Source of the DNA: Clostridia bacterium | Lineage (GTDB): Bacteria > Bacillota > Clostridia > Oscillospirales > UBA644 | NCBI GenBank assembly: GCA_017621705.1 | Contig: JAGASR010000014.1 | Span: forward strand, 62,001 to 126,000 | Direction of reading: 5' to 3' | DNA length: 64,000 bases | In this document: piece by piece, positions 1 to 64,000 of the stretch | Layout of the letters: every line of letters starts with the position of its first letter | Numbering within the stretch: the first letter of the stretch is position 1 | Notes under the pieces: model-generated | Seen by the model: only the letters and a program-made list of their open reading frames with translations | The model's database searches: none | What the model was told of the DNA's origin: nothing | Translations under genes and position numbers: made by a program

Positions 1-1409
1 TCTTCAACAGATGTTTCAATGTTTACAACGTATTTTTGTCTGTTGTTTTCATCTGCTTCAGCGTATTGGTCGAGCCATTCTCTCATGCTTTTACTACTGT
101 TTATGCTTATGTAAACATCGGTCAGAGCCTCGTATCGATAGTTATAAATAATACTGTTGTATGCATCAATAAAGTTTACAACATCTCTGTCATCAAAGAA
201 ATAATTTTTTCTGAGATATTCAATAATGTTTTGTTCTTCTTCATATCCCGGAAGGGGTTCATATATTTTATCAAGAAGGATTGCAGACATAGCAGGATCT
301 TTACAGTGCAACGGTATTCCCGTACAGAAAAGAGATCCGGTTATCGTTGCGCCGGTAAAGTTTTTATTGTCTCCGTGAGGACCTCTCGGAAAAGGAATAA
401 AGCCGAAGTTTGACATGTTGTAGGCTATCGAATCGTGGGTTCCCAAAAGCTCTGTAGAGCATACTATCGTCATAACTGACTTTCCGTCAATGAATGTTTG
501 TAACATATGATCCCACAGGTAGCCGCCGATGTCAACAAACGAGGAATAATCGCCAAATGACCAGTTCCACGCAGTATCCATTGCTTCAAAAGTTTTTTCG
601 GAATGGAGACCAAGCTGATACTCACCGTTTTCATCTCGAACTATAAAACCTTCTCCGTTTGACGATTGCATAGTTCTGAATAACCAATGTATACTTGTGA
701 AAAGCGCTGTTACTTCGTCACCTGCATCATTAACATGATTGTATACAGGCATAAGTTCTTCAAATTTATCCCATGTCCACTCATTTGTCTCAACAAACTC
801 TCTTGGGTCCGTTTGATTGAGGTATCTGATTATATCCTCATTTACAATCAGCGGACCATCCATTGAGTAATATTTAAGCATGGGCCAAGCATCCGGTATT
901 ACACCGAATATACCGCCATCCCAACAAAGTGCTTTTATTGTTTCTATATTTCCCCACTTTTCAGAATCTCTGTAATCGAGATAGTCCGTAAGTGCTGCAA
1001 GATCATGCATGAAACCGGCACGTATAGATCCGGCTAAACCTTGCGATGAGGTCTGAACTGCGTCTGCCGAGACCTGACCGGCATAAGTTTCATTTTGAAT
1101 CGTTTGGTTTATATCTCTATTTGTAACAATGGAGATTTCGACATTATATGTTTTCTCGACTTCATTAATTCTTTCTTTTGCAAGATCTGAAAACTCAGTA
1201 TTGATAAGATATCCAAGATAATCTTCACCCGTTGATTGATGAGAATTATTTAGAAAAAAACTGAAATTTGCACCCATAAAATCAGTTTCACTCAGCTCTG
1301 AACTGTATTCCGGCGCTATTTCTTCCTCTTTCAGTGTCGCGCATGCCGCAAATGATGTCATCATGCTGATAAGCAAAAAAATGGAAATCGTTCGTAATAT
1401 TTTTTTCAT
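1..1409 (-). CDS. Solute-binding-like lipoprotein, copy A (3' end cut by window)
   Basis: First of five tandem paralogues; the last few codons lie left of the window. Reading from the ATG at 1409, 469 codons are open without a stop or frameshift. The N-terminus is a type II signal peptide (MKK-, hydrophobic stretch, FAAC lipobox), so the protein should be anchored outside the membrane. The body shares the family blocks DPREFVE-EWTWDKFEELMPVYNH, KDPAMSAI, EPLPGYE, FFDDRDV and SKSMREWLDQ with copies B-E. The fold is probably a family 1-like extracellular solute-binding protein, and the ligand is unknown. No permease or ATPase gene is adjacent. The gene has its own promoter at 1449-1477. Family-level confidence is high, function low. 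Confidence 0.85.
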   Translation of the reverse strand, partial: MKKILRTISIFLLISMMTSFAACATLKEEEIAPEYSSELSETDFMGANFSFFLNNSHQSTGEDYLGYLINTEFSDLAKERINEVEKTYNVEISIVTNRDINQTIQNETYAGQVSADAVQTSSQGLAGSIRAGFMHDLAALTDYLDYRDSEKWGNIETIKALCWDGGIFGVIPDAWPMLKYYSMDGPLIVNEDIIRYLNQTDPREFVETNEWTWDKFEELMPVYNHVNDAGDEVTALFTSIHWLFRTMQSSNGEGFIVRDENGEYQLGLHSEKTFEAMDTAWNWSFGDYSSFVDIGGYLWDHMLQTFIDGKSVMTIVCSTELLGTHDSIAYNMSNFGFIPFPRGPHGDNKNFTGATITGSLFCTGIPLHCKDPAMSAILLDKIYEPLPGYEEEQNIIEYLRKNYFFDDRDVVNFIDAYNSIIYNYRYEALTDVYISINSSKSMREWLDQYAEADENNRQKYVVNIETSVE

Positions 1410-1448
1410 GGCAGACAAATATCCTTTCATTATTTCTTGTCTTACAAA

Positions 1449-1477
1449 ATTATATCATTTTTTTTTCTTTTTGTCAA
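1449..1477 (-). promoter_or_regulatory. Sigma-A-type promoter of lipoprotein copy A
   Basis: On the minus strand TTGACA (1472-1477) and TATAAT (1449-1454) are separated by exactly 17 bases. It lies about 40 bases upstream of the copy A start codon and downstream of the copy B terminator, so copy A is transcribed on its own. Confidence 0.85.
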
Positions 1478-1487
1478 TGCATTAAGA

Positions 1488-1520
1488 AACAAAGAACCGC
1501 AACAAGTGCGGTTCTTTGTT
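1488..1520 (-). terminator. Intrinsic terminator of lipoprotein copy B
   Basis: A 14-bp perfect inverted repeat (AACAAAGAACCGCA and its complement) with a 5-base loop lies just after the copy B stop codon. Confidence 0.8.
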
Positions 1521-1526
1521 GTATAA

Positions 1527-2954
1527 TTATTTTCCGAAAAGATCATCGATCGATGTTTCTATATTGACAGCGTATTTTACTCTGTTTGTTTCATCTGCTT
1601 CAGCGTATTGGTCAAGCCATTCTCTCATGCTCTTGCTGCTGTTAATGCTGATGTAAACATCTGTCAGACCTTCGTGTCTGTAGTTGTAGTAGATATTATT
1701 GTATGCGGCAATATAGTTCGTAACGTCTCTGTCATCAAAGAAGAAGTTCTTTCTGAGATAATCGATAACGTTCTTTTCTGTTTCGTATCCTGGAAGGGGT
1801 TCATATATAGCGTCGAGAATGATTGCAGACATAGCGGGATCTTTAGACGCCATTGGTATGGATGTGCAAAATCTTGTGCTTGTTATCGTGGAACCTAACC
1901 CGGTTTTGTTGCTTCCGTAAGGTCCTCTCGGGAACGGAATTACAGCGAAATTATCCATCTGGTATGCAATCGAGTTTTCCGAACCTAAAAGGTCTGTACC
2001 GTTCATGATAGTAAGAACTGATTTTCCATCGAGGAATGCCTGTAACATAGCGGTCCAGTTGTTATTTTGATCGATATAAACAAACGATGAATAGTCACCG
2101 AATGCCCAATCCCAACCCGTTGCCATTGCTTCAAATGTTTTATCCTCATGAAGACCGACTCTGTATTCACCGCTTTCATCTTGAACGATTATGCCTTCAC
2201 CGTTAGTTGTCTGCATTGTTCTGAATAACCAATGTACAGTAGTGTAGAGTGCTTTAACTTCATCTCCGGCATCGTTTATATGATTATAAACAGGCATGAG
2301 CTCTTCGAACTTATCCCAGGTCCATTCGTCTTTTTCAACAAATTCTCTCGGGTCGGTTTCATTAAGATAACTGATGATATTTTCATTGACTATTACAGGA
2401 CCGTCCATTGAACGGTATTTGAGAATCGGCCACGATGCAGGAATCACACCGAAAAGACAGCCGTCCCAAAACATCGGTTTAAGATTTTCGATGTTGCCCC
2501 ATTTTTCGCTGTCCGTGTAATCGATATACTCCGAAAGCTGTGTAAGATCATGAAGAAGACCGGCTCTTAAAATTCCGGATATTGCATTGCTTGCCGCTTG
2601 AACAGCATCTGCTGAAACAGCACCTGCATATGTTTCATTCTGAACAGTAGCTCCTATATCTTTGCCTGTGATAATATTTATTTTGACATCATATTTACTT
2701 TCAACTTCTTTTACCCGTTCCATCGCAAGATCGGCAAATTCGGTATCTATAACATATCCGAAGTAGTCTTCGCCTGTTGAATGTTCGCCGTTGCTTTGCA
2801 TAAATATAAAATCAGTACCCATGAAAGTTATTTCACCGAGTTCGGACTCATATTCAGGAACTATTTCTTCTTCTTTTTGTGTCGCGCAAGCCGCAAACGA
2901 CATCATCATGCTGATAATCAGAAAAATCGAGACTGTTCGCAAGTATTTTTTCAT
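1527..2954 (-). CDS. Solute-binding-like lipoprotein, copy B
   Basis: Second paralogue, 475 residues. The ATG at 2954 is preferred over an in-frame TTG nine bases upstream, because GGAGA lies 10 bases before the ATG. The signal peptide carries the lipobox-like MSFAAC, and the mature protein begins CATQKEEE. After an acidic linker comes FMGTDFIFMQ, then the family blocks WTWDKFEELMPVYNHIND, GDYSSFVYID, KDPAMSAIILDAIYEPLPGYE (read in parts) and SKSMREWLDQ. The family resembles ABC transporter substrate-binding proteins, but the cargo is unknown and no transporter genes are nearby. It is closest by eye to copies D and E, with B and D sharing the GTDLLGSENSIAYQMDNF region. Confidence 0.85.
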   Translation of the reverse strand: MKKYLRTVSIFLIISMMMSFAACATQKEEEIVPEYESELGEITFMGTDFIFMQSNGEHSTGEDYFGYVIDTEFADLAMERVKEVESKYDVKINIITGKDIGATVQNETYAGAVSADAVQAASNAISGILRAGLLHDLTQLSEYIDYTDSEKWGNIENLKPMFWDGCLFGVIPASWPILKYRSMDGPVIVNENIISYLNETDPREFVEKDEWTWDKFEELMPVYNHINDAGDEVKALYTTVHWLFRTMQTTNGEGIIVQDESGEYRVGLHEDKTFEAMATGWDWAFGDYSSFVYIDQNNNWTAMLQAFLDGKSVLTIMNGTDLLGSENSIAYQMDNFAVIPFPRGPYGSNKTGLGSTITSTRFCTSIPMASKDPAMSAIILDAIYEPLPGYETEKNVIDYLRKNFFFDDRDVTNYIAAYNNIYYNYRHEGLTDVYISINSSKSMREWLDQYAEADETNRVKYAVNIETSIDDLFGK

Positions 2955-3005
2955 GGTAAACAATTCTCCATCACATATTTGTTATAATTATTAATATTTG
3001 ATATA

Positions 3006-3034
3006 ATTGTATCATTTTTTTGTGTTTTTGTCAA
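3006..3034 (-). promoter_or_regulatory. Promoter of lipoprotein copy B
   Basis: TTGACA (3029-3034) and TACAAT (3006-3011) on the minus strand are 17 bases apart. The A-rich spacer resembles that of the copy A promoter, suggesting that gene and promoter were duplicated together. Confidence 0.82.
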
Positions 3035-3045
3035 TATGTTAAATA

Positions 3046-3077
3046 ACAAAAAACCGCAAATGCTTGCGGTTTTTTGT
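3046..3077 (-). terminator. Terminator of lipoprotein copy C
   Basis: Perfect 14-bp stem ACAAAAAACCGCAA with a 4-base loop and a T-run on the minus strand, five bases after the copy C stop. Confidence 0.8.
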
Positions 3078-3081
3078 ATAA

Positions 3082-4497
3082 TTATTCTCCGAAAAGTTCA
3101 TCAATGGTCGTTTCGATACTGATAACGTATTTCTGTCTGTTTGCTTCATTTGATTCGGAATACTGATCGAGCCATTCTCTCATGCTCTTATTGTCCGTAA
3201 GATTGATGTAAACGTCAGTAAGTCCCTCATGTCTGTAGTTGTAATAAACGTTGTTGAATGCGTTGATGAAGTTTGTAACGTCTCTGTCGTCAAAGAAATA
3301 ATTATTTCTGAGATAATCAATAATACTCTGTTCTTCTTCATATCCCGGAAGAGGAGAATATACGGCATCCAGAATTATTGCCGACATTGCAGGATCTTTA
3401 CTGAGCTGCGGTATTCCTGTAGAGAAGAGGGTGCCGGTTATTGTTGATCCTGGGTTCGTTTTATTGCTTCCGTGAGGACCTTTCGGGAAAGGAATAAAAG
3501 CAAAGTTCGACATATTATACGCTATTGAATCTGTCGATCCGAAAAATTCGGTAGCGTTTACAATAGTCAAAACAGATCTTCCGTCCAAGAAAGTCTGAAG
3601 CATATCTGTCCATTGATGGCCGTCGTCAATATCAACAAATGATGAATAATCTCCAAAAGCCCAGTTCCATGCGGTAGACAATGCTTCAAATGTCTTTTCG
3701 GAATAAAGACCAAGCTGATATTCACCGTTTTCGTCTTGAACGATAACACCTTCGCCGTTTGATGTCTGCATCGTTTTGCACAGCCAGTGATCACTGGAAT
3801 AAAGAGCGGTAACCTCATCTCCGGCATCGTTGATATGGCTGTATATAGGCATAAGCTCTTCAAATGTATCCCATGTCCATATATCTGCCTCAACAAGCTC
3901 TCTGGGATCGGTCTGATTAAGATATCTGATTATATCTTCGTTTGCAATCAGCGGGCCGTCTATAGAAAGATATTTAAGCATCGGCCATGCCGCGGGAATA
4001 ACACCGAAAATACCACCGTCCCAGCAGAGAGGCTTTATATTTTCAATATTTCCCCATTTTTGGGTGTCGGTGTAGTCAAGATAATCGGTAAGACCTGTAA
4101 GATCATACATAAATCCTGCTCTTATGCATCCTGCCAAACCTTGTGATGCGGTTTGTACGGCATCTGCGGATACTTGACCCGAATAAGTCTCGTTTTGAAT
4201 CGTTTGACCAATGTCTTTATTAGTAACGATATTTATTTTGACATTGTATTTCTTAGAAACTTCTTCAACTCTTTCTTTTGCAAGATCTGCAAATTCAGTG
4301 TCGTATAAGTAACCGAGATATTGTTCTCCTATTGAATGGCCGCTGTTATTTATTAAGAAAATAAATTCTTCACCCATAAAGTCAACTTTATCTATCTTGG
4401 ATGAGTATTCCGGTATAATTTCTTCTGTATCCTGAGAACAAGCACAAACCGAAAAAAGCAAGCAAGCCAATAGTATAAAAGAAACCATTCTTTTCAT
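3082..4497 (-). CDS. Solute-binding-like lipoprotein, copy C
   Basis: Third paralogue, 471 residues. The start at 4497 has AAAGGACAG upstream. The lipobox is atypical (FSVCACS), with the modified Cys probably the second one (VCAC). The body has the same blocks as its neighbours: DTFEELMPIYSHINDAGDEV, KDPAMSAIILDAVYSPLPGYE (read in parts), FFDDRDVTNFINAFNN and KSMREWLDQY. By eye it is closest to copy A (shared GYLYDTEFADLAKERV, GLAGCIRAGFMYDL and CWDGGIFGVIPAAWPMLKY regions). It is the only copy without an obvious TTGACA/TATAAT promoter directly upstream. It may depend on read-through of the copy D terminator or on a weak promoter. Confidence 0.85.
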   Translation of the reverse strand: MKRMVSFILLACLLFSVCACSQDTEEIIPEYSSKIDKVDFMGEEFIFLINNSGHSIGEQYLGYLYDTEFADLAKERVEEVSKKYNVKINIVTNKDIGQTIQNETYSGQVSADAVQTASQGLAGCIRAGFMYDLTGLTDYLDYTDTQKWGNIENIKPLCWDGGIFGVIPAAWPMLKYLSIDGPLIANEDIIRYLNQTDPRELVEADIWTWDTFEELMPIYSHINDAGDEVTALYSSDHWLCKTMQTSNGEGVIVQDENGEYQLGLYSEKTFEALSTAWNWAFGDYSSFVDIDDGHQWTDMLQTFLDGRSVLTIVNATEFFGSTDSIAYNMSNFAFIPFPKGPHGSNKTNPGSTITGTLFSTGIPQLSKDPAMSAIILDAVYSPLPGYEEEQSIIDYLRNNYFFDDRDVTNFINAFNNVYYNYRHEGLTDVYINLTDNKSMREWLDQYSESNEANRQKYVISIETTIDELFGE

Positions 4498-4572
4498 CTG
4501 AATTTACTGTCCTTTCTTGAATCTAATTTCTCATAGTGGATGAATAGACTGCGAATATCATATTTAAAGCAG

Positions 4573-4604
4573 AAGACCACCGATTGAGTTCAATCGGTGG
4601 TCTT
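4573..4604 (-). terminator. Terminator of lipoprotein copy D
   Basis: A 15-bp inverted repeat (AAGACCACCGATTGA) with a 2-base loop, between the copy D stop and the copy C leader. The T-run on the minus-strand side is poor (CTGCTTTAAA), so termination may be leaky and feed copy C. Confidence 0.7.
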
Positions 4605-4615
4605 TGTAATGTGAA

Positions 4616-6043
4616 TTATTTTCCGAGAATGTCGTCAATGGAGGTTTCAATATTGACTGCATACTCTACTCTGTTTGCTTCATCTGCTTCGGCAAACTGG
4701 TCGAGCCATTCTCTCATGCTTTTACTGCTGTTAATACCGATGTAAACGTCTGTAAGACCTTCGTGTCTGTAGTTATAAATAAGATTGTTGTAAGAATCAA
4801 TATAGTTCATGACGTCTCTGTCATCAAAGAAGAAGTTCTGTCTGAGATAACCGATCATGTCTTCCTCGGATTCGTATCCCGGAAGGGGTTCGTAGATTGC
4901 ATCAAGAATAATAGCGGACATTGCGGGGTCTTTACATGCGTAGGGGATTGCCGTACAGAATTTTGTATCGGTAATAGTCGTACCTGAACTTGTCTTGTTT
5001 GAACCTAAAGGTCCTCTCGGGAAGGGAACGACACCGAAGTTATCCATCTGGTATGCAATGGAGTTTTCGGAACCGAGAAGGTCTGTACCGTTCATGATGG
5101 TAAGAACGGATTTTTCATCGAGGAATGCCTGAAGCATGTTTGTCCAGTTATTGTTTGTATCGATATAAACAAACGATGAATAGTCACCGAATGCCCAGTC
5201 CCAAGCGGTTGCCATTGCTTCGAAAGTCTGCGCGGAATGAAGACCGAGCTGATATTCGCCGTTTTCATCCTGGAAAATAAAGTCCTCACCGTTAGTGGAC
5301 TGAATCGTTCTGAAAAGCCAGTGAACGGTCGTATAGATAGCTTTAACTTCATCACCCGCATCGTTGATATGGTTATAAATGGGCATGAGTTCTTCGAATT
5401 TATCCCAGGTCCATTCATCTTTTTCAACAAATTCTCTGGGGTCGGTCTGGTTGATGTTTCTGATAATATCTTCGTTAACGATTACGGGACCGTCCATCGA
5501 ACGGAATTTGAGCATCGGCCATGCCGCGGGTATAACACCGAAAAGAGCTCCGTCCCAGAACAGAGGCTTGAGGTTTTCAACGTTGCCCCATTTTTCTGAA
5601 TTGGTATAGTCGATGTAATCCGAAAGATTGGTAAGATCGTAAAGCATACCTGCTCTTAAAATACCCGCAAGACCGCCGCCGGAAGTCTGAACCGCATCTG
5701 CGGAAACAAGACCTGCGTATGTTTCGTTCTGAACTGTGGAACCGACATCTTTGCCTGTTTCGATTATAATATTAACGTCATATTTTGCGCCGACTTCTTT
5801 GACTCTCTGGAGTGCGAGGTCTGCAAATTCCGTGTTTACAACATAACCGAAATAATCTTCGCCTGTAGAATGTTCATCATTCTTCTGCATGAATTTGAAA
5901 TCTGCACCCATAAAGGTGACCTCTCCGAGGTCTGTGCTGTAATCGGGTACTATTTCTTCTTCTGCGGTTCCCGCGCATGCAACGAAAGACATCATGATGC
6001 ACAGAAGCAAAAGAACGGAAACAAAGCTCTTCATCTTTTTCAT
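4616..6043 (-). CDS. Solute-binding-like lipoprotein, copy D
   Basis: Fourth paralogue, 475 residues. The start at 6043 has AAAAGGAG about ten bases upstream. Signal peptide MKKMKSFVSVLLLLCIMMSF ends at VACA, with Cys25 as the likely lipid anchor. It carries all family blocks, including FMGADFKFMQKNDEHSTGED, WTWDKFEELMPIYNHIND, GDYSSFVYIDTNNNWTNMLQ, GTDLLGSENSIAYQMDNF, KDPAMSAI and SKSMREWLDQ. It is very similar to copy B over its whole length, which suggests recent duplication or gene conversion. It has its own promoter at 6086-6114. Probable surface-exposed ligand-binding lipoprotein; ligand unknown. Confidence 0.85.
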   Translation of the reverse strand: MKKMKSFVSVLLLLCIMMSFVACAGTAEEEIVPDYSTDLGEVTFMGADFKFMQKNDEHSTGEDYFGYVVNTEFADLALQRVKEVGAKYDVNIIIETGKDVGSTVQNETYAGLVSADAVQTSGGGLAGILRAGMLYDLTNLSDYIDYTNSEKWGNVENLKPLFWDGALFGVIPAAWPMLKFRSMDGPVIVNEDIIRNINQTDPREFVEKDEWTWDKFEELMPIYNHINDAGDEVKAIYTTVHWLFRTIQSTNGEDFIFQDENGEYQLGLHSAQTFEAMATAWDWAFGDYSSFVYIDTNNNWTNMLQAFLDEKSVLTIMNGTDLLGSENSIAYQMDNFGVVPFPRGPLGSNKTSSGTTITDTKFCTAIPYACKDPAMSAIILDAIYEPLPGYESEEDMIGYLRQNFFFDDRDVMNYIDSYNNLIYNYRHEGLTDVYIGINSSKSMREWLDQFAEADEANRVEYAVNIETSIDDILGK

Positions 6044-6085
6044 TGTTTTAAACTCCTTTTATTTTTTGAGTTTTATACTTTATAT

Positions 6086-6114
6086 ATTATAACGCTTTTT
6101 TCTTGAATTGTCAA
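6086..6114 (-). promoter_or_regulatory. Promoter of lipoprotein copy D
   Basis: TTGACA (6109-6114), a 17-base spacer and TATAAT (6086-6091) on the minus strand, upstream of copy D. Confidence 0.85.
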
Positions 6115-6126
6115 TAATTTTTTTAT

Positions 6127-6165
6127 AAAACGGAGACATTTTTTTATATATGCCTCCGTTTTTTT
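6127..6165 (-). terminator. Terminator of lipoprotein copy E
   Basis: Inverted AAAACGGAG / CTCCGTTTT arms flank an AT-rich loop, just downstream of the copy E stop. Confidence 0.65.
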
Positions 6166-6173
6166 GATTTGAT

Positions 6174-7601
6174 TTATTCTCCGAAAAGTTCGTCGATTGT
6201 GCTTTCGATGTTTACAACATATTCTGCTCTGTTTTTTTCATCTGCTTCCGCATACTGATCAAGCCATTCTCTCATACTTTTACTGCTGTTGATGCCGATA
6301 TAAACATCTGTCAGAGCTTCGTTTCTGTAATTGTAAACTATATTGTTAAATGCATCAACGAAGTTTACCACGTCTCTGTCATCAAAGAAATAATTGTGTC
6401 TGAGATATTCGATAATGCTTTCTTCGGTTTCGTATCCGGGCAGAGGTTCATATATAGCATTCAATACGATCGCCGACATAGCAGGGTCTTTGCTGAGTAA
6501 GGGGATAAATGTTCCGAATCTTACTTCTGTTATAGTTGTGCCGGACGTGGTATTATTGTTGCCGAAAGGTCCTCTCGGGAAGGGGACAACGCCGAAGTTT
6601 GCCATCTGGTACGCAATAGAGTTTTCAGCACCGACAAGATCTGTACCGTTCATAATCGTAAGAACGGATTTGTTGTCAAGGAATGCTTGGAGCATATTTT
6701 CCCAGACGTTGCTTGTATCAATATAAACAAACGATGCATAATCGCCGAAAGCCCAGTCCCAGGCTGGTGCCATTGCTTCGAAAGTCTTATCGGAATGCAG
6801 ACCAAGCTGATATTCGCCGTTTTCATCCCGGAAAACAAATCCCTCGCCGTTGGTGGACTGGATCGTTCTGAAAAGCCAGTGAACGGTTGTATAAAGCGCT
6901 TTAACTTCATCTCCAGCATTGTTTATATGATTATAGACAGGCATGAGTTCTTCGAGTTTGTCCCATGTCCATTCATCTTTTTCAACAAATTCTCTCGGGT
7001 CGGTTTCGTTGATGGATCTGATAAGATCTTCGTTTACTACCATCGGACCGTCCATCGAACGGTATTTATGGATCGGCCACGCCGCAGGCACAACTCCGTA
7101 AAGTCCTCCGTCCCAGAAAAAAGGCTTGAGAAGCTCTTCGTTTCCCCATTTTTCGGCATCGGTATAATTAATATAGTCACCAAGTTGTGTAATATCGTAT
7201 AAAAGACCTGCTCTTACTGTTCCGCCCATCTGTGTGGATTTCGCCTGAGCAGCGTCAACGGAGACCAGACCCGCATAAGTTTCATTCTGTATCGTTGACG
7301 GAATGTCTTTACCCGTTATTACGTTGACTTTTACGTTGAAATTGCTTTCAACTTCCTTTACTCTCTGAAGAGCAAGATCAGCAAATTCGGTATTCGCAAC
7401 GTATCCGAAATAATCCTCACCGGTGGTGTGCTCTTCATTTTGCTGCATGAATTTGAATTCGGCACCCATAAAGTCTATTTCTCCGATTTCGGATGAATAG
7501 TCTGGGATTATTTCTTCTTCCGGAGCCTGTGCGCAGGCGCTGAAAGAAAAAATCATGCAGGCCAACAGCAACAGAGAAAAAATTCTTTTATTGTTTTTCA
7601 T
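6174..7601 (-). CDS. Solute-binding-like lipoprotein, copy E
   Basis: Fifth and most upstream paralogue, 475 residues from the ATG at 7601 (MKNNKRIF). The open frame runs further upstream, but that part overlaps the promoter, so the long start is rejected. A TTG at 7613 close to AAAGGCGG is a possible alternative. The lipobox is SFSACA. It keeps the family blocks (FMGAEFKFMQQNEEH, WTWDKLEELMPVYNHINN, GDYASFVYID, EPLPGYETEE, FFDDRDVVNF, SKSMREWLDQ). It shares a 300-base intergenic region with the divergent biotin operon but has its own promoter. Confidence 0.85.
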   Translation of the reverse strand: MKNNKRIFSLLLLACMIFSFSACAQAPEEEIIPDYSSEIGEIDFMGAEFKFMQQNEEHTTGEDYFGYVANTEFADLALQRVKEVESNFNVKVNVITGKDIPSTIQNETYAGLVSVDAAQAKSTQMGGTVRAGLLYDITQLGDYINYTDAEKWGNEELLKPFFWDGGLYGVVPAAWPIHKYRSMDGPMVVNEDLIRSINETDPREFVEKDEWTWDKLEELMPVYNHINNAGDEVKALYTTVHWLFRTIQSTNGEGFVFRDENGEYQLGLHSDKTFEAMAPAWDWAFGDYASFVYIDTSNVWENMLQAFLDNKSVLTIMNGTDLVGAENSIAYQMANFGVVPFPRGPFGNNNTTSGTTITEVRFGTFIPLLSKDPAMSAIVLNAIYEPLPGYETEESIIEYLRHNYFFDDRDVVNFVDAFNNIVYNYRNEALTDVYIGINSSKSMREWLDQYAEADEKNRAEYVVNIESTIDELFGE

Positions 7602-7650
7602 TTTCTTGAACAAGCCGCCTTTCTGAATTTTTATATATTTCATTATTTGA

Positions 7651-7679
7651 AGTATAACATTGATAATATTTTTTGTCAA
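7651..7679 (-). promoter_or_regulatory. Promoter of lipoprotein copy E
   Basis: TTGACA (7674-7679) and TATACT (7651-7656) on the minus strand with a 17-base spacer. The rest of the 7602-7904 intergenic stretch is AT-rich and shows only this promoter and the divergent plus-strand one. Confidence 0.83.
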
Positions 7680-7783
7680 TATATTTACCTCCGTTTTTTG
7701 GGATCAAACCAAAAAATTTTAGTTATATATTATTATAAAGTATCGATGTCAATCTTTTGTTAAAAATATTGTTTCGATAAGGG

Positions 7784-7812
7784 TTGCATTGATTGACGAT
7801 TCGTGTTATAAT
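7784..7812 (+). promoter_or_regulatory. Promoter of the biotin-dependent decarboxylase operon
   Basis: TTGCAT (7784-7789), 17 bases, TATAAT (7807-7812). It is followed by a leader of about 85 bases ending in GGAGG ahead of the first gene. I see no riboswitch fold in the leader. Confidence 0.75.
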
Positions 7813-7904
7813 GTGTATATGTGAAAATTTTGGTATAATTAGGTTTAATTGTCCAATTTTGCAATTATAAAGCAATTAATAAATAAGAAATCGGAGGAAT
7901 CAAG

Positions 7905-9299
7905 ATGGATCTGAAAGGAAGAACGGAAGAAATGCGTTCCGTCCGCGCAACGATCGAAGGATCTGCTAAATCTGCGGCTAGAAAACGCATCGAACTCCTG
8001 TTCGACGAAGGAACTTTCGTTGAAATCGGTGCATTCGTTAAACAGCGTCCTACTGAATTCGGTGCCGTTGATGCGGCTGCTGAAAGCGTTGTGACCGGTT
8101 ACGGTGCAGTCAACGGTGTTCTCGTTTTCGCTTTTTCTCAGGATGTGTCCGTGCTCAAGGGCGCTATCAGTGAGATGAATGCTGAAAAAATTTGTAATAT
8201 TGCGGAAATGGCTCGTAAAGCTCATGCTCCGCTCGTATCCATGCTCGACAGTTGCGGCGTACGTCTCCATGAAGGTATCGACGCACTCGCCGGATACGGT
8301 AAGATCATCGCAAAACTCAACTCTATTGCAGGGGAGATCATTCATGTCTCCGCAGTATTCGGTATCTGCGCAGGCGCAATGTCCTTTGTCCCCGCTATCG
8401 CGGATTATTCTGTAATGACTAAATCTGCTGAACTTTTCCTCTCCTCTCCCGACGTTGTTAAAGCACGTTTCGGCAATAATAACGCAGGTACCGCAGAGGA
8501 AGCTTACAAAAACGGCACTATCAGCGCAATCTGCGACTCTGACGAAGAAGCTGTCGCACAGATCAAAGAATTTATTTCTTTTGTTGCCGATATCCCCGTT
8601 ACTGAAGACGATATCAACCGTCTCACTCCCGAAATCGCTGATATCATTTCCCAGCCCGACTATGATGTTCGTAACGTTATCCGTTCTATCGCAGATGACG
8701 GTAAGGTTCTCGAGCTCAACGCAGGTTATGCCGAAAATATCGTAACCGCACTTATCAGCATCGATTGCTGTCCCGTAGGCGTTGTTGCAAATAACGGCGC
8801 TCTTACTTCCGCCGCTTCCGAAAAAGCTTCCAGATTTATTGCTTTCTGCGACAATTGCGGTCTTTCCGTTCTCACTCTTGTAAATACCGACGGTTTTGCT
8901 TGTGAAAACGATGAAAATATTGCAAACAGTTCTCTGCTCGTTTCCGCATATGTTACGGCAGAAGTTCCTAAAGTAACTCTTATCATCGGTAAAGCTTACG
9001 GTTCCGGATATATCTCCATGTGCTCCAAGCAGACCGGTGCAGATATCGTTTACGCTTATCCCTGCGCTGAGATCGCAACTCTTCCCGCAGAGACCGGCGC
9101 TGTCTTTATGTGCGCTCAGCAGATTGCGCAGACCGAAGGTGATCCCATCGAAGGCAGAGACGCTATCATCGCAAAATACAGAGAAACAATCGCTTCTCCG
9201 TTCGAGGCCGCAAAGAGAGGCCATGTTGACGATATCATCGATATCGAGACCACTCGTCAGCTAATCGCATCCTCTTTCGGTATGCTCGCCGATAAATAA
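7905..9299 (+). CDS. Acyl-CoA carboxyltransferase subunit (MmdA/12S-like)
   Basis: A 464-residue carboxyltransferase of the AccD/PccB/MmdA family. It moves CO2 between a short acyl-CoA (methylmalonyl-CoA/propionyl-CoA in known relatives) and carboxybiotin. Supporting regions are the N-terminal KSAARKRIELLFDEGTFVEI, AESVVTGYGAVNGV, LDSCGVRLHEGIDALAGYGK, GICAGAMSFVPAIADYSVM, and the C-terminal GKAYGSGYISMCSKQTGADI followed by the FEAAKRGHVDDIIDI block typical of the second crotonase-like half. It is somewhat shorter than the usual 500-520 residues. It is the first gene of a tight five-gene operon, start chosen from GGAGG at proper spacing. Codon use is strongly biased, implying high expression. 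The acyl-CoA substrate cannot be fixed from sequence. Confidence 0.88.
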   Translation: MDLKGRTEEMRSVRATIEGSAKSAARKRIELLFDEGTFVEIGAFVKQRPTEFGAVDAAAESVVTGYGAVNGVLVFAFSQDVSVLKGAISEMNAEKICNIAEMARKAHAPLVSMLDSCGVRLHEGIDALAGYGKIIAKLNSIAGEIIHVSAVFGICAGAMSFVPAIADYSVMTKSAELFLSSPDVVKARFGNNNAGTAEEAYKNGTISAICDSDEEAVAQIKEFISFVADIPVTEDDINRLTPEIADIISQPDYDVRNVIRSIADDGKVLELNAGYAENIVTALISIDCCPVGVVANNGALTSAASEKASRFIAFCDNCGLSVLTLVNTDGFACENDENIANSSLLVSAYVTAEVPKVTLIIGKAYGSGYISMCSKQTGADIVYAYPCAEIATLPAETGAVFMCAQQIAQTEGDPIEGRDAIIAKYRETIASPFEAAKRGHVDDIIDIETTRQLIASSFGMLADK

Positions 9300-9313
9300 G
9301 GGGAGGGGACAAT

Positions 9314-9742
9314 ATGCGCAGTTTCCTTTCTCTTACTGAAGAAATTGTTGAAAATTCCGAAGAAATTGTCGAAAAAGTCGAAGAAGCAGTCGTAAACGAT
9401 ATTGCCGCTGTTCCCGAAGGTTTTTTTGATAAACTTATGTACGGTCTGAACGTTTCCATTATAGGTATCATAACGGTCTTTGCCGTTCTCGCGCTTATAA
9501 TGGGTGTTCTTTACCTCTTCCGTCTGTATTTTTATGATCTTCCCAATAAGAAAAAGGCTGAAGAATCTCAGCCCAAAGCAGCTCCTGCTCCTGCAGCGGT
9601 GAAGACAGCTGCTCCCGTTACCGCTGTTGCTTCCGAAGAGGACGAGCTCGTTCCCGTTGTCATCGCAGCCGCTGTAGCCGCTTATATGGAAACAAATGCA
9701 CCGAAATCCAAATACAGGATCCGTTCCTTTAAAAGAATATAA
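9314..9742 (+). CDS. Small membrane subunit of Na+-pumping decarboxylase (OadG family)
   Basis: 142 residues: an acidic N-terminal extension (about 1-35), one transmembrane helix near 45-68 (GLNVSIIGIITVFAVLALIM), an Ala/Pro/Lys-rich linker and a short C-terminal segment ending SKYRIRSFKRI. This is the layout of OadG/MmdD subunits, which hold the peripheral carboxyltransferase and biotin carrier on the membrane beta subunit. The C-terminal VPVVIAAAVAAYM motif is common in this family. GGGGAGG lies upstream of the ATG. Its position between the carboxyltransferase and the biotin carrier supports the call. The initial acidic stretch (EEIVENSEEIVEKVEE) is unusual. Confidence 0.85.
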   Translation: MRSFLSLTEEIVENSEEIVEKVEEAVVNDIAAVPEGFFDKLMYGLNVSIIGIITVFAVLALIMGVLYLFRLYFYDLPNKKKAEESQPKAAPAPAAVKTAAPVTAVASEEDELVPVVIAAAVAAYMETNAPKSKYRIRSFKRI

Positions 9743-9759
9743 AAGGAGATTAATCTGAA

Positions 9760-10164
9760 ATGAGAAAATTTAACATAACCGTTAACGGTAAAACATATGA
9801 AGTCATCGTAGACGAAGTAGGCGGCGCTCCCGCAGCATCCGCACCGGTTGCTTCTGCTCCTGCTGTATCTGCCCCCGCAGCAGCACCTGCTCCTGTTGCA
9901 GCAGCTCCCGCAGCTCCTGCAGCACCTGCTCCCGTAGCAGTTCCCACCGAAGGTACTACCATCTCCGCACCGATGCCCGGTACCATCCTTAAAGTCAATG
10001 TTGAAAAAGGCGCTTCTGTTAAGAAAGGCGATGTTCTCGTCGTTCTCGAAGCTATGAAAATGGAAAACGATATTCAGGCTCCCGTTGACGGCACTATTAT
10101 CGCTGTTCAGACTTCCAAGGGCGCTTCTGTTGATACCGGCGCTCCTCTCGTAACTATTGGTTAA
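9760..10164 (+). CDS. Biotin carboxyl carrier protein
   Basis: 134 residues: a short N-terminal beta segment (KFNITVNGKTYEVIVDEVGG), a long Ala/Pro-rich flexible linker (about 24-62) and a C-terminal biotinyl domain. The biotin attachment motif EAMKMEND places the biotinylated lysine at residue 100. It shuttles CO2 between the carboxyltransferases of this operon and the membrane pump. The linker is encoded by repetitive GCT/GCA/CCC codons. AAAGGAG precedes the ATG. No biotin carboxylase gene is present, as expected for a decarboxylase or transcarboxylase rather than an ATP-driven carboxylase. Confidence 0.93.
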   Translation: MRKFNITVNGKTYEVIVDEVGGAPAASAPVASAPAVSAPAAAPAPVAAAPAAPAAPAPVAVPTEGTTISAPMPGTILKVNVEKGASVKKGDVLVVLEAMKMENDIQAPVDGTIIAVQTSKGASVDTGAPLVTIG

Positions 10165-10185
10165 CGAAAGGTACAGGAAAACGAC

Positions 10186-11403
10186 ATGAATATATTTCAA
10201 GTAATTTCGGATATCGTCTCGAATTCCGGATTTGCGCGCCTTTTCCAGATCGGAATCGGCCCCGAAGGAATCGTAAACGGCGAGATCATTATGATAGCCG
10301 TGTCGTGTGTGCTTATTTATTTAGCTATCGGCAAAGGCTTTGAACCTCTTCTTCTCCTTCCGATCGCGTTTGGTATGCTTCTTGCAAATCTTCCTATCTC
10401 CGGTCTTATGCATACGGAATATTTCCTTGATCCTGCCTACCTAACGGCGGACGGTAATCTGGATATACCAATGATACTGACTAAAGGCGGTCTTTTCGAT
10501 ATCCTTTATCTCGGTGTAAAATGCGGTATATATCCTCCGCTTATCTTCCTTGGCGTCGGCGCTATGACCGACTTCGGACCCCTGATCGCAAACCCCAAGA
10601 GTATTCTCCTCGGCGCTGCGGCTCAGATCGGTATATTCTTTACCTTTGTTGTCGCTCTCTTCCTTGGATTTGACGCTCTTGAAGCTGCTTCCATCGGTAT
10701 TATCGGCGGCGCAGACGGTCCCACCGCTATTCTCGTAACCAAAACTCTTGCTCCTCATCTTCTTGCGGCTATCGCAGTTGCTGCATATTCCTATATGGCG
10801 CTCGTTCCCATTATTCAACCTCCCATCATGAGAGCTCTTACAACTAAAAAGGAACGTTCCGTCGTTATGGATCAGCTCCGTCCCGTTTCCAAGAAGGAAA
10901 AGATCCTCTTCCCGATCGTTGTTGCGGCAATTGTTATTCTTATCCTTCCCGACTCCGCACCCCTTATCGGTATGCTTATGCTCGGTAACCTCTTCCGCGA
11001 ATGCGGTGTTACTGATCGTTTGAGCAAGACCGCTCAGAACGAACTTTGTAACATCGTTACTATCGCCCTCGGTCTTACCGTAGGTGCAACAGCAAGTGCA
11101 AGCAACTTCCTCCGCCTCGAAACCATTTCCATCATTATTCTCGGCCTTATTGCGTTTAGTATTGCCTCCGCTACAGGTGTACTCCTCGGTAAACTTATGT
11201 ATGTTCTTACCGGCGGCAAGGTCAACCCCCTCATCGGTTCTGCAGGCGTTTCCGCAGTTCCTATGGCTGCACGTGTTTCCAATACCGTAGGTCAGAAAGA
11301 AGTTCCCGGTAACTTCCTTCTTATGCACGCTATGGGTCCCAACGTTGCCGGCGTTATCGGTTCAGCCGTTGCCGCAGGCGTATTCCTTACATTGTTCAAA
11401 TAA
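10186..11403 (+). CDS. Na+-translocating decarboxylase beta subunit (OadB/MmdB/GcdB)
   Basis: A 405-residue polytopic membrane protein that decarboxylates carboxybiotin and exports Na+. Family hallmarks are the N-terminal [40 protein letters not shown], the conserved [11 protein letters not shown] motif containing the essential Asp, [26 protein letters not shown] and the C-terminal [10 protein letters not shown] and [11 protein letters not shown]. Length matches the family (about 370-430). It lies 21 bases after the biotin carrier gene. The three enzymes oxaloacetate, methylmalonyl-CoA and glutaconyl-CoA decarboxylase all use this subunit, so it does not decide the substrate. Confidence 0.95.
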
Positions 11404-11418
11404 GGAGATATATCAGAA

Positions 11419-12822
11419 ATGACCAATAATAATCCCGTTAAAATAACTGAAACCATTCTGCGTGACGCGCACCAGTCTCTTATCGCCACCAGAATGACTA
11501 TCGATGAGATCTTACCTTCTCTCGAAATGCTCGACGCTGTCGGCTATCACGCTCTTGAAGCATGGGGCGGCGCTACTTTCGACTCCTGTCTCCGTTTCCT
11601 TAATGAAGACCCATGGGAAAGACTCCGCAAGATCCGTGACGGCGTTAAAAACACCAAGCTTCAGATGCTCTTCCGCGGTCAGAATATCCTCGGTTACAGA
11701 CATTATTCCGATGACGTTGTAGAGTACTTCGTTCAGAAATCTCTTGCTAACGGTATCGATATCATCAGAATTTTTGACGCTCTCAACGACCCCAGAAACC
11801 TTGATACCGCTGTTAAAGCAACCATCAAAGAAGGCGGTCACGTTCAGGCGGCTTTCTCTTACACCATCAGCCCTGTTCATAATACCCAGTCTTTCGTTGA
11901 TTTTGCGAAAAATATGGAAGAACGCGGCGCTAACTCTATCTGCATCAAAGACATGGCAGGTCTTCTTACTCCCTACAACGCTTACGAACTCGTCAAAGCG
12001 CTCAAAGAGAACGTCAAGATCCCCATCGAACTTCATACTCACTGCACCGCAGGTATTGCTGAAATGACATACCTCAAGGCGATCGAAGCAGGTGTCGATA
12101 TCGTTGATACCGCGCTTTCTCCTCTCTCCGGCGGTACTTCTCAGCCCTCTACCGAATCTATCGTTGCAACTCTCGATAACTGCTCCAGAAGAACCGGTCT
12201 CGACCTCGATAAACTCAACGAAGCTAGAAAATATTTCATGCCTCTCCGCGAAAAGTATCTCGCTTCCGGTCTTCTTAATACAAAAGTTCTCGCAGTTGAC
12301 GTTAACACTCTTCTCTATCAGGTTCCCGGCGGAATGCTCTCCAACCTCGTTTCCCAGCTCAAACAGGCAGGTAAAGAGGACAAATTCGAAGAAGTTCTCC
12401 AGGAAGTTCCCCGCGTAAGAGAAGATGCAGGCTTCCCGCCGCTCGTAACTCCTTCTTCTCAGATCGTCGGTACTCAGGCAGTATTTAACGTACTTTTCGG
12501 TCGTTATAAGAACGTTTCCAAAGAATTCAAAGCTCTTGTTCGCGGCGAATACGGTAAAACTCCCGTTCCTATCAAGCCCGAATTTGTAAAGCAGATCATC
12601 GGTGACGAAAAGCAGATCACTTGCCGTCCCGCAGATCTTATCAAACCTGAGCTTGACAGCCTCCGTGAAGAAATGCGCGAATACTACGAACAGGAAGAAG
12701 ACGTACTCAGCTACGCTCTCTTCGATCAGGTCGCAACCAAATTCTTCAAAGCTCGTCAGAGTGAAAAATACGGCGTAGACAATACCCACTCCGATAAAAA
12801 AGATATGGTTCATCCCGTATAA
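11419..12822 (+). CDS. Pyruvate/oxaloacetate carboxyltransferase (5S / OadA catalytic domain)
   Basis: 467 residues with the DRE-TIM carboxyltransferase barrel and the PYC/OADA conserved domain, but no C-terminal biotin domain, so it must use the separate carrier at 9760. Recognisable sites are TILRDAHQSL (metal Asp), EAWGGATFD, MLFRGQN, ICIKDMAG (the lysine carbamylated in relatives), ELHTHCTAG (metal His pair), ALSPLSGGTSQPS and PGGMLSNL. This corresponds to the 5S subunit of transcarboxylase or OadA/PycB without carrier. It is the last gene of the operon, followed by a strong terminator. Having both a 12S-like and a 5S-like subunit with one carrier and one Na+ pump is the notable point. 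Confidence 0.93.
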   Translation: MTNNNPVKITETILRDAHQSLIATRMTIDEILPSLEMLDAVGYHALEAWGGATFDSCLRFLNEDPWERLRKIRDGVKNTKLQMLFRGQNILGYRHYSDDVVEYFVQKSLANGIDIIRIFDALNDPRNLDTAVKATIKEGGHVQAAFSYTISPVHNTQSFVDFAKNMEERGANSICIKDMAGLLTPYNAYELVKALKENVKIPIELHTHCTAGIAEMTYLKAIEAGVDIVDTALSPLSGGTSQPSTESIVATLDNCSRRTGLDLDKLNEARKYFMPLREKYLASGLLNTKVLAVDVNTLLYQVPGGMLSNLVSQLKQAGKEDKFEEVLQEVPRVREDAGFPPLVTPSSQIVGTQAVFNVLFGRYKNVSKEFKALVRGEYGKTPVPIKPEFVKQIIGDEKQITCRPADLIKPELDSLREEMREYYEQEEDVLSYALFDQVATKFFKARQSEKYGVDNTHSDKKDMVHPV

Positions 12823-12837
12823 CCAAATTATAAAAAT

Positions 12838-12867
12838 AAGCCCTCCGATCTTCGGAGGGCTTTATTT
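12838..12867 (+). terminator. Terminator of the decarboxylase operon
   Basis: GC-rich stem AAGCCCTCCG/CGGAGGGCTT with a 4-base loop followed by TATTT, 16 bases after the last stop. Confidence 0.9.
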
Positions 12868-12927
12868 CGCTTGAAAAGTTCACATCTTCATATTATAATT
12901 CAATCAATACGATTACGGCGGTGTTTT

Positions 12928-13548
12928 ATGAAAGTTCTTATCGGGACGACAAATCCCTCAAAAGTCAATAGATTCAAGCTTCTTCTCGACGGGTGCGATA
13001 TCGAATTCTTTACGCTTTCCGATATCGGAGTATCTTCCGAGCCCGAAGAAAAGGGGAGTAGTCCCGAAGAAAATGCGATAATAAAAGCAAAATATTACGG
13101 TAGGTTTTTCGACACTGTTATAACCAACGATTCCGGATTATATTTTGAATGTCTTCCTCTCGATGATCCTCGCCAGCCGGGGCTAAATATCAGGACTCCG
13201 AACGGCTGTTCGAGAATGAACGACGAAGAAAGTATCAAATATTATTCCTCACTCATTCACTCTCTCGGCGGCAAAGTCACCGCATTTTATCTTGACGGTT
13301 TTGCTGTTTTCAACAACGGAAAAATCTTCTCATTTACCGAGGAACCGCACGATTCTTTCTATATGGTCGATACTCCGTCCGAAAACCGCCACGAAGGCTG
13401 GCCGCTCGATTCTCTTTCTCTTTCAAAAGACACGGGAATACCGTTCGTTGACCGTAAAAATGACGAAAAAACAAAAGAAAACGTCATTTTGGACGAATAC
13501 AGAACCCATTTGGTTTCTTTCCTCAAAAAATCGCTCGGATTAAATTAA
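12928..13548 (+). CDS. Divergent Ham1/RdgB-like non-canonical NTP pyrophosphatase
   Basis: 206 residues from the ATG at 12928 (GGCGGTG upstream); an in-frame ATG at 12871 is rejected because no RBS supports it. The N-terminus MKVLIGTTNPSKVNRFKLLL matches the Ham1 substrate-binding motif (TxNxxK), and EEKGSSPEENAIIKAKYY and ITNDSGLYF match the metal/catalytic Glu-Asp region. Known relatives hydrolyse XTP/dITP to clean the nucleotide pool. The later half departs from the family: the usual PGxYSAR is replaced by PGLNIRTPNG. The specificity may therefore differ. It stands alone between two terminators. Confidence 0.7.
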   Translation: MKVLIGTTNPSKVNRFKLLLDGCDIEFFTLSDIGVSSEPEEKGSSPEENAIIKAKYYGRFFDTVITNDSGLYFECLPLDDPRQPGLNIRTPNGCSRMNDEESIKYYSSLIHSLGGKVTAFYLDGFAVFNNGKIFSFTEEPHDSFYMVDTPSENRHEGWPLDSLSLSKDTGIPFVDRKNDEKTKENVILDEYRTHLVSFLKKSLGLN

Positions 13549-13599
13549 AAAAACCAATTACTAAGTTGTTTATGCAAAATTAAATATCAAATTGTTTGA

Positions 13600-13629
13600 G
13601 AATGAGTTCTGTTTTGTATGGGGCTCATT
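13600..13629 (+). terminator. Probable terminator of the Ham1-like gene
   Basis: GAATGAG/CTCATTC arms with a 16-base loop followed by TTTT. The rest of 13549-13772 is AT-rich with no gene that I can support. Confidence 0.5.
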
Positions 13630-13772
13630 CTTTTAGTTTTAATATATTCTTTCGTTTCCGGATACTCAGTTTTTTAGTATACCGTTTGTTTGAAAAAATG
13701 TTCACGCATATCACGTTTAAATTATAATATCTATCCTGAATTCTGTCGAGTAAGTTTTGTATTTTTATAAAA

Positions 13773-13812
13773 ATATGCACCTACTAAAGTGTTTAACTTT
13801 TGTGGTGCATAT
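13773..13812 (-). terminator. Terminator of the methyltransferase gene
   Basis: ATATGCACC and GGTGCATAT arms, with a second inner AAAGT/ACTTT pairing and a T-run on the minus strand, 11 bases after the methyltransferase stop. Confidence 0.7.
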
Positions 13813-13823
13813 CTTTGTAGAGT

Positions 13824-14618
13824 TTATTTTCTTGCCAACTGAAGCTCTATCGTATCGTAAATACAAAGCTTTCCACCGTTTTTATCGATCGCTTTTTCTA
13901 TTTCGGAGAAAAATTCATTACGAACACTTTCCTCTATCGCAATATGATCCGAATACGTTCCTAAAAGCATTGAATATTCTTTTGCAGAAAACGTTCTCGT
14001 TCTGAAAAACAGTTTATATTTAATATCTTCAAATCCGTATTTCTTTGCGAGCATCGCACGGTCCAACGCTTCTTTTTCAGTATATTCAACTATCTTTCTC
14101 GGCTCGGTCTTATAATACGTATAGTAGTGCTTTGCATAGATTCTGTCTATTTCTTCGGAAAGATCGGGGTTGAATTTATCTCTGAACGGGTGATTTGCAA
14201 ATCTCGCAAATGCGCCTCCGTTTTTGAGCATCGAATAAACTTTTTCATATCCGATCTGCTCCGGAATCCAGTGAAATGCAGATGCCGAATAAATGAAATC
14301 AAATTTATTGCTTTCAAATTCAATATCTTCAAATTTGCCGTTGATTGCCGAAAAATTCGGATACTCTCTGAATTTCTCTCTGCATATTTCGCAGAAATTT
14401 GCACCGTATTCCGCAGCGGTGAGTTTGCAACCCGTTTTCAATATCGGTAAAGTTGCCTGACCGCCGCCTATGCCGATCTCAACAACTTCGCTTTTATCAT
14501 TCAAATCGATATAATCAAATATTTCTTTATAGAGATCATCGACATATCCCGGTCGCAGTTTTTCATACGTTGATGCGACTGTGTCGAAAGTCCACTCCAG
14601 ACCTTTATTTACGGGCAT
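13824..14618 (-). CDS. Class I SAM-dependent methyltransferase
   Basis: 264 residues. An N-terminal FDTVASTYEKLRPGYVDDLY segment is followed by motif I VVEIGIGGGQAT (SAM-binding glycine loop), a following acidic residue in AAEYG, and FDFIYSASAFHWI (motif IV region). This is the general methyltransferase type related to UbiE/Tam-like enzymes, and the acceptor is unknown. AAGGAG lies five bases before the ATG. It starts nine bases after the CE15-like esterase gene and shares its promoter. The C-terminal third (RTRTFSAKEYSMLLGTYSDH) is typical of small-molecule methyltransferases. Function beyond methyl transfer cannot be inferred. Confidence 0.82.
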   Translation of the reverse strand: MPVNKGLEWTFDTVASTYEKLRPGYVDDLYKEIFDYIDLNDKSEVVEIGIGGGQATLPILKTGCKLTAAEYGANFCEICREKFREYPNFSAINGKFEDIEFESNKFDFIYSASAFHWIPEQIGYEKVYSMLKNGGAFARFANHPFRDKFNPDLSEEIDRIYAKHYYTYYKTEPRKIVEYTEKEALDRAMLAKKYGFEDIKYKLFFRTRTFSAKEYSMLLGTYSDHIAIEESVRNEFFSEIEKAIDKNGGKLCIYDTIELQLARK

Positions 14619-14627
14619 TTTTTCTCC

Positions 14628-15659
14628 TTATTTACCGGAATCGAGATATTTTATATATAAATTCCAGTCGTCTCTGTTGAGTGCGTGACCGCCGATCCTT
14701 AAATGATATGCTATATCTCCGTCATGCAAAGTATCTCCGACTTCGGGCAAACGGTCAGGGTGAACAAATCCGTTCATACCGTTCTTTTCGTAATACTCAC
14801 TTGCCGCAATGCATGAAAGATATTCGCATTCGGGACAAGCCCAGCCGTCTTCAATCGCGCTTGCAACATATACTTTATGAGGAACATTTGCCGCAATCAG
14901 ATAGTTCTGGTCGAACGGCATATTGTCTTCATTATCAATATACTTTTTATAGTTTTCACAGAACCAGTAGGGGAATGCTCTTGTTATATCTTTTATCGTT
15001 TCGCCTGTTTTATGTCTCGAAAGTGCAGCACCGCTGCATCCTGAATCATTTGAGATTGCACAGTAAAATCTTTCGTCGATAGCACCTGCAACAAGCGCAG
15101 TCTTGCCGAGACGCGAATGACCTATAACGGTCACTTTTTCATGATCTATTTGGGGCAAAGTCTGAATGTAATCCATAACTGCCGATGCCGCCCATGCCCA
15201 AAGACCGATCTTGCCACACTGATCTGGTTTACGCTCTCCGTTAGGGTAGATCGCACCTGCAAGTCCGTTCGTGAAGTCGCCGTCGTCGGTCGAAACATCG
15301 TTATAATATATTGTAAATATCGCGTAGCCTGCGTCGAGTATTTCTTCTGTCGGCTGATATTTATCGGGGATCAGATCTCTGAAATTGATATGTACGAATG
15401 CGGGAACGGGTCCGGTTACTCTCTTGGGGTATGCATAATAGAAAGTAAAAGAATGTTCGCCCCAATCTGCTTTGCAATGAAGCTTCATCTTTTTGAGATC
15501 GGTCTTACCTCCGAATAAATGTCCCTCGGTATGCTCAACCGTCGCTTCAACGGAATTCGGTTTTGACGGCAGAATACCGTATTCTTCGTTTAAAAGTAAA
15601 TTAACTATATCTTTCTTTTCCATTCCGACGGGATTGGGAATATCTTTTAATCTTTCCAT
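14628..15659 (-). CDS. CE15/glucuronoyl-esterase-like alpha/beta hydrolase
   Basis: 343 residues without a signal peptide. Features shared with the bacterial glucuronoyl esterase-like family are the nucleophile elbow GHSRLGKTAL (Ser182 by position), the following FYCAISNDSGCSGAALSRHK block, FPYWFCENY, a YVASAIEDGWACPECEY segment and the late IGGHALNRDDW motif that supplies the catalytic His. CE15 enzymes cleave ester links between glucuronoxylan and lignin alcohols. A cytosolic form would more likely act on imported fragments or other uronate or acyl esters (inference). GGAGG precedes the ATG, and a strong promoter lies at 15702-15730. Confidence 0.75.
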   Translation of the reverse strand: MERLKDIPNPVGMEKKDIVNLLLNEEYGILPSKPNSVEATVEHTEGHLFGGKTDLKKMKLHCKADWGEHSFTFYYAYPKRVTGPVPAFVHINFRDLIPDKYQPTEEILDAGYAIFTIYYNDVSTDDGDFTNGLAGAIYPNGERKPDQCGKIGLWAWAASAVMDYIQTLPQIDHEKVTVIGHSRLGKTALVAGAIDERFYCAISNDSGCSGAALSRHKTGETIKDITRAFPYWFCENYKKYIDNEDNMPFDQNYLIAANVPHKVYVASAIEDGWACPECEYLSCIAASEYYEKNGMNGFVHPDRLPEVGDTLHDGDIAYHLRIGGHALNRDDWNLYIKYLDSGK

Positions 15660-15701
15660 AATAACCTCCTCAGTAAAAGCCGTAAAGTATTTTACAGAAT
15701 G

Positions 15702-15730
15702 ATTATAACTTAAAGCTCTTTTTTTGTCAA
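15702..15730 (-). promoter_or_regulatory. Promoter of the esterase-methyltransferase operon
   Basis: TTGACA (15725-15730), 17 bases, TATAAT (15702-15707) on the minus strand. Similar blocks CCGTAAAGTATT and CCGTAATAAAGTATT flank the promoter on opposite sides in inverted orientation and could form an operator. Confidence 0.85.
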
Positions 15731-15769
15731 TACTTTATTACGGTAAAATAAGCTTGTTTCTTTTCAAAA

Positions 15770-15807
15770 TTAAGAAATATTAAGAATTATCGGTAGTTTT
15801 TTTAAGA
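15770..15807 (+). promoter_or_regulatory. Possible response-regulator binding repeats
   Basis: TTAAGAA occurs at 15770-15776 and again at 15780-15786 (10-base period), with a third TTAAGA at 15802-15807. All lie just upstream of the OmpR-type regulator gene. Direct repeats one helical turn apart are the usual target of such regulators; the role here is inferred. Confidence 0.35.
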
Positions 15808-15841
15808 TTTATATGGTATCATTTATCCAGAGGTGAAAGAT

Positions 15842-16522
15842 ATGAACATATTGGTCGTTGATGACGACAGAGAGATCGTCGAAAGTATCGCGATTTTCCT
15901 TTCGGGAGAAAATTACCGTGTCTTCAAAGCTTATAACGGCATCGAAGCACTCGAAATTCTTTCCGAAAATGATATACATCTGATGATATTGGATATTATG
16001 ATGCCGTATCTTGACGGTATAAAAACTCTTATGAAACTGCGCGAATCGAGAAATATTCCCGTTATTCTTCTTTCAGCAAAATCCGAAGATGCCGATAAGA
16101 TTCTCGGACTTACCGCAGGAGCCGATGATTATGTTACAAAGCCGTTCAATCCTTCGGAGCTTGTCGCAAGAGTGAAATCTCATTTAAGACGTTATACAAC
16201 CCTCGGCTCTATCGAAAAACAAAGCGGGGAGATCGTTATTGACGGTCTTTGTATAAACACAGAAAATAAAACTGTCAAAGTTGACGGTGAAGATGTCCGT
16301 CTGACCCCGATAGAATACCGCATAATCGAGCTTCTTGCGAGAAATCGCCACCGTGTTTTCTCCGCCGAAGATATTTACCGAAATGTCTGGAATGAGGATA
16401 CCGTGGTAGGGGATAACACTATCGCTGTCCATGTTCGCCATATCCGCGAAAAAATCGAGATCAACCCCAAGGAACCGAAATATCTAAAAGTCGTCTGGGG
16501 TATCGGCTATAAGATAGATTAG
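15842..16522 (+). CDS. OmpR/PhoB-family response regulator
   Basis: 226 residues from the ATG at 15842, which has AGAGGTG seven bases upstream (a GTG at 15833 is part of that RBS). The receiver domain (about 1-115) has the acidic pair in VVDDDRE, the phospho-acceptor Asp51 in MILDIMMP, a Ser/Thr in LLSAKS and Lys in VTKPF. The C-terminal winged helix (about 130-226) has the LTPIEYRIIELLARN and VHVRHIREKIE signatures. It is followed after 12 bases by its histidine kinase. The response may be autoregulated through the upstream TTAAGAA repeats. Confidence 0.93.
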   Translation: MNILVVDDDREIVESIAIFLSGENYRVFKAYNGIEALEILSENDIHLMILDIMMPYLDGIKTLMKLRESRNIPVILLSAKSEDADKILGLTAGADDYVTKPFNPSELVARVKSHLRRYTTLGSIEKQSGEIVIDGLCINTENKTVKVDGEDVRLTPIEYRIIELLARNRHRVFSAEDIYRNVWNEDTVVGDNTIAVHVRHIREKIEINPKEPKYLKVVWGIGYKID

Positions 16523-16534
16523 AAAGGAGAAAGT

Positions 16535-18571
16535 ATGAAAAAGATTTTATATTCAAACATTACAAAAGTTCTCGCCGTTCTTTTATTTATTGCCTTTATA
16601 ACTGCCGGTGCTATGGCTGTTTTCAGGGGACTTACCGAATTTTTTGACGAAGATGAGTTCGTTTATTATTTCGAAGACAGTTTTTCTGAATCACAGCGCC
16701 TTTGCTATCTTCTCGAAGCTCCTATGAATAATGTTTACAGCGCATATTCTCATTTTATTTATTCAAACGAATATCACAGAAGTTTTGATCCCGAAGCAAC
16801 TCTGAACGGCAAAACCGTCGAGCGGTATATTTCTCAATATCTCGAAAACCTATACTTGGATAAACGTATAAATTATTTCGTTGAGTGGAATGACGTTATT
16901 TTTACAAACTGCGATGCCGCCGACGGCGAGGAGCTTCGGGACGGACAGTATTATAATTATATTTCAAGAGACAGTGTCGGAAATATAACCCGTGATGTCA
17001 TGCCGTCAAGCAGTTTTGGTTATATGGACGATGTCTTTGAATACGATGAAAAAAGCACGATAACTATAAGCGTCAATATCAAAGAATCATATGCAAAAGA
17101 ATGTAAAGAAGCCTGGGCGAGACAGGAAAAAATAATAAAGCAAACTTTTGTCGATGGTTTATTTAATATTATCGGCGCCATGGTTTGCCTTGTTTATCTT
17201 CTCTGTGTCTGCGGAAGAAAAAGCGACGGAGAAAAGAAGATCGTCTGGATCGACTATGTCTGGACGGAGGTGCATCTGTTTGTCCTGATCGGAGCCGGGG
17301 CCGTTGTCGCTCTTACGGTTTATGCGATAGACAGTTGTCTGAATAACGAATTTCCGTACGGTCTGACTTCTCTTGTGGTTTGCGGTGCGTCAATGCTTGT
17401 CAGCTCTGTTTTTCTGATGTCGGTGCTTTCTATCATCCGTAATATCAAAAACAAAAGATTTTTTGAAGCAAGCCTTGTCTTTATCGTTTTGAGATTTGTT
17501 TTTAAATGGATCTTCAGGATTTTCAAATGGATCGGAAACGCGCTGAAGTCTTTCTTTTCATCAATTTGGGTTCTTTGCAGTAAAAAAATGGGACTTTTAC
17601 TGATCTTCATTTTGTTTATTTTCAGCTTTTCACTTTTCCTTCTGGGCGTTCTGACCCCCGTATTCCCAATATTTATTTTTACTGCGATCCTTATTTTCCT
17701 TATCGCCGCGGTTTTCATCGCATTCAGAATGAATGATCTCGATGAGATCAAAAAGGGCGTATTTATGGTTCGCAACGGCAATGTTTCATATAAGATCCCG
17801 GAACCGAGAAGTGCGGATACGAAAATGCTTGCAAGCAATATCAACGATATCGCAAAAGGGCTCGATGAATCCGTCTCCGCAAAAGTCAAAGCCGAAAAAA
17901 TGAAAACCGAACTCATAACCAATGTCTCGCATGACCTCAAAACACCTATAACAGCAATCGTAAATTACGCAGAACTTCTTTCAAATATTGACGGTCTTCC
18001 CGAAGAGGCGAAAGACTATGTCAGCGTAATCTCCAAAAAAAGCGACAGACTAAAAAAACTAACGCAGGATCTTTTCGATATCTCAAAAGTACAGAGCGGA
18101 AACGAGAATGTCACATGGGAAAAGATCGATATATCGCTTCTTCTCGAGCAGTCTCTCGGCGAGCTTGATGCAGATATACGTTCGTCAGGCATACCGTTCT
18201 GCGTAAATGCACCGAAAGATCTTTATATCCTTGCGGACGGCAGAAAAATTTCAAGAGTCGTCGGCAACCTTATAAATAATATCCTTAAATATTCGCTTAA
18301 AAACACCAGAGCATTTATAACTGTTTTCGAAAAACAGGAAGAGGTAATAATAGAGTTTAAAAATATCGCATCATATCCAATGGAATTCAACGCCGAAGAG
18401 ATCGTCGGAAGGTTCGTTCGAGGCGATGAATCCCGAACTGCCGAAGGCAACGGCCTCGGACTTGCGATCGCAAAAAGCTATACCGAACTTTGCCACGGTA
18501 AATTCGAAGTCGTAATCGACGGCGATATGTTCAAAGCAATCATAAAATTCAGAAAATATATGGATGTGTGA
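16535..18571 (+). CDS. Membrane sensor histidine kinase
   Basis: 678 residues. The N-terminal helix (about 12-30) and an extracytoplasmic region of roughly 175 residues are followed by several more helices between about 210 and 395 (for example LFVLIGAGAVVALTVYAI and MGLLLIFILFIFSFSLFLLG). A HAMP-like segment precedes the HisKA box NVSHDLKTPITAI, with His466 as the phosphorylation site, and then an HATPase domain with VVGNLINNILKYS (N box) and GNGLGLAIAKS (G box). Six or more helices is more than in standard two-helix sensors. The signal is unknown. AGAAAGGAG lies before the start and the gene ends at a bidirectional terminator. Confidence 0.93.
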   Translation: MKKILYSNITKVLAVLLFIAFITAGAMAVFRGLTEFFDEDEFVYYFEDSFSESQRLCYLLEAPMNNVYSAYSHFIYSNEYHRSFDPEATLNGKTVERYISQYLENLYLDKRINYFVEWNDVIFTNCDAADGEELRDGQYYNYISRDSVGNITRDVMPSSSFGYMDDVFEYDEKSTITISVNIKESYAKECKEAWARQEKIIKQTFVDGLFNIIGAMVCLVYLLCVCGRKSDGEKKIVWIDYVWTEVHLFVLIGAGAVVALTVYAIDSCLNNEFPYGLTSLVVCGASMLVSSVFLMSVLSIIRNIKNKRFFEASLVFIVLRFVFKWIFRIFKWIGNALKSFFSSIWVLCSKKMGLLLIFILFIFSFSLFLLGVLTPVFPIFIFTAILIFLIAAVFIAFRMNDLDEIKKGVFMVRNGNVSYKIPEPRSADTKMLASNINDIAKGLDESVSAKVKAEKMKTELITNVSHDLKTPITAIVNYAELLSNIDGLPEEAKDYVSVISKKSDRLKKLTQDLFDISKVQSGNENVTWEKIDISLLLEQSLGELDADIRSSGIPFCVNAPKDLYILADGRKISRVVGNLINNILKYSLKNTRAFITVFEKQEEVIIEFKNIASYPMEFNAEEIVGRFVRGDESRTAEGNGLGLAIAKSYTELCHGKFEVVIDGDMFKAIIKFRKYMDV

Positions 18572-18576
18572 TTCAC

Positions 18577-18607
18577 AAAAAGGACAGAGAATATCTCTGT
18601 CCTTTTT
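18577..18607. terminator. Bidirectional terminator between kinase and DUF4097 genes
   Basis: A 14-bp perfect stem AAAAAGGACAGAGA with a 3-base loop, flanked by A- and T-runs. It lies between two convergent genes. Confidence 0.88.
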
Positions 18608-18613
18608 GTATCA

Positions 18614-19579
18614 TTATTTCTGTATCGATATATCAATATCGCCCGTGGAAGTATAGATCTCGCATTTCCCTCCGGATATCGTTTTCGGAACATTGACTTT
18701 ACCCGTGCCTGTGTCTGTTATAAAAACTTTATCCGAAAGCAATGTCCCTCTGACATCACCCGTATTTGTTTTAACGTAAATATTTGCAGCATCACAGCTT
18801 TCAAAAATTACGTCTCCCGTGCTTCTTTCAACAGAAAACTTTTCTTCTGCAATAACATTACAAAGAGAAATGCTGCCTGTGGTTCCGCTTGATATAACGC
18901 TTTTGCACTCAATATCGGTCAGATATGTTTTGCCTGTTGATACTCTTACAGAAACCTTTTCTTTACAAGTTACGTTCGAAACACTTACCTTGCCCGTGGA
19001 AACTGTAAGGTCAAGTGCACCGGCAGAGATTTTCTCCGCATAAATATTTCCTGTATTCGTTTTTATTTTGACCTCATCGGTAACAGATGCGGAAAAATCA
19101 ACATCGCCCGTACTTAATGAAATATAGACATTCTTGAACATAAAATCATCGGGAATTTCGATATCTCCGGTAGCTTCATCTATAAAAAGCGATCCGTATT
19201 CCTCTCTCGGCAGATAAACCGTTATCTTCGGCGATCCGAAGTTTATTCCGATATAACCTGATGCGAAATTTCTGTCGGTCAATTCAACGGATAGGGTGTT
19301 GTCTTTAACGGTGACGGAGTGTACGGCATCCTCTTCCTCGTAACATTCAACGCTGCATTTCCCGTCATCGGAAAGTATAAATTCAATGTGCGCGGTATCA
19401 GTATTTACATAAATACCGTCAAATTCATCGCTGATATCGTAAGTGTTTGTTACGTATTTAACGGTCGAAAGCTCTGCAAAATCCCATTCGACCGCAGTCA
19501 TTATTCCTGCAAAAAGCAGACAACCTATAAAAATAAGCAAAGCGGCTATGATGAGCCATGCTTTTGTTCCGTTTTTCAT
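18614..19579 (-). CDS. Membrane-anchored DUF4097-type beta-repeat protein
   Basis: 321 residues. The start is set at 19579, where ATG overlaps the upstream stop as TAATG with GGAGA upstream; the longer open frame would overlap the DUF1700 gene heavily. One N-terminal helix (AWLIIAALLIFIGCLLFAGI), then an extracytoplasmic beta-rich repeat domain with recurring Ser-Thr-Gly-Asp/Lys units (LSTGDVDFS, KTNTGNIYAE, VSTGKVSVS, RSTGDVIFE, KTNTGDVRG, TSTGDIDIS), spaced about 20-25 residues apart, as in DUF4097/LiaX-type proteins. It is the last gene of a PadR-DUF1700-DUF4097 operon, an arrangement often linked to cell-envelope stress (family knowledge). Its exact role is unknown. Confidence 0.82.
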   Translation of the reverse strand: MKNGTKAWLIIAALLIFIGCLLFAGIMTAVEWDFAELSTVKYVTNTYDISDEFDGIYVNTDTAHIEFILSDDGKCSVECYEEEDAVHSVTVKDNTLSVELTDRNFASGYIGINFGSPKITVYLPREEYGSLFIDEATGDIEIPDDFMFKNVYISLSTGDVDFSASVTDEVKIKTNTGNIYAEKISAGALDLTVSTGKVSVSNVTCKEKVSVRVSTGKTYLTDIECKSVISSGTTGSISLCNVIAEEKFSVERSTGDVIFESCDAANIYVKTNTGDVRGTLLSDKVFITDTGTGKVNVPKTISGGKCEIYTSTGDIDISIQK

Positions 19580-20178
19580 TACGCAATCTCCTTTCCAATA
19601 AAGCAATTTTTTATCCATATCGCTGTTTTCTTTGTGAGTATCAAAGTGCCTTTTGTTATAGCCTTGCATCCGTAAAACATAAATACAGAAAGACCTGCGC
19701 AAACAAGACCCGCGCCAAGCATCGCAATGCCCGAAACAGCGTTACCGCCTGCAATAAAAACAACACATGCAAATATACCGCCGATAAAACATGCCGCAAA
19801 CGAAACAAATACAGCCCATAACGAAATAATCACAGCCCACAAAGATATGTACAGTGAAAAGATAACGGCAAATAAAGCAATTCCAAGCGAAAGCCATATG
19901 GGAGAACCAAGCACTAAAAGTACGATTTCACCTGCGCTTAATCGCCGTGCGGTTTTGATCTTTTCTTTTGCAATCTTCGTAACGGGTGTATCGGCAATAA
20001 CTTGTTCGGCAATATTATCAATCGATCCGATCTGTTCGACTGCTTCTGTTTCCGATAAGCCGTCTTCTATCCGATCATCTATCATTTCGCCGTAAAACGT
20101 CAGTCTTTCATTTATATCTTCCTGCGGTAATCCCGATAATCTTTTTCGTAATTTTTCAAGAAATTCCTGCTTATTCAT
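19579..20178 (-). CDS. DUF1700-family membrane protein
   Basis: 199 residues from the ATG at 20178. The ATG three codons upstream sits directly against AGGAGG with no spacing, so it is rejected. The N-terminal part (KQEFLEKLRKRLSGLPQEDINERLTFYGEMIDDRIEDGLSETEAV) is the helical DUF1700 signature. The second half has about four hydrophobic helices (LLVLGSPIWLSLGIALFAVI onwards). It overlaps the PadR gene by a few bases upstream and the DUF4097 gene by one base downstream, so translation is coupled. In related operons this protein is thought to act with the PadR regulator and the envelope protein. Confidence 0.85.
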   Translation of the reverse strand: MNKQEFLEKLRKRLSGLPQEDINERLTFYGEMIDDRIEDGLSETEAVEQIGSIDNIAEQVIADTPVTKIAKEKIKTARRLSAGEIVLLVLGSPIWLSLGIALFAVIFSLYISLWAVIISLWAVFVSFAACFIGGIFACVVFIAGGNAVSGIAMLGAGLVCAGLSVFMFYGCKAITKGTLILTKKTAIWIKNCFIGKEIA

Positions 20179-20491
20179 TCTCGTCATCCTCCTTTGTTAC
20201 AAACCGATATATGGCCATGATTTCTTTCCACTCATTTTTAAATTCTTCAATACGCTTTAAGCCTGTTTCTGTTATATGATAATATTTTCTTAGTCTTCCT
20301 CCGTGCTCTGCGGTTCGGACAGTAAGCATATCTGCATTTTCAAGACGTTTCAGAATTGTGTATAACGTCGATTCCGTAAGCTCGATATACGGCTTCATAT
20401 CTTTAATAATTTTATATCCGTATGAATCTTCATTTTTTATTGCGGCCAATACGCATACATCCAAAAGCCCACGCTTCAACTGAATATCCAT
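20171..20491 (-). CDS. PadR-family transcriptional regulator
   Basis: 106 residues, the usual PadR-s1 length. A winged helix covers most of the protein: SYGYKIIKDMKPY, ESTLYTILKRLENADMLTV (recognition helix) and GGRLRKYYHITETGLKRIEEF (wing). The start ATG at 20491 has GGGAGG upstream. The gene leads a three-gene operon with DUF1700 and DUF4097 membrane proteins. A near-palindrome overlapping its own -10 box suggests autorepression, which is common in this family. Confidence 0.92.
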   Translation of the reverse strand: MDIQLKRGLLDVCVLAAIKNEDSYGYKIIKDMKPYIELTESTLYTILKRLENADMLTVRTAEHGGRLRKYYHITETGLKRIEEFKNEWKEIMAIYRFVTKEDDENE

Positions 20492-20504
20492 ATAATACCT
20501 CCCA

Positions 20505-20527
20505 TCGTGTAATACATCATATCACGA
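20505..20527. promoter_or_regulatory. Putative PadR operator
   Basis: A 23-base imperfect palindrome, TCGTG at one end and CACGA at the other with partly matching inner bases, overlaps the -10 box of the padR promoter. The position suits an autoregulatory site; binding itself is inferred. Confidence 0.5.
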
Positions 20528-20544
20528 AGTATTGTTTTTGTCAA
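20516..20544 (-). promoter_or_regulatory. Promoter of the PadR-DUF1700-DUF4097 operon
   Basis: TTGACA (20539-20544), 17 bases, TATGAT (20516-20521) on the minus strand. Confidence 0.82.
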
Positions 20545-20819
20545 TAGCCTTAAAAAAATTGTCAAAAAAAAGTGTATCAAACAGTTTTGTCTGATACACT
20601 TTTAGATTATTTATCTGAAAATATGATTTTAGAAATTCCTTTAGAAGTTGACGTTTTCAGATGAAGTTACGAAAAACGTCACAGAGCAAAAAAAGCCCTA
20701 AAAATAGGACTTTTTCATGTTGTGTAAGGACTACGAAAAAGATATTTTTGCGTTTTGAAATAAGGTTTCGAATCCGAGTAAAATAAATGCTTTTCGACCA
20801 TCGGGAGAAAAGCTACATC

Positions 20820-20911
20820 ATCACTTCTTCACTATTCACTATTACTTATTACTTGCCAAAAAACGACAAGAGGTTTTAGTGAAAAGTGAAGAGTGAAAAG
20901 TGAAAAAGTAA
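20820..20911. repeat. Degenerate GTGAA/TTCAC inverted repeat block
   Basis: Short tandem units of the TTCACTATTCACTATTAC type (20820-20854) are mirrored by AGTGAAAAGTGAAGAGTGAA-type units (20878-20911), forming an imperfect inverted repeat with a spacer of about 23 bases. The spacer includes CCAAAAAACGACAA, an exact inverted copy of the tRNA 3' flank at 20935-20948. Confidence 0.6.
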
Positions 20912-20945
20912 AAACGGCAACCTTCTGTCGAAGATTGTCGTTTTT
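20905..20945 (-). terminator. Terminator of the tRNA-Leu gene
   Basis: On the minus strand the AACGACAATCTTC arm pairs with GAAGGTTGCCGTT (one mismatch, one wobble), followed by TTTTT, immediately after the CCA end. Confidence 0.6.
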
Positions 20946-21032
20946 TGGTGCGGGTAACAGGACTTGAACCTGCACTAAGGAACCTCAACTAGAACCTGAA
21001 TCTAGCGCGTCTGCCAATTCCGCCATACCCGC
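20946..21032 (-). tRNA. tRNA-Leu (CAG anticodon), CCA encoded
   Basis: The 84-nt body plus an encoded CCA folds as a class II tRNA. The 7-bp acceptor GCGGGTA/TACCCGC is perfect. The D-arm contains GGAATTGGCAGACGC, the anticodon stem is CTAGA/TCTAG around loop TTCAGGT (anticodon CAG), the variable arm is long, and the T-arm is CAGGTTCAAGTCCTG. Reads CUG. It is transcribed leftward from the promoter at 21239-21267 through the truncated tRNA-Leu copy. Confidence 0.95.
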
Positions 21033-21168
21033 ATATGAAGTAATAGGGAAGAGTGAATAAAGAAGAGGTACTCTATCTATTACGTTTTGTCCTTTAATTT
21101 TTACACGGAGTGAGGTCTCCGAGGCGGGACTTGTAACAAGTCGTTAAGGCGATCAATGAGGTGACGTT

Positions 21169-21207
21169 ACCTAAATCTGGCGCGTCTGCCAATTCCACCA
21201 TACCCGC
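21169..21207 (-). pseudogene. Truncated tRNA-Leu (UAG) 5' half
   Basis: 39 bases identical to the neighbouring tRNA-Leu except at three positions: acceptor 5' strand GCGGGTA, the D-arm, CCAGA and loop TTTAGGT (anticodon UAG). After the loop the sequence diverges completely. No TCTGG arm, T-arm or TACCCGC 3' strand follows before the next tRNA at 21032. It cannot form a tRNA and is best read as a broken gene, though it directly follows a strong promoter. Another tRNA-Leu(UAG) must exist elsewhere if CUA is read. Confidence 0.85.
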
Positions 21208-21238
21208 AGATATTAAAACCTTGTTTAAGGCTTTAATA

Positions 21239-21267
21239 ATTATATCATATTTGTTTGCCTTTGTCAA
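21239..21267 (-). promoter_or_regulatory. Promoter of the tRNA-Leu unit
   Basis: TTGACA (21262-21267), 17 bases, TATAAT (21239-21244) on the minus strand. The predicted transcript starts about 25 bases before the truncated tRNA-Leu. Confidence 0.85.
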
Positions 21268-21284
21268 GCCCTTTTTCAAGCTTT

Positions 21285-22508
21285 TCATTCGATTTGTCGA
21301 GGTTTTCTCGGTATAAATTCCGTATATATCTTTTGCTGTATTGCAATATCGTCAATAACAGTGCATTCCGTTTTGCAATAAAGACCGAGATCTGTTTCCG
21401 CAAACGAAACCTTTATATCGGTCACCTCAAGCCCGTGAGTGTCTATTCTCATCTTCTCATCAATTTCCGCAAGCAGCCGATCTTTCGCTTCGTCAAAAGT
21501 AAAAGTATGTGTCGTTGCTTCGAGTCTGTTGAATGTCGATACTTTAACGCTTACAGGCAATATCTCTTCGCCTGCCGTCAGATAAACCGTTTCTTCTTCC
21601 GTATCGAAAAATTCATACGAGTGATCTCCGAAAAAGGGCAGGGGGATCGTTATATTAAAAATACTTATCTCATATTTACGTGCAGTTTCTTCGGTCGGCA
21701 GATATTCCGTAACGGTATACGGTGTAAACGCTTCGTACGTTTTCTTTGTATATGCTGTCATTTTACCCGAAGCTCTAACCAATCGATAGCTTATCTCCTT
21801 GCTTGGAAAAATTCCGCTTATAAGAAGTTCACCTTTTTCGACGGCATGACCTGCTTCGACCATTATTTTCCCTTCATACGCTTCTGCAACTATCAATACT
21901 CCGTCTTCTTTTGCGACGATATTTCTGTAATCAAGATTATCTACCGTTTCGGGAATCTGATCGCTTTCCGTAACCTCAACATTCAGTCTGCTTCCGTCGA
22001 TATTAAAAGTTATGTATGCGATCTGCTCGAATTCTCTGATAAGAGAAAATCGTATAGCATCAAAATCGTGTCCGTTTGCAAAAGCTCCGATATATAATCC
22101 CTGTCGTTCAAGCGCTTCGGAAAATTCCTTCGGCGAAACGGTGTATAACCCCGAAATATCGACCGACCATATCACCGAGAGCATCATAATGACCGCTATA
22201 ATACAAATTACCGCGCCTGCCGCAAATCCCGAGCGCATTTTGTGATCGATCAGCCAAGGAATAAGCCCGTCTTTGTCGCATACAACTATTTCGGTGTCGG
22301 GACTTAATTTTTCTCGTTCACGTTCGATCAAAGAGAGCAACTCCGTATCGTCAAAAAGTCCTGTCTTTGCTCTTACTGTCTTATCGTCAATACGCTCAAT
22401 CTGCCAAAGAGGTATCCCTTCTTTGGCCGCAGCTGTTATGATACGTTCGCAATACCAACTGTGTATTTCAATATTACAAAAACCTGCGAGCCAATCGAAT
22501 ATCTTCAT
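21285..22508 (-). CDS. yqfD: Sporulation protein YqfD
   Basis: 407 residues, matching the YqfD family in length and order. The N-terminal domain starts KIFDWLAGFCNIEIHSWYCERIITAAAKEGIPLW, followed by a hydrophobic segment near 90-115 (GAVICIIAVIMMLSVIWSVDISG), a long domain with IAYITFNIDGSRLNVEVTE, NIVAKEDGVLIVAEAYEGKI and the GHAVEKGELLISGI block that resembles a biotinyl/lipoyl-like hairpin. The C-terminus DLGLYCKTECTVIDDIA is family-typical. In Bacillus relatives it is made in the mother cell under SigE and is linked to SpoIV-stage development. It directly follows yqfC, two bases apart. Confidence 0.88.
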   Translation of the reverse strand: MKIFDWLAGFCNIEIHSWYCERIITAAAKEGIPLWQIERIDDKTVRAKTGLFDDTELLSLIEREREKLSPDTEIVVCDKDGLIPWLIDHKMRSGFAAGAVICIIAVIMMLSVIWSVDISGLYTVSPKEFSEALERQGLYIGAFANGHDFDAIRFSLIREFEQIAYITFNIDGSRLNVEVTESDQIPETVDNLDYRNIVAKEDGVLIVAEAYEGKIMVEAGHAVEKGELLISGIFPSKEISYRLVRASGKMTAYTKKTYEAFTPYTVTEYLPTEETARKYEISIFNITIPLPFFGDHSYEFFDTEEETVYLTAGEEILPVSVKVSTFNRLEATTHTFTFDEAKDRLLAEIDEKMRIDTHGLEVTDIKVSFAETDLGLYCKTECTVIDDIAIQQKIYTEFIPRKPRQIE

Positions 22509-22510
22509 TG

Positions 22511-22762
22511 TTATTCAAACTCCAATGACGTTATTTTTCCTCTTACCATTACGCATTGAGGTGAAATATGACCGAGATCAAGACCGCTTCCGTATATTCT
22601 TACTCTGCTTTTCTCGCTTCCGATTCGTACAGTTTCCGTATTATATTCAAGTATTTCTACCCCACACGGGTTTTCAAATGTCACTTGTGTATTTGAATAG
22701 AATTCTGTCTGCAGTCCTTTGAATTCCTGCTTTTTTGCTTTTCTTTCTCGTTTGTTTTTCAT
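22511..22762 (-). CDS. yqfC: Sporulation protein YqfC (YabP/YqfC family)
   Basis: 83 residues from the ATG at 22762, with AAGGGTG six bases upstream; the GTG nine bases earlier lies inside that RBS. The basic N-terminus KNKRERKAKKQEFKG is followed by the small beta-rich YabP/YqfC domain (VTFENPCGVEILEYNTETV, HISPQCVMVRGKITSLEF). Its pairing with yqfD is a conserved arrangement of endospore formers, and with spoIIE it argues that the organism belongs to a sporulating lineage. Confidence 0.85.
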   Translation of the reverse strand: MKNKRERKAKKQEFKGLQTEFYSNTQVTFENPCGVEILEYNTETVRIGSEKSRVRIYGSGLDLGHISPQCVMVRGKITSLEFE

Positions 22763-22812
22763 GTATATCACCCTTGTAAATTATATTTGATTTCTCTCAA
22801 TATATTACCTCG

Positions 22813-22841
22813 TTGACAAAATTCCGCATATGTGATATAAT
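22813..22841 (+). promoter_or_regulatory. Promoter of the VanY-like peptidase gene
   Basis: TTGACA (22813-22818), 17 bases, TATAAT (22836-22841), followed by the start codon at 22879. Confidence 0.85.
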
Positions 22842-22878
22842 AAAGATTACCATTCAGACACACAAAAGAAAGTTAACC

Positions 22879-23757
22879 ATGAGAAAGAAACAAAACAACA
22901 CAATGCCGATCATCGGCGCTTTTCTGATGCTTTTAGGCATCATTCTTATCCTTTTCGTTATATTCTATCCGTCAGGCGAAACTGTTTCCGAAAATGATCC
23001 GGTAGTCGAAAATCCCGATCAGACTATCAGTGTTGATCCAACCCCGGAAAAAACACCCGAAGTAGCTCCCGAATTGCCTCAAGAAGAACCGGAGAATGCC
23101 CCTGCGGATCCCGAAATTACTCCCGAAGACCCCGAACCCGTTCCCGAAGTAACGCCGGAAGAAGAGAAAATGACGGTAGATACTTCTCTCTGGAACCTCA
23201 TTCTTGTCAATCCCGATAATTTTTTGCCCGAAGATTATTCCTTCGAAAAAGAACAGGTGCAGGGCAATTATTATCTTGACAGCCGCGCCGCACCGTATGC
23301 AAAGCAGATGATCGAAGATGCAAAAAAAGAGGGGATCGACCTTCAGATATGCTCGTCAATCAGAGATGTCGATCTTCAGACCAGACTTTTCAATAATAAA
23401 ATCAACGATCTCATTTCCGAGGGCTATTCAGAAGCAGATGCAAAGGTAAAAGCTGCGACTATCGTCGCTGTCCCCGGTACAAGCGAACACCACACAGGGC
23501 TTGCCCTTGATATCGTAACTCCGTCTTACCAGCGCCTTAATGCCGGTTACGCCGAGACCGATGCCGCAAAATGGCTTAAAGCCAATGCCGCAAAATACGG
23601 ATTTATTCTTCGTTATCCCCAGGATAAGACAGAGATCACAAAAATCATTTTCGAACCCTGGCACTACCGCTATGTAGGAACGGAATATTCCGAATTTATC
23701 ATGTCCGAAGGCATTTGTTTTGAAGAATTTATCGAACTTTACGGAGCGAAAGAATAA
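22879..23757 (+). CDS. Membrane-anchored D-alanyl-D-alanine carboxypeptidase (VanY/M15B)
   Basis: 292 residues from the ATG at 22879; the open frame upstream overlaps the promoter. One N-terminal helix (PIIGAFLMLLGIILILFVIF) is followed by a Pro/Glu-rich linker of about 70 residues (about 40-105) and a C-terminal M15 peptidase domain. The zinc motif SEHHTGLALDI (SxHxxGxAxD) and the late EPWHYRYVG supply the metal and catalytic residues. It should trim the terminal D-Ala of peptidoglycan stem peptides outside the membrane. No vancomycin-resistance genes are adjacent, so a housekeeping role is more likely. Confidence 0.9.
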   Translation: MRKKQNNTMPIIGAFLMLLGIILILFVIFYPSGETVSENDPVVENPDQTISVDPTPEKTPEVAPELPQEEPENAPADPEITPEDPEPVPEVTPEEEKMTVDTSLWNLILVNPDNFLPEDYSFEKEQVQGNYYLDSRAAPYAKQMIEDAKKEGIDLQICSSIRDVDLQTRLFNNKINDLISEGYSEADAKVKAATIVAVPGTSEHHTGLALDIVTPSYQRLNAGYAETDAAKWLKANAAKYGFILRYPQDKTEITKIIFEPWHYRYVGTEYSEFIMSEGICFEEFIELYGAKE

Positions 23758-23758
23758 T

Positions 23759-24208
23759 ATGAACGAACTTACAACCATGATAATGGTCGAAAATGAAAAA
23801 ACAGGCGAAGTTGTTGTTATCGACCGACTGAAAAAATATCCGGGCATTTGTTTTCCCGGCGGACATATCGAGATCGGCGAAAGCTTTACCGCCTGCGCTA
23901 TCCGTGAGATCAAAGAAGAAACGGGGCTCGATATCAAAAATCCCGTGCTCTGCGGTATCGTTAACTGGGCGAAAAAAGATTCTCCCGACCGCTATGTTGA
24001 ATACCTTTTTCGCGCTACCGAGTTTTCGGGAACACTTTGCGAGGGCACGGACGAGGGTAGGGTATTCTGGACAAAAAAAGAAGAGCTCCCGAATATGAAC
24101 CTCTCCATGAATTTCGATTTTTATCTCCCTGCATTTTTCTCCGATAAACCCATGGAACTATTCGGCGAATGGACTGACGGCTTCGACACTGCCCCCGTAA
24201 TTCAATAA
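23759..24208 (+). CDS. Nudix hydrolase (MutT-like)
   Basis: 149 residues. The ATG at 23759 lies one base after the VanY-like stop codon, so translation is probably coupled. The Nudix box is intact: G-H-IEIGE-SFTACAI-REIKEETG-LDI, preceded by FPGGHIEIGE. Length and the N-terminal MIMVENEKTGEVVVIDR strand fit the MutT/8-oxo-dGTP diphosphatase-like group. The real substrate cannot be told from sequence. The gene ends at a very strong bidirectional terminator. Confidence 0.88.
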   Translation: MNELTTMIMVENEKTGEVVVIDRLKKYPGICFPGGHIEIGESFTACAIREIKEETGLDIKNPVLCGIVNWAKKDSPDRYVEYLFRATEFSGTLCEGTDEGRVFWTKKEELPNMNLSMNFDFYLPAFFSDKPMELFGEWTDGFDTAPVIQ

Positions 24209-24253
24209 AAGATCAAGAACTCCGAAATCATCGATTTCGGAGTTCTTGATCTT
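24209..24253. terminator. Strong bidirectional terminator
   Basis: A 20-bp perfect stem (AAGATCAAGAACTCCGAAAT and complement) with a 5-base loop between the convergent Nudix and permease genes. Its ACTCCGAAA core recurs in terminators at 42569 and 45208. Confidence 0.88.
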
Positions 24254-24260
24254 CATGCTG

Positions 24261-26723
24261 TTAATTTCTGTGCCTATTGTTATTCCCTGCCGTGAACGTC
24301 TTTGATATTGCGACAACTGAAAGAAATATCGTCAATAAAAGTATCGCAACAAGTGAAATAATTACGACCTTAAAGTCAATCATATAGATCGAGAAAAGCT
24401 GGACGTCTTTAAATATTGTATCTTTCAGAATGATAACAATCGCATTGCCCGTAACGAATGCGCCGAGAGTTAAAATGCTGAAATCAAGGAAAGTGTCGAA
24501 TAGGATCATCCATTTCGAGTAGCCGACAAGCTTCTTGACATAATGAATATTTTCCTGCTTGGAAACGTAGTAGAAACAGAAAACTACTGCATTGATTATG
24601 ATCATTATCAATAACATAAAGAGAAGATCGGTCGGTGCTTCAACGGTCAATCGAGGTGTGTATTCTCTTGTGTTTACCATTGCGGTTTCGGAGACATGAC
24701 GAGTGAAAACTTCTTCTAATTTTGCAACAGTTGCTTCGTCTTTGCCGTCAAGAGTGTAAGTGCCTGCCGCACCGAATTTGATTGCACCTAATCTGATCGG
24801 CATAAGAACGATCAAGTCGAGGTTTGTCGTCAGATCTTCTTTACCCATAACACCGATGACCAAAAGGTCTTTATCAAGGTCCGGGCTATGGTATATAGGC
24901 TCGTTATTTTCATTGAAAGTAACGTATTTCTCGTAAATTTCTTTGCCTACAACCGCTATATTATATTTTCTATCAGCAACCTCTTCGTGAGTGAAAAATC
25001 TACCTTGAAGCATATTAACAGGATCGATGTATCCGTTAAAATATATGCCACGTTCTTCAATATAGTCGTCGCCTCTGTAACTTGCAGAAATATATCTGTT
25101 GATTATAGCATCCGGAACTTCAGAACCGATTTCATCAACAGCTACTTTTACATTAGGTGCATCCTCTTCCGCAAGCTGAGAAACATATGCTATTTTAACA
25201 TTCTCTGTGTAATAACCGGTATAGTAGAGGTCTATTCTGTCAAGTGCGACCTGATAACTTGCGATAAACATACTGAAAACGCCTACGATTGCAAGCATAC
25301 AGAAGATAACAACTCTGTAGAAAGGCAATCTCTTATCTTTCTTAACCTCTGTACCTCTTATTAAAGTTGCAATACTGTATGATCTAAGTTTAATACTAAT
25401 ACAGATATACAAAATTATTGCAGTAACGATATAGAAAGCAATGTTTAACAGAATACCTGTTTTTAATGTCGGAGCTTCGAGATAATCGTAGCCTTGATAT
25501 ATGTATGAATTTACTGCATAAATTTTAAAGAGGAAAAAGCCTGTAAATTGACCGAGGAAGAAAACAACGAACGATTCAAACAAATAACGCATTGCAATAC
25601 CAGTGCGTGTTTCACCGACAACCATTCTGATTGCATAGTTTTTCATGTTGCCGTCAATTTTATAAAGCATTGTAAAAACAAAGCTGAAAAGCGAGAACAG
25701 AAGCGTTGTTATACAAACAACAATGCTTATTGCAAGCTGATCCTGATAGTTACTTGCCAGTTCTTTTTCGATTCGGAGCTTAAAAGGTCTAATTAACTCA
25801 CTTAGTTCTTTTAGTTCCGGAGAGGCAAGAAGTTCTTCAATTTGTTCCATAGCTGATTCATATTGGTCAGGTTCTATTATGTAAAAAGAAAAAAGTAGTC
25901 TTGTTGAAAATAAAAATACATAACTACTATAATCGCCGAAAAGATCAGATAGCGGTCTTTCAATATAGGGTAATAGAACTATGTTGTCATAAGATGATAT
26001 GAAACTGGCTCTATCTACAGGTGTATAATATTGATTAGGTGCTATAAAACCTATTACTCTTAATGTTTTTACTGCTGAAGGGCCAACTTCCGCAGTGAAT
26101 TCCTCTCCAATTGAGTAATATTTTTTAAAACTATTCCCCATCAAAACAGGGACATATTCTTTATCGTATAAATAATCTTCCGGCTCAAAGTATGTTCCTT
26201 CGCTAAGTTTCACTTTAAAGTAGTTAAGATATTCAGAACCAACAAAGCGTGGACGTAACATTTCGTAATTTATACTATCTTGAGCAAACATACCATGTTC
26301 ACTCATTTTTTTATCTATTTCTTCCCATTCTTTAGGTTCAATAAGAGGCAATTCCCAATTATCCTGATTTTCTATTATTGTCAATCCCTCTATCTTAGAA
26401 ACTTCATTATAGAACTTTTCTGTTTGTTCAAAAATTTTTAAATTTTCTTGAAGCTCTTCATCTGTTGAAGCAAGGAAATAAGGGGTTGAAAGAGTCAAGG
26501 CACTCCTTTTCTTTTGAGGCGCATTTGTCCTGGGGAGAAATTTTATATATTCTTTATCACCCCAAGCAATTTGAGCAACGTTGCTTTCTTCTTCTATCCA
26601 ATAATAATTGGCGAGAACGATGTACAGAACAAGGCTTGTAATTACAATTTGAATGAATAAGAATAAAAATAAAAACGGTGATTTTCTTATACTTGCCCAT
26701 AGATCTGTAAATAAATGTTTCAT
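24261..26723 (-). CDS. FtsX/MacB-type permease, copy 1 (no ATPase partner)
   Basis: 820 residues. An N-terminal helix (SPFLFLFLFIQIVITSLVLYIV) is followed by an extracytoplasmic domain of about 300 residues, a first helix set (AISIVVCITTLLFSLFSFVF through ILYICISIKL), a second helix (YRVVIFCMLAIVGVFSMFIA), a second exported domain with VLMPIRLGAIKFGAAGTYTL, and three C-terminal helices. This is the duplicated FtsX-domain plan of type VII ABC systems such as MacB. From about residue 325 it is nearly identical to copy 2 (42739-45198), whereas the first exported domain differs strongly. GGAGGTG precedes the start. Neither an ATPase nor a membrane-fusion gene is adjacent. Confidence 0.78.
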   Translation of the reverse strand: MKHLFTDLWASIRKSPFLFLFLFIQIVITSLVLYIVLANYYWIEEESNVAQIAWGDKEYIKFLPRTNAPQKKRSALTLSTPYFLASTDEELQENLKIFEQTEKFYNEVSKIEGLTIIENQDNWELPLIEPKEWEEIDKKMSEHGMFAQDSINYEMLRPRFVGSEYLNYFKVKLSEGTYFEPEDYLYDKEYVPVLMGNSFKKYYSIGEEFTAEVGPSAVKTLRVIGFIAPNQYYTPVDRASFISSYDNIVLLPYIERPLSDLFGDYSSYVFLFSTRLLFSFYIIEPDQYESAMEQIEELLASPELKELSELIRPFKLRIEKELASNYQDQLAISIVVCITTLLFSLFSFVFTMLYKIDGNMKNYAIRMVVGETRTGIAMRYLFESFVVFFLGQFTGFFLFKIYAVNSYIYQGYDYLEAPTLKTGILLNIAFYIVTAIILYICISIKLRSYSIATLIRGTEVKKDKRLPFYRVVIFCMLAIVGVFSMFIASYQVALDRIDLYYTGYYTENVKIAYVSQLAEEDAPNVKVAVDEIGSEVPDAIINRYISASYRGDDYIEERGIYFNGYIDPVNMLQGRFFTHEEVADRKYNIAVVGKEIYEKYVTFNENNEPIYHSPDLDKDLLVIGVMGKEDLTTNLDLIVLMPIRLGAIKFGAAGTYTLDGKDEATVAKLEEVFTRHVSETAMVNTREYTPRLTVEAPTDLLFMLLIMIIINAVVFCFYYVSKQENIHYVKKLVGYSKWMILFDTFLDFSILTLGAFVTGNAIVIILKDTIFKDVQLFSIYMIDFKVVIISLVAILLLTIFLSVVAISKTFTAGNNNRHRN

Positions 26724-26750
26724 GTTGCACCTCCGTAATGTTTATAAATA

Positions 26751-26759
26751 TGTCGGACA
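26751..26759. promoter_or_regulatory. TGTCGGACA dyad in the permease 1 leader
   Basis: A 9-base dyad between the -10 box and the RBS. The same dyad (TGTCCGACA) occurs at the same place in the copy 2 leader inside an otherwise conserved 5' region. It may be a regulator site or part of an mRNA hairpin. Confidence 0.4.
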
Positions 26760-26772
26760 ATCTTATGTTTAT

Positions 26773-26801
26773 ATTATAACATGAAAAAGCCATAGCTTCA
26801 A
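26773..26801 (-). promoter_or_regulatory. Promoter of permease copy 1
   Basis: TTGAAG (26796-26801), 17 bases, TATAAT (26773-26778) on the minus strand. From the -10 box to the start codon the sequence matches the copy 2 promoter region almost base for base. Confidence 0.8.
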
Positions 26802-26877
26802 GGGTTTAACTCAAGAGAATAGGAAAAAGATAAACTTTAAAAATTATTATTTTTGTTAAACTTAAACAGATAATACA

Positions 26878-26910
26878 AGAAACTCGGAAATATCTGATCT
26901 CCGAGTTTCT
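26878..26910. terminator. Terminator downstream of the M28 peptidase gene
   Basis: AGAAACTCGGA/TCCGAGTTTCT arms with an 11-base loop, 13 bases after the peptidase stop on the minus strand. Confidence 0.7.
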
Positions 26911-26922
26911 TTATGTACTGAT

Positions 26923-28152
26923 TTATTTACAATATCTATCCAGTTCTTCTTTAATATTCTGCGGAATATTTCTGGGTGCGGGGAATTTTTTAGAGTTGAG
27001 CATACGTTCGGAAGTAAAGCGGATGTATTCGGTCGTTCTTCTCAGCGATTCTTCGGAAAGCGCGGTTATTATATCGTTTCTCGAATGCATACCGCCCTGA
27101 CCGCCGCGCTGGAAGATTACAAAAGGCACGCCTGCATGTGCGAACGGGGTAGAGTCGCTGGGAAAAACGCCTGTTGAAACAGAAACGGGGAATGCTATCT
27201 CTGCGGCGCAGAACTGCATAAATGCCTTGATTGCATCATCGCCAGAAACGCAAGCAATATCGTTGCCGATAATTGTACCTGTCATGTCGATGTTCATGCC
27301 GAGAACAAATTCGTCAAGCTCGTCTTTGTGCGCTTTTACGTATGCTTTACTGCCCAGAAGTCCGAGTTCTTCACTGCCGCACCAGATGAAGCGTACGGTT
27401 CTCATAGGTCTGTTTTTAATATAGTAGGAATAAAGAGACATCAGATTGGCGCAGCCCGAAGCATTGTCCCACGCGCCTTTGGAGTAACGGGTACTGTCGT
27501 AATGCGCCGTGAATGCCATCTTTTCGTTTTCAATTTCCGTGCCGGGAATTTCCGCAACAACGTTGCCCGAAGTAAGAGTAACATTTCTCTGCTGAAGCTT
27601 GATCTTAACGGTCTTCGGCATATCTTTAACGAGCTTTAACGCATCAGCCGCACGCATCAGAAGACCGGGAAGTTCGCCGAGTTCTGCGGTGTTCTTTTTA
27701 ATTGCGCGAACTGCAAGATCTGTTTTGTTTTTGTCGTCAAAGATCGAACCGTCAAAAGTAAGGAAACCTGCCGCTTTTTTGTCCAAAAGTTTTTTATAGA
27801 GGTCGTGATGTATACCGTTAACGAAAACTATCTTTCCCTCGCAACCTTCAAGTTCAAGATCACTTCCGCCGCCTGCATACATAAACGGAGCTTCTATGCC
27901 GTCTTTCGGAGTACAGCCCGTTCTGCCGTAACCCGTAACGTGGATATAATAATCTTTTTTGCCGGATAAAACGCAGAGAGATGCCTCGTCAATATCGAAA
28001 TAATCGACTTCGAACGGCTCGTAAGTCGCAGTTCCGCCGAGAGAGCGTACTTTCTCGATAATGATATCCGCCGCTTTCTTTTCGTTTTCCGTACCGCCCA
28101 TGCGGTTGAAATAAATTTCTTTAATAAAATCTATCTGTTTGAAATTGCTCAT
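26923..28152 (-). CDS. M28-family metallopeptidase (aminopeptidase type)
   Basis: 409 residues without a signal peptide, so probably cytoplasmic. A PA-like insert covers about 85-160 (EAPFMYAGGGSDLELEGCEGK region). The di-zinc M28 core has AHYDS (metal His, Asp), KGAWDNASGCANL (bridging Asp), CGSEELGLLGS (catalytic and metal Glu), NIDMTG (metal Asp) and a late MHSRNDI (metal His), so the active site is complete. M28 enzymes of this kind remove N-terminal residues from peptides. AAAGGA lies ten bases upstream of the ATG. The peptide specificity is unknown. Confidence 0.9.
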   Translation of the reverse strand: MSNFKQIDFIKEIYFNRMGGTENEKKAADIIIEKVRSLGGTATYEPFEVDYFDIDEASLCVLSGKKDYYIHVTGYGRTGCTPKDGIEAPFMYAGGGSDLELEGCEGKIVFVNGIHHDLYKKLLDKKAAGFLTFDGSIFDDKNKTDLAVRAIKKNTAELGELPGLLMRAADALKLVKDMPKTVKIKLQQRNVTLTSGNVVAEIPGTEIENEKMAFTAHYDSTRYSKGAWDNASGCANLMSLYSYYIKNRPMRTVRFIWCGSEELGLLGSKAYVKAHKDELDEFVLGMNIDMTGTIIGNDIACVSGDDAIKAFMQFCAAEIAFPVSVSTGVFPSDSTPFAHAGVPFVIFQRGGQGGMHSRNDIITALSEESLRRTTEYIRFTSERMLNSKKFPAPRNIPQNIKEELDRYCK

Positions 28153-28251
28153 TTTTAAGTGTTCCTTTCTTTTTCTGTCTAAAAACTTTTTGTCTGAAAA
28201 AAGATCGTACTTAAACCCGAACGGCTTCCGTAAAAGTCCATAACAGGCCTT

Positions 28252-28701
28252 TTATTTCAATATTTCGATTTTACCGTCTTTAATATTCAGTATCATGTAT
28301 TTGTCGCTGAATCCGACAGATCCGGGATTTAAACACAATATTCCGTCAACGGTCTCTTCTGTCCGTACATGTGTATGCCCGAAAAGCGCCACCGTACAGC
28401 CGTTCCTTTTTGCGGCGGAGGCTAACGCAGTAAGACCTGACTTTACACCGTATTTATGTCCGTGTGTAATAAAAAATTTAACCCCTCCGAATTCTGCGGC
28501 AGTCTCAGTTCGAAGTTCATGGTTCCAATCGTTGTTTCCGATAACTTCGCATATCGTCATCGTTGGAAAGTATCGTGATAAAACATTGCAATCGGCATGA
28601 ATATCTCCGAGGAAAACAACGCAATCGGGCTCATTATCGTAAATTGCCTCGATCATTGTAGCCGTAAATCCGTGAGAATCGGAAAAAACCAACATTTTCA
28701 T
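28252..28701 (-). CDS. YfcE/MJ0936-type phosphodiesterase
   Basis: 149 residues with the full calcineurin-like metallophosphoesterase motif set: DSHG near the N-terminus, FLGDIHADC, VIGNNDW, FITHGHKYG and LFGHTHVR. Relatives hydrolyse cyclic or model phosphodiesters; the natural substrate is uncertain. The start at 28701 has no ribosome binding site. Instead, the -10 box of a strong promoter ends six bases before the ATG, implying a leaderless mRNA. An internal ATG two codons later (MLVFSDSHG) has no better signal. Confidence 0.88.
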   Translation of the reverse strand: MKMLVFSDSHGFTATMIEAIYDNEPDCVVFLGDIHADCNVLSRYFPTMTICEVIGNNDWNHELRTETAAEFGGVKFFITHGHKYGVKSGLTALASAAKRNGCTVALFGHTHVRTEETVDGILCLNPGSVGFSDKYMILNIKDGKIEILK

Positions 28702-28707
28702 GCGTTA

Positions 28708-28736
28708 ATTATACTCGCAATTATCATATTTGTCAA
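28708..28736 (-). promoter_or_regulatory. Promoter giving an apparently leaderless mRNA
   Basis: TTGACA (28731-28736), 17 bases, TATAAT (28708-28713) on the minus strand. The ATG starts seven bases downstream of the -10 box, which is where transcription is expected to begin. Confidence 0.8.
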
Positions 28737-28777
28737 GTCCCGAATATACTGTTTATTGAGTAAAGGAGATGATGTTT

Positions 28778-29032
28778 TTGAATAATATTTTTAATTCCAT
28801 TGATGAAAAAAAGCTTAAACGCGCAATAGAAATGGTAAAAGAAATGATCGGTCCCGCCGAAGCGGCAAAGCTCGAAAGAAGTTTTAACGAACAAAAAGGC
28901 GCGCAGATCGCTTCAACTCTCAGTGCAAACGATCTTGCAATGGTAAAAACTGTGATCGAAAATCCCGAATTATTGAGAAAAGTTCTTTCGACACCTCAGG
29001 GAAAGCACGCTGTTTCAAAGATCATAAAATAA
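28778..29032 (+). CDS. Small conserved-looking helical protein, unknown function
   Basis: About 84 residues. A TTG at 28778 lies nine bases after AAAGGAG, whereas the ATGs at 28769 and 28772 sit on top of that RBS, so the TTG is preferred. The protein is predicted all-helical and charged (SIDEKKLKRAIEMVKEMIGP, KTVIENPELLRKVLSTPQGK), soluble, with no domain that I recognise. It is the first of three tightly spaced small genes that converge on spoIIE. A sporulation link is only suggested by position. Confidence 0.65.
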   Translation: MNNIFNSIDEKKLKRAIEMVKEMIGPAEAAKLERSFNEQKGAQIASTLSANDLAMVKTVIENPELLRKVLSTPQGKHAVSKIIK

Positions 29033-29048
29033 CGAAAGGTAAATGCTT

Positions 29049-29414
29049 ATGGATGATATGATCTCTCGGATCTCCGAGCTTCTTTCAGATCCTGCGCAGG
29101 CAGAAAAAATAAAGCAGATTGCGGCTTCTCTTGCAGATTCCGGGGGAGGGGACGGCGGCTCTTCCGTCAATGCTTTTTCGGATACATCGACCGATGAAAA
29201 AGAGTTTTCGGACAGTCGCTTTTCTCAATCTGCTTCAACGGATATGTTATCTTCTCTTTTTAGTTCATCAGACAGTTTTTCGAGTGACAGAATGTCACGT
29301 AATATTACGCTTCTGAATGCTATAACTCCGTATCTTCGCCCATCGAGAGCATCGAAAATTTCTTCTGCGATAAAAGCTATTCAGATCATAGATATTTTAT
29401 CGAAAGCGAGATAA
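29049..29414 (+). CDS. Ser-rich small protein of unknown function
   Basis: 121 residues from the ATG at 29049 (AAAGG nine bases upstream; the ATG at 29043 is too close). Helical termini (MDDMISRISELLSDPAQAEK and NAITPYLRPSRASKISSAIK) enclose a central stretch of about 60 residues rich in Ser, Asp and Gly (DSGGGDGGSS, SSLFSSSDSFSSD) that is likely disordered. No recognised domain. It is cotranscribed with its neighbours, with 16 bases upstream and 2 bases downstream. Confidence 0.65.
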   Translation: MDDMISRISELLSDPAQAEKIKQIAASLADSGGGDGGSSVNAFSDTSTDEKEFSDSRFSQSASTDMLSSLFSSSDSFSSDRMSRNITLLNAITPYLRPSRASKISSAIKAIQIIDILSKAR

Positions 29415-29416
29415 AG

Positions 29417-29710
29417 ATGTATTCTTCGGGCTGTTCCAAGATGTCAAAACCCCGATATGAAGATCGTTCGGATACTGTTTATCCCGATTGTAAAACGTCG
29501 TATTCCCAATACGAAAAAAATCCTGTATCCGAATATTCCGATCGATGCAACACCCATTCAAACGGGATATCCGAAAAGATACTCTCTTTTATAAAGGATC
29601 TTTCGTTTGACGATGTACTTATCATAGCTGTATTCATCCTTCTTTTAAACGAAAATAAGCAGGATGACTATCTCATTCTGCTTATTCTTGCCGTTCTGTT
29701 TTTCTCTTGA
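29417..29710 (+). CDS. Small membrane protein of unknown function
   Basis: 97 residues: a polar, Tyr/Ser/Asp-rich N-terminal half with four Cys residues, then a C-terminal hairpin of two hydrophobic segments (FDDVLIIAVFILLL and YLILLILAVLFFS) joined by NENKQDD. Short proteins ending in such acidic-turn hairpins are common in clostridia, but no function is known to me. The start codon lies two bases after the previous stop, so expression is coupled. It ends at a terminator shared with spoIIE. Confidence 0.65.
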   Translation: MYSSGCSKMSKPRYEDRSDTVYPDCKTSYSQYEKNPVSEYSDRCNTHSNGISEKILSFIKDLSFDDVLIIAVFILLLNENKQDDYLILLILAVLFFS

Positions 29711-29760
29711 AAACGGATAGGTCGGATGCATTATTTATGTGTTCGGCCTATTCGTTTTTT
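29710..29760. terminator. Bidirectional terminator overlapping the spoIIE 3' end
   Basis: An AAAACGGATAGGTCG arm pairs with CGGCCTATTCGTTTT (wobbles allowed), with a T-run on both strands. It includes the last codons of the spoIIE homologue. Confidence 0.65.
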
Positions 29761-31576
29761 TAGTTTGACGTAAATAAATAACGATCAGTGATATATCGTC
29801 TTTTTCCGATAATCCCGTATTTTTTGCCTCTTCGTTTATAAAGCTTGCAAGACATACAGGATCGTATGTTGCAGTATTAACCGATGAAAGAATAGTTTTT
29901 AACCATTCTCCGTCATTGCTGATATACCCGTCGGAGATCATAATTATAACATCTCCGTCTTTGAGCATACATTTGCTTTTGCCCGATGAAACATCCTCAA
30001 GTATTCCGATCGGCAAAGTCGATGCTCCGATCTCATATACTTCTCCGCTTCTTAATACAAAAGACGGTGCCGCACCTGCCTTTACGAATTCGCAAAGCCC
30101 CGTTTTTTCGTTGAGTATTGCAATATCTATTCCCATCACCGTTTCATCGCTGCTTTTTAAAAGTGTTTCGTTTACGATTTTCAATGCATCGTTTCTGTCA
30201 AATCCCTGCGCTAAAAGTTTTTTTAAAAGTGTGGAAATTCTGAAACTTTGCTGACCCGCATTAGCTCCCGTTCCCATGCCGTCAGCTATGACATAGACCT
30301 GTTTTCCGTCTTCCGAAATAAATGATGTGCAGGTGTCTCCGCATATGCTTTCTCCTTTTTTCGGGGTTGACGCTGATGCGCTGTCCGCGTATAAGACGGT
30401 ATCGTAAGGCTCTTCTTTTATCAACGAAGCAACGATTTCGGGATATTTCTCGCATTTGTTTTTGAAATGCTCTGGTATTGTCGGTTCTTTTCCCGATTTC
30501 TGTGCCGATTTTATTCTGTTGAAAACATCGGCCGTCTCCGAATAATCACGTACCCAGCAAAGTATCTTTTTCTTGCATCCGTCACATACATATCCCAAAG
30601 TTTCGCTTGCTTTTTTATGCAGGGCAAATTTTGCTTTTCTTTTTATCGGTTTTTTTCTGACTCCGTTATTTATTCCCGAAGATACGGCATCAGTTATCTT
30701 CTTTATGACTGCGCTCGGTGCTATTGCATAAAGAATTCCTGCGAAAACGACATCCGGCAATATTTCGAATATACCGACTTTCCCGTTTGATACAATTGTC
30801 ACAAGCGACGCCGATGCAATAAAGGCGAGTATGACCGGATATTTCCCGAAGCTTCGGAGTATTCCCGCAAGGATGGCTCCGACCGTTATTGCACAAAGAA
30901 CGGGGAACAATGCGGTGTCCGTAATAAATAAAAAGAGCCCTGTTAACGAAGCATGGGTAACAGAGATAAAAATGCTGAATTTACCGCATATACAGCAAAG
31001 CAAAAAGAATGCTCCGATAGACGCCGTATGTCGAAATAACGGCCCGAGCCCGTAAATTCCCGATAGCGCCGCCGATACGCAGATACATATGAAAACAAAT
31101 CTTACCGCCGCCGTAAAACGTTTTTTACCCTCCAATGATTCGGATGCTACAGATAATATGAACGCCGAAACTCCGCCCGCAATACCACCGACTATAAATA
31201 AGCAGTTCGCTTCGAATGAATTTTCAACAACGAATATACCCGATATCCCAGCGGCTAAAAATGCCCACATCGTAAAAAGAAAAGCTTTGAATTCATTCGG
31301 CAGAGGGACAATTTTCCATAGAAATATTCTTGCGGCGCAGTTAACGGCAGTCGCTATGCAGTACCTGAAAATATCCTGACCGTTAATTATGTATCCCAAT
31401 ATTGCGCCTACAGCACCGAATACACTCGAGACGGACGAGTATGCGACGCCGAACGGGGCTATAGATCCGAATTCCGTATGTGAAAAAACTATTCCCAGAA
31501 GCGCTTCTCCGAACGAAATAACCGCCGTTTTTGCGCTGATCATATGCTTCTTTAATATATTTTCATTATGCTTCAT
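29735..31576 (-). CDS. spoIIE: SpoIIE-like sporulation phosphatase
   Basis: 613 residues. The N-terminal half is a multi-helix membrane region (about 20-290; for example AVISFGEALLGIVFSHTEFG). A short middle part carries the Cys motif YVCDGCKKKILCW typical of SpoIIE. The C-terminal PP2C domain has GDTCTSFI, YVIADGMGTGANA, MGIDIAILNEKTG, GASTLPIGILED, MISDGYI and KDDISLIVIYL. In Bacillus, SpoIIE sits at the polar septum and dephosphorylates SpoIIAA to switch on SigF in the forespore. The usual protein is about 790-830 residues, so the central FtsZ-linking region appears shortened by roughly 180 residues. Confidence 0.87.
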   Translation of the reverse strand: MKHNENILKKHMISAKTAVISFGEALLGIVFSHTEFGSIAPFGVAYSSVSSVFGAVGAILGYIINGQDIFRYCIATAVNCAARIFLWKIVPLPNEFKAFLFTMWAFLAAGISGIFVVENSFEANCLFIVGGIAGGVSAFILSVASESLEGKKRFTAAVRFVFICICVSAALSGIYGLGPLFRHTASIGAFFLLCCICGKFSIFISVTHASLTGLFLFITDTALFPVLCAITVGAILAGILRSFGKYPVILAFIASASLVTIVSNGKVGIFEILPDVVFAGILYAIAPSAVIKKITDAVSSGINNGVRKKPIKRKAKFALHKKASETLGYVCDGCKKKILCWVRDYSETADVFNRIKSAQKSGKEPTIPEHFKNKCEKYPEIVASLIKEEPYDTVLYADSASASTPKKGESICGDTCTSFISEDGKQVYVIADGMGTGANAGQQSFRISTLLKKLLAQGFDRNDALKIVNETLLKSSDETVMGIDIAILNEKTGLCEFVKAGAAPSFVLRSGEVYEIGASTLPIGILEDVSSGKSKCMLKDGDVIIMISDGYISNDGEWLKTILSSVNTATYDPVCLASFINEEAKNTGLSEKDDISLIVIYLRQTKKTNRPNT

Positions 31577-31716
31577 TTTTCTTTGAGAACTCCGTTTAAT
31601 TGTATGTTTTTGTTTGTATTATAATTTTACATCCTTGTCCGCGAGAAAAATGGCGAAATATAAAGCGTTTTTATAAAAAAATAACGACAGTATAATCATT
31701 TTTCGGTCAAAAACTA

Positions 31717-31745
31717 TTGACTTAATCTTTTAATTGTGATAAAAT
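31717..31745 (+). promoter_or_regulatory. Promoter upstream of the repeat-protein operon
   Basis: TTGACT (31717-31722), 17 bases, TAAAAT (31740-31745), 25 bases before the GTG start at 31770. Confidence 0.75.
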
Positions 31746-31769
31746 TAAATATAATTGTGAGGTGACGAT

Positions 31770-32489
31770 GTGAGATTTATAAGAGCCGCTCTTTATCTTA
31801 TTATAATTGCTGTTATTGCAGGATGGCTTGCATTGACATTTTGTGAAATTGAAATAGAAGCTCGCGATGAATACGTCAGAAGCAGTCTTGCTCAGTACGG
31901 TATTTCCGTCCGCGATACGGATTATGCAAAAGATACTCTTTCCCTTTATATAAATTCCGACGGTGAAAAAGTGACAGCAAACGATATTATGAATATCCGA
32001 AAACTTCTCAATGCTCTTCGCTGTATTGTTTTCGAAGAAAATATTTATAATGTTTCGCTCGTATCACCTTCGGGAAAGACCGTTTATTCAACACTTTTTT
32101 ATAACATCTATACTTCGTCCGAACAGGCCGTTCTGCAATACTCGGGCGGAACGTACGATGAAGTAATGAAAAAATATTTTCTCAAATACGATCTGCGTAA
32201 TAACGGCTACGAGTGCCCCTATATCGGATTTTACGACACTATCGGTCTCGAAGATCCTGCGCTCTATCTCGAAATAGGAACTTCCCCCGAGGATCTTGCC
32301 GATGCCGTTTCCGACTTCATTAATTATGTCACGGAGCTTAACGAAGAAGGTTCACGTATTTTCCGCTACAGCGCCGCTTTCTATAACGGCGACGATATTA
32401 TGGCAGTCGTGTCCAGAGATATCATTTACGGCGACGTCGTTTACTGGAAAGCACCCGACTATTCCGCTATCAGAACGATGTTTGGCTGA
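31770..32489 (+). CDS. Membrane-anchored protein of unknown function
   Basis: 239 residues with a GTG start at 31770 (GAGGTG upstream; an overlapping ATG runs straight into TGA). A single N-terminal helix (AALYLIIIAVIAGWLALTF) should place the remaining 210 residues outside the cell. The exported part is rich in Tyr and acidic residues and has no family motif that I recognise. It lies 28 bases before the large repeat protein gene, which has the same topology. The two products may form a complex (inference). Confidence 0.75.
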   Translation: MRFIRAALYLIIIAVIAGWLALTFCEIEIEARDEYVRSSLAQYGISVRDTDYAKDTLSLYINSDGEKVTANDIMNIRKLLNALRCIVFEENIYNVSLVSPSGKTVYSTLFYNIYTSSEQAVLQYSGGTYDEVMKKYFLKYDLRNNGYECPYIGFYDTIGLEDPALYLEIGTSPEDLADAVSDFINYVTELNEEGSRIFRYSAAFYNGDDIMAVVSRDIIYGDVVYWKAPDYSAIRTMFG

Positions 32490-32517
32490 TTAATTTTTTT
32501 CGGAGAACAAATCAAAA

Positions 32518-35500
32518 ATGAAATCCTCAAAACCGGTATCAAACCGTCAGCTGATCCTTGTTGTTACCGTAGCAGTCGTTTTACTTGCCTCGATAATCGG
32601 ATTAAGCATATATTTTCAGGAGAAAAATTCAGATGACGACAGCGCACTCAACAAAGATGTTGCGCTTCGAACTCTTTGGGAAAAACCCGCAATAATAGGG
32701 GAGTATGAGGGTAAAAATGTCATCCTTTCAAATAAAGATGAGATCTTTGTCATGCTTCGAAGCGGTGAATGGAAATATCTTCCCGAACCGGTAGAAGGTT
32801 TTGACCCTGAACTTTCTTTCTATATCGATGAAGATTATGCTCTTTTCCTTTGCGAAGATAAAACTGCAGTCGTTTCTTGCGGCGATGAATCCAGATATTA
32901 CGCAACTCCCGCAGGAATAGTCGATGATATCATCACTTATATCAAAGACACGACAGTCATCTCCACCGAAGATGCATCTGCATTCCTTTCGGTTTCGAAT
33001 AATATATCCGTTACCGTTCAGGGCTCTTCCAAAACCGTTTCCTCAGGTTCCCAGCTTTCTTCTGCGCTCAATCTTTCTTCGTGGATCGAAAGCTTCAGCG
33101 TAAAACCCGATTTTGAACCTACTTTTTCCGTTGATAACAGAAACGGGCTTAAAATAAGTGTTTACGATGCCATTAATATCGGCGTTATCGAATATAATGA
33201 AACGCAGACTATCTATACTGTTGACGAACTTACTGTCGCAGGTGCGGAACTTGTAGCAAGATCCTATTTCAACGATGCTGCGATGTCTTTTTCCGAGAAA
33301 CTTGTCGGTGTTGAAAATCTTGTAGTAAAAAAAGGCGGGGAAGAATTCAATCTTTCTCCCGATACTTCTCTTGATATTCTTCTCGATGTGTCTGAATGGG
33401 AACGCCGTTTTAAAGATCCCGCAGGTCTCCCGTCAAAACCCGATATTGTTATATCCGGAGGCACTTCTTTTACTGTTGATCTTTATTCCGCTCAGTCTGT
33501 TGCGGAATTTGAACATGTGTTCTATTCCGTTCCGTCCACGGTCTTTTCTTCAATTGCGGAATATCTTCGTAATGACGATGAAAGCCCCGAAGTTGTTTCA
33601 ACTCTTAAAACGACCGTTTCCGACGGTATCTCTTCCAAAAAACAGATTCCCGTTCAGTTTAAAGAGAGTAATTATGTCGTTTCGGTCAAGACCGAACTTC
33701 TCTCCGTTCTCGGTATTTCTTCTTGGACGGAAAGTCCCGTCCTTGAACTTATCGGAACTCCCGATATAGTCCTCAAGATCAACTCTCTTCCCGAACTTTC
33801 TCTCAGTTTCTATTCCGCGAAAAACTCCGTATCCGTTATCAGCGGAAAAGAAAAACAGGTTTATAAGATATCATCTACCGTTTACGATTCGCTCGTTAAA
33901 TACGTTCAGGAAAATCTTTACACAGAAGCCTGGACTATTTCCGCAACGGAGCTCGGCGCTCTTCAGAAAATAGCCGAAGGCGTTGAAGTTACCGTTACTG
34001 ATGCTTCTTCTTATCGCGAAAAATACAGCGAAGATATTGAAGATGCCGTATCCGTTCTTGCCGCACTTGATCTTCTTCCTCTCGATTCTATCCCCGAGAT
34101 TAAAACTGCGGAAAAAACAGATATTTTATTCAAGGGTCCCGAAAAATTCATCATGACAATGTATCCCGCAGAAGACGGTTCTCTGCTTGTAAACGTTACA
34201 GGTAAGTTCTATTCTATGGGTAAATATATCGACAGATGGTTCTCCTGTTCTTCCAAATATGCTGAGATCATCATCGCGCTCAAAGATGTTAACGCAAGAG
34301 CTTCCGATACCGTTGCCGCACTTTTCTGTGAGGCAGTCCGCACGGGTGATATCGAAACGATCAACCGTCTTATCGGTAACTCTTCCTTTGATTACAGCGG
34401 CATAAAAACTCTTATGCTCAATAATCTTTCAATAACAAATACCGAAACCGACGGCGTTTATACCGTAACTCTCAATGTCGAAGATCCCGTGGATTCTCCG
34501 TTCGAAAAGGGTACGCATGATTATACCCTCGTGATCGGTTCTTCCGCAGAGGGGCTTTCCGTTGTATCGTTTATTCGTTCCGACGAATATGAAATACTCA
34601 ATTCTTTTGATGCTGCGATCGATGCTGTTGACGATTTCACTTCATGGAACGATGTTGCAGGTGTGACTTTCAATTCCGTAAGTGATATTGAAAATAAATC
34701 GTCTCTTGCCGCATACCTCATGCTTCTTTGCAAAAAGGACGGTCTCGGTAAAACTTCCGAAGATAATCCTTCTCTTATCCAGTTTACTCAGGATGAGATC
34801 AATGCCGCATCGAAAAAATATTTCGGTCTCGAAAAATTCGAGGCAACCGATATTTCAGCATATAATGCCGAAACCGGTCTTTATTCTTACGAGGGCAGAA
34901 GCGCTCCGTCAAGATATAAGAGAGCTGTTTCCGTTTCTTATGAAGAATCCGGCGATGTTTTTGTTACCTATAAATGGTATTCCGATCCGCTTCTTCTGTA
35001 TGCGAGCGAAACGGTTGTTTATACCGTTAAAAATAATGAAGACGGCTCATATGCGATCATTTCCGCGAAGTTCGACTCCATAACTCCTCCGGAAGACGAG
35101 AAGCCTTCTGATGAAACGGATATTCCGTCGACCGAAACTCCGTCCGACGAAAAAACAGATGAAACTGTTACCCCCGAAGAACCTCCTGTCGATGAAGAGG
35201 AAACGCCCGTTGAGGAAGAAACTTCTTTTGCGCCTCCGTCCGGGCTTTCTCCCACAGAGACAATGTTCAAGTATTTCGAATATCTCAACGAAAAAGATAT
35301 TGATAAAACAAACAGTATTCTTTACGAAGCCTACGCAAGAAACGAACTCGACTATAAGTTTGATGAACTTACGAAAGTTTCCGTTGTTTCCTGCGCAGAA
35401 GTTCCGACCGATTTCGATTGGTATGAGCCGTGGTATAAAGATCCCGTTGCGTATGTCTGCGTTGTTGCTGAAGTGACCGTGGACTGTTCCGGCGACGACT

Positions 35501-35619
35501 ACCTTATCTATAATAAAGGCTCAAATTCCGTTGAAATATATATGATCAAGACTGCCGAAGGCGCCGACTGGCGTATTATAGCCGAAAAACTCGGCGGAGA
35601 AGGTATTCTCGGTCAATAA
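32518..35619 (+). CDS. Large membrane-anchored repeat protein, unknown function
   Basis: 1033 residues. An N-terminal helix (about 11-32) precedes four to five degenerate repeats of about 100 residues (roughly 40-590). Each has a Leu-x-SSW-x-ES-like segment, a P-D-I-x-hydrophobic strand, a Y-(S/D)-A turn, and ends in a Y(Y/K)(A/I/S)-x-(S/P)-x-(I/V)-type helix such as YATPAGIVDDIITYIKD, YSVPSTVFSSIAEYL and YKISSTVYDSLVKYV. A region at about 590-855 follows, then a Pro/Glu/Thr-rich linker (856-908) and a C-terminal domain of about 125 residues that looks like an NTF2/DUF4829-type fold. Probably extracellular; ligand unknown. It precedes the alpha-mannosidase gene. Confidence 0.78.
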   Translation: MKSSKPVSNRQLILVVTVAVVLLASIIGLSIYFQEKNSDDDSALNKDVALRTLWEKPAIIGEYEGKNVILSNKDEIFVMLRSGEWKYLPEPVEGFDPELSFYIDEDYALFLCEDKTAVVSCGDESRYYATPAGIVDDIITYIKDTTVISTEDASAFLSVSNNISVTVQGSSKTVSSGSQLSSALNLSSWIESFSVKPDFEPTFSVDNRNGLKISVYDAINIGVIEYNETQTIYTVDELTVAGAELVARSYFNDAAMSFSEKLVGVENLVVKKGGEEFNLSPDTSLDILLDVSEWERRFKDPAGLPSKPDIVISGGTSFTVDLYSAQSVAEFEHVFYSVPSTVFSSIAEYLRNDDESPEVVSTLKTTVSDGISSKKQIPVQFKESNYVVSVKTELLSVLGISSWTESPVLELIGTPDIVLKINSLPELSLSFYSAKNSVSVISGKEKQVYKISSTVYDSLVKYVQENLYTEAWTISATELGALQKIAEGVEVTVTDASSYREKYSEDIEDAVSVLAALDLLPLDSIPEIKTAEKTDILFKGPEKFIMTMYPAEDGSLLVNVTGKFYSMGKYIDRWFSCSSKYAEIIIALKDVNARASDTVAALFCEAVRTGDIETINRLIGNSSFDYSGIKTLMLNNLSITNTETDGVYTVTLNVEDPVDSPFEKGTHDYTLVIGSSAEGLSVVSFIRSDEYEILNSFDAAIDAVDDFTSWNDVAGVTFNSVSDIENKSSLAAYLMLLCKKDGLGKTSEDNPSLIQFTQDEINAASKKYFGLEKFEATDISAYNAETGLYSYEGRSAPSRYKRAVSVSYEESGDVFVTYKWYSDPLLLYASETVVYTVKNNEDGSYAIISAKFDSITPPEDEKPSDETDIPSTETPSDEKTDETVTPEEPPVDEEETPVEEETSFAPPSGLSPTETMFKYFEYLNEKDIDKTNSILYEAYARNELDYKFDELTKVSVVSCAEVPTDFDWYEPWYKDPVAYVCVVAEVTVDCSGDDYLIYNKGSNSVEIYMIKTAEGADWRIIAEKLGGEGILGQ

Positions 35620-35660
35620 TAATTCAGTAAAAAATTTTAATTTATAAGGAGAAAATCAGT

Positions 35661-38600
35661 ATGCTCGTTCCTAAAACTTTAACCGGTAAGCTTCAAAGAG
35701 CTTTAAGCAAGTACGAACGGTATAGATTTGAAAATATCGCAGAAGTTACCGGCGTAACTCTTTATGAAACTCCCGAACGTCTCCAGCACGAACCCGCAGA
35801 GCAGGGCAAGCCTATCGAAAAAGGCGCGTCCTGGGGTAATGAAGGTATAACCGGCTGGTTCCGTTGCGACTATGTTATTCCCGAAGAATTCGACGGTAAA
35901 CGTCTCTTCGTAGGAGCAAAAACTAACGGTGAAACACTCTGGTTTGCAAATGACATCGTAAAAGGTGTTTTTGACGTTAACCATCCCTATGTTCACCTCG
36001 TAAAATCCGCTAAAAAAGGCGATAAATATCATTTCGCATTCGAAGCATACAGCGGACACTGGTTCCCCGGTTGCGGTATCGGTGAATCCAATCCCGCAAT
36101 AACCGAAGGCTGCAAATCTTTCGGCGGTGTTTATATTGCACAGGAACGTGAAGACGTTCGCGATTTCATTTTCGATTTTGCCACCATTCTTTCTTTTGTA
36201 AAAGCTACAAGAGGAGATAAAAACAACTTCCGTGCAGCTAAAGCAATGAAAGTTCTCGAACAGGTATTCTCTGTTATCAACGGAGATCCCGACGAAACTC
36301 CCGAAAGCGAATGGCGTCCCAAGCTTAAAGAAGCCTGCAAGATAATGAAACCCTTCCTTTCCAGCAAAAACTCCGCAACCGCTCCCACCATCGGCCTTGT
36401 CGGTCACTCTCATATCGATACTGCATGGCTCTGGCCCATCAGCGAAACACGCAGAAAATGCGGCAGAACTTTCTCCTCCGTTCTTAACCTCATGGAACAG
36501 AACGAAGATTTCATTTTCATTCAGAGCGCTCCCTGCCATGCAGATTTTGTTCGTCAGGATTATCCCGAACTTTTCGCACGTATTCAGGAACGCGTTAAAG
36601 AGGGCAGATGGGAACCTAACGGCGGTATGTGGGTCGAACCTGACTGTAACATCACCTCCGGTGAAGCTTTCGTCCGTCAGCTCCTCGTCGGTCAGAACTT
36701 TACAAGAAAATATTACGGTTATTCTTCCGATACTCTCTGGGAACCCGACGTATTCGGTTATTCCGCAGCTCTTCCGCAGATCCTTAAAGGTTGCGGCATA
36801 GATTATTTCTGCACCACCAAACTTTCCTGGAACGATACAAACCGTTTCCCCTATGACACTTTTGTCTGGGAAGGTATAGACGGTTCTTCCGTTCTTGCTC
36901 ATTTCAATACTATCCCCGCAAATCCCACTCCCGAAACACTTCTTTCCATGTGGAACGATGTTCAGCATAAAGATGTTCAGGACAGACGTCTTGCTGCTCT
37001 CGGTCACGGTGACGGCGGCGGCGGACCTACCTACGAACTCGCAGAATACGCAAAACGTGTTCGTGACCTCGAAGGTTGCCCGAAGGGCGAAATGATGACT
37101 GTTTCCAAATTCATGCACAGCATCGAAGATAATTGCACAGATCTTCCCAAATGGTTCGGTGAACTTTATCTTGAACTTCACAGAGGTACCCTTACTTCCG
37201 TTGCAGGCGTAAAGAAAGGCAACAGAAAGATGGAATTTGCGATGAGAAGCGCAGAATTCATCGCAACTCTCGCGTTCCTCAAAGGCAAGGGCTATCCCAC
37301 CGAAGAACTTGATAAACTCTGGAAACACCTTCTCACTCACCAGTTCCACGATATCCTTCCCGGCTCTTCTATCGCAAGAGTTAACGACGAAGCTCTCGAA
37401 GCTTTCGCAGAAGGTATCTCCGCAACTCAGGTTCTTACTTCCGAAAAAGCTCTCGAAATCGCAGAAGTCAGCGACGATGAGATCACCGTATTCAACGATC
37501 TTAGCTGGAACAGATCTTCCTTCGTTCTCGACAATACCGATAAAGCTCCTGTCGGCCTCAAATCACAGAGCTATACCGATCTTGACGGCAACACTAGAAT
37601 CTATGTGTCCAGTGCAGATGTTCCCGCTCTCGGTGCCGCTGTTTACGCTGTTGAAGAACAGAAAAACGAAGGCAAGAGCGCATTCAAAGTTAACGCTGCT
37701 ATGACTAAGGTCGTAACACCGTTTGCTGAAGTCAAATTCGATAAGATCGGCAGAATCTCAAGCTTTATCGATAAATCCACCGGCCGCGAACTCGTCAAAG
37801 ACGGCGGCGCACTCAACTCCATCTGGCTCGGCGAAGACCTTCCCGACTACTGGGATAACTGGGATATCAACCCCGACCAGTACCTCAAGATGCAGCTCCA
37901 GACCAACCTTGTTTCCCGTGAACTTATCAGCAACGGCGCTCTCCAGCTCCGTATCAGAAGCACCTGGAAGATCGGCGAAGCATCCACCTTTATTCAGGAT
38001 ATCGTCTTCTATGCAGACAGCAAGAAAGTCGATTTCGAAACCAAGGTTGAATGGAACGAAAAACATAAACTCCTCAAAGCAGGCTTTGACCTCAACGTAT
38101 TCTCCGGAACTGCCCGTCATGAGATCCAATACGGTTACGCTGAACGTCCCACTCACAGAAACCTCTCTGAAGACAGAGCACGTTTTGAAGTCTGCAACCA
38201 TAAATGGACCGATATTTCCGAAATGGAATTCGGTGCCGCTATCCTTAACGATTGTAAGTACGGTATTTCCGTTCACGGCAGCGATGTTCGTCCCACCCTT
38301 CTCAAGAGCGGTACCCATCCCGATCCCCGTGGTGATAACGGTGTTCATACCTTCACTTATTCTCTCCTTCCCCACGATGCTTTCTCTGTTGAAAGCGTAG
38401 TCCGTCCCGCATACGAACTCAATACCAACGTTACCACCGTCGGCGGTCGTTGCGATATTGAAGGTTCTCTTATCAAATTCGACTCTTCCAACATCATCGT
38501 TGAAGCTGTCAAGAAAGCTGAAGACGGCAACTCCGTTATCATCAGATTCTACGATGCTCTCGGCACCGGTAAGAAAGTTAAAGCTACCGTCGGTCTCGAA

Positions 38601-38723
38601 GGCGTTAAAGAAATCGCTGAAACCAATATGCTCGAAGAAGAAAAAGCTGTTATCGCTAACGGCGCAGAATTTGAAATGTACGTCAAACCCTTCGAGATCA
38701 AAACTATTTCCGTTAAATTCTAA
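35661..38723 (+). CDS. GH38 alpha-mannosidase
   Basis: 1020 residues, no signal peptide, so intracellular. The N-terminal beta domain (about 1-245) is followed by the catalytic barrel starting GLVGHSHIDTAWLWPISETR (zinc His/Asp), WEPNGGMWVEPD, and TLWEPDVFGYSAALPQ with the nucleophile Asp363, then HQFHDILPGSSI (zinc His) and C-terminal beta-sandwich domains ending in the usual FEIKTISV strand. GH38 enzymes release alpha-mannose from N-glycan or mannan oligosaccharides by a retaining mechanism. Codon use is strongly biased, indicating high expression. The neighbouring genes include no mannose transporter. Confidence 0.95.
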   Translation: MLVPKTLTGKLQRALSKYERYRFENIAEVTGVTLYETPERLQHEPAEQGKPIEKGASWGNEGITGWFRCDYVIPEEFDGKRLFVGAKTNGETLWFANDIVKGVFDVNHPYVHLVKSAKKGDKYHFAFEAYSGHWFPGCGIGESNPAITEGCKSFGGVYIAQEREDVRDFIFDFATILSFVKATRGDKNNFRAAKAMKVLEQVFSVINGDPDETPESEWRPKLKEACKIMKPFLSSKNSATAPTIGLVGHSHIDTAWLWPISETRRKCGRTFSSVLNLMEQNEDFIFIQSAPCHADFVRQDYPELFARIQERVKEGRWEPNGGMWVEPDCNITSGEAFVRQLLVGQNFTRKYYGYSSDTLWEPDVFGYSAALPQILKGCGIDYFCTTKLSWNDTNRFPYDTFVWEGIDGSSVLAHFNTIPANPTPETLLSMWNDVQHKDVQDRRLAALGHGDGGGGPTYELAEYAKRVRDLEGCPKGEMMTVSKFMHSIEDNCTDLPKWFGELYLELHRGTLTSVAGVKKGNRKMEFAMRSAEFIATLAFLKGKGYPTEELDKLWKHLLTHQFHDILPGSSIARVNDEALEAFAEGISATQVLTSEKALEIAEVSDDEITVFNDLSWNRSSFVLDNTDKAPVGLKSQSYTDLDGNTRIYVSSADVPALGAAVYAVEEQKNEGKSAFKVNAAMTKVVTPFAEVKFDKIGRISSFIDKSTGRELVKDGGALNSIWLGEDLPDYWDNWDINPDQYLKMQLQTNLVSRELISNGALQLRIRSTWKIGEASTFIQDIVFYADSKKVDFETKVEWNEKHKLLKAGFDLNVFSGTARHEIQYGYAERPTHRNLSEDRARFEVCNHKWTDISEMEFGAAILNDCKYGISVHGSDVRPTLLKSGTHPDPRGDNGVHTFTYSLLPHDAFSVESVVRPAYELNTNVTTVGGRCDIEGSLIKFDSSNIIVEAVKKAEDGNSVIIRFYDALGTGKKVKATVGLEGVKEIAETNMLEEEKAVIANGAEFEMYVKPFEIKTISVKF

Positions 38724-38735
38724 GGAGGTACGACT

Positions 38736-39590
38736 TTGCGAAAAGTTGTCATTACAACAGACAGTTGTTGTGATCTTTTGCCCGAGATGTACGAGCAGCA
38801 CGGTATAAAAGTATTACCGCTTTACGTTACCCTCGGCGATGAATCTTATTTCGACGGCGTTAATGTAACCCCGAGAGATATCTTTGAATATGTTGACAAA
38901 ACAGGAACTCTTCCCAAAACTGCCGCAAGAAGTGTTGGTGACTTTATAGATTTCTTCAAAGGAATCGTTGATGAAGGAAATGATGTCGTATTTATCGGCA
39001 TCGGCTCTTCTCTTTCTTCTACTCATCAGAATGCTTGCCTTGCAGCCGCAGAAGTTGGAAACGTTTATGTTGTTGACTCCGAAAATCTTTCTACAGGCAT
39101 CGCTCTTTCTGTTCTGAAAGCGTGTGATCTCAAAGACCAGGGTATGTCTGCCGAAGAAATAGCAGATAAGATCGCTGCTGAAACGAAACTTGTAGATGCA
39201 AGTTTTATTGTCGACAGACTTGACTATCTCTATAAAGGCGGCAGATGTTCAGCAGTTTCTGCTCTCGGCGCAAATCTTCTCAAACTTCATCCATGTATTG
39301 AAGTTAACAGCGGCAAAATGGGCGTCGGCAAAAAATATCGCGGCAATATGAAAGATATTCTTGTTAAATATGTCAAGGAACGTCTTTCCGTCGAAGGTAT
39401 GAAATACGACAGAACCCGTGTGTTTTTAACTCACACTTGTGTCGATCACCAGGAATATGTCGATGCTTGCGTCGAAGCCGTAAAAGAAACAGGCCTTTTC
39501 GATGCGGTATATGATACTGCAGCAGGTGCGACCGTCACTTCCCATTGCGGACCGAACACCCTCGGTGTCATTTTCTGCACACTCGAATAA
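38736..39590 (+). CDS. DegV-family fatty-acid-binding protein
   Basis: 284 residues with a TTG start at 38736 placed eight bases after AAGGAGG. DegV signatures are VVITTDSCCDLLPEMYEQHG, VLPLYVTLGDESYFDGVNV, KTAARSVGDFIDFF, GIGSSLSSTHQNA, VVDSENLSTG and DASFIVDRLDYLYKGGRCSA. Some DegV proteins (FakB) present fatty acids to the FakA kinase for phospholipid synthesis. No fakA is nearby, and that role is from family knowledge only. It lies 12 bases after the mannosidase gene and shares its transcript, ending at a strong terminator. Confidence 0.9.
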   Translation: MRKVVITTDSCCDLLPEMYEQHGIKVLPLYVTLGDESYFDGVNVTPRDIFEYVDKTGTLPKTAARSVGDFIDFFKGIVDEGNDVVFIGIGSSLSSTHQNACLAAAEVGNVYVVDSENLSTGIALSVLKACDLKDQGMSAEEIADKIAAETKLVDASFIVDRLDYLYKGGRCSAVSALGANLLKLHPCIEVNSGKMGVGKKYRGNMKDILVKYVKERLSVEGMKYDRTRVFLTHTCVDHQEYVDACVEAVKETGLFDAVYDTAAGATVTSHCGPNTLGVIFCTLE

Positions 39591-39600
39591 TTTAATTTCA

Positions 39601-39634
39601 AATAATGCCGTTCACTTATGTGGACGGCATTATT
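39601..39634 (+). terminator. Terminator after the DegV gene
   Basis: AATAATGCCGT / ACGGCATTATT with an inner CAC/GTG extension and a TTAT loop, 11 bases after the DegV stop. Confidence 0.8.
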
Positions 39635-39693
39635 CATTTATCTTAACTTTCCGTCATAGATATAAACTAAAAATATATTTTAAAGAGGAAAGT

Positions 39694-40812
39694 ATGAATA
39701 GGAAGATATTTAATTTTTCGGCATTCATTTTAGTTTTTACGTTTTTTACAAGTCTTTTAGTTTGTGAGTCATCTGCTTTGAGCGCACATAGTGCAATCGT
39801 TATCGAGGCTTCAACAGGAACTGTCGTTTTCGAACATAATGCAGATGAAAAGCTTCCCGAAGCAAGCACGACCAAAATAATGACGGCGCTTCTCGCTCTT
39901 GAAAACTGCCCGTATGATGTCAGTTTTACGGTCTCCGAAGCTGCCGCCAATGTGGAAGGTTCACAGATTGGGCTTCTTAAAGGGGAGAGGATTAAACTTT
40001 CCGATCTTCTGTATATGCTGATGCTCCGAAGCGGAAACGATGCCGCACATGTCATTGCAGAAGGCGTTGCCGGAAGTGTCGATAAATTTGTTGAAATGAT
40101 GAATGAAAAAGCTGAAGAACTCGGATGTACTTCCACTCATTTTTCAAATCCGCACGGTCTACCGGATGACGAACATTTTACAACAGCCAAAAATCTTGCA
40201 ATTATTGCCGCAGAAGCTTACCGTAACGATGATTTTCGCAAGATCGTTTCAACTCACCGTGCAAAACTCAACTATTTTGGGCTTATAATCGAAAATTCAA
40301 ATAAACTGCTCGATAAATATGAATACGCAAACGGTATGAAAACGGGCTTTACGAAAGCCGCAGGACGATGCCTCGTTTCATCCGCGGAAAAAGATGGAGT
40401 AAGTCTTATTTGCGTAACTCTCAATGCTCCCGACGACTGGAATGATCATATTACTCTTCTCGATGAGTGCTTTGAAAGAGTCGAAAAGACCGTCATTTAT
40501 AATACGGGGGAGTATGAAACGACCGTTCCTTCTCTAGGAGGGACTTCACCCGTTCAGATCATAAATACTCAACCGATCTATGGGCTTAAAATCAACGGTT
40601 CGGATATTCCTTTTTCTTTGACCGAAAATCTACCCGTCAGTATTTTTGCGCCGATCGATGCCGGTAAAACGGTCGGTCGCCTTATCTCATGCTTTGATAA
40701 CAAAACAGTGTCTTCTGTTCCTCTTGCGGTCAGAAGAACGGTTTTATTAAATTCATATGAACTGTCTTTTCTTGAACGGTTTCTTCTGAACTTCTCAAAT
40801 CTCTGGCTTTGA
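39694..40812 (+). CDS. D-alanyl-D-alanine carboxypeptidase (DacF/PBP5-like, S11)
   Basis: 372 residues from the ATG at 39694 (AGAGGAAAG upstream). The open frame upstream overlaps the degV end and its terminator and is rejected. A Sec signal peptide ends near ESSALSA. The three penicillin-binding motifs are present: STTK (SxxK) in LPEASTTKIMTALLALE, SGN in MLRSGNDAAHVIAEG, and KTG in NGMKTGFTKAAGRCL. It should trim D-Ala from peptidoglycan outside the membrane. The C-terminal part lacks a clear amphipathic anchor but ends with LERFLLNFSNLWL, which may serve as one. DacF types are often sporulation-linked. Confidence 0.92.
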   Translation: MNRKIFNFSAFILVFTFFTSLLVCESSALSAHSAIVIEASTGTVVFEHNADEKLPEASTTKIMTALLALENCPYDVSFTVSEAAANVEGSQIGLLKGERIKLSDLLYMLMLRSGNDAAHVIAEGVAGSVDKFVEMMNEKAEELGCTSTHFSNPHGLPDDEHFTTAKNLAIIAAEAYRNDDFRKIVSTHRAKLNYFGLIIENSNKLLDKYEYANGMKTGFTKAAGRCLVSSAEKDGVSLICVTLNAPDDWNDHITLLDECFERVEKTVIYNTGEYETTVPSLGGTSPVQIINTQPIYGLKINGSDIPFSLTENLPVSIFAPIDAGKTVGRLISCFDNKTVSSVPLAVRRTVLLNSYELSFLERFLLNFSNLWL

Positions 40813-40864
40813 TTTATTGATTTTCGGATTATTGTGAACAAGTTGTTATTTTATTTGTAAAAGG

Positions 40865-40893
40865 TTGACAAAAAGCGGAAAAGATGATAAAAT
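40865..40893 (+). promoter_or_regulatory. Promoter of the acyl-CoA synthetase gene
   Basis: TTGACA (40865-40870), 17 bases, TAAAAT (40888-40893), followed by AAAGGAA and the ATG at 40932. Confidence 0.82.
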
Positions 40894-40931
40894 ATTAAAT
40901 TGAAGGAATATGATCCGAAAGGAATAATAAA

Positions 40932-42566
40932 ATGCCTATTACAGATTTTCTCGAGAAAAACGCAAAGCTCTATCCCAACGATATTGCTCTTGTTGAAATT
41001 AATCCCGAAAAGAAACCGTCTCACCCGATAACGTGGCGCGAATACAGCCTTATTGAATCTGCGCCCGGTGGAAAATACCGCAGAGAAATGTCGTGGAGAG
41101 ATTTTGATATAAAAGCAAACCGTTTTGCTAATCTTCTGCTTACAAGAGGCGTCCGCAAAGGCGATAAAGTCGCTGTTTTGTTGATGAACTGCCTTGAGTG
41201 GCTTCCGATCTATTTCGGTATCCTTAAAATGGGCGCACTTGCTGTTCCAATGAATTACCGTTATGCTTCCGACGAAATAAAATACTGCCTCGATCTTGCC
41301 GATGTTTCCGTTCTCATTTTCGGACCTGAATTTACGGGCAGAGTCGATGCTATTAAAAACGATATCCCGAATGTCAAGCATTTGTTCTTTGTCGGCAACG
41401 ATGTTCCCGATTTTGCCGATAACTATGATGAACTCGTAACATATTGCTCTTCCATCGCTCCGGCAGTCGAGATCAAAGATGAAGATAACGGCGCTATCTA
41501 CTTCTCTTCCGGTACAACAGGTTTTCCGAAAGCTATTCTTCATTCTCACGGTGCTCTCGTTTCGTCCTGTATTACAGAGCAGAATCATCATAGCCAGACC
41601 CGTGACGATATCTTCCTCTGCATTCCGCCCCTTTATCATACAGGCGCTAAAATGCACTGGTTCGGTAGCCTCCTCGCAGGTTCCAAAGCTATCATTCTTC
41701 GCGGCGTAAGTCCCGAGTGGATCCTTCAGACAGTTTCCGATGAGGGCGCAACAATCGTTTGGCTTCTCGTTCCCTGGGCTCAGGATATTCTCGACAGCAT
41801 TGATCGCGGAGATATCGATCTTTCCGAATATAACACCGATCAGTGGAGACTTATGCATATCGGTGCTCAGCCCGTACCTCCGAGCCTTATCCGCCGTTGG
41901 AAACAGATATTCCCGAACCATGATTACGATACAAACTACGGTCTTTCCGAGTCCATCGGTCCCGGCTGCGTTCATCTCGGTATCGAAAATATCCATAAAG
42001 TCGGTTCTATCGGTAAGCCGGGTTATCTCTGGCAGGCAAAGGTAGTAGGGGATAAGGGTAAAGAAGTCGAGGGTGACGAAGTCGGCGAACTTCTCGTCAA
42101 AGGCCCCGGTGTTATGAAATGCTATTATAAAAACCCCGAAGCTACCGCAGAAGTTTTAAAAGACGGTTGGCTTTGTACCGGAGATATGGCTCGTATCGAT
42201 GAAGACGGCTTCATTTGGCTCGTTGACCGTAAAAAAGACGTTATCATCACAGGCGGCGAAAACCTCTATCCCGTCCAGATTGAAGATTTCCTCCGTGCAA
42301 ACGATAAGATCAAAGACGTTGCAGTCATCGGTCTTCCCGACGAACGTCTCGGTGAAATCGCAGCGGCTATCATTTCTATAAAAGACGGTGTCGAGTGCTC
42401 CGAAGAAGAGATTAACGCTTTCTGCGCTGCTCTCCCCAGATATAAACGTCCCCGTAAGATCATCTTTGCCGATGTTCCAAGAAATCCCACCGGTAAGATC
42501 GAAAAACCCAAGCTCCGCGAAATTTATTGCGGCGGCAGACTCGTTGAAGAACAAATAACCAGATAA
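40932..42566 (+). CDS. AMP-forming acyl-CoA synthetase/ligase
   Basis: 544 residues of the ANL superfamily. The P-loop-like motif IYFSSGTTGFPKAILHSHGA, DTNYGLSESIG (A5), GWLCTGDMARIDEDGFIW (A7), VDRKKDVIITGGENLYPVQI (A8) and the C-terminal catalytic lysine in PTGKIEKPKLRE (A10) are complete. These enzymes activate a carboxylic acid with ATP and join it to CoA. The domain pattern is nearest to medium/long-chain fatty acid or aryl acid CoA ligases, and the acid is not predictable. Codon use is as biased as in the biotin operon, suggesting strong expression. Monocistronic between its own promoter and terminator. Confidence 0.88.
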   Translation: MPITDFLEKNAKLYPNDIALVEINPEKKPSHPITWREYSLIESAPGGKYRREMSWRDFDIKANRFANLLLTRGVRKGDKVAVLLMNCLEWLPIYFGILKMGALAVPMNYRYASDEIKYCLDLADVSVLIFGPEFTGRVDAIKNDIPNVKHLFFVGNDVPDFADNYDELVTYCSSIAPAVEIKDEDNGAIYFSSGTTGFPKAILHSHGALVSSCITEQNHHSQTRDDIFLCIPPLYHTGAKMHWFGSLLAGSKAIILRGVSPEWILQTVSDEGATIVWLLVPWAQDILDSIDRGDIDLSEYNTDQWRLMHIGAQPVPPSLIRRWKQIFPNHDYDTNYGLSESIGPGCVHLGIENIHKVGSIGKPGYLWQAKVVGDKGKEVEGDEVGELLVKGPGVMKCYYKNPEATAEVLKDGWLCTGDMARIDEDGFIWLVDRKKDVIITGGENLYPVQIEDFLRANDKIKDVAVIGLPDERLGEIAAAIISIKDGVECSEEEINAFCAALPRYKRPRKIIFADVPRNPTGKIEKPKLREIYCGGRLVEEQITR

Positions 42567-42568
42567 CT

Positions 42569-42604
42569 AATAACTCCGAAACCTTATGGTTTCGGAGTTA
42601 TTTT
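42569..42604 (+). terminator. Terminator of the acyl-CoA synthetase gene
   Basis: A 15-bp stem AATAACTCCGAAACC with its complement and a TTAT loop, then TTTTG. The core matches the terminators at 24209 and 45208. Confidence 0.88.
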
Positions 42605-42660
42605 GTCTATATTAAACAAAAAGTCAAAAATACTCTGCTTGATGTTTTATTCTCAATATA

Positions 42661-42689
42661 TTGTAATTAGGGCTTTATTATGTTATAAT
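42661..42689 (+). promoter_or_regulatory. Promoter of permease copy 2
   Basis: TTGTAA (42661-42666), 17 bases, TATAAT (42684-42689). From the -10 box to the start codon the leader matches that of copy 1 (26723), including AAACATAA, TGTCCGACA and GGAGGTGCA. Confidence 0.8.
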
Positions 42690-42702
42690 ATAAACATAAA
42701 AA

Positions 42703-42711
42703 TGTCCGACA
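42703..42711. promoter_or_regulatory. TGTCCGACA dyad in the permease 2 leader
   Basis: Counterpart of the dyad at 26751-26759, at the same distance from the start codon to within a base or two. Conservation suggests function, but no regulator is known. Confidence 0.4.
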
Positions 42712-42738
42712 CTTTTATAAACATTATGGAGGTGCAGC

Positions 42739-45198
42739 ATGAAATACTTATTTTTTGATCTTTGGGCAAATATAAAAAAATCTCCGTTTTTATTTCTATT
42801 TTTGTTTTTACAGATAGTTATAACGAGCCTGGTCTTGTATTCTGCGCTTGCGAACTATTATTGGACAGAAGAGAGAAGTGATTCCGCGCAGATCGCATGG
42901 GGCGATAAAGAATACTTAAAAATGGCAGGAACGACCAATATGAACATCCCCAAATGGGAACTTCTGCTGTTTTCCAGACCCACAATGATTCCCTATAACA
43001 ATAATGGGGATTATTCTGTAGAAAACAATTTACGTATTTTCGAGAATATTGAGAAGTTCTGCGAAGAAGCATATCAAATAGACGGATTAAAAATGATTCC
43101 TTTTACTGAAGCTAATCTTCACTTGAAAGAATCGAAAAATTGGACTGAAGAAGATAAGGTCAACAGCGAATATACTTTGTTCTGGGATTATAACGATGAT
43201 GGTCTCGATACCGTCCGTGCTTTACACGTCGGCTCCGAAACGTTCGACTTTTTTAAATTAAAGCTCAGTGAAGGCGAATTTTTTTCAAAAGAAGACTATT
43301 TGTTTGACGGCGATTATATTCCCGTTATCATGGGAAGCGACTATAAAAAATACTATACCTTGGGCGAAGAATTCCCTGCAAAATCAGGTGACTATGTAGA
43401 CGGCACATATAAAGTCATAGGTTTTCTTGCGGAAGATCAGTATTTCAGCTCCCCTGCAGGAATGGGTTCGATACGTACATATAATAATCACATAGTTATA
43501 CCTAACATTGAAAGAAGCCGTGAAGAGCTGCTTGGCGATTACAATGATTGGGTCTTTCTTTATACATCAAGATTTATGGATTGTTATTATATAATTGAAC
43601 CTGAAAAATATGAAGATGTAAGAGCAAAGCTTGACGCTCTTCTTGTCAAATATGACTTTGATGATACGATATGTACATTTAAGCCCCGTATTGAAAAAGA
43701 GCTTGCAAGCAACTATAAAGATCAGTTAGCTATAAGCATAATTGTATGCATGATAACGCTTCTGTTCTCTTTATTCAGCTTTGTTTTCACAATGCTCTAT
43801 AAGATCGACAGCAACATGAAAAACTATGCTATACGCATGGTCGTCGGAGAAACACGAAACGGTATCGCTATGCGATATTTGTTTGAATCTTTCGTTATAT
43901 TTTTACTCGGTCAAGTTGTCGGCTTTTTCGCCTTTAGGATATACGCCGTAAACTCCTACATATACCAAGGAAATATTCACCTTGAAGCACCGACATTGCA
44001 AACGGGTATTGCCTTGAATATCTTATTTTACATTGTTACGGCAATAATCCTTTATATCAGCATTAACGTTAAGCTTAAAACATACAGCGTTGCAACTCTG
44101 ATAAGAGGCAACGAGGTCAAAAAAGAAAGACGTATGCCGTTTTACCGTGTTGTTATCTTCTGCATGCTTGCAATAGTAGGTGTGTTCAGCATGTTTATCG
44201 CAAGCTATCAGGTTGCGCTCGACAGAATCGATCTTTACTATACAGGTTATTATACTAAAAATGTTAAAATGGCTTCCGTTATGAAGCTTATGGAAGAAGA
44301 CGCTCCGAATGTAAAAATAGTATTTGACGAGATCGGCGCGCAGGTCCCGGATGCGATAATCAACAGATATGTTTCCCTTGGTTATCGAGGTGAGGACTAT
44401 ATTTCCGAACGCGGTATATATTTCAACGGCTACATCGACCCCGTTAATATGCTTCAAGGCAGATTCTTTACGCATGAAGATGTTCTTTCAAGAGAATATA
44501 TTGCAGTTGTAGGCAAAGAAATCTACGAGAAATACGTTACTTTCAATGAAAATAACGAGCCTATATACCATAGCCCGGACCTTGATAAAGACCTTTTGGT
44601 CATCGGTGTTATGGGTAAAGAAGATCAGGCGACAAATCTTGACTTGACCGTTCTTATGCCGATCAGATTAGGTGCAATCAAATTCGGTGCGGCAGGCTCT
44701 TACACTCTTGACGGCAAAGATGAAGCGACTGTTGCAAAGCTTGAAGAAGTTTTTGTTGACCACGTTTCTCAGACCGCAAAGATCGATACACGTGATTACA
44801 ATCCGAGACTCACCGTTGAAGCGCCGACGGATATGTTGTTTATGCTTTTGATCATGATAATAATTAACGCAGTAGTTTTCTGTTTCTATTACGTTTCGAA
44901 GCAGAGCAATATCCATTACGTCAAGAAGCTTGTCGGTTACTCAAAATGGATGATCCTTCTTGACACTTTCCTTGATTTCAGCGTTTTGACTCTTGGCGCA
45001 TTTGTTACGGGTAATGCGATCGTTATTCTTTTAAAAGACACGATCTTCAAAGATGTCCAGCTTTTCTCGATCTATATGCTTGATCTGAAAGTTGTCGTAT
45101 TTTCAATTTTAATGGTAATTTTACTGTCGGTCTTCCTTGCATCTGTAGCTATCGCAAAAACTTTTACCTCAGGACAGAACAATAAATACAGAAATTAA
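42739..45198 (+). CDS. FtsX/MacB-type permease, copy 2 (no ATPase partner)
   Basis: 819 residues with the same plan as copy 1: N-terminal helix (FLFLFLFLQIVITSLVLYSA region), exported domain of about 300 residues, helix set from AISIIVCMITLLFSLFSFVF, an RVVIFCMLAIVGVFSMFIA helix, second exported domain and three C-terminal helices. The part after about residue 325, including IYHSPDLDKDLLVIGVMGKE, is almost the same as in copy 1, while residues of about 60-320 differ widely apart from short anchors such as EKFCEEA/EKFYNEV. GGAGGTG precedes the ATG. It stands as a monocistron on the opposite strand from copy 1. Substrate or role unknown. Confidence 0.78.
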   Translation: MKYLFFDLWANIKKSPFLFLFLFLQIVITSLVLYSALANYYWTEERSDSAQIAWGDKEYLKMAGTTNMNIPKWELLLFSRPTMIPYNNNGDYSVENNLRIFENIEKFCEEAYQIDGLKMIPFTEANLHLKESKNWTEEDKVNSEYTLFWDYNDDGLDTVRALHVGSETFDFFKLKLSEGEFFSKEDYLFDGDYIPVIMGSDYKKYYTLGEEFPAKSGDYVDGTYKVIGFLAEDQYFSSPAGMGSIRTYNNHIVIPNIERSREELLGDYNDWVFLYTSRFMDCYYIIEPEKYEDVRAKLDALLVKYDFDDTICTFKPRIEKELASNYKDQLAISIIVCMITLLFSLFSFVFTMLYKIDSNMKNYAIRMVVGETRNGIAMRYLFESFVIFLLGQVVGFFAFRIYAVNSYIYQGNIHLEAPTLQTGIALNILFYIVTAIILYISINVKLKTYSVATLIRGNEVKKERRMPFYRVVIFCMLAIVGVFSMFIASYQVALDRIDLYYTGYYTKNVKMASVMKLMEEDAPNVKIVFDEIGAQVPDAIINRYVSLGYRGEDYISERGIYFNGYIDPVNMLQGRFFTHEDVLSREYIAVVGKEIYEKYVTFNENNEPIYHSPDLDKDLLVIGVMGKEDQATNLDLTVLMPIRLGAIKFGAAGSYTLDGKDEATVAKLEEVFVDHVSQTAKIDTRDYNPRLTVEAPTDMLFMLLIMIIINAVVFCFYYVSKQSNIHYVKKLVGYSKWMILLDTFLDFSVLTLGAFVTGNAIVILLKDTIFKDVQLFSIYMLDLKVVVFSILMVILLSVFLASVAIAKTFTSGQNNKYRN

Positions 45199-45207
45199 TA
45201 TACTAAA

Positions 45208-45241
45208 AATAACTCCGAAACATTATTGTTTCGGAGTTATT
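45208..45241. terminator. Bidirectional terminator between permease 2 and the kinase gene
   Basis: AATAACTCCGAAACA and its complement with a TTAT loop between convergent genes. It is nearly a copy of the terminator at 42569. Confidence 0.85.
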
Positions 45242-45243
45242 AG

Positions 45244-46332
45244 TTATCTGTATTTCTTTGCGAATTCGCTTACGATATCGTTCATTTTATCCATTTTAGT
45301 GAGCATATCTTTTGCAAGAGCGATCTGGCATCTCGTTCTAACAAGGTTATGCTCGGGATATCTTATCTTAAAATATTTGTCGCCGGTGATATAGTCGTCA
45401 AGAAATCTCGTCGAAAGCTCACAGGCAAGAACGAAACTGCCGAGAGCAAGCGTGTTAAGCTCGTTTTCTGTCAAAGTATGGACTGTCTGCTTTATAAAGC
45501 CTTTTGTGAATGCCGTAAAAACATCGAGATTTACGCCTGCTTTTTCAAAGTCTTTACAATCTTCTTCGACAAAGTTCGTTGCAAATCTTATCGCATCGCC
45601 GAAGTCGTGACCGACAAGTCCGGGCATTACGGTATCGAGGTCAATGACAACAAGCGCTTTTTTCGTCGTTTTATCGAAAAGAACGTTGTTTATTTTTGTG
45701 TCGTTATGAGTTACTCTCAGCGGCAGTTCGCCTCTGGTTCTCATATCGGTCATCGTACACGCTTTTTCCTGTACGGATAACAACCACTCGATCTCTTTTT
45801 CAACTTCTTTGACTCTGCCGCAAGGGTCAGCTTTTGCGGATTCTATAAGCTTTTCGTATCGCTTTCTTGTGTTATGAAAATGCGGGATCGTTTCATGAAG
45901 CTTTGATGCGTCAAAATCCGAAAGGAGCATCTGAAATTCGCCGAATGCAGTTCCCGCATTGCAGACTATTTCAAGATCGTCGCAGACGTTATATGTCGCG
46001 GACGGTATATAGTTAAAAAGTCGCCAAAAGCCCGATTTATCGAGCAGATATGTCTTGTGGTCTATCGTATGGTAGTAGTGCAGAGAAAGCTCATCGGGTC
46101 TTTTCGAATAAATGAATTCCGTGACGTTTGCTATGTTTTCCATGACCTGCTCGGGACTCTTGAAAACATAGGTATTTACTTCCTGAACAACGTACGAAGA
46201 AATCGTACCGTCATCATTTCGGAAATTGACTTTATATGTCTTGTTAACGTTGCCTATCGTGATCTCTTCATAGGAAAGATATTCGCCTTTGATCTTAAAT
46301 TCACGACAAATATCTCTGATCTTTGTATCCAT
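45244..46332 (-). CDS. NahK-like sugar kinase (APH/choline kinase fold)
   Basis: 362 residues, the length of N-acetylhexosamine 1-kinase. The N-lobe has YEEITIGNVNKTYKV and a lysine-strand analogue VVQEVNTYVF. The C-lobe has the catalytic Brenner-type motif LRVTHNDTKINNVLFD and VVIDLDTVMPG followed by GHDFGDAIRFATN, all close to what I recall of NahK. NahK phosphorylates GlcNAc or GalNAc at C1 in the lacto-N-biose pathway, but no phosphorylase or epimerase gene accompanies it here. The exact sugar is therefore open. AAAGGAA precedes the start. Confidence 0.75.
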   Translation of the reverse strand: MDTKIRDICREFKIKGEYLSYEEITIGNVNKTYKVNFRNDDGTISSYVVQEVNTYVFKSPEQVMENIANVTEFIYSKRPDELSLHYYHTIDHKTYLLDKSGFWRLFNYIPSATYNVCDDLEIVCNAGTAFGEFQMLLSDFDASKLHETIPHFHNTRKRYEKLIESAKADPCGRVKEVEKEIEWLLSVQEKACTMTDMRTRGELPLRVTHNDTKINNVLFDKTTKKALVVIDLDTVMPGLVGHDFGDAIRFATNFVEEDCKDFEKAGVNLDVFTAFTKGFIKQTVHTLTENELNTLALGSFVLACELSTRFLDDYITGDKYFKIRYPEHNLVRTRCQIALAKDMLTKMDKMNDIVSEFAKKYR

Positions 46333-46362
46333 AATAATTTTCCTTTATGGGTGTCGTTGTGG

Positions 46363-46689
46363 TTACAGTATTTCTCTCAATTTATCAAGAAATGCGTCTT
46401 CTCCCCAGGTATTGATTTTGAAAAATACAGCATTGCTGCCGCCTGACGTTATAGCCGAAAGGCGGATAGGTCCGTCGCCGTTCTGAAACAGAGTTACGCT
46501 CATGCTCAGTCTGTTGCCCCCGAGATAACTGTATCTTTCAAAAACACGAACGCTGCATTTTGCGCCGTTATCATAAAAATCGCTTGATTCTTCAAGAGAC
46601 GCGGAAACACTGCCGTTTAAAATTCCGTTTTCTATATTACTTAAAATCTGCCTGAAATTGCCTCTGAGTGTCTGTTCAAGTTTTGCCAT
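46363..46689 (-). CDS. Small conserved protein (DUF6054-like)
   Basis: 108 residues, soluble. The central ILNGSVSASLEESSDF, CSVRVFERYSYLGGNRLSMSV and SAITSGGSNAVFFKINTWGE segments resemble a small clostridial family that I recall as DUF6054; the name is uncertain. AGAGGA lies upstream of the ATG. It has its own strong promoter at 46780-46808 and is 30 bases from the NahK-like gene, which may be on the same transcript. Function unknown. Confidence 0.75.
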   Translation of the reverse strand: MAKLEQTLRGNFRQILSNIENGILNGSVSASLEESSDFYDNGAKCSVRVFERYSYLGGNRLSMSVTLFQNGDGPIRLSAITSGGSNAVFFKINTWGEDAFLDKLREIL

Positions 46690-46779
46690 AGAAGATCCTC
46701 TTTATATAGATTATATTCTAAAAAACGAAATGTGTGATTGTTTGGGTGGATTTTAAATAAGCATAAAATCTCTTTATAT

Positions 46780-46808
46780 ATTATATCATATATACTTGCA
46801 TTTGTCAA
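46780..46808 (-). promoter_or_regulatory. Promoter of the DUF6054-like gene
   Basis: TTGACA (46803-46808), 17 bases, TATAAT (46780-46785) on the minus strand. The transcript would have a leader of about 85 bases. Confidence 0.83.
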
Positions 46809-46833
46809 TGATACAGAAAATATTATTACAGTT

Positions 46834-46858
46834 AAAAGCATGGCGATTGCCATGCTTT
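46834..46858 (-). terminator. Terminator of permease copy 3
   Basis: AAAAGCATGGC/GCCATGCTTT stem with a GATT loop, 15 bases after the permease 3 stop. Confidence 0.75.
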
Positions 46859-46873
46859 AACCCGTTATTCTGT

Positions 46874-49369
46874 TTATTGGTTCTTTTTCAGATCTCTTGA
46901 TGAACCTCTGTATGCTTTATTAATTGCAATAACTGAAAACAAAAATGAGATCAGAAGCATTGTCCCGAACGAGAAAACAAGTACCGGTAAATTTATCTGA
47001 TATGCTGAAATCAATGCAACATCTTTAAAGATTGTCTTTGCCAGTATCATCATAATTCCGTTACCTATACTGAATGCTACTGTGGATAAAAAGATAAACT
47101 GCGCTGACGTGTCCGCAAAAATCATAATTTTTGAATATCCGATAAATTTTTTAATATTAATTATGTTTTTTATCTTATCTATATAATAGATACCGAATAC
47201 CGATGTTGTAAGGAATATCATTGCCATGAAAAGATCTATGACTTCTTTTGATAACCCGATATCGATATAGGGTACAAGATCGATTTCCATATATATGAAT
47301 TTATCTTCCAGCTGTTTTTGCAGATATTTTGTTGTGGTAATGTAATCGTATTCGGATGCTCCCTCAACATAAATAATATGTTGAGCTCCTTGCATTAACA
47401 TTTCGCTGTAATCGTTCAATGCAGAGGGGAGGGTTATGAAGACCCATTCATCAATGCTTGTTGTCTGATCTTCAAGTCCGATTACCCCGATAACTTCATA
47501 GCTTTTTCCGTTATATCTGAAAAAATGCTTCCCGTCAATTTCTTCAGTAAATTTTTCGTATACGGTCTTGCCTACTACTGCGTATTGTGTTGGCTGCGAA
47601 AGTTCTTCATCGGTGAAAAACCTGCCTTGCAAGATATTCGGGGTTTCCATATCGCCTTTTTTGTACCAACCACGAACAAGAATTCTGTTGTATGGGTCTG
47701 CAAAGCCACCTAATCTCAAATCAATTGAATAGCTTTTCGCATCTTCAACATTAAAGTCAAAATCCAGAGATTCACTTTCCTCAGTTTTTTTCATTAAGGT
47801 GATTGCTTTGCCTTCAAGGCTTGAGAAGTCGTACTGATATTTATTAATGTGTTCAATCTGCCAGTTGTAGCTCGTTAAAAATGTTATACAAACGCTCGAA
47901 CAAAGAAACATCAAAAATGTTATCGCTTTATAGAAAGGAAGATGTCCGTTCTTTTTTACTTCTCGTCCTCTGATCAGCTCCGAAACGCTGTAACTTTTTA
48001 CTTTGAAATAAACAAAAATAAGAGATAGGGCGCAAGCGATAAATATATATAATCCTACAACAGGGATTGAATTTTTCAGCATAAGATCAAAAGCCGGATG
48101 CTGTGTGTACTCATATTTATCAATATATCTGTATTCTATCAAAAAACCAACCGCAAAACCTATAACGCAGTAAAAGAAAGTTTCAAGTACGGAAAAAGAC
48201 AGTATCTGCGTTTTTGTCGCCCCAATAAGATTATGAATAGCATAAGCTTTCATATTGTTCGTGATATTATTTACAGCAGAAAAAACAATGCTTAATATCG
48301 AAAGAATAGTCATTATCGCTACAAGCACTGTTCCGACGATCGCTTTTTCAGCAAATTCTGCTGATCTGTATATTGTGTCGGAAACAGAGCCACCGAGCCT
48401 GATAGGATCTGTAAGGGCGAGTTCGTCAAAAATGTTTTGAACGGTGTTTATGAATTCTTCTTCTTTCCCTTTTTCAACAAGAAGATATCTTGATTTATAT
48501 ACCCCGGTAGTTCCGAGTTCTTTACTGTATAGATCTAGAGTAATCGGCAAACTTCTGCAATATTCACCGTTGGCTTCGTAAAAACTGACCCATTCATCGA
48601 GCGTCATAGAAATGCTCGGAAGGACAATACAGTTGTCAAATGTTGAAACAAAAGAAGAACTCGGTAACATAAATACTTGACCTTTGGCGATAAAGCCAAT
48701 GACTTTGAATGTCATGGGTTTATCACCGAAAAGTACAGAGCCTTCAAAAGTATCTCCGATAGAAAATATCTTTTTATAATCTGCACCGAGTAAGACCGGA
48801 AAACTGTTAACGTCTATACTCGTAAACTCTTCATCTGTAAAAAGTCTTCCGCTGTCTAAATGGAGATCAAATATCTCTATATAATTACGGTCTATAGAAT
48901 AACTGTTTAAACGATACCCATAGTCTTTGTTTTTATCTGATTGTAAGGTGGATGGGTCATAGAAAGAATATTGAGAAGCGGTCTCTTCGGAAAGTTTAAC
49001 TCCCGGAAGCGGTTCGCTCATATTAAGTTGTCTTGTAGTAAGAACAGCGGTTTTAATACCTTCTATATCAATTAATTTTTCATATAGGGCTTCATATTCT
49101 TCATAACCCGAATCATCAGGTGAGTTGAATCTGTATCCCCATACTCTTGCGATATGATCTTGCGTAACCCCTTCGCTTGCAATGAAATACTTAGTATATT
49201 TCGAATATACTTCCTGGAAAGATTCGTTATTCAATTGTGCCTGGCTGTGGTCGAAGAAGATTATGAAAAAACAGTAGGAGAAAACGATGATTTGCGCCAA
49301 CAGTATTATTGAAACTATCGGCGACCTCTTGATATTTGACCATAGATTAAGAAAAAACAGCTTTATCAT
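46874..49369 (-). CDS. FtsX/MacB-type permease, copy 3 (no ATPase partner)
   Basis: 831 residues from the ATG at 49369 (GAGGTG five bases upstream); the longer frame is rejected for lack of an RBS. Topology matches copies 1 and 2: an N-terminal helix (IVSIILLAQIIVFSYCFFII), large exported domain, helix set near VLVAIMTILSILSIVFSAVN, a YKAITFLMFLCSSVCITFL helix, second exported domain and C-terminal helices. Sequence identity to the other two is much lower, with shared anchors NLWSNIKRSP, NILQGRFFTDEE, YAVVGKTVYEKF and IKKFIGYSKIMI. Expression is probably controlled by a leader terminator (49427-49449). No ATPase gene is adjacent. Confidence 0.78.
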   Translation of the reverse strand: MIKLFFLNLWSNIKRSPIVSIILLAQIIVFSYCFFIIFFDHSQAQLNNESFQEVYSKYTKYFIASEGVTQDHIARVWGYRFNSPDDSGYEEYEALYEKLIDIEGIKTAVLTTRQLNMSEPLPGVKLSEETASQYSFYDPSTLQSDKNKDYGYRLNSYSIDRNYIEIFDLHLDSGRLFTDEEFTSIDVNSFPVLLGADYKKIFSIGDTFEGSVLFGDKPMTFKVIGFIAKGQVFMLPSSSFVSTFDNCIVLPSISMTLDEWVSFYEANGEYCRSLPITLDLYSKELGTTGVYKSRYLLVEKGKEEEFINTVQNIFDELALTDPIRLGGSVSDTIYRSAEFAEKAIVGTVLVAIMTILSILSIVFSAVNNITNNMKAYAIHNLIGATKTQILSFSVLETFFYCVIGFAVGFLIEYRYIDKYEYTQHPAFDLMLKNSIPVVGLYIFIACALSLIFVYFKVKSYSVSELIRGREVKKNGHLPFYKAITFLMFLCSSVCITFLTSYNWQIEHINKYQYDFSSLEGKAITLMKKTEESESLDFDFNVEDAKSYSIDLRLGGFADPYNRILVRGWYKKGDMETPNILQGRFFTDEELSQPTQYAVVGKTVYEKFTEEIDGKHFFRYNGKSYEVIGVIGLEDQTTSIDEWVFITLPSALNDYSEMLMQGAQHIIYVEGASEYDYITTTKYLQKQLEDKFIYMEIDLVPYIDIGLSKEVIDLFMAMIFLTTSVFGIYYIDKIKNIINIKKFIGYSKIMIFADTSAQFIFLSTVAFSIGNGIMMILAKTIFKDVALISAYQINLPVLVFSFGTMLLISFLFSVIAINKAYRGSSRDLKKNQ

Positions 49370-49426
49370 ATCAGCACCTCTTTCATTGGATCTTTCATAC
49401 GTTACCACTTTCCCGTAAAAAAACAA

Positions 49427-49449
49427 AAAGGGAGGTTTTCCCTCCCTTT
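49427..49449 (-). terminator. Leader attenuator of permease copy 3
   Basis: An intrinsic terminator (AAAGGGAGG/CCTCCCTTT, 5-base loop, then TTTTTG and a T7 run on the minus strand) lies between the gene's promoter and its start codon. CTCCCT at 49471-49476 can pair with the AGGGAG arm as an antiterminator, and CCCTCAAAGGG (49464-49474) can sequester it. Confidence 0.65.
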
Positions 49450-49533
49450 AGTTGCATTGTTTACCCTTTGAGGGAGAAACAAAGTGGTTCTTTTGTTAAG
49501 TCGGTATTTTAACTGTTTCATTCATATGGCAAT

Positions 49534-49562
49534 ATTTTATCATAATTATGGAGTCTTGTCAA
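49534..49562 (-). promoter_or_regulatory. Promoter of permease copy 3
   Basis: TTGACA (49557-49562), 17 bases, TAAAAT (49534-49539) on the minus strand, just downstream of the BlaR1-like stop codon. The leader to the start codon is about 160 bases and includes a short open frame MNETVKIPT from 49525. Confidence 0.78.
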
Positions 49563-49589
49563 TAGGGAAACAGATTTTCGATAAAATAT

Positions 49590-52340
49590 TTATTCAAAGA
49601 CCGATATCACCGCGCCCGAAAAATCGGGATCATTTCCTATTTTTAACCCGTAACCGCCGATCGTTGCGCTGTAAGCATCGGGGTCGCTTCCTGGTTTTAT
49701 GTATATGATTCCGTGATAGATCGGGGTGTCACCGTTAAAAATATCAAAATATATTTCCGAGACTTCGCTCTGTGTCCTGATCTGTGCGATTGCATCCAAA
49801 GAGATTGTCCGCGGGGACCACCGGATAGGGGTGCCCTTTTTATATGTTTTATCTCCGGGTGACGGATCTCCTTCTGAATCGTAATTCAAAAGTGTGCCTC
49901 CGTCGAGAGCAATAGCCGTCACATGAGTATAGTTTTCGATATCAAACTCAAATTGAAAACACGGCAGCTTACTGCTCAAATACGGTTCGTACTTCCATTC
50001 CGCAAATCCGACAGCGCTTTCTTCTATAAGCTCATATATCGACCATACCAATCCGTTTTCTCTATCTGTCATATCGGAATACGTAAGAATATAAAGAGTA
50101 TTGTCTTTTTCAATCAGACCGTATCTGTCGGAAAGCGGCTGCCAGAGCATACCGTTTGTGCTTTTCATTTCGTCCGGGACGTTATATATAAACATCTCGT
50201 TCCATTCTTCTTCCGTCCACGGAAACTTCTGCCATTCGTAATTTATATTATCAAATGTCTGAATGTTATCGGAGGTCTTACTGCATATCGAAAAACTGTC
50301 ATCTCCGATAATATATCTTGCCCCCGAATCTCCGCCCAGAGCCATGAAAGACGATATCGGAGTCATATAAAGCTCTCTCCATGAAACGTATGAAGTGCCT
50401 TGAATATCAGTGAAATTACTCGAAACCGTAACGTCTTCGCTTCCGATGCAGTTTCCGTATTCGTCATAATAATATTGCATTACGGAAACTGTACCGTCCC
50501 GATAATTACGCTTAAACAAAGCCATATTCACCGTTGCCGATGTTTCGTCCTCGATGGTTACGTCACCTTTATCTTCGTAACTGTAAACTCTCGAGATTTT
50601 ATGCAGCTCGGGCGCCGCCGATAAAACGACATCAAACGAATTCATGTAATTCTTAACACCGTTTATCGAAAATACGGCAGGGTGCTCGCATGTATATATC
50701 TTTTCGCCGTTTATCGCCGCATCGAGGTAAAGATGCCAATCTATGAGCTTATATCCGATATTTTCGGCATATGAAAAGACGGCAAAACCAAGATCTGTCA
50801 TCGTTTCTATGCTTCCGTGGCCCGCTCTGAATCCGACTATCGCAAATCCCGGATAATATTCATTTTCGTAGTAACTGAAAGAGCTGACGTTCTTTCCGAC
50901 TGTGTATTTTAACGACCTGTCAAAAAAATTGACGTTAAATCCGTGTCTTCGAAATTCGCTTTCAAGAAGATAAAGCTCTTTTATATATGTGTCGTCAGAA
51001 TATTCGTCGTCTCTTTCGCTTTTATCTTCCCAACCGTAACCGAGAAGAGTTTTACCGTCCGAGGTCTGAACGACGATATAAAAATTATCTTCATAAGTCC
51101 GTAAAATATAACAATCGGTTATCTTTTTTATATCGAATCTTGATACCCATGCGGATTCCTTCGAAAGATATTTTTTTAGATCGGATGCTAGTATATCATC
51201 TTTTTCGAGCTGTCCGAGATAATCCCAATCTTCTGTCGCAGACTGTTTCAAGAAAAGACGGTAGTCTGCGGAAATGCAGTATTGAACGGGCTTCGGGGTC
51301 GCATCATCGATCATGTAAATGATTTTATTTATATGATAGTTTGCGCCAAGAAGTTCCGTATTTTTATTTGCAGGATTTGTTATCAGAACGACTGTCGATA
51401 TCGAAACAATCGCGATCGCCGCAATAATAACGATATGTGCAGGCTTTTTGAATTTGGCGATATTTTTGATCCTCGTTTCCGTATTTCCTTCGCCGAACGC
51501 CAGCGGCGTTGCGGAATATGCGTTCTTTCCGATCGAGAAATCAAGAAGAGACTGTGCGTAATCCGCTTTAATATTATCTCCGAACTTTCGTATCACCGCT
51601 TCATCGCAGCTCATTTCCATATCTTTAACAAATAATGAAAATGCGATCCATACAAGTGGATTGAACCAATGAATGCAGAGGGCTACGAATGCGATCGCCT
51701 TGATGATGTTATCGTGCCTTCTGATATGATGCTTTTCATGACAGATTATATATTCTTTTTCGTCATCCGAAAGATCGGACGGTATATAGATTTTCGGAAA
51801 TATAAGTCCGACAACGAACGGGGAGGGGATACCGTCAGAAATATATACTCCTTCATCGATCATCACTGATCCTACGAGTTTTCTTTTCAATTTTATAAAA
51901 CCGATAAGATTATATCCTGCGATTGCAATAATTCCCGATATCCATATCGTTTCGATTATTCCGACTGAACGTCTGACCGTTATTTCGGGTTCGTTCGGAA
52001 AAGTGGTATTTCCAATATGTATAGTTGAATGCCGCGGCGTTACGGTTGTTGTTACAATATTATCGGGCTCGATTTCTCCGATCACGTCTTCAAAATCTGT
52101 CGGCTGATAGTTTACCGCATCCGTAAACTCCTCAATCTTTTCCGTAAATATTCCGGCAAGCGAAAAATCAGACATGATATTTATCGGGCACAAAAGTCTG
52201 AAAAGCACGACCGCCCAAAGCATATATGAAAATATCTTCGGCGCACTCTTTAACAGAAGTCTGAAAATAATAACGAAAATTATAGCAATTCCCGAGGCAA
52301 TGCTCATTTGCAGTATTTGTGAAAATAATGCGCTTATCAT
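49590..52340 (-). CDS. BlaR1-like M56 metallopeptidase receptor with unknown sensor domain
   Basis: 916 residues. The N-terminal membrane domain (helices at about 5-30, 38-52, 125-150 and near 315) contains the M56 zinc motif HEKHH (His201-Glu202...His205) in YIICHEKHHIRRHDN and a following FNPLVWIAF helix with the MSCDEAVI motif. Instead of a penicillin-binding domain, the exported C-terminal part (about 330-916) has no motif that I recognise; it contains Trp/Tyr-rich beta segments. In BlaR1/MecR1 systems, ligand binding outside triggers cleavage of the BlaI repressor. The gene lies directly after the BlaI-like gene, one base apart, so this pairing is likely. The signal is unknown. Confidence 0.85.
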   Translation of the reverse strand: MISALFSQILQMSIASGIAIIFVIIFRLLLKSAPKIFSYMLWAVVLFRLLCPINIMSDFSLAGIFTEKIEEFTDAVNYQPTDFEDVIGEIEPDNIVTTTVTPRHSTIHIGNTTFPNEPEITVRRSVGIIETIWISGIIAIAGYNLIGFIKLKRKLVGSVMIDEGVYISDGIPSPFVVGLIFPKIYIPSDLSDDEKEYIICHEKHHIRRHDNIIKAIAFVALCIHWFNPLVWIAFSLFVKDMEMSCDEAVIRKFGDNIKADYAQSLLDFSIGKNAYSATPLAFGEGNTETRIKNIAKFKKPAHIVIIAAIAIVSISTVVLITNPANKNTELLGANYHINKIIYMIDDATPKPVQYCISADYRLFLKQSATEDWDYLGQLEKDDILASDLKKYLSKESAWVSRFDIKKITDCYILRTYEDNFYIVVQTSDGKTLLGYGWEDKSERDDEYSDDTYIKELYLLESEFRRHGFNVNFFDRSLKYTVGKNVSSFSYYENEYYPGFAIVGFRAGHGSIETMTDLGFAVFSYAENIGYKLIDWHLYLDAAINGEKIYTCEHPAVFSINGVKNYMNSFDVVLSAAPELHKISRVYSYEDKGDVTIEDETSATVNMALFKRNYRDGTVSVMQYYYDEYGNCIGSEDVTVSSNFTDIQGTSYVSWRELYMTPISSFMALGGDSGARYIIGDDSFSICSKTSDNIQTFDNINYEWQKFPWTEEEWNEMFIYNVPDEMKSTNGMLWQPLSDRYGLIEKDNTLYILTYSDMTDRENGLVWSIYELIEESAVGFAEWKYEPYLSSKLPCFQFEFDIENYTHVTAIALDGGTLLNYDSEGDPSPGDKTYKKGTPIRWSPRTISLDAIAQIRTQSEVSEIYFDIFNGDTPIYHGIIYIKPGSDPDAYSATIGGYGLKIGNDPDFSGAVISVFE

Positions 52341-52341
52341 T

Positions 52342-52695
52342 TCAGTCCTCCTTCATTTTTGTTATCAATTCCTGCAGTTTATTTATTTCCTCTTCGCTGA
52401 GTTTTTTTCTCTTTGAAAAAGCGGCAATAAATGCAGGCAGCGATCCGTCAAAAGTTTCATTTACGAATTTTTCACTCTGCTTCGCATAAAAATCTTCTTT
52501 TGAAATCAGAGAGGTTACCGTTCCGTCCGTATTGATAAATAATCCTTTTTCGCAAAGACGCTTAAGGATAGTATATGTCGTCGTTCTTTTCCATGTAAGT
52601 TGCTTCTGCGCAAGTTTGACGAGTTCGCCCGTAGTTATCGGCTCATTTATCCATATAATATCCGCAAACCGTGATTCTATTTGTCCAAGGCTCAT
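52342..52695 (-). CDS. BlaI/MecI/CopY-family repressor
   Basis: 117 residues from the ATG at 52695, seven bases after AAAGGAG; the upstream in-frame extension covers the operator and is rejected. Winged helix: LGQIESRFADIIWINEPITT, KLAQKQLTWKRTTTYTILKR (recognition helix) and KGLFINTDGTVTSLISKEDF (wing), followed by a helical dimerisation tail KRKKLSEEEINKLQELITK. Such repressors bind TACA-n-TGTA dyads and are cleaved when the partner M56 receptor is activated. Two matching dyads lie over its own promoter. Confidence 0.93.
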   Translation of the reverse strand: MSLGQIESRFADIIWINEPITTGELVKLAQKQLTWKRTTTYTILKRLCEKGLFINTDGTVTSLISKEDFYAKQSEKFVNETFDGSLPAFIAAFSKRKKLSEEEINKLQELITKMKED

Positions 52696-52711
52696 TTGCT
52701 TTCTCCTTTGT

Positions 52712-52752
52712 CTACAACTTGTAGTCATATTTATAGTCTACACTATGTAGAC
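52712..52752. promoter_or_regulatory. BlaI-type operator pair
   Basis: Two dyads with TACA...TGTA cores, CTACAACTTGTAG (52712-52724) and GTCTACACTATGTAGAC (52736-52752), have centres about 26 bases apart. The second covers the -10 side of the promoter spacer. This is the expected arrangement for autorepression by the adjacent BlaI-like protein. Confidence 0.75.
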
Positions 52753-52763
52753 AGATTTGTCAA
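52735..52763 (-). promoter_or_regulatory. Promoter of the BlaI-BlaR1-like operon
   Basis: TTGACA (52758-52763), 17 bases, TAGACT (52735-52740) on the minus strand, overlapped by the second operator dyad. Confidence 0.8.
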
Positions 52764-52844
52764 GTCTTTTTTTCTTTCTTTCAAAAAGTTTAAAAATAGT
52801 GTTTACGGCTTTTCGACAATTAACGAAACTGTTTTTGCCCTCTC

Positions 52845-52873
52845 TTGACCTTGTATAAATCTTATGCTATAAT
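52845..52873 (+). promoter_or_regulatory. Promoter of the DUF1576 gene
   Basis: TTGACC (52845-52850), 17 bases, TATAAT (52868-52873), followed by AAGGGAAA and the ATG at 52908. Confidence 0.8.
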
Positions 52874-52907
52874 AATTTGCAAAACTTTTTATAAGGGAAA
52901 TGAGTAT

Positions 52908-54386
52908 ATGAAAAATACCGTCGCCGCACCGTCGGGCGAAAAAGTATCACTCAAAACGACGGCAGCCGCAGAGCCTTTTGTTTGCGGTCATCGTTCCGAA
53001 AATGCGGATAAAATAATTTTTTTCTACACGTTCTTTTTAAGTCTTCTCATGTTTGTGACGGTGCCTATCGCTGTCGCTGTAACGGGGGAGACAGATTTTT
53101 GGGCAAATATCTTTAAGATAATGACCACCCCCTGCAAACTTGTTACCGATTATTTCGCTCTCGCAGGGCTTGGCAGTACGTTCTTTAACGTCGGTGTTTG
53201 CGGTCTTGCGTGCAATATCATAATGAAGATAAGCAAAATTAAGCCTAATGCAACGACTATTGCAGGCTATATGCTTGTTATCGCGCACGGTTTTTACGGA
53301 CTTAACTTTATCAATATGTGGCCTCCGCTTTTCGGCGTCTGGGTATATTGCAAAGTCATGAAAAAATCGTACCGCGCAAACTTCCATATCTCTCTTTTTG
53401 CAACTGCGGTCGGTCCCTTTATCAGCGACTTCCTTTTCCGTTATACAATAAACGATGAATTCGTCTTCGGCGAACCGAGAGTAACTCTTTCGGGTGTTGT
53501 CCTTGCAATACTTTTCGGTCTTGCTTCGGGCTTTGTTATTCCTGCGCTTCTTCCCGGTACGACCGCTATGCATCGCGGATATAATATGTATAAAGCGGGT
53601 CTTGCGATCGGGATTCTCGGCGTTTTCGTCTATGCATTTATGTATAAAACTCTCGGCGTTCATTCCCCCGACGTTATTTCTTTCGATAACCTCGAATATT
53701 ACTCCGTGCCTTATGCGTACAGAGCTTTTGTAAACTGTTTTCTTATCATACTTTTTGCCGTTACGATCCTCATGGGCTTTTTACTTAACAACAGAAGCTT
53801 CAAAGGTTATAAAGAGCTTATTCACAGTACGGGTTACGGTGTCGATTTCCTCGATAAATTCGGTATGCCCGTCTGCCTTATAAATCTCGGGGTTTACGGT
53901 CTTTGCGCGGTTGCATATCTCAATATCATATTTATTCTCCCGGAAATATTCTCGTTTATTCCCGAAGGTGTTGGCTTTACGGGTCCTACGCTCGGCGCAA
54001 CTTTTGCGGCTCTTACTTTCAGTTGTGACGGTCAGCATCCCCGAAACGTCTGGCCAATTATAACGGGTTATGCTCTTCTTTTTGTTGTTTCTAATATCCT
54101 CTGTCTTCTTTGCGGAATGGAAATTCCCTGGACGCTCTCGAGCCAGGCATATATTAACGGTATCGCATTCGCCACCGGTCTTTGCACCTTTGCAGGTAAG
54201 TACGGTTGGAAAGTCGGTGTCTGTGTAGGATTTGCAAGTGCAATAATCTGTACTTCAACTGTCGCTATGCACGGCGGATTTGTTCTCTATAACGGTGGTT
54301 TTACCGCAGGCCTCACAGCTTTGATCGTCCTTCCCGTTCTCGACTTCTATAAGATCAAACCTAAATTTGACGACGACTTACATTAA
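52908..54386 (+). CDS. DUF1576-family multi-pass membrane protein
   Basis: 492 residues from the ATG at 52908; the open frame upstream runs through the promoter. About ten to twelve hydrophobic segments cover residues 35-480 (for example IIFFYTFFLSLLMFVTVPIA, FFNVGVCGLACNIIMKI, GVVLAILFGLASGFVIPALL). Conserved-looking loops are GYMLVIAHGFYGLNFINMWP, PALLPGTTAMHRGYNMYKAG and TFSCDGQHPRNVWPI. The pattern matches DUF1576, a family of predicted transporters with no assigned substrate. It is monocistronic with its own promoter and terminator. Confidence 0.8.
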   Translation: MKNTVAAPSGEKVSLKTTAAAEPFVCGHRSENADKIIFFYTFFLSLLMFVTVPIAVAVTGETDFWANIFKIMTTPCKLVTDYFALAGLGSTFFNVGVCGLACNIIMKISKIKPNATTIAGYMLVIAHGFYGLNFINMWPPLFGVWVYCKVMKKSYRANFHISLFATAVGPFISDFLFRYTINDEFVFGEPRVTLSGVVLAILFGLASGFVIPALLPGTTAMHRGYNMYKAGLAIGILGVFVYAFMYKTLGVHSPDVISFDNLEYYSVPYAYRAFVNCFLIILFAVTILMGFLLNNRSFKGYKELIHSTGYGVDFLDKFGMPVCLINLGVYGLCAVAYLNIIFILPEIFSFIPEGVGFTGPTLGATFAALTFSCDGQHPRNVWPIITGYALLFVVSNILCLLCGMEIPWTLSSQAYINGIAFATGLCTFAGKYGWKVGVCVGFASAIICTSTVAMHGGFVLYNGGFTAGLTALIVLPVLDFYKIKPKFDDDLH

Positions 54387-54425
54387 AAAAACAGCCGATA
54401 TGATTTTTCATATCGGCTGTTTTTT
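54385..54425. terminator. Bidirectional terminator between DUF1576 and leuB
   Basis: An 18-bp stem AAAAAACAGCCGATATGA and its complement with a TTTT loop, between convergent genes. Confidence 0.9.
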
Positions 54426-54433
54426 ATGTTATA

Positions 54434-55525
54434 TTATTTTATTCTTTCAACAATAAGTCTGCCGCATTCACTGCAACCGATCTTCTTGCAAAGTTTTGCT
54501 TCTTCGGGATCGGAAGGCATTATATCGCCTGTTCTGTATCCGTCATCAAGAAGATCAGAAACTGCTTTTTCGATACTGTCGGCTTCTTTTGCCATATCGA
54601 AGCTGAAACGGAGCATCATCGCCGCGGAAAGTATTGTTCCTATCGGGTTTGCAATATCTTTTCCCGCAATGTCGGGAGCGGAACCATGTATCGGTTCGTA
54701 AACACCGCAAGTTGTCGAACCGAGACTCGAAGAGGGGATCATTCCGATAGAGCCCGTTATCATCGAAGCTTCATCCGAAAGGATATCTCCGAACATATTT
54801 TCCGTAACGATAACGTCAAACTGCGACGGATCTTTTACTATCTGCATCGCGCAGTTGTCTACAAGCATATCCGTAAGCATAACATCGGGATAATCGGATG
54901 CAATGCTGTGAACGACTTTTTTCCAAAGACGGCTCGAATCGAGAACGTTGCTCTTTTCAACCGAACAAAGCTTCTTATTTCTCTTCTGTGCAGTCTCAAA
55001 ACCGATACGGCAAATACGTTCGATCTCTTTCTCATTATATATCAAAAGGTCGGATGCCTGTATCATTCCGTCAACTTCTTCTGTCTTGTGTTCACCGAAA
55101 TAAACACCGCCGATAAGCTCACGTACGATTATAAAATCAATACCTCTGTCAACGATCTCTTTTCTCAGCGGAGATGCGGAAGCGAGCTGAGGCCAGATCT
55201 TTGCCGGACGATTGTTGCTGTAAGCACCCATACCTGCGCGAAGTTTCAAAAGACCTTTTTCGGGGCGCATATTACCCGGAACACTGTTCCATTTTTCTCC
55301 GCCTACAGCGCCTAAAAGAACGCTGTCGCTGTCTGTACAGCGCTTCAACATTTCATCGGGGAGTGGATCGCCCCATTTATCTATCGCGCATCCGCCCATG
55401 TCGACTTCTGTGTAGTTGAAACTGTGACCGTATATATCAGCGATTTTATTTAAAACAAGTATTGCCTGCTCGATTATTTCGGGACCGATTCCGTCGCCTC
55501 TTATTACCGCGATATTCTTTTTCAT
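54434..55525 (-). CDS. leuB: 3-isopropylmalate dehydrogenase
   Basis: 363 residues from the ATG at 55525 (GAGGATTAA upstream). It catalyses NAD-dependent oxidation and decarboxylation of 3-isopropylmalate in leucine synthesis. Signatures are IAVIRGDGIGPEIIEQAI, LLGAVGGEKWN, LRAGMGAYSNNRPA, VRELIGGVYFGEH, DNCAMQIVKDPSQFDVIVTE, NMFGDILSDEASMITGSIG and YEPIHGSAPDIAGKDIANPI. Active-site Tyr and Lys (VYFGE, DMLVDNCAMQI region) and Asp residues are present. Last gene of the ridA-leuACDB operon, three bases after leuD. Confidence 0.96.
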   Translation of the reverse strand: MKKNIAVIRGDGIGPEIIEQAILVLNKIADIYGHSFNYTEVDMGGCAIDKWGDPLPDEMLKRCTDSDSVLLGAVGGEKWNSVPGNMRPEKGLLKLRAGMGAYSNNRPAKIWPQLASASPLRKEIVDRGIDFIIVRELIGGVYFGEHKTEEVDGMIQASDLLIYNEKEIERICRIGFETAQKRNKKLCSVEKSNVLDSSRLWKKVVHSIASDYPDVMLTDMLVDNCAMQIVKDPSQFDVIVTENMFGDILSDEASMITGSIGMIPSSSLGSTTCGVYEPIHGSAPDIAGKDIANPIGTILSAAMMLRFSFDMAKEADSIEKAVSDLLDDGYRTGDIMPSDPEEAKLCKKIGCSECGRLIVERIK

Positions 55526-55528
55526 CAA

Positions 55529-56020
55529 TTAATCCTCGCTTTCTTTTAAAGAGGCAAGTAGACCTCCGCACTTGATAATGTTCTGAATGAACGGCGGAAA
55601 CGGCTGCGCCATATATGTTTTGCCTGTTGTTTTATCTATAATTTCGCCCGTATCGAAATTTACGCTTACTTCGTCGTTTGCGTTTATTTCATCGACAGCT
55701 TCGGGACACTCAAGAATAGCAAGACCGATATTTATCGCATTGCGGTAAAAAATTCTTGCAAAGCTTTTTGCGATTACGCATCCCGTGCCGCAGGTTTTAA
55801 TAACAAGAGGTGCATGTTCTCTCGAAGATCCGCATCCAAAGTTCCAGCCTGCGACCATAATATCGCCTTCTTTAACGTTTTTGACGAATTCCTTATCTAT
55901 ATCTTCCATACAGTGAGCCGCAAGCTCATGAGCATCGGAGGTATTGAGATAACGTGCGGGGATTATAACGTCTGTATCAACATTATCGGGATATTTAAAA
56001 ACTTTTCCTTCTGTTTTCAT
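55529..56020 (-). CDS. leuD: 3-isopropylmalate dehydratase small subunit
   Basis: 163 residues, the short clostridial/archaeal LeuD type. The swivelling-domain signatures are [40 protein letters not shown] and [15 protein letters not shown]. It pairs with LeuC to isomerise 2- to 3-isopropylmalate and supplies substrate-binding Ser/Arg residues in GCGSSREH. It lies three bases after leuC, so the two subunits are produced together. Confidence 0.95.
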
Positions 56021-56023
56021 CTC

Positions 56024-57283
56024 TTATTCCTCCGTGTATTCTGTTATATATCCCGTAAGTGCGCTTGCCGCAGCAGTGTAGGGGGATGCAAGATAAACTT
56101 CGCTTTCGGGATGTCCCATTCTGCCGACAAAGTTTCTGTTCGTCGTTGCAATACATCTTTCGCCTTTTGCAAGAATACCCATGTATCCGCCGAGACACGG
56201 TCCGCAGGTCGGGGTTGAAACAACTGCGCCTGCATCGATAAATGCAGTAACATATCCGCGTTCAACGCATTCTCTCATGATCTGCATCGTTGCGGGAATG
56301 ATAATACAGCGAACTCCGTCTGCAACTTTTTTGCCTTTCAGAATTTCATATGCCGCCTGCATATCTTCCATTCTGCCGTTTGTACAGCTTCCGATAACGA
56401 CCTGATCGACTTTGATTTCGGAAAGTTCTTTTGCAGGTTTCGTATTTTCGGGAAGATGCGGACAGCTTACTGTCGGAACGATCGACGAAAGATCTATCTC
56501 TATCGTCTTTTCATATTCCGCATCGGGATCTGCTTCGTAAATAACGGGTTCTCTTTTCGATCTGCCGTCAAGATATTTCATCGTTGTTTCGTCAACGGGG
56601 AATATGCCGTTTTTCGCGCCGGCTTCGATCGCCATATTACATATACAAAGACGGTCGTCCATCGAAAGCGTTTTTACGCCTTCTCCCGTAAACTCCATGC
56701 TCTTGTAAAGCGCACCGTCAACGCCGATCATTCCGATTATAGTTAAAATAACGTCTTTGCCGCTGCAGTTCTTCGGAAGCTTTCCTTTAAGCTCAAAACG
56801 GATCGCGGACGGAACTTTGAACCATGCCATACCCGTTGCCATGCCTGCCGCCATATCTGTACTGCCGACACCCGTTGAAAATGCGCCGAGAGCACCGTAT
56901 GTACAAGTATGGCTGTCCGCGCCGATAATACAGTCGCCTGCGGTAACGATTCCCTGCTCGGGGAGAAGCGCATGCTCAATACCCATTTTGCCTACATCGT
57001 AAAAATGGCTGACACAGTGACTGCACGCAAAATCCCTGCAGACTTTCGACTGTTCTGCCGCTTTTATATCTTTATTAGGTACAAAATGGTCAAGAACTAT
57101 CGCAATTCTGTCTTTGTCAAAAACTTTGTCAAAACCTGCCTTTTTGAATTCGTTTACGGCGACGGGCGTCGTTATATCGTTACCTAAAACAATGTCCAGC
57201 TTTGCATTTATAAGCTGACCCGGAACGACTTTTTCAACCCCTGCATGTTTTGCAAGGATCTTTTGTGTCATTGTCATTGCCAT
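56024..57283 (-). CDS. leuC: 3-isopropylmalate dehydratase large subunit
   Basis: 419 residues of the HacA/LeuC prokaryotic type (about 420). It binds the [4Fe-4S] cluster of the isomerase: one Cys in [10 protein letters not shown] and two in [11 protein letters not shown]. Other signatures are [62 protein letters not shown] and [19 protein letters not shown] lies before the ATG. Located between leuA and leuD. Confidence 0.96.
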
Positions 57284-57297
57284 AAAATTCTACTCCT

Positions 57298-58974
57298 TTA
57301 TTCGTCAAGGCTTTTCATATTATTGAAAGCACTGATGAGCGCGTTTGCGCTGGCATGGATAATGTCGGTATCCGTACCTGCGCCCCAGCTCATATTGCCG
57401 TTTTTATCCTTAATTCCTATGTATGCCGCCGCAACGCTTCCCGAGCCCTGCTCCTGCATACTGTGTTCGGTATATACCTGAAGTTCGTAATTCTCACCTG
57501 TAAAAGATTTCAACGCATTACTTACCGCGTCAAGAGAACCGTTGCCGGTTGCGCGTACAGTCGAATATTTGCCGTTTTTGACAAATACGATCTCTGCTTC
57601 GACGTCCGTTCTTTTTCTTCTGTGAAAATGCATTTCCGAAACGGATATCGGATCTGTATGGAAGAAATATTTTTCTTTGAATATTTCAAGAACGTCTGCA
57701 ACTTTAAGTTCTCTGTGCTCTTTATCCGAAATGCTCTTGCAAAGATAGCTCAGATGCTCTCTCATGCCTGCGGGGAGAACATAGCCGTATGTCTGTTCAA
57801 GCAGATAACCTATGCCGCCCTTGCCGCTCTGGGAATTTACACGGATAACGTCTGCATCGTATGTCCTGTTTATATCTTGAGGATCGATGGGAATATACGG
57901 AACATTCCATTCATGAAGCCCTTTTTCTTCTCTGTACTTCATGCCCTTTGCGATAGCATCCTGATGACTTCCCGAGAAAGCTGCAAAAACAAGCGATCCT
58001 GCATACGGTGCTCGTTCATATACGTGCATTCTTGTGCATTTTTCGTATTTTTCAACAAGATACGGCATATTCGAAAGATCAAGTTTCGGATCGACGCCGT
58101 GAGAATACATATTCATCGCAAGCGTTATGATATCAACGTTGCCGGTTCTTTCTCCGTTGCCGAAAAGCGTGCCTTCTACTCTGTCTGCACCGGCAAGAAG
58201 TGCAAGCTCTGTATCCGCAACACCCGTGCCTCTGTCATTATGAGGATGCAGGGAAATCGTTACGTTTTCTCTGTATTTGAGGTTTTCGCTCATGAATTCG
58301 ACCTGGCTTGCGTAAACGTGCGGAAGACTCATTTCGACCGTTACGGGAAGATTGATTATAACATTATTCGTTGCCGATGGTTCGAGAATATCGAGGACTT
58401 CGTTGCATACTTCAAGCGCGTATTCGGGTTCTGTTCCCTTAAAACTTTCGGGCGAATATTCAAATCTGAAATTACCCTCGTATTCGCTTGCAAGTTGTTT
58501 TACAAGCTTTGCACCTTCGATTGCGATCTGTTTTATCTCATCCTTCGATTTACGGAAGACCTGCTCTCTCTGTGCAACACTTGTGGAATTATAAAAATGT
58601 ATTATCGCACTTGGTGCGCCTTTGCAGGCATCGAAAGTTTTTCTGATAATATGCTCTCTGCACTGCGTAAGAACCTGAACGGTAACATCGTCGGGAATCA
58701 TATTTTTATCGATAAGCGTGCGCAGAAAATCGTATTCCGTCTCGCTCGCCGCAGGGAAACCTACTTCTATTTCTTTGAAACCTATTTCTACCAAAACTTT
58801 GAAATATTCAAGCTTTTCTTCGAGATTCATGGGGATAACAAGGCTCTGGTTGCCGTCTCGCATATCGACACTGCACCATACCGGCGGTTTATCGATCTTA
58901 TCTTTGGTTACCCATTTATTATATTTTTGAGGTACATTGAAATATCCTGTTTTATATTTACTTGCGTTCATCAT
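57298..58974 (-). CDS. leuA: 2-isopropylmalate synthase (long, LeuA type 2)
   Basis: 558 residues, the length of the Corynebacterium/yeast-like type II group. The catalytic barrel starts VWCSVDMRDGNQSLVIPM, followed by IEVGFPAASETEYDFLR, ISLHPHNDRGTG (metal His pair), GADRVEGTLFGNGERTGNVD, and the C-terminal regulatory domain (about 430-558, YELQVYTEHSMQEQGSGSVA) where leucine normally binds. It condenses acetyl-CoA with 2-ketoisovalerate, the committed step of leucine synthesis. Second gene of the operon, seven bases after ridA. Confidence 0.96.
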   Translation of the reverse strand: MMNASKYKTGYFNVPQKYNKWVTKDKIDKPPVWCSVDMRDGNQSLVIPMNLEEKLEYFKVLVEIGFKEIEVGFPAASETEYDFLRTLIDKNMIPDDVTVQVLTQCREHIIRKTFDACKGAPSAIIHFYNSTSVAQREQVFRKSKDEIKQIAIEGAKLVKQLASEYEGNFRFEYSPESFKGTEPEYALEVCNEVLDILEPSATNNVIINLPVTVEMSLPHVYASQVEFMSENLKYRENVTISLHPHNDRGTGVADTELALLAGADRVEGTLFGNGERTGNVDIITLAMNMYSHGVDPKLDLSNMPYLVEKYEKCTRMHVYERAPYAGSLVFAAFSGSHQDAIAKGMKYREEKGLHEWNVPYIPIDPQDINRTYDADVIRVNSQSGKGGIGYLLEQTYGYVLPAGMREHLSYLCKSISDKEHRELKVADVLEIFKEKYFFHTDPISVSEMHFHRRKRTDVEAEIVFVKNGKYSTVRATGNGSLDAVSNALKSFTGENYELQVYTEHSMQEQGSGSVAAAYIGIKDKNGNMSWGAGTDTDIIHASANALISAFNNMKSLDE

Positions 58975-58981
58975 TAAAAAT

Positions 58982-59359
58982 CTACTCCGTTTCGGCTATG
59001 ACCTCGATTTCGACCAACGCACCTTTCGGAAGAGACTTGACCGCTACGCAGGAACGTGCGGGCTTGGATATAAAATATTCCGAGTAAACTTCGTTGAATT
59101 CGCCGAAATCAGCCATATCATTAAGATAACATGTTGTTTTAATTACTTTCTGAAGCGAACTTCCTGCCGCTTCAAGAACCGCTGTGAGATTCTTGCAGAC
59201 TCTGTGTGTCTGCTCGCTCACCGTTTTACCTACCATTTCACCCGTTTCAGGTAGTAGGGGAATTTGACCGGAAGTAAATATTAGGTTACCGACTTTCATT
59301 GCCTGGGAATACGGGCCTATAGCTTTCGGTGCATTTTCTGTGTGAATTACGGTGCTCAT
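58982..59359 (-). CDS. ridA: RidA-family enamine/imine deaminase
   Basis: 125 residues, the canonical YjgF/RidA length. Signatures are TENAPKAIGPYSQAMKVGNLIFTSGQIPL (substrate-loop Tyr and the conserved Ser-Gly-Gln), QTHRVCKNLTAVLEAAGSSL, VIKTTCYLNDMADFGEFNEVY, and ARSCVAVKSLPKGALVEIEV with the key Arg and Glu. RidA clears reactive enamines made by PLP enzymes such as threonine or serine dehydratase and so protects branched-chain amino acid synthesis. As first gene of the leucine operon, behind the T-box, its co-regulation with leuA is sensible. AAAGGAG lies before the ATG. Confidence 0.95.
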   Translation of the reverse strand: MSTVIHTENAPKAIGPYSQAMKVGNLIFTSGQIPLLPETGEMVGKTVSEQTHRVCKNLTAVLEAAGSSLQKVIKTTCYLNDMADFGEFNEVYSEYFISKPARSCVAVKSLPKGALVEIEVIAETE

Positions 59360-59412
59360 TTTGAGATCTCCTTTGGTTTGTTAATTTTATCTTAACGAGG
59401 CCTTCGGAATAT

Positions 59413-59693
59413 AAAAAAAGTCCCAAAGCCTCTATGGAAAAGCTTTGAGACGGGTGAAATAACACTCGCGGTACCACTCAAATTGCGATCGTTTGACCGC
59501 CTCTCTTCGGAATCGTTAAATCCCTGTGCACTAACGCAGCATGCTCGGGAACTGCCTACTGATATTTTCATACGTTCGGGGCTCCGGCTCGGAAGTGAGA
59601 GGCCATTGAGAAAGCATTATACCGATTCGCAGCAACCATCGGCTCTCTTTAATAACACAGACTCGACCGTCTTCGTCATAGCCTTTAAAATAC
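59413..59693 (-). promoter_or_regulatory. T-box leader (probable tRNA-Leu) of the ridA-leuACDB operon
   Basis: On the minus strand the leader shows the distal stem I block AGAGAGCCGATGG, the T-box core TGGTACCGCG (59467-59476) whose TGG pairs with uncharged tRNA CCA ends, and a terminator GTCTCAAAGC/GCTTTGGGAC followed by T7 (59413-59451). The candidate specifier is CTC (59597-59599), followed by A and a CTTC strand that can pair with GAAG upstream. CUC is a leucine codon, in agreement with the operon. Uncharged tRNA-Leu should favour the antiterminator. Confidence 0.9.
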
Positions 59694-59699
59694 ACTGAA

Positions 59700-59728
59700 A
59701 TTATATCACGTCAAAACGTGATTGTCAA
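59700..59728 (-). promoter_or_regulatory. Promoter of the leucine operon with palindromic spacer
   Basis: TTGACA (59723-59728), 17 bases, TATAAT (59700-59705) on the minus strand. The spacer is filled by ATCACGT-n4-ACGTGAT (59705-59722), a perfect 7-bp inverted repeat that looks like a repressor site. Confidence 0.85.
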
Positions 59729-59773
59729 TAATGTTTTTTGCATAATAATTGATTTTTGCAAAATTGTCACAAA

Positions 59774-60004
59774 TCAATAATCTTCAAAAAGACGTTCAAT
59801 AATATTATGTCTTATTACGTTTTTTCGCTTCTTTGATCTTTTTTCTTTTATATATGATGTCTTTTCTTTGATTATACGTTCTGCTTCGTCCGTTATGACC
59901 TTTCCGTCTGCGTATTTCTGAGGCTTCAGTATAAAAATAGCCTGTTCAAAAATGTCTCCGCCGCATTTAACTATCACTACCTGCTTGTTGATGCCTTTTA
60001 TCAT
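59774..60004 (-). CDS. Small basic protein of unknown function
   Basis: 76 residues from the ATG at 60004 (GGAGG eleven bases upstream, inside the open frame of a longer form starting at 60037). The N-terminus MIKGINKQVVIVKCGGDIFEQAIFIL looks like a small beta-rich domain that recurs in clostridial hypothetical proteins. The C-terminal half is highly charged (KEKTSYIKEKRSKKRKNVIR). No function is known to me. It stands alone, between the leu promoter and the HAD gene promoter. Confidence 0.7.
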   Translation of the reverse strand: MIKGINKQVVIVKCGGDIFEQAIFILKPQKYADGKVITDEAERIIKEKTSYIKEKRSKKRKNVIRHNIIERLFEDY

Positions 60005-60092
60005 TTGATTTTTTGCCTCCGGATATTGTTGTTCCATTTTATTCTATATTTCCCTCAAATTTGATTTTTATGCAAAACAACCCCGAAATAAC

Positions 60093-60120
60093 TTGACAAA
60101 CGGGGGATTTGTGTTATAAT
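60093..60120 (+). promoter_or_regulatory. Promoter of the HAD phosphatase-MFS operon
   Basis: TTGACA (60093-60098), 16 bases, TATAAT (60115-60120), followed by GGAGA and the ATG at 60163. Confidence 0.8.
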
Positions 60121-60162
60121 TCAAATGATTTTATTTGTTATAATTTATGGAGAATACAGATA

Positions 60163-60801
60163 ATGAAAGCAGTTCTTTTTGATATGGACGGTGTTCTTGT
60201 TAACTCCGAGCCCGTTATTATAGAAGCTTCTCTTCGCACCCTCAGAAAATACGGTGTAGAGGCAAAGGAAACCGATTTTAAAGAATTCACGGGTATGGGC
60301 GACGACCTTTTTATCGGCGGCGTCGCAAGAAAATACGGTGTAGAATACGATCCAAAAATGAAAGCCGAAGCATATGAAGTTTATTTCGAAATTATCGATG
60401 AGCTTATCGGTAAATTCCCCGGTGTCCTTCCTCTTATTTCTCTTCTTAAAGAAAAAGGCTATACTTTGGCTGTCGCTTCCGCATCGGATCTTGTAAAAGT
60501 AAAAGCAAATCTCAAGGCTCTCGGAGCATCCGAGGATGATTTTGCGGCTATTATTACGGGCAGCGATGTTGAGCGTAAGAAACCTTTCCCCGATATTTAT
60601 CTCAAGGCGGCCGCAGCTATCGGCGCTGATCCTTCAGAATGTATCGTTATCGAAGATGCCATTTCGGGAACACAGGCAGGCGTTGCCGCAGGTATGAAAG
60701 TTGCATGCGTTACGACTTCCTTCCCCGCAGAACCTCTTTGGAACGCAGGCGCAAGCTGGGTATTTGACGATATTTATTCTGTATCCGAAATCGTTTCATG
60801 A
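60163..60801 (+). CDS. HAD-family phosphatase (beta-phosphoglucomutase-like)
   Basis: 212 residues from the ATG at 60163 (GGAGA upstream); the longer frame overlaps the promoter. Motif I is FDMDGVLVNSEP (nucleophile Asp7, acid/base Asp9), motif II AVASASD, motif III the lysine in VERKKPFPDIY and motif IV VIEDAISGTQAG. A helical cap of about 70 residues follows motif I. These features match subfamily IA enzymes of the beta-phosphoglucomutase/sugar phosphatase type. The substrate is unknown. It is cotranscribed with the MFS gene 20 bases downstream. Confidence 0.88.
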   Translation: MKAVLFDMDGVLVNSEPVIIEASLRTLRKYGVEAKETDFKEFTGMGDDLFIGGVARKYGVEYDPKMKAEAYEVYFEIIDELIGKFPGVLPLISLLKEKGYTLAVASASDLVKVKANLKALGASEDDFAAIITGSDVERKKPFPDIYLKAAAAIGADPSECIVIEDAISGTQAGVAAGMKVACVTTSFPAEPLWNAGASWVFDDIYSVSEIVS

Positions 60802-60821
60802 CGAAAGGCAGCATATTATAA

Positions 60822-62054
60822 ATGAATACTTCATCCGAAGATTTGAGGTTTTCCCCGAGACAGAGGCTTGTCTGTGCTCTTTGTTTCGGCGCATATCTTT
60901 TTGCCTATCTCATAAGAGTTAATCTTTCCATAGCTCTTCCCGATATAACAGAATTTTTAGGTTCTTCCGATACTTCCGCCGTAGGTAATATCCCCGGTGC
61001 GTTTTTCTGGACATATGCTGTCGGCCAGCTTATCTCGGGTTGGCTCGGTGATCGTATTTCTCCCAAATATATGATCGCCACGGGCCTTTCCGCTTCCATA
61101 ATCATCAATGTGCTTTTTGCTTTCAGTAATTCGCTTACCGCAATGATAGTTCTTTGGGCATTGAACGGTATTTTTCAGTCGATGCTTTGGGCTCCCGTAA
61201 TGAAAACGATAGTTCTCAATTTTGAGGGCGAACGCCTCCGTAAAATGACTTTTGCAATGTCATTCACTCTCGTTTTCGGCTATTCTATTTCATGGAGCGC
61301 ATCAACGATCATCAAAACTTTCCTCGGCTGGCGTTTCGTTTTTATTCTTCCTGCTGTCGTAACGGGAATATTTGTCGCTTGCTGGCTCATTCTCTATAAA
61401 AGAGAAGGGGAGAGGACTCTTGTTGCGGAAAATGATACCCCCACAAAAATTACATCTCTGTTCCATATTAAATTCTTTACCGTTACATTGATCCTTATCA
61501 TTTTTGTAAGTATCCTTCACGGTATAATCAAAGAAAGTATCAATACCTGGCTCCCGACAATGATGGAGTCTCTCGGATCTTTCTCTTTGTCTTCAACTCT
61601 CGGCATCCTTCTTATTGTTCCGATCGTAAACTTTATCGGCATTATGCTTATGAAGTTTATAATGTCGAAGGGCAAAGCAAACTATTATTTTACGGTTTTT
61701 GTATTGCTTCTCATTTCATTTATTGTTGCTGTTGCGGCGTCCGTATTCTGCGATATCCATGTTGCTGTCCTTGTCGGACTTACCATTGCAATGAGCGGTC
61801 TTATGTTTGCCGTAAACCCCGTTTTTACCGCATTTATTCCTCTTGATTTTGAACGTTGGAACTGTGTTTCGACTCTTGCGGGTCTTATCGACTGCGCAAT
61901 TTATGTCGGTGCCGCATTTTCAAGTCCGCTTACGAGTTTTCTTGCGGACGGAAGCGACTGGTCTCTTGTTACGGTTATGTGGGCTATCGTCCTTCTTATC
62001 GCAACAGTCGCCTCCGCACTGCTTAAACATTTCTCCGCAAAGGTCTTTAAATAG
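60822..62054 (+). CDS. MFS transporter (glycerol-3-phosphate/organophosphate-like)
   Basis: 410 residues with twelve predicted helices in two halves split near SLFHIKFFTVTLILIIFVSI. The first half has YLIRVNLSIALPDI and WTYAVGQLISGWLGDRISPK (the A-loop with GDR), resembling the UhpT/GlpT organophosphate:phosphate antiporter group. The ligand is not decided, but a sugar-phosphate or phosphonate would suit the adjacent HAD phosphatase (inference). It shares the promoter at 60093. A weak AAAGGC lies before the ATG. Confidence 0.8.
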   Translation: MNTSSEDLRFSPRQRLVCALCFGAYLFAYLIRVNLSIALPDITEFLGSSDTSAVGNIPGAFFWTYAVGQLISGWLGDRISPKYMIATGLSASIIINVLFAFSNSLTAMIVLWALNGIFQSMLWAPVMKTIVLNFEGERLRKMTFAMSFTLVFGYSISWSASTIIKTFLGWRFVFILPAVVTGIFVACWLILYKREGERTLVAENDTPTKITSLFHIKFFTVTLILIIFVSILHGIIKESINTWLPTMMESLGSFSLSSTLGILLIVPIVNFIGIMLMKFIMSKGKANYYFTVFVLLLISFIVAVAASVFCDIHVAVLVGLTIAMSGLMFAVNPVFTAFIPLDFERWNCVSTLAGLIDCAIYVGAAFSSPLTSFLADGSDWSLVTVMWAIVLLIATVASALLKHFSAKVFK

Positions 62055-62056
62055 TT

Positions 62057-62707
62057 TTAACGTATCATCGGTATTTTGAATTTTACTATCCCCGCAATGT
62101 GCGGCGCAATGACGTATTCGGGGTAAAATACACAAATTTCGTTTATTCCCGATAAGTACCAACCTGCCGCCGAAAAGTTTTTCGATGCAAGGTACTGTGC
62201 ATTTGGGTACAGTATCTTCTTTTCTTCGTCATTCATTTGCTCTATCTGACGGACTATCGAAGATTTTATATATTTTCGGTAGTTGAATCCTTTTCTGAAA
62301 AAAGTTTTCAGAGGGACGCATATTCCCGTTTCGATATCCCATGTCCTTGCAAATTCAGTCGAAACTCCGTGCGCTCCTCCGGTAAAAATATACGTTTCGG
62401 TAACTTCGCTTATGTATTTATTGTCCGAATATTCCGTGTTTGTCTGTCGGATAAAGGAATGTACGGTGAATGGAAAACCGTTTTTTTCGCGTTCTTCGCA
62501 TAAATGTTTTGCTTTCGGAAAAAGCTCCGATCTTGCAAATCTGTTTGCGGCTTTTGCGTTGTCAAAATAAAAAGAGTTGAAATTATCCTCGGCTTTTTTT
62601 GAGACGTTACCGCCGAGAATCGGCCAGACTATTCGTAATTCCAGGACAGGTTTGATTCCGTCGAAAAGAAGTTCTTCGTTTTTTTCGTATTTTATATCTG
62701 CATACAT
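62057..62707 (-). CDS. DUF3298/RsiV-like protein
   Basis: 216 residues without a clear signal peptide or anchor. It has the conserved YIFTGGAHGVSTEFARTWD motif and the following ETGICVPLKTFF and a late GINEICVFYPEYVIAPHIAG strand typical of the DUF3298/DUF4163 pair found in RsiV (lysozyme-binding anti-sigma factor) and PdaC-type proteins. Without the anti-sigma or deacetylase domain, this is a stand-alone DUF3298 unit. GGCGGTGGG precedes the ATG. It converges on the MFS gene with only two bases between the stops. Confidence 0.8.
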   Translation of the reverse strand: MYADIKYEKNEELLFDGIKPVLELRIVWPILGGNVSKKAEDNFNSFYFDNAKAANRFARSELFPKAKHLCEEREKNGFPFTVHSFIRQTNTEYSDNKYISEVTETYIFTGGAHGVSTEFARTWDIETGICVPLKTFFRKGFNYRKYIKSSIVRQIEQMNDEEKKILYPNAQYLASKNFSAAGWYLSGINEICVFYPEYVIAPHIAGIVKFKIPMIR

Positions 62708-62778
62708 AATCCCACCGCCTTTTGATCTGTTTACAATATATTATATTTATCTCATGTTTATTATGTTCGGAGGTCACA

Positions 62779-63081
62779 ATGTTTTGCAAATGCGGTAAAC
62801 TCATGACTAAAACAGATATCGGTTACGAATGTATCTGCGGTCGCTGCAAAGATAATTTCGGCAATGAACTTTCCGATTCCGAGGTCCTTTCCGCCGAAGA
62901 AGAGGCAAGCCGTATTGCCGAAATAAAAAAGAAATACCGCTACCGCTATCCGAATATAAATGACCCGCTCGTTCGTATAACGCGCCCGGTAGAGGAAGAC
63001 GATTCGTGTGATGAAACGTTTTCTTCTCTTACCCCAAAAGAAATTGAAAAACGCAGAAAGAAAAAAATTAAATTTAAATAA
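62779..63081 (+). CDS. Small Cys-rich (zinc-ribbon-like) protein
   Basis: 100 residues from the ATG at 62779 (GGAGGT five bases upstream); an upstream in-frame ATG is rejected for lack of an RBS. The N-terminus MFCKCGKLMTKTDIGYECICGRCKD has CxC and CxCxxC pairs that could bind zinc, followed by an acidic, charged tail rich in Glu/Arg/Lys (SAEEEASRIAEIKKKYRYRY, PKEIEKRRKKKIKFK). Function unknown; it could be nucleic-acid or protein binding. It shares the transcript with the EEP gene 23 bases downstream. Confidence 0.75.
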   Translation: MFCKCGKLMTKTDIGYECICGRCKDNFGNELSDSEVLSAEEEASRIAEIKKKYRYRYPNINDPLVRITRPVEEDDSCDETFSSLTPKEIEKRRKKKIKFK

Positions 63082-63104
63082 ATAATTATTGAGGAGTTGT
63101 CATT

Positions 63105-63872
63105 ATGGAAAATTTAAAAATCTGTTCTTATAATCTTCGTTATGAAGAGCGCGGAGATGGTAAAAATATGTTCTCTTACCGTTCTATGTATATCCGTGAT
63201 GCTATTCGCAGAGAATCTCCCGATATAATCGGTTTTCAGGAAGTTCTTCCTCATATGCAGAACTGGCTTCGCGATACTTTCCCCGAATATATTACCGTAG
63301 GTTGCGGAAGAGGCTCAAATTATCAGGGTGAATCCAATCCCGTACTTTTCAAAAAAGATAAGTTCGCTTTTCTCGGTTTTGACGTTTTCTGGCTTTCCCC
63401 GACTCCGTTTATTCCCGGTTCACGTTATGAAGAGCAGAGCGACTGTCCGAGAATCTGCACAGTTATCACTCTCAATCCCGTAGGTAAAGTCAAGCCGTTC
63501 AGAGTTTACAACACTCATCTTGATCATGTTAGTGACGAGGCAAGAAAACAAGGTATAAGGGCTATTCTTGCACGTATGGATGAAGACGATAAACGCATGC
63601 CGTTACCGAATCTTCTTCTCGGAGATCTTAACGCAGAACCTGACAGCGACACCATCAGATTTATCAACGAATGCGAAAGCAGATCGTTTACCGAACTTAC
63701 CGCTGATATCAAAGGCTCTTATCACGGTTACGGTCATTGCTTCAGTAAGATCGACTATGTTTTTGCCTCCGGTGATATCAAAGGTCATGGTTCTAAACTT
63801 TGGGACGAATGCCACGACGGAGTATATCTTTCCGACCATTATCCCGTATGCGCCGAATTTGAACTGGTTTGA
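63105..63872 (+). CDS. Endonuclease/exonuclease/phosphatase-fold hydrolase
   Basis: 255 residues of the EEP family without a signal peptide. The catalytic residues are visible in ICSYNLRYEE (Asn), DIIGFQEVLP (metal Glu), YNTHLDHVSDEARKQG (His), LLGDLNAEPDSD (Asp/Asn) and YVFASGD with final SDHYPVCAEF (Asp-His). This set suits Mg-dependent phosphodiesterases or lipid/nucleic acid phosphatases. The intracellular substrate is unknown. GAGGAG is placed before the ATG. Confidence 0.88.
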   Translation: MENLKICSYNLRYEERGDGKNMFSYRSMYIRDAIRRESPDIIGFQEVLPHMQNWLRDTFPEYITVGCGRGSNYQGESNPVLFKKDKFAFLGFDVFWLSPTPFIPGSRYEEQSDCPRICTVITLNPVGKVKPFRVYNTHLDHVSDEARKQGIRAILARMDEDDKRMPLPNLLLGDLNAEPDSDTIRFINECESRSFTELTADIKGSYHGYGHCFSKIDYVFASGDIKGHGSKLWDECHDGVYLSDHYPVCAEFELV

Positions 63873-63891
63873 TCGTAATAGGTAATAATTT

Positions 63892-64000
63892 ATGAAGTTA
63901 GCAAAAAGATTTATTCTCATGGCAAAAAGCCATTGGGGAGAAATAATCATAACGGTCATCTCTCTTATCGGTGTTTCTGCGCTCAGCCTTGTTACTCCCG
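63892..64000 (+). CDS. ABC exporter N-terminus (cut by window end)
   Basis: Only 36 codons are visible, from the ATG at 63892. The start LAKRFILMAKSHWGEIIITV followed by ISLIGVSALSLVTP reads like the first helix of the membrane domain of an ABC exporter half-transporter (LmrA/MsbA type). No nucleotide-binding part is in the window, so the call is tentative. It begins 20 bases after the EEP gene stop with a weak AGGTAA upstream. Confidence 0.5.
   Translation, partial: MKLAKRFILMAKSHWGEIIITVISLIGVSALSLVTP

Follow-up and report, generated by a model that had tools for sequence, protein, structure and literature searches.

Five tandem genes belong to a large family of orphan solute-binding lipoproteins that is specific to one genus of Clostridia

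Results

Five intact lipoprotein genes lie head-to-tail at the locus

The window analysed here is a stretch of 64,000 nucleotides from the genome of a Clostridia bacterium, and its left end is occupied by five intact open reading frames arranged head-to-tail on the minus strand (Table 1). Their products are 62-78% identical to one another, B and D being the top pair (78%) and the other copies standing at 62-73% identity to copy A, and a lipobox-type N-terminus is common to all five. A sequence-only reading of the window, which had described five tandem genes for solute-binding-like lipoproteins, was thus right as to the genes themselves. The 3' end of copy E is found 13 bases beyond the left window edge (genome position C42:61988), and this protein has 480 aa if counted from the longest start in the whole contig.

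Table 1. Genes and putative transcription signals of the array (window coordinates)
Feature	Position	Strand	Remarks
Copy A	6174..7601	-	SBP-like lipoprotein, 475 aa, lipobox Cys23
Copy B	4616..6043	-	SBP-like lipoprotein, 475 aa, lipobox Cys23; AlphaFold model, MBP fold
Copy C	3082..4497	-	SBP-like lipoprotein, 471 aa, lipobox Cys20
Copy D	1527..2954	-	SBP-like lipoprotein, 475 aa
Copy E	1..1430	-	SBP-like lipoprotein; start more likely ATG 1409
Promoter, copy A	7651..7679	-	TTGACA-17-TATACT, TG before -10; 11/12
Promoter, copy B	6086..6114	-	TTGACA-17-TATAAT; 12/12
Promoter, copy D	3006..3034	-	TTGACA-17-TACAAT, TG before -10; 11/12
Promoter, copy E	1449..1477	-	TTGACA-17-TATAAT, TG before -10; 12/12
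Hairpin 3' of copy A	6127..6162	-	T-rich tail
Hairpin 3' of copy B	4569..4606	-	strong; poor T run, weak as intrinsic terminator
Terminator hairpin 3' of copy C	3046..3077	-	14-pair stem; scan match listed on + strand
Terminator hairpin 3' of copy D	1489..1519	-	

The four clear promoters with 17-base spacers that had been proposed from the letters were all recovered, and those of A, B, D and E are near-perfect sigma-A-type sequences. They are not a product of chance, as a promoter scoring at least 11/12 is present within 220 bases in 30 of the 64 paralogs of this genome (described below), against about 0.2 in shuffles. Upstream of copy C, on the other hand, the promoter scan found nothing at or above 10/12. 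Every gap between array copies contains a hairpin, but in the B-C gap the T run is poor, and copy C may therefore be transcribed by read-through from B. Separate transcription, which had been claimed for all five copies, is thus supported by promoters for four of them; terminator hairpins follow C and D, and the hairpin after B is weak as an intrinsic terminator. No riboswitch or other known RNA was found in the array.

The left flank, outside the window, consists of dpaA and dpaB (Pfam: DpaA_N, 8e-26; Flavoprotein, 7e-29) and a gene for a P-type cation ATPase, and the right flank (window positions 7905-12822, plus strand) is an operon for a biotin-dependent decarboxylase of the sodium-pump type, containing Carboxyl_trans, OadG-like, biotin carrier (Biotin_lipoyl), OAD_beta and PYC_OADA/HMGL genes. 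Neither flank has an ABC-importer permease or ATPase gene adjoining the array, in agreement with the earlier statement that no transporter stands beside it. A transporter operon immediately left of the window, just beyond its edge, was considered as well, and reading of the left flank rules it out. The dpaA and dpaB genes (dipicolinate synthase; genome C42:60484-61934) lie directly left of the window, and their presence suggests that the organism is an endospore former.

The array belongs to a family of about 65 members

The scale of the five-gene set had been underestimated: the genes are real, but they are only five members of a family of about 65. In the window's own genome (G000, 2.63 Mb) we found 64 full-length paralogs, each with an intact frame and a lipobox cysteine, which fall into 24 clusters of 1 to 8 genes and occupy about 84 kb, or 3% of the assembly. 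A profile built from these paralogs gave 66 matches in the same genome, 43-64 matches in each of seven other genomes of the genus, and only 2-7 in each of ten genomes that represent six sister genera within this bacterial family. The array is thus a local cluster within a large set of orphan lipoproteins of the carbohydrate-type solute-binding protein (SBP) kind that is specific to the genus. Two small genomes placed in the genus, 57-61% complete, have five and one family genes, and so the expansion may be restricted to part of the genus. An order-wide search, in which eight candidates per genome were scored and which therefore yields no counts, showed that scores fall sharply outside the family. 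When genome contigs were searched with a single protein, one close relative only was found, in Oscillospiraceae bacterium SIG516 (SVMP01000039.1).

The fold is that of maltose-binding protein, and candidate ligand loops vary

Solute-binding-like character, first proposed from the sequence, was borne out by profile searches and structure prediction. A profile search of the PDB with the 64 paralogs returned sugar SBPs first, among them 6rjy (an arabino-oligosaccharide-binding protein; 1.3e-14) and 8art (a maltose-binding protein; 9e-10). The AlphaFold model of copy B (pLDDT 91, pTM 0.85) has a bilobed fold like that of maltose-binding protein (MBP), and Foldseek matched this model to MBP throughout (E about 1e-15, TM-score by query 0.5-0.6). 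Pfam detected the family less readily: at E <= 0.1, 21 of the 64 members match SBP_bac_1 (best 2.8e-16) and 15 match SBP_bac_8, and only D among the window copies has a match, which at an E-value of 0.018 does not reach the cut-off. The Pfam scan of the 64 gave only SBP_bac_1/8 and chance matches, hence no TctC/Bug-type receptor, and no SusD profile was matched, the fold search pointing to MBP instead.

Three loops of copy B (53-66, 117-128 and 312-326) that are equivalent to ligand contacts of MBP, as judged from sequence alignment and what is established for MBP rather than from coordinates, are among the most variable parts of the family (88-94th percentile). The segments MNGTDLL/V and TTVHWLFRT are common to A, B and D. 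In the putative cleft segments these three copies are similar while C and E depart from them, and most copies have a different loop at 120-124. It is plausible on these alignments that the array covers at least two ligand classes.

Probable origin of the array by tandem duplication within a single branch

In three related genomes (G004, G005, G008) the site next to this decarboxylase operon has a single copy, against five in G000. An array of at least four copies adjoins dpaAB in G002, and one of them is the ortholog of copy D, to which it is 91% identical. Such a distribution indicates that tandem duplication enlarged a single locus within one lineage, and hence that the array arose locally. 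Between copies, dN/dS is about 0.1 and synonymous sites are near saturation, from which it follows that the duplicates are old and have been kept under purifying selection; for the pair of copy D and its G002 ortholog, dN/dS is 0.22. We also observed that dpaA and dpaB sit between the array and the P-type ATPase gene, and that this ATPase gene adjoins the single copy in related species.

Genes for glycan and sugar use adjoin the family clusters

Glycosidase genes of families GH4, GH18, GH38, GH95, GH106 (twice), GH130 and GH141 adjoin family clusters, as do two sulfatase, two ThuA, PIG-L deacetylase, aldose epimerase and MocA dehydrogenase genes. Two of the sugar-catabolism classes are about threefold over-represented within 5 kb of a family gene, against a background of 9.4%: MocA (6 of 20, p = 0.008) and xylose-isomerase-like genes (6 of 22, p = 0.014). 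In three species, fucose-isomerase and class II aldolase genes have family genes between them (G000 C22, G005 L100, G008 L098). This neighbourhood of glycosidase, sulfatase, fucose-isomerase and MocA genes points to sugars or glycans as ligands of the family; the adjoining GH130 and other enzymes give a context and not the ligand. The fucose-isomerase/aldolase locus of G000 (C22:56118-66356) is a conserved sugar-use locus in which the orphan receptors are the sole transport-like genes.

Permeases are few and did not expand with the receptors

The genome of the window contains 14 PF00528 permease domains, and none of these is found at a distance of 5 kb or less from a paralog. A search of related genomes for co-occurring transporters, as proposed with the sequence-only reading, showed no expansion of PF00528 alongside the family: four further genomes of the genus have 8-11 domains and the sister genera 7-12, so the permeases have not co-expanded with the receptors. 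By reading and Pfam, the G000 permeases examined belong to Pot, Pst and Opp systems, CUT1-like pairs and a MalFG-like pair.

The MalFG-like permease pair (C42:17116-20255) has its own SBP. The C21 cluster (C21:104014-116148), a possible candidate for a shared importer, contains two CUT1-like permease pairs together with genes for an NHL protein, a DUF5696 protein and a protein of 960 aa that includes an SBP_bac_1 domain; one permease set (C21:104014-108827) has its own SBP partner, and the other (C21:111158-116148) lies alongside the DUF5696 protein, a 1008-aa lipoprotein. That CUT1-like permeases are already paired in this way counts against a shared importer, as does the lack of a direct link from the family to any permease. 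Four-permease sets resembling the C21 cluster occur in genus and sister genomes.

Nine genomes of the genus and sister genera have exactly one OB_MalK ATPase each, and sharing of the ATPase between importers is therefore likely. None was found in the G000 assembly (96% complete), which again counts against the shared-importer reading and may reflect either an assembly gap or a real loss. GPH symporters are present but few.

Several candidate partners were rejected. The genus genomes have 2-3 BPD_transp_2 permeases each, and in G000 an ABC operon of this nucleoside/BMP type (C24:17488-22431) lies between family groups of five and two genes; however, the single pair of this kind elsewhere in the genus lies outside the family clusters, among the places listed, and BPD_transp_2 permeases use a receptor of a different fold class. 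The nearest conserved permease pair, on C7, was considered as a sugar hub and proved by reading to be a PotABCD-type polyamine system with an ATPase, two permeases and a PotD-like SBP. A MalK-like ATPase gene lies about 5 kb downstream of a copy of the window subfamily in G005 and G009, and we treat this linkage as chance because this ATPase locus is also present in G004 and G008, where the copy is absent. Finally, the permease located 3.3 kb from a family gene in G013 is part of a divergently oriented operon that encodes an SBP-like lipoprotein of its own.

Discussion

Receptors for many glycans and few importers

With moderate confidence, we regard the family as orphan MBP-fold lipoproteins for the capture of glycans or oligosaccharides, diversified by tandem duplication and probably serving few shared importers. 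Among the ideas offered earlier, the one in which the copies bind alternative ligands on behalf of a common, distant transporter is still the best, and it gains weight from the genome-wide counts. In this scenario, the lipid-anchored members would sit on the outside of the membrane, each capturing a different oligosaccharide freed from complex glycans at the cell surface. Ligand-loaded members would dock on very few shared CUT1-type permeases powered by a single MalK/MsmK-like ATPase, and separate promoters would let the cell produce each receptor in the presence of its own glycan. Duplication would diversify the receptors while the importer stays constant. A diversified set of receptors with shared importers is the most economical explanation, because the proteins have kept the fold of a small-ligand receptor, sugar-catabolism genes surround them, and there are few importers. 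A stricter form can be put forward more tentatively, namely a Gram-positive strategy of glycan foraging in which about 60 paralogous MBP-like lipoproteins, each with its own promoter and in many cases next to its own gene for a glycosidase or for sugar catabolism, would all feed one or two permease pairs and one ATPase, the substrate range evolving by receptor duplication alone.

The main rival is surface capture without transport, in which the proteins are no longer transport receptors but hold glycans or glycan-degrading enzymes at the surface, much as SusD-type surface glycan binders do, while monosaccharides enter otherwise. On one hand, the orphan state of the family in every genome examined, sister genera included, would fit this well, as would the position of the 2-7 sister-genus copies, whose neighbours are mostly housekeeping or catabolic genes instead of sugar transporters, the clusters among glycosidase and sulfatase genes, the lack of permease co-expansion and the existence of GPH-type symporters. 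On the other hand, a bilobed transport-receptor fold with diversity in the cleft loops looks like retained binding of small ligands, and the protein of about 470 aa carries no added domain, repeat or carbohydrate-binding module (CBM); we thus consider this rival less likely than the main reading. The receptor or adhesin role suggested earlier also keeps some probability.

Orphan SBPs have been proposed as sensors for the expansion in Rhodoplanes (PMC5994714), and separate promoters would suit receptors that signal their ligand to a kinase, chemoreceptor or anti-sigma system. Yet, in the top 25 of 160 families, no histidine kinase or chemoreceptor family is among those matched by at least two of the 131 neighbouring proteins, which makes a sensory role improbable. 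There is similarly little to recommend the idea that the copies bind the same ligand and that the extra ones are neutral or raise the amount of protein. The single copy at the same locus in G004, G005 and G008 against five in G000, and the two segments shared by A, B and D, are what one would expect of such dosage or drift, but the age of the duplicates, their maintenance by purifying selection, the divergence of C and E in the proposed cleft segments, the variable 120-124 loop and the intactness of all 64 paralogs are not.

If the reading of capture receptors with shared importers is right, gut bacteria of a common type depart extensively from the rule of one receptor per transporter, and it becomes testable whether one importer accepts dozens of receptors. 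Automated labels of the type "sugar ABC transporter substrate-binding protein" would overstate the number of transporters in such genomes, and a glycan-use locus would be marked by a receptor and an adjoining glycosidase, not by a permease. The expansion probably allows many plant or host glycans to be recognized with very few importers.

Relation to known systems

We found no description of an ABC-type orphan receptor expansion in Clostridia in the open-licence papers searched. The closest precedent is that of the Bug/TTT solute-binding proteins, over-represented in Bordetella, Cupriavidus and Rhodoplanes (PMC5994714, PMC11452294), with 181 in B. bronchiseptica and 434 in Rhodoplanes sp. Z2-YC6860, and with at most four membrane components for them in Bordetella (PMC5994714). 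Theirs is likewise a lineage-specific explosion grown by duplication, with few membrane components and mostly orphan receptors, and a comparable excess is seen here (about 65 receptors against 14 PF00528 domains). Since such expansions exist, the Clostridia case is not without precedent. The Bug/TTT proteins, however, are receptors of the TctC/Bug type that serve secondary TTT transporters in the periplasm of Proteobacteria, whereas the present family is MBP-like, ABC-type and lipid-anchored, and has glycan-degradation neighbours in a Gram-positive lineage.

The multitask ATPases MsmK and MsmX serve several sugar importers (PMC7658222, PMC3302838), and the single OB_MalK-type ATPase per genome in the genus and sister genera resembles them. 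In the MsmK/MsmX systems, though, the pairing of SBP and permease is kept and the ATPase alone is shared, while the Clostridia family would share permeases too. The CUT1 SBPs (SBP_bac_1/SBP_bac_8; 6rjy, MBP) are alike in fold, length class, lipobox and best profile matches; the family described here differs from them in having no permease genes alongside, in lying mostly under Pfam detection and in its roughly 65 copies.
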